From the NCBI GenBank assembly GCA_027488135.1, contig JAIYCH010000090.1:1-38063 (forward strand): 38,063 nucleotides of DNA, in the 5' to 3' direction. The stretch comes from Saprospiraceae bacterium. Lineage in GTDB: Bacteria; Bacteroidota; Bacteroidia; Chitinophagales; Saprospiraceae. The position numbers were made by a program, and so were the translations under genes. Shown piece after piece: positions 1-38,063 of this stretch. Every line of letters begins with the position of its first letter. Within the stretch, counting starts at the first letter, position 1. The notes under the pieces are model-generated. The model searched no databases. It was given only the letters and a program-made list of their open reading frames with translations, and had not been told where the DNA came from.

Positions 1-312
1 GGAACATTACCTGTTCTCGCCTTTAGATTTGGTAGCCTGGCTTATGTCACCGATGTGAATTATATTTCTCCGGCATCTATGGGTCAATTGGAAAATTTAG
101 ACTACCTGATTTTAGGCGTTCTACAACCTCATTCTCATTATTCTCACTTCAATGTAGAGGAAGGTTTGCAGGTTATCGAGACACTAAAGCCTAAACAAGC
201 CATTCTTATACATTGTAATCATAAAATTGGTCTGTCCACCGATGTCAATAAATTACTGCCTGATAATGTTCGGGTAGGTTATGATGGACAAATAATAGAA
301 GCAAATTGGTGA
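1..312 (+). CDS. MBL-fold metallo-hydrolase, C-terminal part (5' end outside window)
   Basis: The reading frame is open from base 1 and ends at TGA 310-312, so only the last 103 residues are visible. They resemble the C-terminus of PhnP-like / phosphoribosyl cyclic phosphodiesterase metallo-beta-lactamase proteins of Bacteroidota. Visible signs are a strand ending in YVTDVNYI, where the Asp would be a metal ligand, a segment with spaced histidines (HSHYSHFNVEEGL), and a late histidine in LIHCNHKIGL that fits the final metal site. The N-terminal HxHxDH motif is outside the window, so the catalytic core cannot be confirmed. The family hydrolyses phosphoesters or related bonds in the cytoplasm; the substrate here is unknown. 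An internal ATG at 55 is not the true start, because homology-like sequence continues upstream of it. Confidence 0.8.
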   Translation, partial: GTLPVLAFRFGSLAYVTDVNYISPASMGQLENLDYLILGVLQPHSHYSHFNVEEGLQVIETLKPKQAILIHCNHKIGLSTDVNKLLPDNVRVGYDGQIIEANW

Positions 313-318
313 TAAATA

Positions 319-350
319 TTTGACAACGTTTATTTTTTTACCTATATTTG
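319..350 (+). promoter_or_regulatory. Bacteroidota-type promoter before the SPOR-protein gene
   Basis: TTTG at 319-322 and TATATTTG at 343-350 are separated by 20 bases. This matches the Bacteroidota sigma-A consensus (TTTG, 19-21 bases, TAnnTTTG) exactly. It lies 22 bases before the ATG at 373 and just after the stop of the preceding gene, so the SPOR gene is probably transcribed on its own. Confidence 0.7.
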
Positions 351-372
351 ATTAACTATCAAATTATCCAAT

Positions 373-963
373 ATGTCTAAAATAGATTATATTACCATAG
401 CCGTCGTAGTCATTTGTATTTCTCTGCTGGGTTTAGTTTTTTGGAAAGTGGCAGATTTAAACTGGACAGAAGAAAATATTCAGGAAACGGAAGAATCTGT
501 CCAAGTGGATGATGTGGAGGAAGCAGCGCCATTTTTGGATGAAAACTATGATGTGACCGATTTTGTACCTGAGGACTCAGCTTCAGTTCCTATTGAAACT
601 ACGCCGGTTGTTGTTCCTGAGGAGGAAAAAACAAAAGAAAAGGTTAATATAAAAGAACCTGTCATAGAGACAAAGCCAGTAAAAGCAACAGAAAAAGTGG
701 AAACCATTCCTCCCGTTAATACCCTCAAAGAGGAGTATTTAGTCTGGGGAGGCTCCTTCTCAACCCGCTTAGGGGCTGAGGAGGAACAAGCAAAATTCAA
801 AAAATTAGGTTACAATAAAGCCGAAGTATCCCTTTTTGACAAAGGTAAATATGCCGTCGTCATAGTAGGCCGATATCCAACGCAAGCACAAGCACAGGCT
901 TTAGTTAACGAATTAAGGTCAAAGCATAATATTTCTGCTATTGCCAAAAAGAAAAAGTTATAA
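373..963 (+). CDS. Membrane-anchored SPOR-domain protein
   Basis: A 196-residue protein. One hydrophobic segment (about residues 7-25) is followed by an acidic, then Lys/Pro/Thr/Val-rich low-complexity region (about 30-120). A C-terminal SPOR domain spans about 122-194, starting at EYLVWGGSF and including the VIVGRYPTQAQA segment. SPOR domains bind denuded peptidoglycan glycan strands, often at the division septum. The architecture (one membrane anchor, flexible spacer, terminal SPOR) is typical of envelope or cell-division proteins, with the C-terminus in the periplasm. It is monocistronic and has its own consensus promoter. Its stop is one base from the stop of the convergent response regulator. 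The exact role in division is not shown. Confidence 0.85.
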   Translation: MSKIDYITIAVVVICISLLGLVFWKVADLNWTEENIQETEESVQVDDVEEAAPFLDENYDVTDFVPEDSASVPIETTPVVVPEEEKTKEKVNIKEPVIETKPVKATEKVETIPPVNTLKEEYLVWGGSFSTRLGAEEEQAKFKKLGYNKAEVSLFDKGKYAVVIVGRYPTQAQAQALVNELRSKHNISAIAKKKKL

Positions 964-964
964 A

Positions 965-2023
965 TCAGGAAGGTAGGTTACTTAATTTTTTGAGATCAAG
1001 AATGATGATGGTTCCTTCAGTAATATCAATATAGCCATCATTTTTAAATTCTGTTAACATTCTGATTACGCTCTCTTTTGCAGTTCCTACAATACGAGCC
1101 AAATCCTCCCTCAGGACATGAAAAGATTTATTATCCTCTTTTTGGCTCAATAATATAAGCGCATCTGCTACTCTTTTCCTCACCGAGTTATAAGCAAGGT
1201 TCAATAATTGTTCTTCCTTCTCCGTAATATTATTCGCTAAAATTTTAATCATTTGGGAAGAAACATCTCTGTTTGCCTGGATAAGAGCCAAGAAATCATC
1301 TTTTGGGATAAGCACAATATCTGTATCCTCCATCGCTGCGGCTGTTTCTGCATGAGCGGTACTTTTCAGTAAATCGACATAGCCTAAAAAATCTCCCTCC
1401 TTGAGCAATTCTATAATATATTCTTTACCTTGATCATGCGTTTTAAAGGTTTTAACCTTACCGGAACGAATGAAGTATAAAAAGCGAGGATTATCCCCTT
1501 CTTCAAAAATGACATCTCTTTTTTTAAAATGTTTCATTTTTTTGTCAATCGATAGATTTTTTAGTGCTTCAAAACCTTTCGCTTCATTGATAAAAGCTCT
1601 TAATCCACTTTCTGACCGATCGAACTCTTTTTTCAGCAACTTAGATTTTTTTAATCTTGTTTCTATCACTGAAAGTAACTCATCTTTATAAAAAGGTTTT
1701 GTAACGTAGTCATCTGCGCCCAGATTCATACCCCTTCTAAAGTCTGATCTTTCAGCTTTTGCCGTTAAAAAGACAAAAGGGATACCCGAGGTATCAGGCC
1801 TTTTACCTAAAATATTAAGCACACCAAACCCGTCTAATTTCGGCATCATGACATCGCATAAAATAAGATCGGGTGCTTGCGTTTGGGCTATTTCGACGCC
1901 TTTTAAACCGTCTTCAGCGGCTAAGACAGTAAAATTAGATAACACAAGAATTTCAATCAAATTTTCTCTAACATCTTCATTGTCTTCAATGACTAAAATT
2001 TTAATGGATTGATTTGTTGACAT
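965..2023 (-). CDS. Response regulator: receiver domain fused to Crp/Fnr-type cNMP-fold and HTH
   Basis: A 352-residue protein. The receiver domain occupies about residues 7-125, with an acidic pocket near IEDNED, phospho-acceptor Asp57 (LILCDVMMP), a Thr in FLTAKA and Lys109 (YVTKPF). A short linker leads to a cyclic-nucleotide-binding beta-roll (about 155-265) and a Crp-type winged HTH (about 275-345). The recognition helix has GTAKESVIR, keeping the Glu317/Arg321 pair that contacts DNA in Crp/Fnr proteins. There are no N-terminal cysteines for an Fe-S cluster, so it is unlikely to sense oxygen itself; control probably comes through phosphorylation. It is the second gene after the kinase, with an 11-base gap, so the two very likely form a pair. 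Functionally it looks like FixJ and FixK combined in one chain (inference). Confidence 0.9.
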   Translation of the reverse strand: MSTNQSIKILVIEDNEDVRENLIEILVLSNFTVLAAEDGLKGVEIAQTQAPDLILCDVMMPKLDGFGVLNILGKRPDTSGIPFVFLTAKAERSDFRRGMNLGADDYVTKPFYKDELLSVIETRLKKSKLLKKEFDRSESGLRAFINEAKGFEALKNLSIDKKMKHFKKRDVIFEEGDNPRFLYFIRSGKVKTFKTHDQGKEYIIELLKEGDFLGYVDLLKSTAHAETAAAMEDTDIVLIPKDDFLALIQANRDVSSQMIKILANNITEKEEQLLNLAYNSVRKRVADALILLSQKEDNKSFHVLREDLARIVGTAKESVIRMLTEFKNDGYIDITEGTIIILDLKKLSNLPS

Positions 2024-2034
2024 ATTTTAATTTT

Positions 2035-3705
2035 TTAAATTGATGAAATCCGTGGCAATGAGATTTTAAAAATGGTACCTACACCCGGATGGCTTTCAAA
2101 ATGAATGGAACCATCCATCAGTTCCAAATAACGTTTCACAATGGTTAAACCCAGACCAGTTCCTTGAATATTCTCCACATTGTGGGCTCTGAAAAATCGG
2201 GTAAACAAGTGTTCCTGCTCTTCAGATGGAATACCAATTCCCTCATCCCGAATAGAAAAATAAAGCGATTTTTCATCCATAGAAAATTCAAAATAGATAG
2301 ATTTACCTTGTTCTGAATATTTAATGGCATTTGAAAATAAGTTGAGTAAAATATTTTTGAGTAATTTATGATCTAAAAACAAAACGGTCTTCAGATTATC
2401 CGTTGGTGAAATAACTTTTTGCCCCGGCTTAAGAATAGGCAGAATATCATCCAATAAATCATTACAAAAATCATTGAACATAAATTCGACGGGATGCGAT
2501 AAAACTTTACCTTCTTCGAGTTTACTCAATGAAAGGAAATCATTAAGAATACTGGTTAAATTATTCACAGCGGAACGGATTCTAATAATATGTTTCTCTC
2601 TTTTTTGATCTTGTCCACCGTCATTATAAGCTTCTATGAGTTCAGCGGAGGAGAGAATAGCACTTAAAGGCGTTCTAAATTCATGAGAAGCCATGGAGAC
2701 GAATCTAGATTTTAAATGATTCAATTCCTTCTCTCTTTCGTACGCTTTACGCAGCGCTTTCTCCTTTTCAAGGAGGGCGTTTTCGGCACTTTTTCTTTCC
2801 TGGATTTCAAATTCCAGCTTTTTATTAATATTCAGCAGTTGATTAATTGCGGCAGCTAATTCTTCGGTGCGGCGGGAGACGCGTTTCTCCAACTCCGCAT
2901 TCATACTAAGAATTCTCTGTTCTGCATCCCTAACATCGGAAATATCAATACCTGAACATATCAATCCAACGACGTCACCATTTGACTCTGTCAACAAGCT
3001 ATTTTTCCAGGCATATTGTTTGACCTCCCCATCAACATTAATAGCTGTAGTTTCAAAAGAATCAAGTAAAGGAATATTTCCTGACATCATCTCCATAAGA
3101 GCCAATTGAAGTGGGGCTGTTTCATCAGGTGGAAGTATGAGATTAAACCAATACTGAGTAATGACTTCCTCGTGTTTTAAGCCCACGAAGGATAAACCCT
3201 TTTGATTAAGATTAATGATTTTAGTTTGGCGATCTAAAACCACGTTAATCGTATTGGCTACATCGAAATACATTTCGATTTTTTCTTTAGCGGAAATTAG
3301 TTCCCTTTCATTTTGTTTTTGTTCTGTCAAATCGTGAACAATGCCCGTGTAAAGCACAGTATTAGTCAAACGCACCTCACTAATACTCAGGTAACAAGGG
3401 AAAACGGTATTATTTTTCCTTTTTCCTTCTACTTCCCTTCCAATACCAATAATCTTTTTTTCCCCTGTTTTATGGTAATTCTTAAGATACCCATCATGCT
3501 TTTCACTATATTTTCCCGGCATTAACATATTGATATTTCTACCAATTAATTCATCTATATGATAACCAAATAGTTCCGACGCAGCATTATTAACCTTAAG
3601 GATAATGCCAAGTTGATCAATAATAATGATACCATCTGTTGCGGTTTGAATAACTGCAGCGAGCTGAAGAGAAGCTATATCCTGATGGTCCAATTTATTT
3701 TCCAT
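2035..3705 (-). CDS. PAS-PAS sensor histidine kinase with a FixL-like haem PAS domain
   Basis: A 556-residue protein with no membrane segment, so it is probably cytoplasmic. PAS 1 is at about residues 10-128, PAS 2 at about 140-260, and a coiled coil at about 262-335. A HisKA domain follows with His341 in MASHEFRTPL, then a HATPase domain (about 435-552) with N-box FSNAIKYS, G1 DEGIGIP and G2 GTGLGL. PAS 1 strongly resembles the haem PAS of rhizobial FixL: it has MLMPGKYSEKHDGY then IIGIGR. His70 and Arg90 are 20 residues apart, as are the haem-ligand His200 and ligand-sensing Arg220 of Bradyrhizobium FixL. An oxygen or other gas ligand is therefore likely but unproven. The gene lies directly upstream of the receiver-Crp regulator. 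Confidence 0.9.
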   Translation of the reverse strand: MENKLDHQDIASLQLAAVIQTATDGIIIIDQLGIILKVNNAASELFGYHIDELIGRNINMLMPGKYSEKHDGYLKNYHKTGEKKIIGIGREVEGKRKNNTVFPCYLSISEVRLTNTVLYTGIVHDLTEQKQNERELISAKEKIEMYFDVANTINVVLDRQTKIINLNQKGLSFVGLKHEEVITQYWFNLILPPDETAPLQLALMEMMSGNIPLLDSFETTAINVDGEVKQYAWKNSLLTESNGDVVGLICSGIDISDVRDAEQRILSMNAELEKRVSRRTEELAAAINQLLNINKKLEFEIQERKSAENALLEKEKALRKAYEREKELNHLKSRFVSMASHEFRTPLSAILSSAELIEAYNDGGQDQKREKHIIRIRSAVNNLTSILNDFLSLSKLEEGKVLSHPVEFMFNDFCNDLLDDILPILKPGQKVISPTDNLKTVLFLDHKLLKNILLNLFSNAIKYSEQGKSIYFEFSMDEKSLYFSIRDEGIGIPSEEQEHLFTRFFRAHNVENIQGTGLGLTIVKRYLELMDGSIHFESHPGVGTIFKISLPRISSI

Positions 3706-3749
3706 AATACAATATGAGCGGCTATATTATTCAAAAATCAGATAGTCTA

Positions 3750-3763
3750 TTGATAAATATCAT
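3750..3763. promoter_or_regulatory. FNR/FixK-like palindrome
   Basis: TTGATAAATATCAT matches the FNR/FixK/Anr consensus TTGAT-N4-ATCAA at 9 of 10 defined positions. It lies between the divergent kinase (ATG at 3705) and the thioredoxin-like gene (ATG at 3856), centred 51 bases from the kinase start. A position near -41 of a kinase promoter would be compatible with Crp/Fnr-type activation. The linked regulator's recognition helix keeps the Glu and Arg expected for a TTGA-type half-site. Auto-regulation is an inference. Confidence 0.5.
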
Positions 3764-3855
3764 CCATACATTGAAAAAAAAATATCAATTTTACCCTATT
3801 ATTAAAGCCATAAAGAAACGACTTATTAGAATGAAAAAAACAAATTTTAGATAAA

Positions 3856-4152
3856 ATGCCAGCTATCCATCAAGTAAAGTTATTAGGTATCGGTGCCTCC
3901 AAGGACAAAGCTTTGCGTCTCCTGGTTGATCAAGCTATGTCTGCTTTAAACATTCATTGGCCTATTGAGGAAATAAAAGATATAAATCTTCTTATTCATT
4001 ATGGCATAACTGGCATTCCTGCTTTAATCATTGATGATAATGTAATATTTCAAGTCAGTGTACCTAGCTATTCTGAATTGCTTCAGGTTTTTAAGGAATT
4101 CATCACAAAGGAAAATGAGCAAAAGCTTTACATTAGCAAAATCCCAAAATAG
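3856..4152 (+). CDS. Thioredoxin-fold protein lacking the redox cysteines
   Basis: A 98-residue protein resembling the small 'redox-active disulfide protein 2' / thioredoxin_3 family. It has an N-terminal strand (VKLLGIG), a following helix, an INLLIHYGITGIPALIIDD segment with the conserved cis-Pro (IPAL), and a closing helix. Where the family has a CxxC motif straight after the first strand (GxGCxxC), this protein has GASKDK at residues 13-18. It contains no cysteine at all, so it cannot act as a thiol-disulfide oxidoreductase. A binding or regulatory role is possible. It is divergent from the histidine kinase, and its last 20 bases overlap the end of the convergent UspA gene. Confidence 0.7.
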   Translation: MPAIHQVKLLGIGASKDKALRLLVDQAMSALNIHWPIEEIKDINLLIHYGITGIPALIIDDNVIFQVSVPSYSELLQVFKEFITKENEQKLYISKIPK

Positions 4153-4927
4153 GTCTGTCTATTTGAAAGGTAATTTGTTTGCTAACACTTTTATGCAATA
4201 AATCACCAATAAATCCTCTCGTTGGCAGATAAAGTGCTAAAATAGCTGGTTCGTTGGCCTTCAAAAACTGAAATATGCCATCGACAACCTCCTCATTTGA
4301 AATCTGATGAATCTGCCCTAATCCTTCAAAACTTGTTTTACTCGAACCTACCGGATGATTATCATCATTAGGTTTTACCACATGAATAAACTCAATTTGA
4401 GTCCGTAGATAGGTAGAAAAATCCTTTAAATTTGTCAAAACGGTATCTTCGCCCTCTTCAAAATTAGTGGCATAAACCATTTTAAACCATTTATTGAACG
4501 TAGCTTCTTTTGGAATGACCAATACTGGACAGGGTGAATGTCTCAACACATGGGTAGTAATACTTCCAAGCCATTTCTCTAATCTACTGCGTTCCCCTTG
4601 GGTGGCCATGATGATTAAATCATAACTCTCCGCTAATTTATCAATTTCATAACTTATATCTATACCATATTGCAAGCCCGATTGCCCCAAAAGACCCTGA
4701 GGAATATCTTTTACAAAATTTGACATTTGTACCTCCAGACCCTCACGCTTTTCTTTGATCATTTCCTCCAAATAGATGGGAGGTAAATTGGCAGCATCTA
4801 CCGAAGCCAACTGATACACCGTCCAAACATCAATAACAGCATTAAATTCCTTAGCAAAATCAATAGCATATTGAAGCGCGTGTTGAGAGACTTCCGAAAA
4901 ATCGGTAGGAAAAAGTATTTTCTTCAT
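4133..4927 (-). CDS. Universal stress protein, tandem UspA domains
   Basis: A 264-residue cytoplasmic protein, about twice a single Usp domain. Domain 1 (about residues 1-142) begins MKKILFPTDFSE and ends with a nucleotide-binding-like stretch, ATQGERSRLEKWLGS then CPVLVIP. It is close to the G-2x-G-9x-G(S/T) ATP motif, but Ser replaces the second Gly and the following spacing is shorter. Domain 2 (about 148-264) is more diverged and shows no clear ATP motif. Bacteroidota often carry such tandem Usps in low-oxygen or stress regulons. Its place beside a probable oxygen-sensing two-component system supports that (inference). It is convergent with, and overlaps, the thioredoxin-like gene. Confidence 0.9.
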   Translation of the reverse strand: MKKILFPTDFSEVSQHALQYAIDFAKEFNAVIDVWTVYQLASVDAANLPPIYLEEMIKEKREGLEVQMSNFVKDIPQGLLGQSGLQYGIDISYEIDKLAESYDLIIMATQGERSRLEKWLGSITTHVLRHSPCPVLVIPKEATFNKWFKMVYATNFEEGEDTVLTNLKDFSTYLRTQIEFIHVVKPNDDNHPVGSSKTSFEGLGQIHQISNEEVVDGIFQFLKANEPAILALYLPTRGFIGDLLHKSVSKQITFQIDRPILGFC

Positions 4928-4966
4928 AGGTAAATTTTAAAAAATGGGTTTCATAAGTAATATGAA

Positions 4967-5002
4967 CAAAACTAACCCTGCTGTCAAATAAATTAAATGA
5001 CA
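4967..5002 (-). promoter_or_regulatory. Possible promoter and operator before the UspA gene
   Basis: On the minus strand TAGTTTTG (4967-4974) fits the TAnnTTTG element about 40 bases before the UspA ATG. No well-spaced TTTG was found upstream of it. Instead there is an inverted repeat, TGTCA at 4982-4986 and TGACA at 4998-5002, where a regulator could bind. Weak evidence. Confidence 0.3.
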
Positions 5003-5046
5003 AAAATCACCCTGAAAAAGTAATAAATATTTTATGGATACTATTT

Positions 5047-5889
5047 TCACCAAGACAAAACCACCTGAACAGGTTGATGATCAGAGGGATATCTCTTTTC
5101 AAAAGAATCGGTTAAAACACCATATTTTTCGATATTAAAATACTTTCCTAAAAATATATAATCAATCCGCCTATTCAACTCAGCATTCCAATTAAAACTG
5201 TTAAAGGTACCTACCGGCCCATAAGGTGCTTGTTTTGAGTGTGTAAAACTGTCTCTATACCCTGCATCATTTAATGTTTTAACCGCATCGGATTCAGGCA
5301 AAGAATTAAAATCACCCATGATAATAACAGGTAAACCCTTACTAATTTCCGTAGCCTTTTGGTGCATTAACTTAGCTGATTCCAGCCTGGCCACGACCCC
5401 TTCATGATCAAAATGGGCATTAAAAACGTAGAATAATTTACCATTTTTCTTATCCTTACATTTTGCCCAGGTACAAATACGTTTGCAACATTTCGCGTCC
5501 CAACCCATCGTTGGTTCACCAGGTGTGGTACTTAACCAAAAATTACCTGATTGAACAACCTCTATCCTACTTTTCTTATAAAATAAAGCTGCAAATTCCC
5601 CCAACAGCTTACCATCATCCCGGCCTACGCCAATCCAACCATATTCAGACAAGGCCTCCAAATCTTGAATCTGATTATACAAAACCTCTTGAGTACCAAA
5701 TATATCCCAATCATGAAATTGAATTAAGCCTTTAACTAAGCTCACTCTATTGGGCCAGGCGTTTATGCCATCCTGAGGATTATTATAACGTAAATTGTAG
5801 GTTGCCACAATAAGTTTATTTGACTTTTGCGCCACCATTTCTTGAAAGCCTATAAAAAAAAACAAGGCAACTAACCATTTACTATGCAT
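5047..5889 (-). CDS. Secreted endonuclease/exonuclease/phosphatase-family protein
   Basis: A 280-residue protein with an N-terminal hydrophobic export signal (about residues 1-20, ending near MVAQ). EEP-fold motifs are in order: ATYNLRYNN (metal-binding Asn), GTQEVL (catalytic Glu), FNAHFDHEG, GDFNSLPES (Asp/Asn pair) and the terminal SDHQPV (Asp-His). All catalytic positions are present, so it should be an active Mg-dependent phosphodiesterase. Substrates in this family range from DNA to phospholipids and inositol phosphates, and the sequence does not decide which. It has no T9SS sorting domain, so the periplasm is the likely location. It is the last gene of a four-gene minus-strand run, 31 bases after the TraB-family gene. 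Confidence 0.9.
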   Translation of the reverse strand: MHSKWLVALFFFIGFQEMVAQKSNKLIVATYNLRYNNPQDGINAWPNRVSLVKGLIQFHDWDIFGTQEVLYNQIQDLEALSEYGWIGVGRDDGKLLGEFAALFYKKSRIEVVQSGNFWLSTTPGEPTMGWDAKCCKRICTWAKCKDKKNGKLFYVFNAHFDHEGVVARLESAKLMHQKATEISKGLPVIIMGDFNSLPESDAVKTLNDAGYRDSFTHSKQAPYGPVGTFNSFNWNAELNRRIDYIFLGKYFNIEKYGVLTDSFEKRYPSDHQPVQVVLSW

Positions 5890-5920
5890 ACTTTAGGATT
5901 TTAATGAAAAATGAGTTAAT

Positions 5921-6802
5921 TTAATACATAGGTTCAAGGGTAAAGCCTGCCTGACGCAGCAATGAGATTACCCCCATTTCACCAGGAAGATGTCCGGCCC
6001 CAACGGCAAATAAAGTAGGCTGCTTCCTCATTAAGTCAATGATAGGAGCCACCCACCTCTTATTTCTTCTGAACAACAATAAATCCTTGAATTGATCCAT
6101 CCCAGCGTCATCTTGCATCATTTTCTCCATTTCCTGAATATCCTGGTTTTTATAAATACCAGCCAACTCGTCCATCATAGAAACGCCAGAACCCTTTTGA
6201 TTTACTTGTTCCAATAACATTTCTGCCTGCACGCGATAAGGAATACTATCGAAAATACTCATCTGAAAAGCGATGGTTTCCAAGCCTTTAATGTCCAGAT
6301 TTTTATTTTGCGCCATGGCTAAAAATTCCATTTCATAAGACTTCAAGTCACCACCATTCATTCCCATTCCATCGGGATCTAAACTGGAAAGAAGCATAGG
6401 TTTTAATTTTTCAAGAATTTGAAAAGGAAGTCCCATGTCGTTGAAATGAGAAGACACTTTATCATATTCTTCCGTAGTGTAAAGCATGGAAAGCGTCGTA
6501 TCATTTCTCATAAAACCTTGCATCATCAGAGGCATAAGTTGAGAAATATCATCCATAGCAGATAAATCGACTTCAAAAACCATAGATTTTACATTACCGA
6601 TAGCATTTTCAACCGACGGAAGAAGAAAATAGTCCTTTTTACCTATTAAGTGGATGGTTCCATACAAATAGGAATCAGCGGATAAGGTTCTTCCACTAAT
6701 TTTCCAAAGCAATGATTTTTCACTTGGCGCTTGACCCTGTAATGGTAACTGACTGAAAAGGAACAATAAAAGAGGAAAACAACGAAGGAACATAGGACTC
6801 AT
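5921..6802 (-). CDS. TraB/GumN family protein, exported
   Basis: A 293-residue protein. A signal peptide (about residues 4-25) precedes a TraB/GumN domain with the family's conserved YGTIHLIG motif, an acidic FEVDLS strand and a C-terminal FAVGAGHLPGEMG motif. These His, Glu and Gly-His positions resemble the metal-dependent protease fold of the Tiki/TraB superfamily. A peptidase role is plausible, but for GumN-like proteins it is mainly inferred. Two start codons are close together (6802 and 6793); the second gives a cleaner signal peptide. It lies eight bases after the DUF3137 gene. Confidence 0.85.
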   Translation of the reverse strand: MSPMFLRCFPLLLFLFSQLPLQGQAPSEKSLLWKISGRTLSADSYLYGTIHLIGKKDYFLLPSVENAIGNVKSMVFEVDLSAMDDISQLMPLMMQGFMRNDTTLSMLYTTEEYDKVSSHFNDMGLPFQILEKLKPMLLSSLDPDGMGMNGGDLKSYEMEFLAMAQNKNLDIKGLETIAFQMSIFDSIPYRVQAEMLLEQVNQKGSGVSMMDELAGIYKNQDIQEMEKMMQDDAGMDQFKDLLLFRRNKRWVAPIIDLMRKQPTLFAVGAGHLPGEMGVISLLRQAGFTLEPMY

Positions 6803-6810
6803 TTTTAGCT

Positions 6811-7743
6811 TTAATGATGAATATCAAATTCTTGTAATATACTAAATAAAACGAGATGAATATCTAAAAAAGTTAAAATGGATACATCGGGTCTGAATTT
6901 TTTAAACAATGGCATAGTTAAAAAATTTTCAGGTGCTGATATGGCAACAAACACATCACTTTCAACAAAAGAAAAAAAGAGAGCCCTTCCCGTTTTTTTA
7001 TAAAATCTAATCATTACTTCTTTAATCTCTTCTGATAAAATAGAAGAGGCAGGTGTATCAGGTGAGGCGTAAGTAGCAAAAGATTCTTTAAAAATAAGAT
7101 TACTCTGCTCGTTGTCTTTATTTTCTGCACCTAACCAGGTAAATTTTCTGATAGCCTTATATACCTCCTGCTTTTCTTTACGGCTCCAAATTATAGCCGC
7201 TCCTGAAGTTTTAAAGGGTAATTTACCCTGGATAAAAAAACCATTAAATTGGGGTTTTAATTGACCATCTATATTTGAAGTCACCGATACACGGAGCTTA
7301 CTTAAAGAAAAGGAAACCTCCCCAATATTTCCCGTCATTAATCCGTTGCCCTCATAATTCGTTGCATTTTCAGAAAAAAAACCACTTTCCATGTATATTT
7401 TACTATCCATCCATTGATCTCCACGAAAAGATAAGTTCATTATTTCAGGCGTCTGCATAAAATATTTCATCATCAATGAGGTTAACGAATACTGACAAGC
7501 CAACTTAAAATTTAGCCACAAAGTAGCAACGTAGTAAAAACCATATAAACTAACGCCAATAAACAAAAGGGTAAGGACAAAAAGGCCTAAAATTGCGTGG
7601 AGAAGAAGTCCCAAAATAATACTTCCACATAAAATACCCAGTAGGCGAATGATATGAAAACGATGTTTATTGAGTTGAGATAAAACTGGAACCATTTCAT
7701 CTTGATAAAAAATTTGAAATTGGGAGCCTGAAAATGGAATCAT
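6811..7743 (-). CDS. DUF3137 membrane protein
   Basis: A 310-residue protein. Two adjacent transmembrane segments lie near the N-terminus (about residues 33-73, rich in Leu, Gly and Ile), followed by a soluble domain of about 230 residues. The layout and the soluble part resemble the DUF3137 family, sometimes called galanin-like in databases without functional support. No catalytic motif is evident. It is in the middle of a four-gene run with gaps of 8 and 12 bases, so it is probably co-transcribed with the HD-domain, TraB and EEP genes. Function unknown. Confidence 0.7.
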   Translation of the reverse strand: MIPFSGSQFQIFYQDEMVPVLSQLNKHRFHIIRLLGILCGSIILGLLLHAILGLFVLTLLFIGVSLYGFYYVATLWLNFKLACQYSLTSLMMKYFMQTPEIMNLSFRGDQWMDSKIYMESGFFSENATNYEGNGLMTGNIGEVSFSLSKLRVSVTSNIDGQLKPQFNGFFIQGKLPFKTSGAAIIWSRKEKQEVYKAIRKFTWLGAENKDNEQSNLIFKESFATYASPDTPASSILSEEIKEVMIRFYKKTGRALFFSFVESDVFVAISAPENFLTMPLFKKFRPDVSILTFLDIHLVLFSILQEFDIHH

Positions 7744-7755
7744 AACAAGGTCTAG

Positions 7756-8343
7756 TTAATATCCAAAATTTAAATCTGCAATGAGAGAAATATCCTTTAC
7801 CTCCTTTTCAAACCATTTTAATGGCGCAATATTTTTGTCACCTGTACTGGTATCACATTTAAAAAAAACATAATATAACTGTAAATCCTCCCCTAACAAA
7901 GTCAGTAGCTGGTCTAATCTGGCCTGCCCTTGAATAGGTTGTTGGTAAGGATGAATCATTCTCCATATATAATAGGCCTCGTCATGCCAGGTAATGATTT
8001 TAACCAAAGAAGGAATAGCGCCTCTTTTTTCCAAAAACTGAGCGGCGAGAATACTATGATGTTTACTCCAATCACGTGGAGAGCCCTTTGGTTCAATATA
8101 TTTAAAAGTGTCATGAATAATAGCTACTAATCTTAGGAGGGCGCGATGCTCAAAAGAGAGGTTAACTTTGTCTATATTATCGAGAACTTCTCTTACATGT
8201 TTATAAACTTCCCCTTCCGGATGCCCATAGCGGGGTAAGCCCCAACGGAGACCAGCCTGCACTTCTGGTATAGCCAAAAGATCAGCTTCTTCCTTATTTT
8301 CAGGTTTTAAAATATCCAGTAAATCAAGATAGAATGAAGTCAT
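7756..8343 (-). CDS. HD-domain protein (probable phosphohydrolase)
   Basis: A 195-residue cytoplasmic protein. HD-superfamily metal ligands appear in order: a His in the VYKHVREVLDN helix, the His-Asp doublet in AIIHDTFKY, the histidines in SKHHSILAAQF and a later His-Asp (ITWHDEAYY). This fits a metal-dependent phosphohydrolase, possibly acting on nucleotides. It is too short and lacks the markers for RelA/SpoT or dGTPase. It is the first gene of the minus-strand run 8343 to 5047. It is divergent from comF across a 118-base spacer in which I found no convincing promoter. Confidence 0.8.
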   Translation of the reverse strand: MTSFYLDLLDILKPENKEEADLLAIPEVQAGLRWGLPRYGHPEGEVYKHVREVLDNIDKVNLSFEHRALLRLVAIIHDTFKYIEPKGSPRDWSKHHSILAAQFLEKRGAIPSLVKIITWHDEAYYIWRMIHPYQQPIQGQARLDQLLTLLGEDLQLYYVFFKCDTSTGDKNIAPLKWFEKEVKDISLIADLNFGY

Positions 8344-8461
8344 AAACAGAGGTAAAGTGTCCCAATATAAACTAAAAAAAAAGAACTTTAGGAAGATTGA
8401 ATGGGTATGTTTGTTTTCACAAACGAAATAAAGGTATATCTACCATAAATACAAACGGAAC

Positions 8462-9178
8462 ATGAATAAAAAGAGTTATTTAAGTACTTTATTTACTATG
8501 CTCAAAGATTTACAATCTTTATTCTTCCCACCTATTTGTTTAGCCTGTAAGGGACCGGTAGCTGGTAAAGACACGTTGATGTGCGCGACCTGTCAAGCCA
8601 ATTTACCCTTTACAACCCATCATCTACAAAAAGACAATATGATGGAACAACGATTTTGGGGCAGGATAAATGTTGAGAGAGCCACGGCATTTTTACAATT
8701 TCAAAAAGGGGGAAGTGTTCAAAATCTACTTCATTTTTTAAAATATGAACATCGGGAAGATCTTGGGATATACTTAGGTAACTGGTATGGCAGAGAATTA
8801 AACGAAAACGACATTTATAAAAATATAGATTACGTGATTCCTGTGCCTATACATAAAGAAAGACTAAAAAAGCGAGGTTACAATCAGATAGAGCAATTTT
8901 CCCGCTGCATAGCATTCCAGATTGGAAAAGAATATCGGGGTGATTTATTACACAGAGTAAAAAATAGTAGTACTCAAATAAACCGGAGTAAGGAAGAGCG
9001 ATTTTCACACTTAGAGCGGGCATTTTCGTGGAAAACGCTGAGCGCTTTGGAAGGAAAACATATACTTATCATAGATGACATTATGACAACAGGTGCTACA
9101 TTTGAAGCCTGTTGTTACGCCCTGAAGAACATCAACGGAGTAAAAATAAGTATATGTACCCTTGCCATTGCAGAATAA
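8462..9178 (+). CDS. comF: ComF family phosphoribosyltransferase-like protein
   Basis: A 238-residue protein. An N-terminal zinc-ribbon-like pair of CxxC motifs (CLACKG about residue 25, CATCQ about 42) precedes a type I phosphoribosyltransferase domain. The PRPP loop is the acidic IIDDIMTTGAT near residue 207, and the earlier VIPVPIHKERLKKRGYNQ is characteristic of ComF. ComF proteins are needed for natural DNA uptake in several bacteria and interact with the competence helicase or primosome. No other competence gene is nearby. The ATG at 8462 is used; a second in-frame ATG about 12 codons on would still keep the zinc motif. It ends directly against the stop of convergent pyrH (9178/9179). 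Confidence 0.9.
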   Translation: MNKKSYLSTLFTMLKDLQSLFFPPICLACKGPVAGKDTLMCATCQANLPFTTHHLQKDNMMEQRFWGRINVERATAFLQFQKGGSVQNLLHFLKYEHREDLGIYLGNWYGRELNENDIYKNIDYVIPVPIHKERLKKRGYNQIEQFSRCIAFQIGKEYRGDLLHRVKNSSTQINRSKEERFSHLERAFSWKTLSALEGKHILIIDDIMTTGATFEACCYALKNINGVKISICTLAIAE

Positions 9179-9889
9179 TCAGGAGACTAGCGTTCCCACC
9201 TTTTCACCGTGAATAATCTTAGTTAAATTATCAGGATTAATGATATCAAAAACGATAATAGGGAGATTATTTTCCTGACAGAGCGTAAAAGCCGTCATAT
9301 CCATCACATTTAAGCCAAGGCTTATCACCTTTTCGAAAGAAATGGCATCATATTTAGTGGCATCTGGAAATTTTTCTGGATCGGCGGTATAGATACCATC
9401 TACCCTTGTACCTTTTAGGATAACCTCAGCATTAATTTCATTTGCGCGAAGTGCGGCGGCGGAATCAGTGGTAAAATAAGGATTTCCTGTACCTGCGGAA
9501 AAAATAACCACCCTATTTTTCTCAAGATGTCGAATACAACGTCTTCTAATATAAGGTTCAGCAATTTGATTGATACCAATAGCAGAAACTAGCCGGGTAT
9601 AAACGCCCAGTTTTTCGAGAGTACCTTGAATGGCCATGCCATTAATTACGGTAGCCAGCATACCCATATAATCTCCTTGCACACGTTCGATACCAGAACT
9701 TGACGCTTGTAATCCTCGAAAAATATTTCCGCCTCCTATAACGACAGCCACTTGAACATCGAGATCCACCAACGTTTTTATTTGTAGGCCATAATGCATT
9801 AATTTGTCAGCATCAATACCGAAAGAATTATCCCCCATCAGAGATTCACCACTTAATTTTAAAAGGACGCGTTTATATTTTTTTTCCAC
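9179..9889 (-). CDS. pyrH: UMP kinase
   Basis: A 236-residue amino-acid-kinase-fold enzyme that phosphorylates UMP to UDP in pyrimidine nucleotide synthesis; the bacterial form is hexameric and regulated by GTP and UTP. Visible motifs are KLSGESLMG at the N-terminus, [11 protein letters not shown], the UMP-binding region around [34 protein letters not shown] and the ATP-site stretch [15 protein letters not shown]. Length and motifs are fully typical. The start is GTG at 9889, directly preceded in frame by TAA, so no longer form is possible. It follows tsf but lies beyond a strong terminator, so it probably has its own promoter or depends on readthrough. The usual neighbour frr is absent. Confidence 0.97.
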
Positions 9890-9914
9890 TTAGAGGATTT
9901 TGGTTAGTGAGCGC

Positions 9915-9949
9915 AAAAAAAAGGCGAACCGTAAAACGATTCGCCTTTT
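9915..9949 (-). terminator. Rho-independent terminator after tsf
   Basis: AAAAGGCGAA (9919-9928) pairs with TTCGCCTTTT (9940-9949). The inner stem CGT/ACG closes an AAA loop, with one C/A mismatch. Read on the minus strand, the hairpin runs into eight T residues (complement of 9915-9922). It begins three bases after the tsf stop and closes the rplM-rpsI-rpsB-tsf unit before pyrH. Confidence 0.9.
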
Positions 9950-9952
9950 GAA

Positions 9953-10789
9953 TTATCCTAAAGCTACGTGCTTGAAAGCGGTAACGGTGAGATTTTTATC
10001 AATTTTCTGAAGGTATTGCTCAACAGTAACTGAATTGTCTTTTACGAATTGTTGATTTAACAACGTCATTTCCTTAAAGAACTTATTCAATTTACCTAAG
10101 GCAATCTTCTCTAACATTTCTTCTGGTTTGCCTTCATTTCTGGCAATTTCCTTACCTATTTCAATTTCCTTTTCCACTAAAGAAGAGTCCACTGAGTCTT
10201 TATTAACGGCGATAGGCTTCATAGCAGCGACCTGCATAGCCACGTCTCTTCCGGCATCGAAGCAGGCAGGATTGTCTATAGAAAGAGCAACGATAACAGC
10301 AGCACGGTTACCCATGTGAATATAAGGGCACACCTGAGCCGCCTCAAGAAACTGGTAATCAGCTACTTCAACTTTTTCACCAATAACACCAACTTGTTCG
10401 ATAACTTTTTTACTGATAGAGATAGATCCATCGAAAGAAAGGTCCAAAAGTTCCTCTTTAGAAGCGGGAAGATTAGCGAGAGCGATATCAGCTATTTTTT
10501 TGGCGATAGCTACGAAATCAACATTTTTAGCAACGAAATCAGTTTCGCAACTCAACTTAATAATAACACCTTTTTTACGATCATCGGAAACGGCGGCTAC
10601 GACGGCACCTTCAGTTGCTTCGCGATCTGCTCTTTTTGCAGAAAGTTTCTCTCCTTTTTTACGGAGACCTTCGATGGCTTTTTCAAAATCTCCCTCTGCT
10701 TCAGTGAGAGCTTGTTTGCAATCCATCATACCTGCACCGGTCAAATCTCTTAATTTTTTGACATCGGTGGCTGAAATAGATACGCTCAT
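9953..10789 (-). CDS. tsf: Elongation factor Ts
   Basis: A 278-residue nucleotide exchange factor for EF-Tu. The N-terminal UBA-like region contains VKKLRDLTGAGMMDCKQAL, the family signature, followed by an EF-Ts core with KLSCETDFVAKN and the middle IHMGNRAAVIVAL segment. The length is typical for Bacteroidota. It lies 43 bases after rpsB, the classical arrangement, and is followed by a strong terminator. Two long reading frames on the opposite strand (10316-10753 and 10500-10973) are shadows of this gene. Confidence 0.97.
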   Translation of the reverse strand: MSVSISATDVKKLRDLTGAGMMDCKQALTEAEGDFEKAIEGLRKKGEKLSAKRADREATEGAVVAAVSDDRKKGVIIKLSCETDFVAKNVDFVAIAKKIADIALANLPASKEELLDLSFDGSISISKKVIEQVGVIGEKVEVADYQFLEAAQVCPYIHMGNRAAVIVALSIDNPACFDAGRDVAMQVAAMKPIAVNKDSVDSSLVEKEIEIGKEIARNEGKPEEMLEKIALGKLNKFFKEMTLLNQQFVKDNSVTVEQYLQKIDKNLTVTAFKHVALG

Positions 10790-10832
10790 TTTATATTATG
10801 TTTGGTTTGGAAAAAGTAACCGGTTTATAAAA

Positions 10833-11555
10833 TTAAACAGCCGTTGCTTCGCTTTCAGTCTTCACCTTATTACGTTCTTCAAGACCCTCCAAAATGGCAT
10901 CCACCATATAATTGGTGATGATACGAATAGATTTAGAAGCGTCATCATTTCCCGGAATGGCGAAGTCAACTAAATTTGGGTCTGAATTAGTATCAACTAT
11001 ACCAAAAGTACGAATGCCCAAACGTTGCGCTTCTGCTATAGCGATATGCTCATGAGCAATATCCACTACGAAAAGAGCTGCGGGAAGGCGACCTAAGTTA
11101 GCGATACCACCAAGAACCTTCTCCAATTTATCCTTTTCACGGGACATAGTTAAACGTTCTTTTTTTGTAACGCTTGAAAGTGTTCCATCTCCAAGCATTT
11201 TCTCGAAAGATTGCATTTTCTTGATAGACTTACGAATGGTGGTAAAGTTGGTCATCATACCACCTAACCAACGATCACAAACATAAGGCATACCTGCGCG
11301 ACGTGCTGCTTCGGTAACAATATCTCTTGCTTGTTTTTTAGTGGCTACGAAGAGCACTTTTTTACCTGATTTTGCTAAGGCACGCATGGCATTAGCAGCG
11401 CGATCTAAACCTTCAGAGGTACGATTTAGGTCGATGATATGGATGCCTTTGCGTTCCATAAAAATGTACGGGGACATTTTTGGATTCCACTTCTTTTTAA
11501 GGTGTCCAAAATGTACACCTGCATCCAGTAATTCTTTATAAGTTGGCTTATTCAT
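10833..11555 (-). CDS. rpsB: 30S ribosomal protein S2
   Basis: The chosen start at 11555 gives 240 residues beginning MNKPTYKELLDAGVHFGHLK, the standard S2 N-terminus. The GVHFGH motif, KKVLFVATKKQA, CDRWLGGMMTNF and the late VDTNSDPN motif are all present. An in-frame upstream extension to 11678 adds 41 residues with no S2 similarity and crosses the end of rpsI, so I reject it. S2 binds the 30S body late in assembly and recruits S1. It is part of the rplM-rpsI-rpsB-tsf unit; the 46-base gap after rpsI might hold an extra promoter, but none is clear. Confidence 0.96.
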   Translation of the reverse strand: MNKPTYKELLDAGVHFGHLKKKWNPKMSPYIFMERKGIHIIDLNRTSEGLDRAANAMRALAKSGKKVLFVATKKQARDIVTEAARRAGMPYVCDRWLGGMMTNFTTIRKSIKKMQSFEKMLGDGTLSSVTKKERLTMSREKDKLEKVLGGIANLGRLPAALFVVDIAHEHIAIAEAQRLGIRTFGIVDTNSDPNLVDFAIPGNDDASKSIRIITNYMVDAILEGLEERNKVKTESEATAV

Positions 11556-11601
11556 ATCTTTACAAATTTGGGGATAATAAATGCTACCCTGATTTAAAGG
11601 A

Positions 11602-11988
11602 TTAACGTTTACTGAATTGGAAGCTCTTTCTTGCTTTTGGTTTACCGTATTTCTTACGTTCAACCTCACGTGAATCACGTGTTAAGAATTTCCTATCTTT
11701 TAGTGGTTTTCTAAAGTCTGCATTTAGCTCCACTAAAGCACGAGAAATACCCATACGAACTGCTTCTGCCTGACCTTTGAAACCGCCACCACTGACATTT
11801 ACAACAACATCATATAATTTAGCTACTTCCACTTCTTCCAGCGGCGCCATTACAGAAAGTTGTACGTGTTCCTGAGGAAAATAGGCTTTATAATCCTTAC
11901 CATTCACAAGAATGTTTCCTTCCCCTTTTTTTAGATAGACACGGGCTACCGAACACTTTCTTCTACCCGTTGCATTAATCATTTCCAT
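11602..11988 (-). CDS. rpsI: 30S ribosomal protein S9
   Basis: A 128-residue protein. The N-terminal ATGRRKCSVARVYL and the basic C-terminal tail (ERKKYGKPKARKSFQFSKR, ending Lys-Arg) are diagnostic; the tail reaches the P-site tRNA. It includes the usual GGGFKGQAEAVRMGISRALV segment. It follows rplM by 23 bases, the near-universal L13-S9 pairing. The first two ATG codons are two residues apart and either would work. Confidence 0.97.
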   Translation of the reverse strand: MEMINATGRRKCSVARVYLKKGEGNILVNGKDYKAYFPQEHVQLSVMAPLEEVEVAKLYDVVVNVSGGGFKGQAEAVRMGISRALVELNADFRKPLKDRKFLTRDSREVERKKYGKPKARKSFQFSKR

Positions 11989-12011
11989 ATACGATGCTTA
12001 CTATTAGCGAA

Positions 12012-12452
12012 TTACCCGAGAACCTCTGGTTTTTGTGCTTGGTGGGGATGTTCAGCCCCGGTGTAAATAAATAATTTTTTAATCATACTTCTTCCCAAAC
12101 GATTTTTAGGAAGCATGCCTTTAACCGCACGTTCCACGATGTCATTTGGCTTGCGAGCCATTAGTTCCTGTGCCGTGTAGGTCTTTTGACCACCAGGATA
12201 ACCTGTGTAATGTCTGTAAACTTTGTCTTGCATTTTCTGACCAGTAAAGCGAACTTTATCTGCATTTAACACAATAACAAAATCTCCTGCATCTGCGTGT
12301 GGTGTGTAGGAAGGTTTATTTTTACCCCGAAGGATAGTAGCAATCTTAGTACAAAGGCGACCTACTATCTCTCCTTCTGCATCAATAACGTACCACTTGT
12401 GCTGAACAGTTTGTTTATTGGCGTGTACCGTCTTGTAACTGAGCGTATCCAC
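12012..12452 (-). CDS. rplM: 50S ribosomal protein L13
   Basis: A 146-residue early-assembling 50S protein. Recognised by WYVIDAEGEIVGRLCTKIA, the GDFVIVLNADKVRFTGQK segment, HTGYPGG and AVKGMLPKNRLGR. The start is GTG at 12452, since the frame upstream reaches TAA at 12465-12467 without any ATG. It is the first gene of the ribosomal unit, transcribed from a consensus promoter about 55-85 bases upstream. Confidence 0.97.
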   Translation of the reverse strand: MDTLSYKTVHANKQTVQHKWYVIDAEGEIVGRLCTKIATILRGKNKPSYTPHADAGDFVIVLNADKVRFTGQKMQDKVYRHYTGYPGGQKTYTAQELMARKPNDIVERAVKGMLPKNRLGRSMIKKLFIYTGAEHPHQAQKPEVLG

Positions 12453-12507
12453 TATTTGATTTGTTTAAAATGAAGGAATTAAGAAAAACTGCTTAAATAA
12501 GCGACTG

Positions 12508-12538
12508 CAAAAGTATATTTCTTTTTATTCCAAACAAA
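12508..12538 (-). promoter_or_regulatory. Bacteroidota-type promoter of the rplM operon
   Basis: On the minus strand TTTG (complement of 12535-12538) and TACTTTTG (complement of 12508-12515) are separated by 19 bases, an exact match to TTTG-N19-TAnnTTTG. The predicted start of transcription is near 12500, leaving a leader of about 48 bases before the GTG of rplM. Confidence 0.75.
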
Positions 12539-12674
12539 CTTTTATGTCATTTTTTTTTATAAAAAAATCGTAACTACCTGAAAAACAATAAAAATTTCGA
12601 CATCTTTTTTTTATACCCTAACCAACTTTTTACTTTTCCTTTTGTTATTCCTTCCTTCTACCTAAAGAAATCGC

Positions 12675-12682
12675 TAAATTTG
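12675..12682 (+). promoter_or_regulatory. Possible -7 element of the mevalonate operon
   Basis: TAAATTTG fits TAnnTTTG and lies 19 bases before the fni ATG. The nearest upstream TTTG (12641-12644) is 30 bases away, too far for the consensus, so the promoter is only partly supported. The leader would be about a dozen bases. Confidence 0.35.
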
Positions 12683-12701
12683 TCCTTGAAAATATCATTT
12701 A

Positions 12702-13751
12702 ATGTCAGAAAAAAAAACCTTTACTCCTGATAATGACCCTACTGCATCGAGTAGAAAGCAGGATCACATTGAACTTGCCTTCCGGTCTCAGGTTTCATCA
12801 GCCGATATACGGAACGAATTTTACTATGAGCCGCTTCTTTCTGCCCATCCTGCTGACGCCTCTCTACTCGAAACTCCTTTTGGATCAAAAGTAATGCGTG
12901 CGCCATTATGGGTTTCCAGTATGACAGGAGGTACGGCATTGGCTGGAAAAATTAATAAAAATCTGGCGCTTGCCTGTGCCGAATTTGGCCTGGGTTTAGG
13001 TCTCGGATCTTGCAGACCCTTGCTTTTCAGTGATGAAACATTAAGCGACTATGCCGTCAGGCCCATTTTAGGCGAGAGTGTTCCCTTTTATGCCAATTTG
13101 GGCATTGCTCAAATCGAAAAATTGTGGCTGCAGAAAGAATTATTCAGAATCCCTGCTTTAATTGAAAAACTAGCGGCAGATGGCCTAATTATTCATATCA
13201 ATCCTCTACAGGAATGGCTACAACCCGAAGGAGACAGATTTACCTATCCTCCCATTTTTATTATTCAGGAACTCATCCGCCATTATCCAGAAATTTCACT
13301 CATCGTCAAAGAGGTGGGGCAAGGAATGGGGCCGCAAAGTCTTAAAAAACTGCTTATGTTACCTCTCACTGCGGTAGAATTTGCAGCAGGAGGTGGAACA
13401 AATTTTTCAAAATTAGAGCTCTTTCGCGCCCACCCCGACCGTGCCGAAGCCTTAGATCCCTTAACCAAAGTAGGTCACGATGCCAATCAAATGCTTGGCT
13501 TTTGTAATGATATTTTCTTGAACCATGCACCAGATATAAAATGTAAACTCCTTATCATTTCCGGAGGAATTCAAGACTTTTTACACGGTCATTATTTAGT
13601 AAAGAAATCTAAAATACCTGCAGTTTATGGTCAGGCTTCCTTATTTTTAAAATACGCCAGAGATGATTATTCAACCCTACAATCGTTTGTCAAACATCAG
13701 ATTGAAGGACTTGTTGTAGCTAATCATTTTTTAACTATGCCACCGTCCTAA
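12702..13751 (+). CDS. fni: Type 2 isopentenyl-diphosphate delta-isomerase
   Basis: A 349-residue FMN- and NADPH-dependent enzyme that interconverts IPP and DMAPP. Type 2 features are an N-terminal RKQDHIELAF, the SSMTGGTA strand, the active-site region HINPLQEW, VKEVGQGM, the glycine-rich AAGGGTNF and the phosphate-binding ISGGIQDF. It is unrelated to the Nudix-type (type 1) enzyme. It is the first gene of an operon with HMG-CoA reductase (12-base gap) and a GHMP kinase. This shows that isoprenoids here are made by the mevalonate route, where an isomerase is essential. Confidence 0.93.
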   Translation: MSEKKTFTPDNDPTASSRKQDHIELAFRSQVSSADIRNEFYYEPLLSAHPADASLLETPFGSKVMRAPLWVSSMTGGTALAGKINKNLALACAEFGLGLGLGSCRPLLFSDETLSDYAVRPILGESVPFYANLGIAQIEKLWLQKELFRIPALIEKLAADGLIIHINPLQEWLQPEGDRFTYPPIFIIQELIRHYPEISLIVKEVGQGMGPQSLKKLLMLPLTAVEFAAGGGTNFSKLELFRAHPDRAEALDPLTKVGHDANQMLGFCNDIFLNHAPDIKCKLLIISGGIQDFLHGHYLVKKSKIPAVYGQASLFLKYARDDYSTLQSFVKHQIEGLVVANHFLTMPPS

Positions 13752-13763
13752 TGCATCTCCCCC

Positions 13764-15095
13764 ATGAGTGATAAAATAATTTCCGGATTTTCAAAATTAT
13801 CTAAAAAGGAAAAAATAGATTGGGTAAATACACACTATGGTAATGCTCCTGTCACATCCAATACCGATGATTTCTCCGTTTTTTGTCATGAAAATCCAGC
13901 CATTCAAGAAGTAATAGATGGATTTAGTGAAAATACTATAAGTAATTTTATTCTTCCTTATGGTATAGCTCCCAATTTTTTAATCAATGGTGTGGTTTAT
14001 GCCGTACCTATGGTGATTGAGGAGAGTTCCGTGGTGGCTGCTGCTTCCAGTGCATCAAAATTCTGGCTATCCAGGGGCGGCTTTACATCGACTGTTTTAT
14101 CTACCGTTAAAATTGGACAGATCCATTTCAAATGGTTTGGTGATACTTCCCTGTTATATCGTTTATTTCCTGACATAAAAGAGAAGCTTCTACTGGAGAG
14201 TAACCATTTAGGTGCTAATATGGTAAAAAGAGGGGGTGGCGTCACAGATATAGAACTCCTTCATTTCGGTCATTTTGAGGAAGGTCTTTATCAACTTAGG
14301 GTCAAATTTGAGACGGTAAATTCTATGGGTGCCAATTTTATTAATACCCATTTAGAATCGTTTTCATCGTCACTCAAAGAATATTTTAATTCCTGCAGCT
14401 TGCTTTCTCCTGAAGACAGAGAGCTCCTTATTATTATGTCCATTTTATCAAATTATACGCCTGAATGTTTGGTAACGGCCACGGTCAGTTGTCCTGTCAG
14501 TGATTTTAATGGCATATATAAAGATATGGATGCTGCTGAATTTGCCAATAAATTTCAACAAGCTGTGCGTATTGCTGAAATTGATCCATACAGAGCCACC
14601 ACACATAATAAGGGCATTTTTAACGGTATTGACGCCGTTATTATGGCTACCGGTAATGATTTCAGAGCTGTAGAAGCAGGAGGACATGCTTACGCAGCAA
14701 AAGATGGTTCCTACAAATCTTTGAGTGTTTGCCAGATTGAAAATGATATTTTTACATTTTCCCTGACGCTTCCGCTGGCTATTGGAACCGTCGGCGGCTT
14801 AACTCACCTGCATCCTTTAGCAAAAAAAACACTCTCCATTTTAGGTGAGCCCGATGCTCCCACGCTTATGCAAATCGTTGCTGCAGTGGGCCTTGCACAA
14901 AATTTTGCCGCAGTGAAGTCATTAATTACTTCAGGTATCCAGGACGGGCACATGCGTATGCACCTTATGAATATCCTGGTCCATCTACAGGCGAATGAGG
15001 AGGAAAAAAGCAGCGCTTTACATCATTTCAGCAAGATACCTGTGTCTTTTTCCTCGGTTCGTGAGTTCTTAGATTCAATGCGGTCTGAAAAATGA
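13764..15095 (+). CDS. mvaA: Hydroxymethylglutaryl-CoA reductase, class II type
   Basis: A 443-residue enzyme linking HMG-CoA and mevalonate. Class II features are the ENTISNFILPYGIAPNF start of the domain, the catalytic Glu in VIEESSVVAAAS, the catalytic Lys in HNKGIFNGIDAV, the Asp in GNDFRAVEAGG and the C-terminal catalytic His in GHMRMHL. Database names often call this class 'degradative', after the Pseudomonas mevalonii enzyme. Its position between IPP isomerase and a GHMP kinase argues for biosynthesis. Its stop overlaps the ATG of the next gene by four bases (15092-15095), suggesting translational coupling. Confidence 0.95.
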   Translation: MSDKIISGFSKLSKKEKIDWVNTHYGNAPVTSNTDDFSVFCHENPAIQEVIDGFSENTISNFILPYGIAPNFLINGVVYAVPMVIEESSVVAAASSASKFWLSRGGFTSTVLSTVKIGQIHFKWFGDTSLLYRLFPDIKEKLLLESNHLGANMVKRGGGVTDIELLHFGHFEEGLYQLRVKFETVNSMGANFINTHLESFSSSLKEYFNSCSLLSPEDRELLIIMSILSNYTPECLVTATVSCPVSDFNGIYKDMDAAEFANKFQQAVRIAEIDPYRATTHNKGIFNGIDAVIMATGNDFRAVEAGGHAYAAKDGSYKSLSVCQIENDIFTFSLTLPLAIGTVGGLTHLHPLAKKTLSILGEPDAPTLMQIVAAVGLAQNFAAVKSLITSGIQDGHMRMHLMNILVHLQANEEEKSSALHHFSKIPVSFSSVREFLDSMRSEK

Positions 15096-16030
15096 ATGGG
15101 ACAACTTATTTTTCACATGGAAAACTCTTAATAACAGGAGAATATGCTGTTTTAGACGGGGCAAAAGCATTAGCCCTGCCTACTACATGTGGTCAGCATC
15201 TGCATTTTCATCCCCAACCTGGTTCACATTGCCTCCTTTGGGAGAGCTTCACTGATAAAGGACATTTGTGGTTTTCTGCCTCCTGGGAGCTACCTTCCAT
15301 GAAGGTTATTGTCGGTGAGGGGTTGACTGAAACAGATATACTCACCTCATTATTAACCAGTATGATGTCAGAAAAGGGACTTCCTGCTTCTTTTTTTGAA
15401 GGCAAAATAGAAACCCGTCTCGATTTTCCAAGAGAATGGGGACTAGGAACCAGTTCCACTCTTATCTCTTTACTTTCAAAATGGACTCAAATCAATCCTT
15501 ATTATTTGTTGGAAAAATCATTCGGAGGTTCCGGATATGATATTGCCGCCGCCGCCGCAACTGGTCCATTCACCTATAGAAGAATAAAGGAAAATAGCGA
15601 AAAACCTGATGTGAAAACAGCGCCGTTTAACCCCTTGTTTTTAAACAAAATTTACTTCCTTTTCTCTGGCAAAAAGAAAAACAGCAGAGAAGGAATTTCA
15701 AGCTACCGTTCTAAATCATTAAACCCTGCCTATATTTCCGAAATATCACAACTCACTGAAAAAATTCTTACCGTTGAGCATTTTTCAGACTTTTGCGCAC
15801 TGATAAAAAAACACGAAGAAATTACCGGCCTTCAACTGGATTTAATACCTATACAGGAGGAATATTTTTCAGATTTTCAAGGAGTAGTAAAATCTCTGGG
15901 CGCTTGGGGCGGTGATTTCTTGATGATTTTAACCGAACTACCCCAAAGTGACATTATAATTTACTTCAAAAAGAAAGGTTTTTCAACCCTTTTCACCTAT
16001 AACGAATTGATATTTAGTGAAAATAAATAA
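15092..16030 (+). CDS. GYDIA-type GHMP kinase (probable mevalonate-pathway kinase)
   Basis: A 312-residue GHMP-fold kinase. The N-terminal HGKLLITGEYAVLDGAKALA matches the mevalonate-kinase-like start. The phosphate loop is GLGTSSTL (Thr instead of the usual Ser), and GSGYDIAAAA is the motif for which the Bacteroidota GYDIA subfamily is named. The third GHMP motif is GAWGGDF. It is translationally coupled to HMG-CoA reductase, so mevalonate or phosphomevalonate is the probable substrate. Which phosphorylation step it performs cannot be told from sequence. Diphosphomevalonate decarboxylase and the other kinases are not in this window. Confidence 0.88.
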   Translation: MNGTTYFSHGKLLITGEYAVLDGAKALALPTTCGQHLHFHPQPGSHCLLWESFTDKGHLWFSASWELPSMKVIVGEGLTETDILTSLLTSMMSEKGLPASFFEGKIETRLDFPREWGLGTSSTLISLLSKWTQINPYYLLEKSFGGSGYDIAAAAATGPFTYRRIKENSEKPDVKTAPFNPLFLNKIYFLFSGKKKNSREGISSYRSKSLNPAYISEISQLTEKILTVEHFSDFCALIKKHEEITGLQLDLIPIQEEYFSDFQGVVKSLGAWGGDFLMILTELPQSDIIIYFKKKGFSTLFTYNELIFSENK

Positions 16031-16035
16031 AAATT

Positions 16036-16782
16036 ATGCCAACCAAGTGGAATGAATGCGAATTGGTTTCTTCTAAAGAAATAGCGCCTCAAACGAGACT
16101 TTTCACTATCAAATTATTGGGTGACGACGTTTTTTCATTTAAAGCAGGTCAATTTATTACTTTCGACCTTCCTGTGCACGAAAAAAGACTTTACCGATGG
16201 AAAAGCTATTCTTTAGCTAATGCACCCGATAACACGAACCTTTTTGAACTATGCATTGTAAAAAATGAAGGAGGATTGGGTACTACCTATCTGTTTGATC
16301 AGATTATACCAGGAGATAAACTGACATTCAAAGGGCCTGAAGGTAGCTTCATTTTACCTGAATATAAGCCTGAAACCCTCTGTTTTATTTGTACGGGAAC
16401 AGGCATTGCACCCTTCAGAAGTATGCTGTGGGATATTTGTCAGCATCCTATAAATGCAACAGCCATCCGGGTTATATTTGGCACAAGAAAAATGGAAAAT
16501 GTTCTTTTTTTAGATGAATGGCGGGAGTTAATTAAATTATTACCTGATTTTCAATTACATATAGCTCTCTCAAGAGATGAAGAATTGCCTCTTAACAAAG
16601 AAAAGAATATTTTTTTCTATAAAGGATATGTTCACCAAATTTATCAACATCAAAAATTATTTGATTCGAAGGAACCTATTTTTTATCTTTGCGGGTGGCG
16701 AAATATGATTGATGAGGCACAAAAAAACCTATTGAACCTTGGTTTTCCATCTTCCCATATTCAAACTGAACTATATGGCTGA
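16036..16782 (+). CDS. Ferredoxin/flavodoxin-NADP reductase-like flavoprotein
   Basis: A 248-residue enzyme of the FNR superfamily. It has an FAD-binding domain with RWKSYSLANAP (RxYS motif, about residues 52-62) and the GGLGTTYL loop. An NAD(P)-binding domain follows, with CTGTGIAPFRSML and a C-terminal FYLCGWRNMIDEA. It should move electrons between NAD(P)H and a ferredoxin, flavodoxin or flavin. It begins five bases after the GHMP kinase, so it is probably in the same transcript. The link to isoprenoid synthesis is not obvious; supplying electrons to Fe-S proteins together with the downstream Nfu gene is an alternative (inference). Confidence 0.88.
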   Translation: MPTKWNECELVSSKEIAPQTRLFTIKLLGDDVFSFKAGQFITFDLPVHEKRLYRWKSYSLANAPDNTNLFELCIVKNEGGLGTTYLFDQIIPGDKLTFKGPEGSFILPEYKPETLCFICTGTGIAPFRSMLWDICQHPINATAIRVIFGTRKMENVLFLDEWRELIKLLPDFQLHIALSRDEELPLNKEKNIFFYKGYVHQIYQHQKLFDSKEPIFYLCGWRNMIDEAQKNLLNLGFPSSHIQTELYG

Positions 16783-16844
16783 TGGGAAAATAAAACTATT
16801 TTATTAAGAACGTGTTTTTACCTAAAACCAACCATTTTATCAAC

Positions 16845-17459
16845 ATGGAAAATACTACACCACAGAGTCCGGTTCTGATATATACGGAGCAAACGCCGAA
16901 TCCGGAAACATTGAAATTCGTAACTAACAGAATGCTTTATAAAGGTACTGCTGACTTTAAAGAAGTCAATGCAGCCATTGAATGGTCTCCATTAGCTAAC
17001 GAATTATTTCAATTTCCTTATGTTAAAGGAGTTTATATATGTAATAATTTCGTGACTATTTCAAAGGAGTTCAACTACGCCTGGGAAACTATTCTACTTC
17101 CTTTAAAAGAGTTTATAAAAGAATATGTTGCTAATGGATCTGAAATTATCAGTGAAGGTTATGCCGAGGCCATGTTAGCTTTTGAAGCTGAAAATAATAA
17201 ACATGAAGTTCATTCAGGCGAGCAAAGTGAAACGGTAAAGAAGATAAAAGAGCTTATTGATACTTATGTTAAGCCTGCTGTTGAAATGGACGGTGGAAAC
17301 ATTGAGTTCAAAAGTTTTTCGGAAGGAATCGTCACAGTTACCTTACAAGGTAGTTGTAGCGGTTGTCCAAGTAGCACCGTTACCCTCAAATCAGGGATAG
17401 AAGGCATGTTAAAACGCATGGTTCCTGAAGTGACCGAAGTGGTTTCAGAAATGGGATAA
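16845..17459 (+). CDS. Nfu-type Fe-S cluster scaffold/carrier
   Basis: With the start at 16845 this is a 204-residue protein. An Nfu N-terminal domain (starting near YTEQTPNPETLKFVT) occupies about residues 8-95. A NifU-like C-terminal domain (about 125-200) carries the cluster-binding CxxC in GSCSGCPSSTVTLK. Nfu proteins bind a 4Fe-4S cluster and deliver it to target enzymes. An in-frame ATG at 16812 would add 11 residues not typical of the family, so I prefer 16845. It ends with a clear terminator 15 bases downstream, which probably closes the whole fni-to-nfu stretch. Confidence 0.92.
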   Translation: MENTTPQSPVLIYTEQTPNPETLKFVTNRMLYKGTADFKEVNAAIEWSPLANELFQFPYVKGVYICNNFVTISKEFNYAWETILLPLKEFIKEYVANGSEIISEGYAEAMLAFEAENNKHEVHSGEQSETVKKIKELIDTYVKPAVEMDGGNIEFKSFSEGIVTVTLQGSCSGCPSSTVTLKSGIEGMLKRMVPEVTEVVSEMG

Positions 17460-17473
17460 GATTAAATGAAAGG

Positions 17474-17500
17474 GGCTATCTAAAAAGATAGCCTATTTTT
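17474..17500 (+). terminator. Rho-independent terminator after the Nfu gene
   Basis: GGCTATCT (17474-17481) pairs perfectly with AGATAGCC (17486-17493) around an AAAA loop and is followed by TATTTTTTAT. It lies 14 bases after the Nfu stop. Confidence 0.85.
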
Positions 17501-17540
17501 TATGTTACTTTATACGTATTCATAGGTCTAATCAGTCTGA

Positions 17541-17573
17541 ACATGCGACTCCTCCGGGGTCGATTTTCACAAT
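17541..17573 (+). repeat. Direct repeat A, copy 1
   Basis: A 33-base GC-rich unit starting ACATGCGACTCCTCCGGGG. It recurs at 17713-17745 with only two differences (unit positions 10 and 28), both T/C exchanges. It also forms the left arm of an imperfect palindrome with 17577-17600. Confidence 0.85.
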
Positions 17574-17576
17574 ATC

Positions 17577-17600
17577 CTGATCCCGGAGGGGGTCACATGT
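17577..17600 (-). repeat. Inverted copy of repeat A
   Basis: Read on the minus strand this gives ACATGTGACCCCCTCCGGGA, a diverged copy of the start of repeat A. Together with 17541-17564 it can form a hairpin with arms of about 24 bases and a short AT-rich loop. Confidence 0.7.
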
Positions 17601-17610
17601 TTCTTGCTAT

Positions 17611-17700
17611 TTGGTCCCTGGCGGCACAAAATGTTTCATTGTACCCTTTGACCCCTGGCGGGATAAAATGTTTCATTATACCCTTTTGGTCCCTGGCGGA
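17611..17700 (+). repeat. Tandem repeat B, two full units and one truncated unit
   Basis: Units at 17611-17647 (37 bases) and 17648-17685 (38 bases) share the TGG(T/C)CCCTGGCGG-type start and an AAAATGTTTCATT core. A third copy at 17686-17700 keeps only the first 15 bases. The units are not spaced like a CRISPR array. Confidence 0.8.
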
Positions 17701-17712
17701 ATAATCCAATAA

Positions 17713-17745
17713 ACATGCGACCCCTCCGGGGTCGATTTTTACAAT
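17713..17745 (+). repeat. Direct repeat A, copy 2
   Basis: 31 of 33 bases are identical to 17541-17573. The two copies enclose the tandem repeat B block. Confidence 0.85.
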
Positions 17746-17830
17746 TATGCCCCTTGCGGCAAAAATTCCCCAATAATAAATGTGTGAACGGTTTGTGCCG
17801 TGAATTGGGAAATCTATCTGTATCATAAAT

Positions 17831-17849
17831 GGGCGAATGCAATTCGCCC
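17831..17849. repeat. Short perfect palindrome, GGGCGAAT/ATTCGCCC
   Basis: GGGCGAAT (17831-17838) and ATTCGCCC (17842-17849) are separated by GCA. There is no T tract after it (CTACTATCC follows), so it is not a standard terminator. From memory, similar GGGCGAAT...ATTCGCCCCTAC motifs are scattered between genes in many bacterial genomes; this needs a search. Confidence 0.7.
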
Positions 17850-18023
17850 CTACTATCCACTAATTAATTAGATTTCATATAGATATATATATAATTAATG
17901 AGATAAAAAAACTTTTATTTTAACGAAATATGTTTTTATATTTACCATCTTATTAGAATGTTAACCTCTCCAAAATCACTAGTAGTGTACCTATAAATAC
18001 ACTTAAATCACTGCATTGGAGAT

Positions 18024-20642
18024 ATGAGAATATTTATCACTTTCGTTTTTTTGTCCCTGTCCATCCTTGCAAAAAGTCAAGAAATCAGTCCGCAGAACTT
18101 AGTTGGTTCCGCCAAAAAAGAGGGCAAAACCTTTAGGTCTTATGCGTTATTCACTGAAGAGAATGGTTCGCTTCGACAATATGAAGGGGCGAATGAGGCT
18201 TTTTACGAGAAGAAATTTTTCTCTACTTCACCTGCACGGATAAGAAGATTACTGGATGACGCCCCAAAACAATTTACACTCATCCTTCCAGGGCTCAAGG
18301 AAAATCTATCTATTGAACTGGTTTCCATTGATTTATTAAGCAGCGATTTTCAAGTGATGCATGCATCAGGCGTGACTTTGGAGGAAAATGCAGATATTCA
18401 ACATTTCCGGGGAATAGTGGGAAAAACACCAGGATCTTTTGCCGCTGTAACCGTCAGTGAATCAGGCATTCAAGGATCAATTTTCACCAAAGAAACAGGA
18501 ATGCAGGTATTCGGACCTATGAAAGAAACGGAAGGAAATCAAAATGTTCCCCATATTTTATATCCTGCTGACGCATTTCCCACCAAGGAAAAATTAACCT
18601 GTTTAACCCCAGATGACACCAGACCATATAACTCGCAGGAATTAGGTGCCAATGCGACCTTAAGAACTGGTCCTAAATGTGTTAACGTATATTTAGAGGT
18701 TGATAACGATATATTTACAGACAAAGGGGGTACTACCAATACGACGGCATTCATGACCGGATGGTTCAATCAGGTGGCAACCTTGTATGCCAATGAAAAC
18801 ATAAATCTAAGGCTAAGTGGATTATTTCTTTGGGATGTACCAAGTCCATATACAGGAAGTGATTACAATATGCTTACCCAGTTTGGTGCGCAAAGACAGA
18901 CTATTAAAGGTGATATTGGACAATTGGTTTCTTACAAAGGCAGGGGCGGTATAGCTTGGTTAAATGGGGTTTGCTCCTCATCCACTCGATTTAAATTAAG
19001 TTTTGGCAGTGCCCTGAAATCATTTCAAAATGTGCCCGCATTTTCATGGAATGTGATGGTTATGGCGCATGAATTAGGGCACATTCTAGGTTCTCAACAT
19101 ACACATGCCTGTGTATGGAACGGAAATAGTACTGCTTTAGATGGATGTGCCGGAGCTACCGAAGGCGGTTGTGCGCTCCCTCCACTTCCTCCAAATGGAG
19201 GAACTATCATGTCTTACTGCCATAATACTTCTGTTGGAACAAAATTTGGCAATGGATTTGGTGAACAACCAGGAAATGTGATCAGAAATCGTATTGCTTC
19301 AGCAACCTGTTTACAAACCTGTCCCCCTATTGATAATTCAGGAACAGGAACTGGTTCTGGGACAGGAACGGGAACGGGAACGGGAACAGGCGGTGGTTCG
19401 TCCAGCGGAAATGGAACGGGAACAGGAACAGGTTCAGGGACGGTTGACTCCTGCCGGATAATTAAATTAGAGTTAACGCTCGATTTATTTGGTACTGAAA
19501 CTACCTGGCAATTAAGGGACAGTGCTCAAGTGGTCAGACTCTCTGGTGGCCCCTATTTAAATAAAAGAAACGGACAGAAGGTAAATGCTCAACTCTGCCT
19601 TATGCCCGGTTGTTATGCACTACAAATTTTAGATAATGGCGGTGATGGATTATGTTGCAGTTTCGGTAATGGTGGATTTATAATTTCAAATGCAAAAGAT
19701 TCAGTCCTTTCCAGATCTGGAATTTTTACAAATAACACCACCCTTAATTTTTGTATTCCAAAATCAGTTTCAGGAGGTAGTGGTTCGGGAAGTGGTGGTG
19801 GAAACGGAAGTAGTGGAGGTGGAAACGGAAGTGGCTCGGGAAGTGGAACAGGTTCTGGCTCAGGTAGCGGATCAGGTACACCTGATTCGACCTGTTTATT
19901 CTTAGATTTGATAAAAAATAAAGTGGTAACCTTCGCAGGCACTCAAGATTTAGGTACCGTTGAGGTCATAGAAAATGGAAAAGGGGTTCATTTGAAAGGT
20001 AACGCATGGAAAAAAATTATTGGAAATTATGTAGTTACCGCTAATACCATCGTCGATTTTGAGTATAAGAGTAATCTGGCGCCAGAAATCATAGGCATTG
20101 GCTTTGATAATGACGAAGAAATTAGCGCAAATTTTAGTTTTCAAGTAGGCGGGTACCAACGCTGGGGTATTCAAAATTACCGATCTTTTAATAATCTTTC
20201 TACTTGGCAAAAGATATCCATCCCCGTTGGGAAATTTTATACGGGAACCTTCTCCAGATTTGTCTTTATTTGTGATGAGGACAAATTTAGTCCTCCAGGA
20301 GAAGCTCTTTACCGAAATATTCGCATTCATCAAGGCAATTGCCCGGCTGCTTTAACCAACAAACCAACCTCGGAGGAAGAAACGGGTCCGAAGGAAATTA
20401 AGGTGTTTCCCAATCCAGGAAACGGAAATTTTACCCTTCAGTTAAATGGGAGTTTCGAACAAGAAATCTTCCTAAGTCTTTATTCTGCCATAGGAAATAA
20501 AGTAATGGATCAGATTATTTCAAAAAGTGATCAGCAACTAGTGACACTTATTTCGCCAAATCTAACACCTGGTGTTTATTTTTATCATTGGCGGTCGGGT
20601 GATAAAACAGGCAAAGGGAAGTTGGATGTCATCTCAAATTAG
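18024..20642 (+). CDS. Secreted reprolysin-like zinc metalloprotease with Gly-rich linkers and T9SS type A sorting domain
   Basis: An 872-residue protein. It has a signal peptide (about residues 1-18), a propeptide-like region to about 205, then an M12B-like metalloprotease domain. The zinc site HELGHILGSQH has His349, Glu350, His353, Gly356 and His359, and the Met-turn is GTIMSYC (Met396). A Gly-Thr/Ser linker (about 439-475) leads to a beta domain rich in Cys and Gly (GDGLCCSFGNGGF). A second Gly-Ser linker (about 582-622) leads to a beta-sandwich-like domain containing IIGIGFDND and YRNIRIHQG. The last 85 or so residues (FPNPGNGNFTLQLNG to the end) are a T9SS type A sorting domain, so the protein should be exported across the outer membrane and anchored or released. 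Linker DNA is hexanucleotide-repetitive. The ATG at 18024 follows TTGGAGAT. Confidence 0.9.
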   Translation: MRIFITFVFLSLSILAKSQEISPQNLVGSAKKEGKTFRSYALFTEENGSLRQYEGANEAFYEKKFFSTSPARIRRLLDDAPKQFTLILPGLKENLSIELVSIDLLSSDFQVMHASGVTLEENADIQHFRGIVGKTPGSFAAVTVSESGIQGSIFTKETGMQVFGPMKETEGNQNVPHILYPADAFPTKEKLTCLTPDDTRPYNSQELGANATLRTGPKCVNVYLEVDNDIFTDKGGTTNTTAFMTGWFNQVATLYANENINLRLSGLFLWDVPSPYTGSDYNMLTQFGAQRQTIKGDIGQLVSYKGRGGIAWLNGVCSSSTRFKLSFGSALKSFQNVPAFSWNVMVMAHELGHILGSQHTHACVWNGNSTALDGCAGATEGGCALPPLPPNGGTIMSYCHNTSVGTKFGNGFGEQPGNVIRNRIASATCLQTCPPIDNSGTGTGSGTGTGTGTGTGGGSSSGNGTGTGTGSGTVDSCRIIKLELTLDLFGTETTWQLRDSAQVVRLSGGPYLNKRNGQKVNAQLCLMPGCYALQILDNGGDGLCCSFGNGGFIISNAKDSVLSRSGIFTNNTTLNFCIPKSVSGGSGSGSGGGNGSSGGGNGSGSGSGTGSGSGSGSGTPDSTCLFLDLIKNKVVTFAGTQDLGTVEVIENGKGVHLKGNAWKKIIGNYVVTANTIVDFEYKSNLAPEIIGIGFDNDEEISANFSFQVGGYQRWGIQNYRSFNNLSTWQKISIPVGKFYTGTFSRFVFICDEDKFSPPGEALYRNIRIHQGNCPAALTNKPTSEEETGPKEIKVFPNPGNGNFTLQLNGSFEQEIFLSLYSAIGNKVMDQIISKSDQQLVTLISPNLTPGVYFYHWRSGDKTGKGKLDVISN
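19337..19439 (+). repeat. GGAACG/GGAACA hexanucleotide repeats encoding a Gly-Thr linker
   Basis: An imperfect in-frame hexamer array within the metalloprotease gene, giving Gly-Thr and Gly-Ser dipeptides. It includes four GGG tracts (19359-19361, 19370-19372, 19376-19378, 19382-19384), so it has G-quadruplex potential on the coding strand. Confidence 0.8.
19766..19882 (+). repeat. Gly-Ser coding repeats, second linker
   Basis: Imperfect hexamer and nonamer repeats (GGAAGTGG, GGCTCAGG types) in the same reading frame encode the second linker, mainly Gly, Ser and Asn. The unit sequence differs from that of the first linker. Confidence 0.75.
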
Positions 20643-20662
20643 TATATTTGAAAAAAGATAAA

Positions 20663-20992
20663 ATGTACATTTCCATTACCGGACTAAAACCCAAAGGACT
20701 TTGGGGACTTATTAAATTCTGGACTTTAGCCGTTCCAACTTTTCGTGAGGCTCAGAAAGCAAAAGGAAATATGCATTGCACTGTAAAACGCATTGAGGGA
20801 TATCAATGCACGGTTACAGCATGGGAAAACAGGGATTTGATGTTAACCTTTATGAGAAATGGAACTCACCTTACAGCCATGAAATCATTTCATAAAATAG
20901 CCACAGGAAAAACGTATGGCTTTGAATCTGATAAAATTCCTTCTTGGGGCGAAGCATTTGAACTTCTAAAGACAAAAGGCATCACCTATTAA
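20663..20992 (+). CDS. Small conserved protein resembling DUF3291 / CrtA-like monooxygenase fold
   Basis: With the ATG at 20663 this is 109 residues; a TTG at 20648 would add five. The sequence (MYISITGLKPKGLWGLIKF start, VTAWENRDLM, SFHKIATGKTYGFE) resembles small dimeric alpha-beta-barrel proteins annotated DUF3291 or likened to spheroidene monooxygenase and antibiotic-biosynthesis monooxygenases. No cofactor site is evident, and the substrate is unknown. It starts 20 bases after the metalloprotease stop and could share its transcript. A strong two-way terminator lies downstream. Confidence 0.7.
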   Translation: MYISITGLKPKGLWGLIKFWTLAVPTFREAQKAKGNMHCTVKRIEGYQCTVTAWENRDLMLTFMRNGTHLTAMKSFHKIATGKTYGFESDKIPSWGEAFELLKTKGITY

Positions 20993-21047
20993 AATCAACC
21001 CTTTCTTAATTATTATAATGGATATTTTTAAGCGTTTTGCCAACATA

Positions 21048-21090
21048 AAAAAGAAAATGGTCACCAGTTAGAGGCGACCATTTTCTTTTT
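21048..21090. terminator. Bidirectional rho-independent terminator
   Basis: AAAAAGAAAATGGTC (21048-21062) pairs perfectly over 15 bases with GACCATTTTCTTTTT (21076-21090) around a 13-base loop. Both arms end in A or T runs, so it can work for the plus-strand gene ending at 20992 and for the minus-strand subtilase ending at 21114. Confidence 0.85.
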
Positions 21091-21113
21091 ACATAATATA
21101 AATAGAAGATGAA

Positions 21114-22784
21114 TTAAGGAACCACCACCTTTTTTGCAGGTAAATCCTTAACCATTATTGTTCTTTTTGAAGTTGTCTTCTTTCCAGGCGTTACTAAAGC
21201 CATTTCGAAAGCCTTTTCAATATTTAGAATTCCGCCAGACACTGAAAGAGAAGAAAACGGGATTTTTTCATCGTCGGTACCAGGCTTTACAACCATTTGA
21301 TTTTGTTTAACGGCTGACTCCATTAGTATAGATTTTATCTGCACCACAGTCAAGTCAGGAAAATAGGAACGTAGAAGTGCGGCTGCCCCGGCCACCATAG
21401 GAGCTGCCATACTGGTTCCCGGATAGCTATCGTATTTGGAACCTACCACCGTTGAATAAATATCTACCCCAGGAGAAAATAAATCGACTCTTTTTCCACT
21501 ATAATTAGAAAAATCAGCAGCTATTTTTTCATTACCCTCCCAATTTAAAGCACCCACTTCCAGCCAGTTAGGAGCAAATTTAGGCCCGAATAATCCTTTT
21601 TTACTAAATTCATCATTAGGATAATTATTGGTTCCGTTGTTTTCGCTTCCATCATTTCCCGCAGCATGTACTAATAAAACATCTTTTTTTACTGCATATT
21701 TAATAGCTTCATCCACAGTCTTTTTATTAGGAGAATACCCTTTACCAAAACTCATATTAATGACTTTTGCACCATTATCCACAGCATATCTTATAGCATT
21801 AGCAACGTCCTTATCTCTTTCATCTCCATCGGGAACTGTTCTTACTGACATGATACGAACATTATCAGCTATGCCATCCATACCAATATCATTTCCTCTA
21901 ACAGCTCCAATGATACCTGCAACATGAGTGCCATGGTTAGCGTCAGGGCCTCTAACATCATTATTTCCGTAATATTTTTCAGTTACATCAGTGTAATTAT
22001 CACCCACTAAAATGCGTGGATCAAAATCGGGATTGTAGTTATAATTCAAACGTTCATCAAAATAGTCATAAGCTTCATTCAATTGATCAATAAACCCTTC
22101 AAACGAAGCACCTTGACCCATTTGTGCTTTCAAAATCTGTACCAGTCTTGCTAACATTTGATCAGGACCCGGTTGAACCTTTTCTAAATCGTCAAGGGAT
22201 ATGCCCGTTTCTTTTCCTAATTGTTTCGTTACTTTAGCAACTGATTCTTTAAGAGCCTTATAGGTAGGCCAGGTTTCACTCAAAGATTTTCTTTCTCCGA
22301 GCACTTTTTCTTCTATTTCCTTGTACTCAGCATATCTTTTTTTATCTTTTGCAGACAAAGAACCAGGATCTGCCTTATCAAATTCCTTTTTGTAAGAGGC
22401 ATATAATCGGGTAATTTCAAGATTATCCCTATGGACATTTTCCCCTTTGGCATTACCAATAAAGTTCCAGCCATGAACATCGTCTATATATCCATTTTTA
22501 TCATTATCAATACCGTCACCAGCAACCTCACCTGGATTAATCCACATGACAGACTTTAAATCTTCATGTTCGTAATCAACACCAGAATCTATCACGGCAA
22601 CGACCACTGTTTCACCCTTTTTACCAGCCATGCTGCGCAATCTGCTATATAGAGATTCTGTACTTATTCCTGGAAAACCATCTTGTTTAGGGTCAAGATT
22701 AAACCAATTTTTAGGAGCCTGATCTTGGGCGTAAAGAAAGGTAAATCCAAGGCCTAAAAGAATAAGAAAAAAACGATTTAACAT
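21114..22784 (-). CDS. Exported subtilisin-family (S8) serine protease with a large insertion
   Basis: A 556-residue protein with a signal peptide (about residues 1-19, ending YAQ). The S8 catalytic triad is complete: Asp66 in AVIDSGVD, His284 in HGTHVAG and Ser458 in GTSMAAP; the oxyanion Asn is in HAAGNDGS. About 218 residues separate Asp66 and His284, far more than the usual few dozen. The insertion (about 110-275) is rich in Lys, Glu and Asp and looks largely helical. Bacteroidota have such subtilases, but the insert's role is unknown. No T9SS sorting domain is visible at the C-terminus (a basic, Val-rich tail), so a periplasmic or membrane-linked location is likely. It is divergent from the IgGFc-domain gene. 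Confidence 0.9.
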   Translation of the reverse strand: MLNRFFLILLGLGFTFLYAQDQAPKNWFNLDPKQDGFPGISTESLYSRLRSMAGKKGETVVVAVIDSGVDYEHEDLKSVMWINPGEVAGDGIDNDKNGYIDDVHGWNFIGNAKGENVHRDNLEITRLYASYKKEFDKADPGSLSAKDKKRYAEYKEIEEKVLGERKSLSETWPTYKALKESVAKVTKQLGKETGISLDDLEKVQPGPDQMLARLVQILKAQMGQGASFEGFIDQLNEAYDYFDERLNYNYNPDFDPRILVGDNYTDVTEKYYGNNDVRGPDANHGTHVAGIIGAVRGNDIGMDGIADNVRIMSVRTVPDGDERDKDVANAIRYAVDNGAKVINMSFGKGYSPNKKTVDEAIKYAVKKDVLLVHAAGNDGSENNGTNNYPNDEFSKKGLFGPKFAPNWLEVGALNWEGNEKIAADFSNYSGKRVDLFSPGVDIYSTVVGSKYDSYPGTSMAAPMVAGAAALLRSYFPDLTVVQIKSILMESAVKQNQMVVKPGTDDEKIPFSSLSVSGGILNIEKAFEMALVTPGKKTTSKRTIMVKDLPAKKVVVP

Positions 22785-22935
22785 ATTTTAATTGTTTTAT
22801 TTGAAAAAGTTTAACAAGATAATAGTTTAGAAGAAATAACGCTATTAATTTTAAAAGTATGATAAAAGGCGAATAAAAAAATTATTTTTTTAAACTTTTG
22901 TTAACTTTAATTATCTAACCATTTAAAAATCAACT

Positions 22936-25218
22936 TTGCAGAAACTATATCTATTTCTTTTTTTTGCATTCTTAAGTACTTTTGGACGGGCACAGTCCAA
23001 TGAAGGAACCAGGTTTCATCTTGCATTCTTAGAACATATTGATATTGGTAGAAATAATATGGTGGTTATGATTACCTCTAAATTTAATACCTCAGGCACA
23101 GTGGAAATGCCCCTTTTAGGCTGGAAACAATCTTTTTCGGTTACGGCCAATCAGGTTACTATTGTTACCTTACCTAAAACAGCTGAAACCATAGGCTCTG
23201 AAATGGTCTCTTCCAATGGAATATCGATAAGTAGCGAAAAGAATATTAGTGTTTATATGCACCAATATTATAATCAACGATCTGAAGCTTCTATCATTTT
23301 GCCCGACGATGCTTTAGGGACAGAATATTTTGCTATTGCCTATAAAACTTACCAAAGAAGTGGTATAGTTTATCCATCTGAATGCGTCATTGTTGGTGTT
23401 AAAGAGGATACAGAAATTGAAATTACGCTCAGCGACAGAACCAAGGGAGGACGAAATAAAGGGGATAAGATAAATATTAATTTGGGACCTGGTCAAACTT
23501 ATCAGATACAAACGCAACTTGGCAACAGCGAAATAACTGGAACCAGCATAAAAGGGAATAAACCTTTCGCCTTATTTGCTGGCAACACCTGGACTCCTAT
23601 GCCAGACCCTTGTGAAGCCCGGGATAATTTATTGGAGCAGATGTATCCGATTTCAACCTGGGGGAAGGAATTTATCTCTGTTTTAAGTGCTCAGGTTACT
23701 TTTGATGTTTTCAGAATATTAGCGTCGGAGGATGAAACAACCATAAATATTCAAGGTAGCACAAAGGATACTTATAAGTTAAATAAAGGACAATTTATAG
23801 AATATCAAAAGGGAGAATCTACCTATATATCTTCCAATAAACCCATTGCTGTAGCACAGTATAATGTTGGAGGCCAGTGTGGTGGAAATCCTTCTCGTCT
23901 TGGCGATCCTTCCATGGTTTTATTAAATAGTATTGAACAAATAAGGGATACAGTTACCCTTTACAATTCAAATTTCCAACAAATAACTGAGAATTATCTC
24001 AATGTAGTAGCTCTTTCTACTGACATCTCAAAGGTTACACTCGACGGCACACCCTTAGGTAACATTCCAGGAGTCATAGGTACCGTTGCTGGAAATACAA
24101 AATATTCTTTCGCAAGGATAAAGGTAAATGCTGGTTCTCATACCCTCATTTCTAACGGTTGCGGAATGTCTGTAACCGCTTATGGATATGGAAATGCAGA
24201 ATCGTATGCATACAATGGAGGAGCAAGTTTCAAACCTATTAATGCCAGTCCTTTGCCTGAAGGCGGCTGTTTAAATGATTCCATTCTCTTTGACATTGGT
24301 CTGGCAGCGCCAAGGTTTTCTCTTTTTTGGGATTTTGGCAATAAAGATACTTCACGATTAAATGTATTAAAACGCTCCTATAATCAGGTTGGACCGCAGT
24401 ATGTCAAATTAGTTATTAATGATCAGTGTTTAAAAAAACTGGACACCATTAATGGCTTCCTTAATATTACAATTCCTGATACGCTTTCAGTTCCTGATGC
24501 TCTTATTGCCTGCGAAAAGGATACCTTAAAGTTAAGGGTTAACGATAATTTGTCAGAATGGTATCAATGGAATGGTCCAAATGGGTTTGTCAGTATCGAG
24601 AAAAATCCATTGATATCGAATATAAATAAGACTATGTCTGGAAATTATTCCGTTATTGGGTTTTTAGATGGTTGTAATACGCAACCCGCCTTGACAAAAG
24701 TGAGTGTAAAAGTTAATCCAAAGCCATCTTTAGGCGCCGATGCCTTTATTTGCCCTGACGAACCCACTTTTTCCCTTCGACTTCAAGGTGGATTTTTCTC
24801 AAAATATCAATGGCAAGATAAAAGTACCCTCCCCTATTTTGACGTCGACGAGGAGTCAACATACACCGTTCGGGTTTGGGATGAATGGGGGTGTACAGGA
24901 ACAGACTCCATTGTTTTGTCCCGAAAATGTCCAACTAAAGTATATGCACCCACCGCCTTTAGTCCAAATAAAGATGGTTTTAATGATCAATTTTTATTGT
25001 ACGGGAAAGACATTATTTCTTTCGATTTAACCATTGCAGATCGTTGGGGAAATATTGTTTTTAAATCAAATGATATTGAAATGGGCTGGAATGGTCAGTT
25101 TAAAGGAGTCGATTCCGATCCGGGAGTTTATGTCTGGATGGCCACCTTGGAGGGGTATCGGAGAAATGGGAAAACATTTATTGAAACAAAAAGCGGAACT
25201 GTTGCCTTAATCAGGTAA
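22936..25218 (+). CDS. IgGFc-binding-domain surface protein with T9SS type B C-terminal domain
   Basis: A 760-residue protein starting with TTG at 22936; the frame has a stop at 22924 and no ATG before the signal peptide (MQKLYLFLFFAFLSTFGRAQ). An IgGFc-binding-type N-terminal domain covers about residues 22-400 (NEGTRFHLAFLEHI, YMHQYYNQRSEASIILP, PIAVAQYNVGGQCGG). PKD- or Ig-like beta modules follow (about 420-660). The last 90 residues (from APTAFSPNKDGFND, about 672) are the gliding-motility-associated C-terminal domain, i.e. T9SS type B sorting. It should be a cell-surface or secreted adhesin-like protein. The domain is named after human FCGBP; actual IgG binding is not implied. The methyltransferase gene follows after ten bases. 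Confidence 0.88.
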   Translation: MQKLYLFLFFAFLSTFGRAQSNEGTRFHLAFLEHIDIGRNNMVVMITSKFNTSGTVEMPLLGWKQSFSVTANQVTIVTLPKTAETIGSEMVSSNGISISSEKNISVYMHQYYNQRSEASIILPDDALGTEYFAIAYKTYQRSGIVYPSECVIVGVKEDTEIEITLSDRTKGGRNKGDKININLGPGQTYQIQTQLGNSEITGTSIKGNKPFALFAGNTWTPMPDPCEARDNLLEQMYPISTWGKEFISVLSAQVTFDVFRILASEDETTINIQGSTKDTYKLNKGQFIEYQKGESTYISSNKPIAVAQYNVGGQCGGNPSRLGDPSMVLLNSIEQIRDTVTLYNSNFQQITENYLNVVALSTDISKVTLDGTPLGNIPGVIGTVAGNTKYSFARIKVNAGSHTLISNGCGMSVTAYGYGNAESYAYNGGASFKPINASPLPEGGCLNDSILFDIGLAAPRFSLFWDFGNKDTSRLNVLKRSYNQVGPQYVKLVINDQCLKKLDTINGFLNITIPDTLSVPDALIACEKDTLKLRVNDNLSEWYQWNGPNGFVSIEKNPLISNINKTMSGNYSVIGFLDGCNTQPALTKVSVKVNPKPSLGADAFICPDEPTFSLRLQGGFFSKYQWQDKSTLPYFDVDEESTYTVRVWDEWGCTGTDSIVLSRKCPTKVYAPTAFSPNKDGFNDQFLLYGKDIISFDLTIADRWGNIVFKSNDIEMGWNGQFKGVDSDPGVYVWMATLEGYRRNGKTFIETKSGTVALIR

Positions 25219-25228
25219 TTTTGTCCTA

Positions 25229-26050
25229 ATGCATTTACTACAAAAAATAACTTTTTTCTTGTCCTTTTATCAGCGTGCACTGACCATTTATGATGTACAT
25301 TCTCCTTTATTATCTGATATTTTACTTCCCTTGTTTTACGGAAAAAAACTTAAAACAGGAATTATCGAACAACGAAGGAAATGGTTAAGTAAGGACAAAA
25401 GACAAATAAATAAAACCGAATATGGGGCTGGTTCCACTTTACTTAAAGGAAAAAAGCTTTTTGTAAATAAAATGGCTGTAACCAGTCCTGTTTCCTCAAA
25501 AGAAGGCTCCTGGCTTGCCCTTCTTGCCGATAAACAAAATATAAAAACCATATTAGAATTAGGCACCCATTTTGGTCTTTCAGGTGCTTATCTTATTTCT
25601 CTCAATAAAAATGCCCAGTTATTTACTATTGAAGGTTGCCCGGAAACGGCGGCTATAGCGGAAGAAACTTTTGAATTATTAGGAGTAACTGACCGTGTTC
25701 ATCAGCAAATTGGTTCTTTTGACGAAATACTGCCTTCTTTTTTACCTCAATGTCCATCTATAGATTTACTTTTTATAGATGGAAATCACAGGGGGAAACC
25801 CTTAGTTCATTATCTTAATATTTGCTCTCCTTTTCTTTCTGCTAATGGAATAATTATTCTTTCAGACATCTATTGGTCTGAAGACATGAAACAAACCTGG
25901 GATAATATTTACGAAAAGAATACCCAGTTTCATGCTATTGACCTTTTTCACTTTGGCATATTAATACCCCGACAAAATGAAAATTGGGGAAGACATAAGA
26001 TAACTATGCTTGAGTTACATTGGAAACCCTGGCGAATTGGGATAAAATAA
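25229..26050 (+). CDS. Class I SAM-dependent methyltransferase
   Basis: A 273-residue protein. A Rossmann methyltransferase domain occupies about residues 80-240: motif I is ILELGTHFGLSGAYL, the acidic strand-2 end is FTIEGCPE, and DLLFIDGNHRG and IIILSDIYW are later core strands. This resembles the methyltransferase_24 / O-methyltransferase type. An N-terminal basic region of about 70 residues precedes it. The substrate is unknown. It lies ten bases after a T9SS type B surface protein and is probably co-transcribed with it, which might suggest envelope or surface modification, but such pairs can be accidental. Confidence 0.82.
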   Translation: MHLLQKITFFLSFYQRALTIYDVHSPLLSDILLPLFYGKKLKTGIIEQRRKWLSKDKRQINKTEYGAGSTLLKGKKLFVNKMAVTSPVSSKEGSWLALLADKQNIKTILELGTHFGLSGAYLISLNKNAQLFTIEGCPETAAIAEETFELLGVTDRVHQQIGSFDEILPSFLPQCPSIDLLFIDGNHRGKPLVHYLNICSPFLSANGIIILSDIYWSEDMKQTWDNIYEKNTQFHAIDLFHFGILIPRQNENWGRHKITMLELHWKPWRIGIK

Positions 26051-26201
26051 ATTAAAATAGGAAATTTGCTTAAAAATATACCCGATTTTAATGCAGAATC
26101 TAGCTTAATATTTCGGACAAAAAACAAAAATTTAATTTTGATATAAAATCTCCCCTTTTCTGGTTTTGGTTTATACCATGATAATGGTGACTTTTAATGT
26201 A

Positions 26202-26209
26202 TATCTTTG
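26202..26209 (+). promoter_or_regulatory. Possible -7 element before the Rpn gene
   Basis: TATCTTTG fits TAnnTTTG. It lies 14 bases before the ATG at 26224 and inside the longer frame starting at 26197, which supports 26224 as the true start. No correctly spaced TTTG is seen upstream. Confidence 0.35.
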
Positions 26210-26223
26210 AAAAAAATAGCACC

Positions 26224-27039
26224 ATGAAATTTGCCAATGTAACGGATGATATTGCTTTTAGAAAAATTTTTGGGGACGAAAATAAGAAAGTGGTACTCAT
26301 TTCCTTTTTGAATGCAGTACTTTGTCTTGAGGGTGAACACAAGATTACGGATTTGTATTTTCCAAATACCTTCCAACTACCTAAATTCAGAGATGGAAAA
26401 TCTACCATTCTTGACGTAAAAGCAACGGATGAAAGTGGGAGATCCTTTTTAGTAGAAATGCAGGTAGCAGATATAAATGGGTTCAGCAAACGTGTACTTT
26501 ATTATACTTCCCTTGGATATGTCTCCCAAATAGACCGTGGGGTATTTTATGATAAGCTCCGGCCTACCATTTTTATTGGAATTCTTCAATTTAACATGTC
26601 AAATAATGACGAATATATCCATAGACATCAAATTTTGAATGTGGAGACTGGCGAAAGACTATTAATGGATATGGAATTCAATTTTATAGAATTGCCTAAA
26701 TTTAAGTTGGAGTTAAAAGACTTAAATACAGTTTTGGAAAAATGGATTTACTTTATTAAGGAAGCTGAACATTTGAATATTATTCCTGAAAATATGGATG
26801 ATAAAGGATTACAAACTGCGTTTGAATCAGCAAATATCCAAACCTGGACCAAAGCAGAACTTCTGGCCTACGATTATTCTGGCATGAGAGAAACAGATGA
26901 ACGACTAAGAATGGAAAAAGGAATGGAGAAGGGAATGGAAGTAGGAATGGAGAAAGGCAAATTGGAGATTGCTCAAAAAATGAAACTAAGTGGCATGGCA
27001 TCTTCTCTTATCCTGGAACTAACGGGATTGAATCTTTAA
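26224..27039 (+). CDS. Rpn family PD-(D/E)XK nuclease / transposase-like protein
   Basis: With the start at 26224 this is 271 residues. It begins MKFANVTDDIAFRKIFGDE, the usual start of this family in Bacteroidota. The PD-(D/E)XK core is ILDVKATDESGRSFLVEMQV, with Asp, Glu and Gln positions in order. The C-terminal part has EKGME-type repeats (about residues 230-248) before a short helical end, also common in the family. Rpn proteins of E. coli are DNA endonucleases that promote recA-independent recombination, and newer work links some to phage defence. It stands alone between a methyltransferase and a terminator, with no inverted repeats of an insertion sequence. Upstream start 26197 is rejected. 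Confidence 0.9.
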   Translation: MKFANVTDDIAFRKIFGDENKKVVLISFLNAVLCLEGEHKITDLYFPNTFQLPKFRDGKSTILDVKATDESGRSFLVEMQVADINGFSKRVLYYTSLGYVSQIDRGVFYDKLRPTIFIGILQFNMSNNDEYIHRHQILNVETGERLLMDMEFNFIELPKFKLELKDLNTVLEKWIYFIKEAEHLNIIPENMDDKGLQTAFESANIQTWTKAELLAYDYSGMRETDERLRMEKGMEKGMEVGMEKGKLEIAQKMKLSGMASSLILELTGLNL

Positions 27040-27055
27040 TCCAATCATAAAGGTA

Positions 27056-27096
27056 GAAGGTGGGTTTATTATTATACCCACCTTCAATATTCGTTT
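27056..27096 (+). terminator. Rho-independent terminator after the Rpn gene
   Basis: GAAGGTGGGT (27056-27065) pairs perfectly with ACCCACCTTC (27076-27085) around a ten-base AT loop. AATATTCGTTTTTT follows, so the T tract is about eight bases from the stem. It lies between convergent genes ending at 27039 and 27098 and may serve both. Confidence 0.75.
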
Positions 27097-27097
27097 T

Positions 27098-29239
27098 TTA
27101 TTTCTTCAAGTACTTCACTGGCACATTCATATTATAAAAGGTAAATGCCCATTTGTCAGCTTGTTCGTCAATTATTTTTGCCGTAGGTTTTCCAGCGCCA
27201 TGACCAGCATTAGTCTCAATGCGTATCAAAACGGGTGAATCTCCTTTGTGTGCTTTTTGTAAACGAGCAGCAAATTTGAATGAGTGTGCAGGTACAACCC
27301 TATCGTCATGGTCTGCCGTGGTAACTAATGTAGCGGGATAAGTAACACCTTCTTTCAAATTATGGTAAGGAGAATAACCTTTCAAATAGTTAAACATCTC
27401 CGGGCTGTCTTGTGCCGTTCCATAATCAAAAGCCCATCCGGCCCCCGCTGTAAACTGATGGTAACGCAACATATCTAATACACCAACCGCTGGGAGTGCC
27501 ACTTTAAATAAATCAGGACGTTGTGTCATGGCAGCTCCAACTAATAAGCCACCATTTGAACCTCCACTAATGGCTAAAAACTCCTTTGCTGTGTATTTTT
27601 CTCTGATCAAATATTCCGCTGCCGCAATAAAATCATCAAAAACGTTCTGCTTACGCATTTTTGTACCTTGTATATGCCAGTCTTCCCCATATTCTCCGCC
27701 ACCACGCAAATTGGCCACGGCATAAACACCACCATTTTCCATCCAAACGATATTCGATGTGCTGAAACCTGGCGTTAAACTGATGTTGAATCCTCCGTAT
27801 CCATAAAGTAAGGTCGGATTTTTTCCATTTAGAACCAATCCCTTTTTATAGGTGATAATCAAGGGAACTTTTGTACCATCTTTCGATGTATAAAAAATTT
27901 GCTTAGATTCAAAATCGGCAGGATTGAAATCGACCTTGCTTTCTTTATAAATGGATGACTTTCCTGTTTTAACGTCTAAAGAATAAATAGTAGCTGGTTG
28001 CGTATATGAAGTGAAAGTAAAATAAAGGACAGGATCTTTCCATTTTCCTGAAAATCCTGACGCAGTGCCCTTTCCTGGCAAAGAAATAGTGCGCACCACC
28101 TTTCCATTGAGGTCAACTTGTTCAACTAAAGAGAGGGCATCTTTAAGATAAGAAGCGAAGAAATAGCCACCACCGGTGGATATACTTAAAGGTTCTTTTC
28201 TTTCAGAAATGACGTCTGTCCAATTTTCAGGCGCAGGATTAGAAGCCTTTACTTTGACTAAGCGCCCGTTTGGTGCATTCAAAGTTGTATAGATAAATAA
28301 CCACTCACCTTCCGAAAGAACTACTTGATGCTCTTTCTCGAAATTATCCACTACCTGAACAATAGGTGAATTCTTATCTTTTAAACTTTTGATATACAAC
28401 TCATTACCTGAAGTAGATACAGCAGCTGTAATAACGAGAAATTGCTGATCCTCTGTTACAAACCCACCAATGTATCTTCTTGGCGTTTTCTCGCCACCAA
28501 AAACAAGCTGATCCCCCGATTGAGCAGTACCCAATTTATGATAGAATAATTTGTGGTATTGTGTTTTTCCAGACAAAGCACTTCCCTCCTTTGGTTTGTC
28601 ATAAGAACTGTAGTAAAAGCCCTCCGAACCTTTCCATGCCAGCCCAGAGAATTTCACATCCAGTAAGGTATCCTCCAGCATATTTTTAGACGTAGCGTCC
28701 AAAACAATAACCTTTCTCCAATCGGAACCGCCTTCCGATATTTGATAAGCAGCACGGGTTCCGTCCAAGGAAAAATCGATACCTGCAAGAGAAGTTGTTC
28801 CATCTGTTGAAAAATCATTTGGATTTAAGAAAACCTCAGGTGTATTTTCCCCTTTTTGCCTATACAAGACATACTGATTTTGCAGTCCATCATTTTTATA
28901 AAAATAGGTGTAATCGCCTTCTTTAAAAGGAGCAGAATATTTTTCATAATCCCATAATTTGGCAAGTCTTTCTCTGATAGCACTACGGAAGGGAATTTTA
29001 TTAAGGTAATCGAAAGACACCTCATTTTGACTTTTCACCCACTCCCCTGTTTCCGTCGAACGGTCATCTTCTAACCAGCGATAAGGATCTGGGACGATGC
29101 TATCAAAATAATTATCAGTATGATCAATGGTTTTTGTTTCCGGATAATTTACTTTCATCAAAGGTAAAGGCTTTTTGTCGGACTTATTGCAAGAGAGAGC
29201 GACAAGACCTAAGGTAATGAAAAAAAATAAATGTTTCAT
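27098..29239 (-). CDS. Prolyl oligopeptidase (S9A), lipoprotein
   Basis: A 713-residue enzyme that cleaves short peptides after proline. An N-terminal lipoprotein signal ends in LVALSC (Cys17). A beta-propeller (about residues 90-440) and an alpha/beta-hydrolase domain follow. The catalytic residues are visible: Ser561 in SGGSNGG, an Asp in ADHDDRVVP (about 646) and His680 in NAGHGAG. Length and domain order are normal for the family. It is probably anchored in a membrane facing the periplasm. It is the last gene of a minus-strand run with Gfo/Idh/MocA (15-base gap from the upstream stop), DUF1080 and NTF2-fold genes. A shared function with those sugar-related genes is not obvious. Confidence 0.94.
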   Translation of the reverse strand: MKHLFFFITLGLVALSCNKSDKKPLPLMKVNYPETKTIDHTDNYFDSIVPDPYRWLEDDRSTETGEWVKSQNEVSFDYLNKIPFRSAIRERLAKLWDYEKYSAPFKEGDYTYFYKNDGLQNQYVLYRQKGENTPEVFLNPNDFSTDGTTSLAGIDFSLDGTRAAYQISEGGSDWRKVIVLDATSKNMLEDTLLDVKFSGLAWKGSEGFYYSSYDKPKEGSALSGKTQYHKLFYHKLGTAQSGDQLVFGGEKTPRRYIGGFVTEDQQFLVITAAVSTSGNELYIKSLKDKNSPIVQVVDNFEKEHQVVLSEGEWLFIYTTLNAPNGRLVKVKASNPAPENWTDVISERKEPLSISTGGGYFFASYLKDALSLVEQVDLNGKVVRTISLPGKGTASGFSGKWKDPVLYFTFTSYTQPATIYSLDVKTGKSSIYKESKVDFNPADFESKQIFYTSKDGTKVPLIITYKKGLVLNGKNPTLLYGYGGFNISLTPGFSTSNIVWMENGGVYAVANLRGGGEYGEDWHIQGTKMRKQNVFDDFIAAAEYLIREKYTAKEFLAISGGSNGGLLVGAAMTQRPDLFKVALPAVGVLDMLRYHQFTAGAGWAFDYGTAQDSPEMFNYLKGYSPYHNLKEGVTYPATLVTTADHDDRVVPAHSFKFAARLQKAHKGDSPVLIRIETNAGHGAGKPTAKIIDEQADKWAFTFYNMNVPVKYLKK

Positions 29240-29254
29240 AATTAATAATTTAGC

Positions 29255-30400
29255 TTACATTTTAATCCATTCACCTTTTGAAGCAACCACCTTTTCAACA
29301 AAATTCATACCTCTCAAACCGTCCTCAATGGAAGGAAAATCAGTATAAAGAGGATCAACTTCTTCGCCAGATAACCTGGCTTGAATACAAAAAGCAAAAT
29401 TTCTATAAATATTGGCAAAAGCTTCAAGATAACCTTCAGGATGACCTGCCGGAATGCGGGTATGCGCTATGGCTTCTCGTTCTAACCCTGCCCAACCTGT
29501 TCTGTAAATAGTTGATGGCTTATCTTGATACATCACCGTAAGCGTATTGGGTTCCATTTGTCGCCAGGCAATGCCCCCTTTTTCACCATACACTCTGATA
29601 TTTAGATTGTTTTCTTCACCGTTACAAATTTGGCTGGCATGCAGAACCCCTTTAGCCCCATTTTCGAAGTGAAGAAGGACATTTCCATCATCGTCTAATT
29701 TTCTCCCGGGCACAAAAATGCTAAGATCAGCGCACATTTCACTAATTTTCAAACCAGTGATATACTCTGCCAGATTTTCAGCGTGGGTGCCAATATCGCC
29801 CATTGAACCTGCTGCCCCCGACTGATTTGGGTCTGTACGCCAGATGGCTTGTTTAGCGCTTGCATCGGCCTCTAAAAGGGTAGATAACCATCCCTGAGGA
29901 TATTCAACAACCACTTTCCGAATGACACCTAATTCCCCTTTGCGAATCATGGCTTTAGCCTGTTTCACCATTGGGTAACCTGTATAATTATGGGTTAGAG
30001 CAAAAATGAGACCTGTTTTATTGACTAAATCGACCAATTCTTCAGCCTCTTTTTTAGACAAACACAAAGGTTTATCACAAACCACATGAAAACCATTTTC
30101 GAGCGCCATTTTTGCTGGTCCAAAATGCATGTGATTCGGAGTAACGATAGAAACGAAGTCCATACGAACACCGACCGGAAGTTCCTTTTCAGTTAAAATC
30201 ATTTGACTGTAGGAATCATACACCCTATCCTCTGGCAAATAAAGGTCCTGACCTGAAAGTCGAGATTTTTCAGAATCACTGCTAAAAGCACCGCAAACTA
30301 AGTCAATATGGCCATCTAAGGCAGCTGCCATTCTATGAACTCCGCCTATAAAAGCACCTCGACCACCGCCGACCATGCCCATTCTTATTTTTCTGCGCAT
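29255..30400 (-). CDS. Gfo/Idh/MocA family dehydrogenase
   Basis: With the ATG at 30400 this is 381 residues; a TTG two codons earlier is possible. The Rossmann domain begins RMGMVGGGRGAFIGGVHR, a dinucleotide-binding glycine motif with the GGGRGAFIG variant common in Bacteroidota. The catalytic Lys is in VVCDKPLC (Asp instead of the usual Glu of EKP), and MGDIGTHAENL is the conserved active-site stretch. It probably oxidises or reduces a sugar or cyclitol hydroxyl with NAD(P). No signal peptide is seen, so it is cytoplasmic. It lies 27 bases from the DUF1080 gene with this start; the two families together suggest keto-sugar chemistry. Confidence 0.92.
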   Translation of the reverse strand: MRRKIRMGMVGGGRGAFIGGVHRMAAALDGHIDLVCGAFSSDSEKSRLSGQDLYLPEDRVYDSYSQMILTEKELPVGVRMDFVSIVTPNHMHFGPAKMALENGFHVVCDKPLCLSKKEAEELVDLVNKTGLIFALTHNYTGYPMVKQAKAMIRKGELGVIRKVVVEYPQGWLSTLLEADASAKQAIWRTDPNQSGAAGSMGDIGTHAENLAEYITGLKISEMCADLSIFVPGRKLDDDGNVLLHFENGAKGVLHASQICNGEENNLNIRVYGEKGGIAWRQMEPNTLTVMYQDKPSTIYRTGWAGLEREAIAHTRIPAGHPEGYLEAFANIYRNFAFCIQARLSGEEVDPLYTDFPSIEDGLRGMNFVEKVVASKGEWIKM

Positions 30401-30427
30401 ACGCAAATTATTTTAAAGAATAAAAAA

Positions 30428-31186
30428 TTACAAACTGCGAATTTTAATATTACGGAACCAAACGGCATCACCATGATCTTGAAGGCCAATTTTACCAATG
30501 AGCGCCTTACCCCAATCTTTTTGGTTTTTCCATTTACTTTTTGCTACAATAGCATTTATTTCATCAGAACCCAGCGTCAATTTAATCTGTCTTACGCCAT
30601 TTTGCCATTGTTCCAATTTATACCCTTTCATAATAATTTTTACTGAATTCCACTCACCTGCAGGTTTCACATTTTCCGATTTACTAGCCATTACATCATA
30701 AAAATCACCAGAACGATGGGTAATAATTTTAGCGTCTGGGTGACATTTATTATCCAGCACCTGCATTTCAGGTCCTGTTAAATAGGGTTGTTTATATTTC
30801 GGATCCTCTACAATACGGTACATGATACCACTATTACCACAATCTGAAATTTTCCATTCTACGGAAAACTCAAAGTCATCATAGTCTTCTAAAGTGACTA
30901 AATCACCTTTAGCAATATCACTTCTGCCCTTTTTTGCATCAAGAAATATAGCTCCATCCTTCACGCCCCAGCTAGTGGCCATATCTGTTCGGTTGTATGT
31001 TTTCCAACCGGTCAGCGTAGAACCATCGAACAATAATTTCCAGCCTTTCTTAATTTCTGCCGGAGTGAGTTTATTGAGCATCGCGTCATTTGCGTTATTT
31101 GACTGTGCAACAGCAAAATGAACAGAAAAAAAGGTTAGAAAAACAAATCCTAATAAAATAGTTTTTCTTGAAAGAAGATAATTCAT
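30428..31186 (-). CDS. DUF1080 protein (3-keto-disaccharide hydrolase family), exported
   Basis: A 252-residue protein with a signal peptide (about residues 1-27, ending VAQS). A DUF1080 beta-sandwich follows, with the family start GWKLLFDGSTLTGWKTY, then DFEFSVEWKISDCGNSGIMYR and the ending HGDAVWFRNIKIR. This concanavalin-like fold is now named 3-keto-disaccharide hydrolase after Bacteroides enzymes that cleave 3-keto-glycosides. It is probably periplasmic. It lies directly upstream of a Gfo/Idh/MocA dehydrogenase, the usual partner in such pathways. The actual glycoside is unknown. Confidence 0.9.
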   Translation of the reverse strand: MNYLLSRKTILLGFVFLTFFSVHFAVAQSNNANDAMLNKLTPAEIKKGWKLLFDGSTLTGWKTYNRTDMATSWGVKDGAIFLDAKKGRSDIAKGDLVTLEDYDDFEFSVEWKISDCGNSGIMYRIVEDPKYKQPYLTGPEMQVLDNKCHPDAKIITHRSGDFYDVMASKSENVKPAGEWNSVKIIMKGYKLEQWQNGVRQIKLTLGSDEINAIVAKSKWKNQKDWGKALIGKIGLQDHGDAVWFRNIKIRSL

Positions 31187-31218
31187 AACATATAAGGTTT
31201 TAAGATTTAAAATGTCAG

Positions 31219-32100
31219 TTATTTTGGTTTGGTTAATTCAATAAAAGGTTTTATCAAATCATTTGGAACCGTTACAGAAAGCTGATAATGATTAATTTTC
31301 CACCCGGAAGGGGTATCTATTAGCACGCCTGTTGCTCTACATGGCCCCATCCAGGTAACGAGAAGTTCATCCCACCATGCTGTGTTACCATCTTTAGAAA
31401 TAGTAATGTTTCGTTGACTGGCAGAAAAATCCCAGGCAACCTCTCTTTCAAATGCAAAGGCAGACCAGCGTTTAAAGGTATCCCTCATCCAGCGTTCTGT
31501 CGTATCGGTACCTATATAAATGGCATCGGGTGTCATCATACCAAAAAAGGTCTCCTCATCAGCTGTTGATGCTGCTTTATGCCATTTAGTAACCATATCA
31601 TCTAAATATTGAGGTAATACTTCAGGTTTTACAGGTACACCCATTCTACAATTAACCTTTTGACGGGTATCTGTAATTTGTAATATTTTCCAACCTCCAT
31701 TCATTTTTACCAATTGAAAAGTATTGGTACCACAATGACTGAATTGATTGCCAACATAAAATGAATATGGAGTCCAAACGGAAGCCAAGCTCCCGTCTAT
31801 TTGTATTTTATAAGACCAGATACGTTCATCTAATGGCCCTTCCTTTCTGGGCGTACCGACACTTTTTAAAAAATTTTCAACATTGGTTGACTGTACCACA
31901 GGCACACCTGATTTATCTGCTGCGATGGTCATCAATCTCATTTCAGGATGAAAAACCTGGTGGACCCTTGCGCTATCCGCATTATACATCCCTTCAAACA
32001 TATCAATAATTGCCTTTCTTACCAATATCTCTTCGGTTGAAGACTGGCAAAAAATCTGCAAATAGTATAGAGAAAAACAAATGGACAATATATATTTCAT
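31219..32100 (-). CDS. Exported protein with two NTF2-like (SnoaL/lumazine-binding type) domains
   Basis: A 293-residue protein with a signal peptide (about residues 1-18, ending FCQS). Domain 1 (about 20-150) starts with a helix EILVRKAIIDMFEGMYNADS and ends WKILQITDTRQKV. Domain 2 (about 165-285) repeats the plan: a helix MVTKWHKAASTADEETFFGMM, ending WKINHYQLSVTVPND. Both resemble NTF2-fold domains found in Bacteroidota proteins annotated as nuclear transport factor 2 family or putative lumazine-binding. No catalytic residues can be named. It is first in the minus-strand run leading through DUF1080 and the dehydrogenase to the peptidase. Confidence 0.75.
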   Translation of the reverse strand: MKYILSICFSLYYLQIFCQSSTEEILVRKAIIDMFEGMYNADSARVHQVFHPEMRLMTIAADKSGVPVVQSTNVENFLKSVGTPRKEGPLDERIWSYKIQIDGSLASVWTPYSFYVGNQFSHCGTNTFQLVKMNGGWKILQITDTRQKVNCRMGVPVKPEVLPQYLDDMVTKWHKAASTADEETFFGMMTPDAIYIGTDTTERWMRDTFKRWSAFAFEREVAWDFSASQRNITISKDGNTAWWDELLVTWMGPCRATGVLIDTPSGWKINHYQLSVTVPNDLIKPFIELTKPK

Positions 32101-32211
32101 AGTGATTTCAAAAGTTTGCTTGTTTATGAAATTGAAAAAATCTAAAGTAAGCGTTTGTTGTCAAAAATAATAGCTTATTAACTATTAATTTTTATGTAAC
32201 ATTGTTAGCCC

Positions 32212-32244
32212 TTTGACCGTTACAATGAACATAAAGTAAATTTT
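32212..32244 (+). promoter_or_regulatory. Possible promoter before the DUF3089 gene
   Basis: TTTG (32212-32215) and TAAATTTT (32237-32244, one mismatch to TAnnTTTG) are 21 bases apart. The pair lies 57 bases before the ATG at 32302 in the divergent spacer. Confidence 0.4.
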
Positions 32245-32301
32245 CTGTTTCTTTCTACCAATAAATTATCATGGTTGAAGGTTATATTTAAAAAGGGAAC
32301 T

Positions 32302-33339
32302 ATGATTAAGTTAATACAATGTCTGATTTTAACTGGTTTGATAACATCTTGTCAAACCTCCAAAATACTCACGGACACGCAGACAGGAAGTTCGCCCGAT
32401 TACAGCCAGGCGTCATCGTGGGGCGCTTTGCCTGAAAAAATTGACTTAACTGATGAAACACCAAAAGGATTGTTAGGCAATGGATTTATACCAAACGAAT
32501 CGCTTTCAAAGGTGGATGTATTTTTTCTGCATCCCACCACTTACACCGACAATAAAAAAGTGACCTATTGGAATGGTAATCTTGCAGATGAAAAATTACG
32601 TCTCAAAACTGAAAACTCCACCCTAAAGTTTCAGGCTTCCATATTCAATAAAGCAGGAAATGTTTATGCCCCTTTTTATAGACAAGCACATTTAAGTGCT
32701 TATTTTAGCAATGAAAAAGAAAAAGCTGCAGCAGCTTTCGAACTGGCTTACCAAGACATTCGCCAGGCATTTATGTATTACCTTCAACATTATAATAATG
32801 ATGAGCCTATTATAATTGCTTCTCACAGTCAGGGAACTAATCATGCTGAGCGTTTAATGAAAGAATTTTTTGATGGAAAACCATTAGCACAAAAATTAGT
32901 TGCAGCCTATTTAATAGGTATGCCCATTAAGCAAAATGCTTTTCAACAGATCGTTCCTTGTGAAAATGCCAATCAAACTGGTTGTTTTGTCAGTTGGAGG
33001 ACCTGGGAGGAAAAAAGTGCACCTCTTTCTAAATCAGGAGATGAAAATATTGTAGTGGTTAATCCTTTGTCGTGGAGTCGCTCGAAAGAATTAGCGCCAA
33101 AGGAATTAAACAAAGGAGCGGTACTTCTAAATTTCGATAAAGTTTTACCTGCCATTTGTGATGCCACTATCAAAGGTGCCTATTTAGAGGTAAGTCATCC
33201 TAAATTTCCATGGAGTTTTTTATATCGAAATAAGAATTATCATATTGCTGATTTCAATCTATTTTATAGCAATGTTCAAGAAAATACTATCTCCAGAGTT
33301 GCTTCTTATCAGTTAAATCATACGTCTCGAAACCCTTAA
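32302..33339 (+). CDS. DUF3089 alpha/beta-hydrolase-like lipoprotein
   Basis: With the ATG at 32302 this is 345 residues; an in-frame TTG at 32275 would spoil the signal. A lipoprotein signal ends LITSC (Cys13). The body matches DUF3089: VDVFFLHPTTYTDN near the start, FYRQAHLSAYF, a nucleophile-elbow-like IIIASHSQGTNHAERLM and a late VSHPKFPW. The Ser in SHSQG and its surroundings indicate an alpha/beta-hydrolase (lipase/esterase-like), but the substrate is unknown. The histidine kinase gene follows after seven bases, so the two are probably co-transcribed. Confidence 0.85.
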   Translation: MIKLIQCLILTGLITSCQTSKILTDTQTGSSPDYSQASSWGALPEKIDLTDETPKGLLGNGFIPNESLSKVDVFFLHPTTYTDNKKVTYWNGNLADEKLRLKTENSTLKFQASIFNKAGNVYAPFYRQAHLSAYFSNEKEKAAAAFELAYQDIRQAFMYYLQHYNNDEPIIIASHSQGTNHAERLMKEFFDGKPLAQKLVAAYLIGMPIKQNAFQQIVPCENANQTGCFVSWRTWEEKSAPLSKSGDENIVVVNPLSWSRSKELAPKELNKGAVLLNFDKVLPAICDATIKGAYLEVSHPKFPWSFLYRNKNYHIADFNLFYSNVQENTISRVASYQLNHTSRNP

Positions 33340-33346
33340 TAACTTA

Positions 33347-34528
33347 ATGGATATTTATAAGCGAAAATCACATTGGAAGAAATATTTAGCAGCCGTAGGG
33401 GTAGTGTTAATCCTTATTTCTCAATTTTATGCACAATATTTAAGTAAGCGACTGGCAGAAGAAGAAATGCAAAAAGCAGATCTTTGGGCTAAAGCGTATG
33501 CAGAATTGAATAATCCGGTAAATGAGGCCTGCAGTTCTTGCCAGGACCTGACCATCCCTTTTGACATTATAAAAAACAACCAAACCATTCCAGTTATTCT
33601 GGTAGATCCCTCTGGTGTAATCCTTGACTCAAGAAACTACGCTTCTACCAATCCAAAAACTATTGAAAAAGAACTGGCACGCTTGAAACGCCAGGGCGTT
33701 AAGCCCATTGAAAGCTACGGAAACAAGTTGTATTACGAGGAATCAGTGACTTTGCGTCAACTTAGATTCTTTCCATTGATGCAACTTGGTCTTATCGCTG
33801 CTTTTATCTTTTTTGGGTACATCGGATTTAGTTCTGCCCGAAGAGAGGAACAAAATAGAGTGTGGGTAGGTATGGCTAAAGAAACGGCACACCAGCTAGG
33901 TACTCCCATTTCCGGTCTCATTGCGTGGATTGACTTATTAAAATCTAAAGAGCTCCAGGACGCTGAAATTGCAGATATTATTAAAGAACTCGAAAAAGAC
34001 GTAAACAGGTTGGAACTTGTGGCAGACCGCTTTTCAAAAATTGGTTCCGCTCCTCAATTATTACCTGTTAATATTTATGCTCAATTAGATGATTGTCGAA
34101 ATTACATGCAGAGACGCGCGCCGCGTAAGGTCTCGTTTAATTTCCCTTCTGTAGAAGAATACAAACCTATTTTGGTTGGTTTAAATGCACACCTTTTTGA
34201 TTGGGTCATTGAAAACTTACTGCGAAACGCCCTGGATGCCATGGACGGAAAAGGGGTAATTTCTGCACACATAAGCTTAGACGCTAATCAGGTACATATT
34301 GATATTTCTGATAATGGAAAGGGAATACCGGCGTCTAACCATAAAACAGTTTTTCAACCTGGATTCACCACAAAAAAGAGAGGCTGGGGTTTAGGTCTTT
34401 CTTTAGCGAAAAGGATTATTGAAGATTATCACGAAGGAAAGATATTTGTAAAATATGGGGAAGAAAATAAAGGCACTACCTTTTCTATCATTCTTCCCCT
34501 ATACAAAGAAGGAAAAGTTATTTCATAA
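33347..34528 (+). CDS. Membrane sensor histidine kinase
   Basis: A 393-residue protein. Transmembrane segment 1 lies at about residues 13-31 and segment 2 at about 142-162. They flank a periplasmic sensor of about 110 residues containing the cysteine pair CSSC (62-65). The dimerisation helix has ETAHQLGTPISGLIAW with probable phospho-acceptor His182; the HQLGTP form replaces the usual HELRTP. A HATPase domain has NLLRNALDAM (N-box), DNGKGIP and GWGLGLSLAK. No HAMP domain and no response regulator are near. It is seven bases after the DUF3089 lipoprotein gene, which might feed its sensor (inference). Its last 11 bases overlap the end of the convergent ABC permease. Confidence 0.9.
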   Translation: MDIYKRKSHWKKYLAAVGVVLILISQFYAQYLSKRLAEEEMQKADLWAKAYAELNNPVNEACSSCQDLTIPFDIIKNNQTIPVILVDPSGVILDSRNYASTNPKTIEKELARLKRQGVKPIESYGNKLYYEESVTLRQLRFFPLMQLGLIAAFIFFGYIGFSSARREEQNRVWVGMAKETAHQLGTPISGLIAWIDLLKSKELQDAEIADIIKELEKDVNRLELVADRFSKIGSAPQLLPVNIYAQLDDCRNYMQRRAPRKVSFNFPSVEEYKPILVGLNAHLFDWVIENLLRNALDAMDGKGVISAHISLDANQVHIDISDNGKGIPASNHKTVFQPGFTTKKRGWGLGLSLAKRIIEDYHEGKIFVKYGEENKGTTFSIILPLYKEGKVIS

Positions 34529-35834
34529 AAACCCATTTAACCAACTCTTTCATTCCAGCTTTTTTACCGTACAGTAAGATACCTACCCTGTAAATTCTTC
34601 CCGAAATCCATACAAAAAACATGGCCGTACCTATCAAAATGGTTAATGAAAGTGCTACCTCCCACCATGGCGGGTTAAAGGCCAGTCGAGCAGGCATAAC
34701 AATGGGTGAAAATAATGGAAACATGGATGACCACCTGGCAAGACTTGAATCAGGTGATTCTACGCTCTGCATCATTATGTAAAGGGCTAAAATTACGGGA
34801 ATGGTAATAGGGAGCGTTAAAGAACTACTTTCGCCCATGTCATCGCCTATCGCTGAACCTACCGCAGCAAAAAGAGAAGAATACAAAAAATACCCACCTA
34901 AAAAGAATAACATAAACAAAGGTACGATGAGCCACCAGTTAATTTGATTAAACTCCTTCATAGCCAGCGCTAACATTGCTTGCATATCGTCGGGGTTGAA
35001 ATCGGGCGTAGCTCCTTGTGCCATAGACATATTTGTCGATAAATCTATGCCCATGATCAGCCTAGTAATAAGTAATAATACGGGGACTAAAATAACCCAA
35101 ACCAATACTTGGGTTAAACCTACGCCACCAACTCCAATAATTTTTCCCAACATTAATTGAAAAGGTTTGACCGATGAAATCATTACCTCTACAATTCTGT
35201 TCATTTTTTCTTCCATCACCGACCGCATGACCATCATACCATAAATAAAGACGGTCATATACATAATAAAGCCCATTGACATACCTATAACAGCGGCAAT
35301 AGCACTAGTTAGTCTGGAGGAATCAACTTCATCTTTAGAAATAGGTTCCGGTTCCAAAATAATTTTAGTATCTAGGGCCGCTATTTGCTCTTTATCTAAT
35401 TTTAACTGCACTATTTTAAAATCGCGAAGGGCTTCCTCCACCCTATCCTTAATTTTAAACTGAACAGACAGGCCAGGTTGCTTAGCAGCATAATAGAAAA
35501 CAGTATATTGCTTTTCCATCACTTCTTTTATCGCTGGCACGTATAAAACACCTGAATAGGAACTTTTCTCGATGCCTGATAAAACCTCTTCTAAAGATTT
35601 TTTTTCAAAATGAAAAAACAGATTTTCTTCATCTCTAATACTTCCATCCAAAATCTTTGCTTCATCAATTACAGCGATGTTTTGAACTTCATCTGTTTCA
35701 TAAGAAAAAATAAGGGTTACCACTGCCGTAAAAAGGACAATAGCCAGTGGGGTAAGTAAAGTGGTAAGTATAAAACTTTTACTGGTCACACGAGAAATAT
35801 ATTCTCTCTTAATGATTAATAGTAGCTTATTCAT
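34518..35834 (-). CDS. ABC-2 type transporter permease (NatB-like)
   Basis: A 438-residue membrane protein. One transmembrane segment near the N-terminus (about residues 22-44) is followed by a large soluble loop (about 45-175). Then come about five more segments towards the C-terminus, including MGFIMYMTVFIYGMMVMRSV and the ILALYIMMQ region. This is the NatB / ABC-2 efflux layout, with the VMEEKMNRIVEVMISSVKPF coupling region. The matching ATPase (NatA-like) is not adjacent: the upstream neighbour is a sulfatase, six bases away. The partner must be encoded elsewhere. It exports an unknown substrate. Its end overlaps the histidine kinase gene by 11 bases. Confidence 0.88.
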   Translation of the reverse strand: MNKLLLIIKREYISRVTSKSFILTTLLTPLAIVLFTAVVTLIFSYETDEVQNIAVIDEAKILDGSIRDEENLFFHFEKKSLEEVLSGIEKSSYSGVLYVPAIKEVMEKQYTVFYYAAKQPGLSVQFKIKDRVEEALRDFKIVQLKLDKEQIAALDTKIILEPEPISKDEVDSSRLTSAIAAVIGMSMGFIMYMTVFIYGMMVMRSVMEEKMNRIVEVMISSVKPFQLMLGKIIGVGGVGLTQVLVWVILVPVLLLITRLIMGIDLSTNMSMAQGATPDFNPDDMQAMLALAMKEFNQINWWLIVPLFMLFFLGGYFLYSSLFAAVGSAIGDDMGESSSLTLPITIPVILALYIMMQSVESPDSSLARWSSMFPLFSPIVMPARLAFNPPWWEVALSLTILIGTAMFFVWISGRIYRVGILLYGKKAGMKELVKWVFMK

Positions 35835-35840
35835 ATAGAA

Positions 35841-37388
35841 TTATTCTTTTTGTTTTTGACGTTGAATAAAAGCAGGATTGTATTGACCCTGGGTATTAAA
35901 ACCGGGAAATGGACGCATTTTTCCAAACCGAGGATAAGAATCAAATAGGTCACCTGTATCCAATACCCTTGGATCTCTTTGGTTTGTTAATACCTCTTCC
36001 AGTTGTTTTCTAAGTTTTTCCTTCTTTTCACGGTAGGTTTCATTGGTAGCTAAATCAATTAAACAAAATGGATCTTGTTGAATATCATATAACTCCTCTG
36101 ACATTTTTTTTCCAAACCCCGCTTGAAATGCTACTGACCAATTTTCCGGACTTTGCATCATTTGCCTTTTTGTAGGGGAATCATCAATATCCTCATATCC
36201 CAGAATACCTTTTGGATCAGGCGTTGGGGCAGGATTTCCTGCTGGCCAACGGTCAGGTTTGAAGTTTCTTATATATAAAAATTGATCGGTCCTAATCGCT
36301 CTGGCTGGGTATCCTACATTGTCCGGCCGCGCATGAGTATGTCTTTCCCTCCCTGCAAATACGGGTTGGTGCAATGATTTATTTCCAGATGTTAAAATGG
36401 GCACCAGATTTTTACCCGAAGTTTCGGGCAGTTCCTTCGCATTGGCTAAAGAAAGAATGGTATTTGCGAGATCAATCAAACTAACTAAAGAATGGTTTGC
36501 TCTACCTGGTTTTGCTATTTCGGGCCCGGCAATAAGTAGCGGTACATGAATACCAAATTCGTGAAGAGATGCCTTTGCATTGGGGAAAGCCATGCCATTA
36601 TCTGCGGTTACAATGATATAAGTATGCTCTAATTCACCCTTTTCTTCTAATAATTGAATCATTTTCCCAAGTTGCTGGTCAAAATAATTTATTTCAAAAG
36701 CATAATCCAAGAAATCTTGCTCAATAGTATCTGTTTGCGGCAAAAATTCTGGGAGGGTAACTTTTTCACCAACTTGCTTCGAGCCTGAACCAAAGGTATA
36801 AGTTCTATGAGGTTCATGTGCGCCAAACCAAAAGAAAAAAGGCGTTTCCTTTGGTTTTATGTTTAGGAAATGAGCTAAATTGCCAACATAATCAATGTCG
36901 CTAATATCTTTACTTACCCGTACTTTCAATTTTTGGGCATTGTATTCTTCCCCTACCGGATTGGTCTTCCAACCTGCATCTTCCCAATTTCCAGGATCCC
37001 ATGCCTTTCCAGTATAGCCAGTTTGATACCCTTTTTTCCTTAAAACTTCTGTGAAAACCTCAAATTTTGATGGAAAATAACTTCCGTGTGTCCCCGCTTC
37101 CTCTAATTGCCAAATGTTTTTTCCTGTAAGTATAGCGGCACGGGAAGGACTGCATTGAGGAGCCGCGGCAAATGCCTGAGTAAAATGCACCCCTTTTTTG
37201 GTCAGACTATCAAAAGTGGGCGTTTTAAAAGTACCTAACTTATAAATGCCAGCGTGAGGAAAAGATTGATCATCGGCTATGGCAAATAAGAAATTATAAG
37301 CTTTTGGACTTTCATATCTAACAGATGACATGGAAATCAAGCATAAAACCAGACTTATAAGAACACTATTCCTTGTTGAAATCTGCAT
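35841..37388 (-). CDS. Exported type I (formylglycine-dependent) sulfatase
   Basis: A 515-residue protein. A signal peptide (about residues 8-22) precedes a sulfatase domain. The metal-binding Asp pair is in FAIADDQ (39-40). Cys79 in CSPSR is the residue oxidised to formylglycine by the anaerobic or aerobic maturase; the full CxPSRxxxLTG motif is present. GAHEPHRTY and ADNGMAF carry further active-site residues. It removes sulfate esters from glycans or other compounds, and the S1 subfamily cannot be judged by eye. It overlaps the upstream heparinase-like gene by 23 bases, so the two are translationally linked and may work on one sulfated polysaccharide. Confidence 0.93.
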   Translation of the reverse strand: MQISTRNSVLISLVLCLISMSSVRYESPKAYNFLFAIADDQSFPHAGIYKLGTFKTPTFDSLTKKGVHFTQAFAAAPQCSPSRAAILTGKNIWQLEEAGTHGSYFPSKFEVFTEVLRKKGYQTGYTGKAWDPGNWEDAGWKTNPVGEEYNAQKLKVRVSKDISDIDYVGNLAHFLNIKPKETPFFFWFGAHEPHRTYTFGSGSKQVGEKVTLPEFLPQTDTIEQDFLDYAFEINYFDQQLGKMIQLLEEKGELEHTYIIVTADNGMAFPNAKASLHEFGIHVPLLIAGPEIAKPGRANHSLVSLIDLANTILSLANAKELPETSGKNLVPILTSGNKSLHQPVFAGRERHTHARPDNVGYPARAIRTDQFLYIRNFKPDRWPAGNPAPTPDPKGILGYEDIDDSPTKRQMMQSPENWSVAFQAGFGKKMSEELYDIQQDPFCLIDLATNETYREKKEKLRKQLEEVLTNQRDPRVLDTGDLFDSYPRFGKMRPFPGFNTQGQYNPAFIQRQKQKE

Positions 37389-38063
37389 TTGTCGTATGTT
37401 TTAGGTTATTCAACCGATCTTTTTCTACTAAATAACTATTTCCCTCTATTAGATTTTGAGTCCATTTGTCTGACCATTTGGTTTTATTCCCGAACATATT
37501 GAAATAAGTACCTGTTTTGCTATTAAGCAATTCAAATAATGGTTCCTTATCAGTGTCAGTCACAATATTAATTTCCCAGTCTCCAAAGTGTAGCATTCGA
37601 ATACCATCTTTACTTTCAGCAATTATGTTTTCTTCAACCTTTTCATTTCCAAAAGAAAAAACACTTAAAAAACGCTGCTTACTATGAGGTGAATTGGTTT
37701 TAAGGGTAAAATGCTTCTGATCTGTATCAAAAGTTGTCATCCCTTCGCCGACTTCATCGACAAATCTAAAATTAACCAGAGGAATATCAAATGAATCTTT
37801 AATGGACATAGAAGAGGGAGAAGTTGAGAAAAACTGAACAAGGCATGAATCTGAAGATAATAATTGATGATTAAACGTATCGATGGTCAGACTATTTTCT
37901 GCGTGCAATAACCACTGCCATTCAGCAGGTTCATCACTTTCTAATTCATCAAGAATAATGATATTTTGGGGTGGTAACAAAAGGTAATGTCTAATAAACT
38001 TTTTAACGCCAAAATTTTCTTTAGTTTCAGTACTTCTATAAGCTAAGGATGCATCACTTTTAA
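37366..38063 (-). CDS. Heparinase II/III-like protein, C-terminal part (5' end outside window)
   Basis: The frame is open to the window edge, so about 231 C-terminal residues are seen. A TTG at 37980 is not the start, because family-like sequence (KKFIRHYLLLPPQNIIILDE) spans it. The phrase DELESDEPAEWQWLLHAENS is typical of the beta-sandwich domain in heparinase II/III-type and DUF4962 polysaccharide lyases. Catalytic residues of the alpha-toroid lie further upstream and cannot be checked. Such lyases cleave uronic-acid-containing glycans by beta-elimination. It ends TAG, 23 bases inside the sulfatase gene. Confidence 0.85.
   Translation of the reverse strand, partial: KSDASLAYRSTETKENFGVKKFIRHYLLLPPQNIIILDELESDEPAEWQWLLHAENSLTIDTFNHQLLSSDSCLVQFFSTSPSSMSIKDSFDIPLVNFRFVDEVGEGMTTFDTDQKHFTLKTNSPHSKQRFLSVFSFGNEKVEENIIAESKDGIRMLHFGDWEINIVTDTDKEPLFELLNSKTGTYFNMFGNKTKWSDKWTQNLIEGNSYLVEKDRLNNLKHTTNADFNKE

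Follow-up and report, generated by a model that had tools for sequence, protein, structure and literature searches.

In FixL, oxygen bound to the haem keeps the kinase off, and the deoxy form is the kinase-on state. The mycobacterial DosS/DosT-DosR system combines a GAF haem sensor with a LuxR-type regulator, and its haem kinase switches on hypoxia genes, many of them for usp, CBS and Hsp20 proteins. In rhizobia, as set out in the part of PMC7888657 drawn on here, a response regulator switches on fixK, and the fixK product then acts in turn, with cbb3 genes among the targets. In Myxococcus xanthus, the haem kinase system NmpRSTU has been tied to cbb3, P-type ATPase and hemN genes and to hypoxia, at least in the portion of PMC11841059 consulted.

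We analysed a contig stretch of 38,063 nucleotides from a Saprospiraceae bacterium (the window), which encodes a PAS-PAS histidine kinase next to a regulator that joins a receiver to a Crp/Fnr module (REC-Crp). Like the rhizobial FixL-FixJ-FixK and hFixL-FxkR-FixK routes, this system has a FixL-type PAS kinase, a Crp/Fnr-type output box and cbb3 targets, but those routes use a separate response regulator and FixK where here receiver and Crp module form one protein. NmpRSTU, as far as that same portion describes it, differs in its protoglobin sensor, phosphorelay and NtrC-like regulator. As in the DosR set, Usp, CBS and HSP20 families are found repeatedly behind the boxes described below, although GAF sensor and LuxR-type regulator are replaced here by PAS and REC-Crp. 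A pathway that leads from a haem-PAS kinase through REC-Crp to a low-oxygen regulon is the best explanation of the locus and, in our view, a probable one; the computations support it well. Its wiring is most likely shorter than the three-step route of nitrogen-fixing bacteria, with the kinase directly activating the DNA-binding regulator, and the targets of the proposed switch are most likely high-affinity respiration and stress genes.

A PAS-PAS kinase and a receiver-Crp/Fnr regulator lie side by side

Domain content, PAS type, conserved gene pairing, the box, its fixed spacing and the genes behind it were all computed from the sequences. Both genes of the preliminary description were found on the minus strand, the kinase gene 11 bp upstream of the regulator gene, and together with the neighbouring genes and sites they make up the following features.

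965..2023, minus strand: REC-Crp response regulator, 352 aa (direct reading and Pfam domains)
977..1177, minus strand: Crp-type helix-turn-helix of the regulator, residues 283-349, recognition motif GTAKESVIR (Pfam HTH_Crp_2, E 3.1e-14)
1271..1534, minus strand: cNMP-binding-fold domain of the regulator, residues 164-251 (Pfam cNMP_binding, E 1.3e-23)
1664..1999, minus strand: receiver domain of the regulator, residues 9-120 (Pfam Response_reg, E 9.4e-27)
1853-1855, minus strand: codon of the regulator phosphoacceptor Asp57 (D57 invariant in 17 aligned REC-Crp rows)
2035..3705, minus strand: PAS-PAS histidine kinase, 556 aa, no predicted membrane span
2050..2373, minus strand: HATPase_c domain of the kinase, residues 445-552
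2509..2712, minus strand: HisKA domain of the kinase, residues 332-399
2929..3246, minus strand: PAS 2 of the kinase, residues 154-259 (PAS_4)
3331..3666, minus strand: PAS 1 of the kinase, FixL-type, residues 14-125 (His70 at 3496-3498, Arg90 at 3436-3438)
3737-3740: half-site ATCA, in register, 22 bp from the kinase box (direct reading)
3750..3763: candidate box TTGATAAATATCAT, about 45 bp ahead of the kinase start codon, between the kinase and the thioredoxin-like gene
3856..4152, plus strand: thioredoxin-like protein, possible divergent target (TIGR00412-like, under the family cut-off, no cysteines)
4133..4927, minus strand: universal stress protein (usp), likely target (Pfam Usp, E 1e-22)
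4967..4974, minus strand: promoter element TAGTTTTG (TAnnTTTG), 35 bp from the start of the usp box
4997..5010: candidate box ATGACAAAAATCAC, about 70 bp ahead of the usp start codon

The Pfam matches of the regulator (Response_reg, cNMP_binding and HTH_Crp_2) bear out its earlier reading as a receiver fused to a Crp/Fnr module. A winged-helix or LuxR-type output, as in OmpR/NarL-type regulators, was not found in it by Pfam, which placed the Crp module there instead, and the partner of the kinase is thus not of the FixJ type (receiver plus LuxR-type helix-turn-helix). The absence of an Fe-S cysteine set also held: the regulator has a single cysteine, located in the receiver, compared with 5-8 in each of ten FNR-like rows, and by Fe-S cysteines it falls outside FNR. 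Across the Crp halves of 61 REC-Crp rows, 36 had no cysteine, 16 had one and 9 had two to four. The structure model of the whole regulator reached a mean pLDDT of 81.9 and a pTM of 0.41, with the linker below 50. A description of a REC-Crp regulator of this kind was not found in openly licensed papers; older response-regulator censuses may list REC-Crp fusions, and the silence of the literature is weak evidence of novelty. For the kinase, a hydropathy scan detected no span, in line with the lack of membrane segments noted before.

PAS 1 of the kinase is of the FixL type

When compared with solved chains, PAS 1 matched FixL best (E 7e-28), with DosP as the next family (E 2.8e-14). A model of PAS 1 built from 12 FixL-type rows (mean pLDDT 88) gave only FixL structures among its top 20 Foldseek matches in the PDB, followed by E. 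coli DOS and then by another haem PAS and LOV domains; superposition on FixL PAS, the comparison suggested in the preliminary description, yielded a TM score of 0.93 (by target length) and an rmsd of 1.6 for 1drm. PAS 1 is 43% identical to Bradyrhizobium FixL (BjFixL), with medians of 51% to FixL-type rows and 32% to rows of a second type, termed MG, and its only other match in its own genome had 25% identity (E 3e-4). Aligned to BjFixL, it keeps the residues at His200, Ile215, Arg220, Leu236 and Ile238 and has Asn for Arg206, Glu for Asp212 and Lys for His214. We take the aligned residues to hold the positions and roles of the FixL pocket, and PAS 1 thereby shows the proximal His, distal Arg and hydrophobic triad that define FixL membership, while the kinase as a whole scored 152.6 bits, far under the 850-bit cut-off of the NCBIfam equivalog sens_FixL_Rhizob. 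A phylogeny that placed PAS 1 among PAS domains known not to bind haem had been named as refuting the haem reading; in a tree of 63 rows, whose bootstrap had not fully settled and whose MG-type rows are not PAS domains proven to be non-haem, 16 FixL-type rows including PAS 1 grouped with BjFixL against 46 MG-type rows with a support of 100/100.

The haem signature was originally read from His70 and Arg90 and their 20-residue spacing. Both residues are present and invariant across 12 aligned FixL-type rows, but the spacing is not diagnostic. The FixL-type histidine occurs in 53/53 PAS domains aligned from 52 partner kinases, including those of 39/39 aligned MG-type loci, and Arg follows at +20 in 17 of the 39 MG-type loci as well. 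Because these partners have both residues, the His and Arg spacing alone is weak evidence, and we rejected it as a test for haem. Judged by sequence, the FixL type is marked by Ile at +15 (Ile215), by the IIGIGR stretch and by the tree. The positions of His200, Ile215, Arg220 and Leu236 are constant in all 13 FixL-type loci, with Ile or Val at position 238. This constancy argues against a PAS 1 that has kept the FixL fold and lost its haem, leaving the kinase to sense otherwise or via PAS 2. Such a loss would fit the Asn in place of Arg206 and the histidine statistics of the FixL/DosP cluster, in which, in the part of PMC10468136 drawn on here, the residue is present in 60% and missing in about 40%, where function is hence lost; since the same part regards the histidine as what chiefly determines haem binding there, and PAS 1 has it, we regard haem loss as very unlikely. 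For the one MG-type kinase searched against the PDB (L043), the nearest PAS was also FixL (E 1e-17), which suggests that haem binding may extend beyond the FixL type.

The kinase-regulator pair recurs with two kinase types

REC-Crp orthologues (E 1e-50 or better) were present in 63 of 119 genomes of the order. Neighbourhoods were studied at 61 loci, namely the window and 60 loci fetched from 66 non-own match rows; G068, G085, G057, G028, G099 and a partial row of G115 were omitted from the locus counts. In 53 of the 61 loci the gene immediately upstream, on the same strand, encodes a kinase; 13 of these kinases are of the FixL type, 39 of the MG type and one is truncated. On a quick regulator tree the PAS type changes at least three times, in a minimum-change count that skipped loci without an adjacent or complete kinase. 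Genes linked to cbb3 oxidase (ccoNO, ccoP, ccoG, ccoS or a heavy-metal ATPase) occur in the fetched stretch of 13/61 loci; the cluster names rest on one member each, with ccoNO, ccoG and ccoS above and ccoP and the ATPase below the family cut-offs. With the window included, usp genes are near 12/13 FixL-type, 4/39 MG-type and 2/8 kinase-less loci.

A gapped dyad stands at a fixed distance from the promoter element

An unsupervised 5-base dyad search of the intergenic DNA of the 61 loci ranked ATGAC-N4-GTCAT first (10 intergenic and 0 coding occurrences), and CTGAT, ATGAT and TTGAT forms with the same gap were among the first nine. The general form TGAY-N4-RTCA was found 136 times in 106.6 kb of intergenic and 43 times in 667 kb of coding DNA (12.8 versus 0.64 per 10 kb), covering 48/61 loci. 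The enrichment is confined to gap 4; gaps 0-3 and 5-12 gave 3 to 18 intergenic matches each. Boxes also come in pairs: 28 pairs of full sites have a distance of exactly 22 bp, compared with 7 for every other distance up to 120 taken together. Over the 119 genomes we counted 165 exact double boxes in 66 genomes, with 0 in the backward control of every genome, and 72 of 76 distinct pairs with known surroundings lie outside genes. Family scans of 89 of the 90 proteins behind boxes returned, for the pairs, 8 histidine kinases, 7 E1-E2 ATPases, 6 Usp and 6 CBS proteins, 5 COX1 with FixO, and 2 each of FixG, FixS, HSP20 and radical-SAM proteins, the two radical-SAM proteins resembling HemN by eye.

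The -7 element of Bacteroidota promoters has the consensus TAnnTTTG in the part of PMC7366714 drawn on here. Among 298 box-gene pairs, in a set that contains pair-centred stretches and counts both boxes of a pair, TAnnTTTG started 35 bp from the box start in 28 cases, at 57 in 27, at 36 in 7 and at 58 in 4, with at most 2 at any other offset; 57 equals 35+22. This offset presumably matches the place where a class II activator would sit. The combined pattern box-N23-TAnnTTTG occurs 331 times in the 119 genomes and 14 times in the backward control, which reverses the promoter element too. A predicted TGA-N6-TCA box at a fixed distance ahead of promoters for cbb3 and related genes, the hallmark of the FNR/FixK class, is thus found here.

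Genomes with REC-Crp and with FNR-like proteins share the boxes

An FNR-like protein was detected in 40 of the 119 genomes at E 1e-74 or better, a cut of our own choice; cysteines were seen in the 21 of these 40 proteins that were inspected, and ten aligned examples have invariant cysteines at 10, 13, 59 and 112. On a quick tree, the REC-Crp rows form one side of a branch against the FNR-like rows with a support of 100. Both regulators are present in 10 genomes, against an expectation of 21 (Fisher p 1e-5, relatedness ignored), and 30 of the 56 genomes without REC-Crp carry the FNR-like protein. Exact box pairs were found in 40/53 genomes with REC-Crp only, leaving 13 without one, in 18/30 with FNR only, in 5/10 with both and in 3/26 with neither. 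The box-plus-promoter pattern has 143 sites in the 53 REC-Crp-only genomes, 111 in the 30 FNR-only genomes, 59 in the 10 with both and 18, spread over 12 genomes, in the 26 with neither.

FNR and FNR-like proteins are alike REC-Crp in Crp fold, helix-turn-helix and box type, but REC-Crp lacks the cysteine set and its signal would come through the receiver. Because FNR-only genomes have the same boxes, a box does not prove which protein binds it; since they have the same 22-bp pairs, pairing needs no receiver, and we discarded receiver-to-receiver contact as its cause. That REC-Crp is the protein on the boxes is something we infer, with good support. Alternatively, the genome might encode another Crp/Fnr protein that uses the boxes, with the REC-Crp pair controlling something else. 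One such protein, L008, was found in the own genome with REC-Crp as query; its recognition stretch differs by eye. The form of the regulator's own motif is common to FNR-like proteins, G[TAS]..E[ST]..R being kept in 58/61 REC-Crp and 10/10 FNR-like rows. The contrast between 40/53 REC-Crp-only genomes and 3/26 with neither regulator also speaks for REC-Crp, the more so as two of these three genomes are 57% and 83% complete and the third has a 130-aa receiver fragment. We consider another Crp/Fnr reader highly improbable. REC-Crp has plausibly replaced, or been replaced by, an Fe-S type input on the same promoters.

Sites in the window and its own genome

Two TGAY-N4-RTCA sites are present in the window, at 3750-3763 (kinase) and 4997-5010 (usp). 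TAnnTTTG was not found at the usual offset from the kinase box, and autoregulation of the kinase in the window therefore has the weaker evidence. In the own genome, box-N23-TAnnTTTG occurs five times exactly (control 0), once at the usp promoter of the window, and with up to one mismatch 19 times, compared with 3 backward controls. Apart from usp there are 18 of these sites: 6 point towards a gene (feoA and fumarase are examples), 7 fall within genes and 5 have no gene ahead of them. An exact double box was not found in the own genome (whole-genome count 0), and with up to two mismatches 14 were counted versus 4 backward controls. Two of these have a single mismatch; one falls within an ORF, and the second lies about 48 bp ahead of a 55-aa ccoS-like ORF followed by ccoN, which is cut by the contig end (569.5 versus a cut-off of 583.15 bits); the promoter region there shows TAATTTTC at offset 35 from the nearer box. 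A copper-ATPase-like gene has a single box with TACATTTA at offset 36. The exact E. coli FNR box (TTGAT-N4-ATCAA) had 18 sites in the own genome, 13 of 15 inspected in ORFs, and this form was dropped; its 69 matches in the window with up to two mismatches (mean of shuffles 47.3, 0/100 as high) were not used as evidence.

PAS-haem domains bind several gases. PAS 1 might accordingly bind haem and report NO, CO or haem redox, regulator and box then serving a nitrosative or redox stress response. The other exact own-genome sites would suit such a role, as three of the four precede genes for thioredoxin, a metallo-beta-lactamase/rhodanese and a rhodanese (the fourth has no clear gene). On the other side stand the cbb3 genes linked in 13/61 loci and the boxes ahead of cbb3 genes, together with the 30 genomes in which an FNR-like protein takes the place of the regulator, 18 of which show the 22-bp pairs as well. 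A signal other than oxygen thus appears unlikely to us, if somewhat less so than loss of the haem.

A probable one-step pathway to a low-oxygen regulon

In the oxygen pathway that we favour, the FixL-like PAS-haem kinase would sense falling oxygen and phosphorylate the REC-Crp receiver at Asp57. Binding of haem and oxygen by PAS 1 and the sign of the response would follow FixL by analogy, loss of oxygen from the PAS 1 haem turning the kinase on, and phosphotransfer within the pair is likewise what we infer. A phospho-REC-Crp dimer would then bind TGAY-N4-RTCA boxes, often two at 22 bp, directly upstream of TAnnTTTG, and act as class II activator of a low-oxygen regulon predicted to comprise usp genes, the genes of cbb3 oxidase together with those for its assembly and for copper and, among relatives, also the kinase-regulator pair. 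The preliminary description saw in this a compressed FixL-FixJ-FixK cascade. As function the idea stands, with a kinase that would act on REC-Crp and a box before cbb3, usp and kinase genes, and the Crp/Fnr-type box and fixed promoter geometry before these genes, the window's usp gene and the ccoS-like/ccoN pair of its genome among them, give the one-step reading independent support. As history it probably fails, because 39/52 partner kinases are of the MG type and, on quick trees, REC-Crp forms a single group next to cysteine-bearing FNR-like proteins and the PAS type changes at least three times. The pair would work like a one-step FixL-FixK pathway and by family tests is neither FixLJ nor FNR.

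A wider joint reading, which we hold to be evenly balanced, combines a hypoxia regulon with a rigid code (a single box or two spaced by 22 bp, set 35 bp ahead of TAnnTTTG), two exchangeable inputs, PAS swaps and an MG-type haem class. That the inputs would be either a cysteine-bearing FNR-like protein or REC-Crp under a PAS-His kinase has, as part of this claim, about even chances; that FixL and MG types were exchanged at least three times on the quick tree, and that the MG type would be a further undescribed class of haem sensors, could equally go either way. If the pathway is real, Bacteroidota would gain a route of oxygen sensing whose sensor, regulator, DNA code and targets are all predicted and open to direct tests, and an example of how Fe-S type and two-component sensors take each other's place on a single promoter set.

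On this wider reading, the hypoxia regulon and its promoter code would apparently reach beyond one order in Bacteroidota. A contig scan of named genomes gave mostly receiver-only matches, with full-length REC-Crp relatives at 11/80 loci. The relative in Chitinophaga filiformis has no adjacent kinase, 8 of the 11, including those of Aquimarina and Jiulongibacter, have MG-type kinases, and the remaining two, from Arcticibacter svalbardensis and Sphingobacterium corticibacter, are paired with kinases of the FixL type. As a separate observation on the genes next to the pair, a stretch related to the thioredoxin-like protein is joined to usp in several relatives.

PAS domains of the partner kinases

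Among the partner kinases of REC-Crp regulators (a receiver joined to a Crp/Fnr module), the PAS domains that differ from the FixL type carry the motif H...R-x-MG-x-G..L, which was found in loci L043 and L044 and in 37 other loci. The FixL histidine is kept in these MG-type domains at every one of the aligned loci (L043, L044, and the 37 others). Judged from sequence, the MG-type PAS is possibly a further class of haem PAS.

Genes and proteins associated with the box

A family of small proteins (113-180 aa) is present in 18 loci, 15 of which are MG-type, and the box TGAY-N4-RTCA precedes several of its genes. A search of NCBIfam with a single member gave no match. Members include:

L057:7286-7711, small-family protein
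L043:5893-6315, small-family protein
16 other loci

In genomes without REC-Crp, 21 loci from the set L226-L247 and L249 encode an FNR-like Crp protein that has a CxxC motif along with additional cysteines. A pair of boxes lies directly past the 3' end of the FNR-like gene, and not at its own promoter, in seven loci (for example in genomes G100, G080, and G018).

ccoN in the genome of the window

Because contig C66 ends within ccoN, the remainder of the cbb3 cluster is unreadable in this genome.

L194:1-1140 (own contig, C66), ccoN, incomplete at contig end

Other genes of the window

In the window, the following gene stands separate, with the universal stress protein gene (4133-4927, minus strand) adjoining in inverted orientation:

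3856-4152, cysteine-free thioredoxin-like (ArsE-type) protein

Several relatives have a related stretch fused to a universal stress protein and divergent from the kinase gene. By eye, we take two further regions to resemble known types:

12702-16030, three adjoining genes, presumably an isoprenoid (mevalonate) pathway set
26197-27039, 280 aa protein, presumably Rpn-type (transposase-like nuclease)
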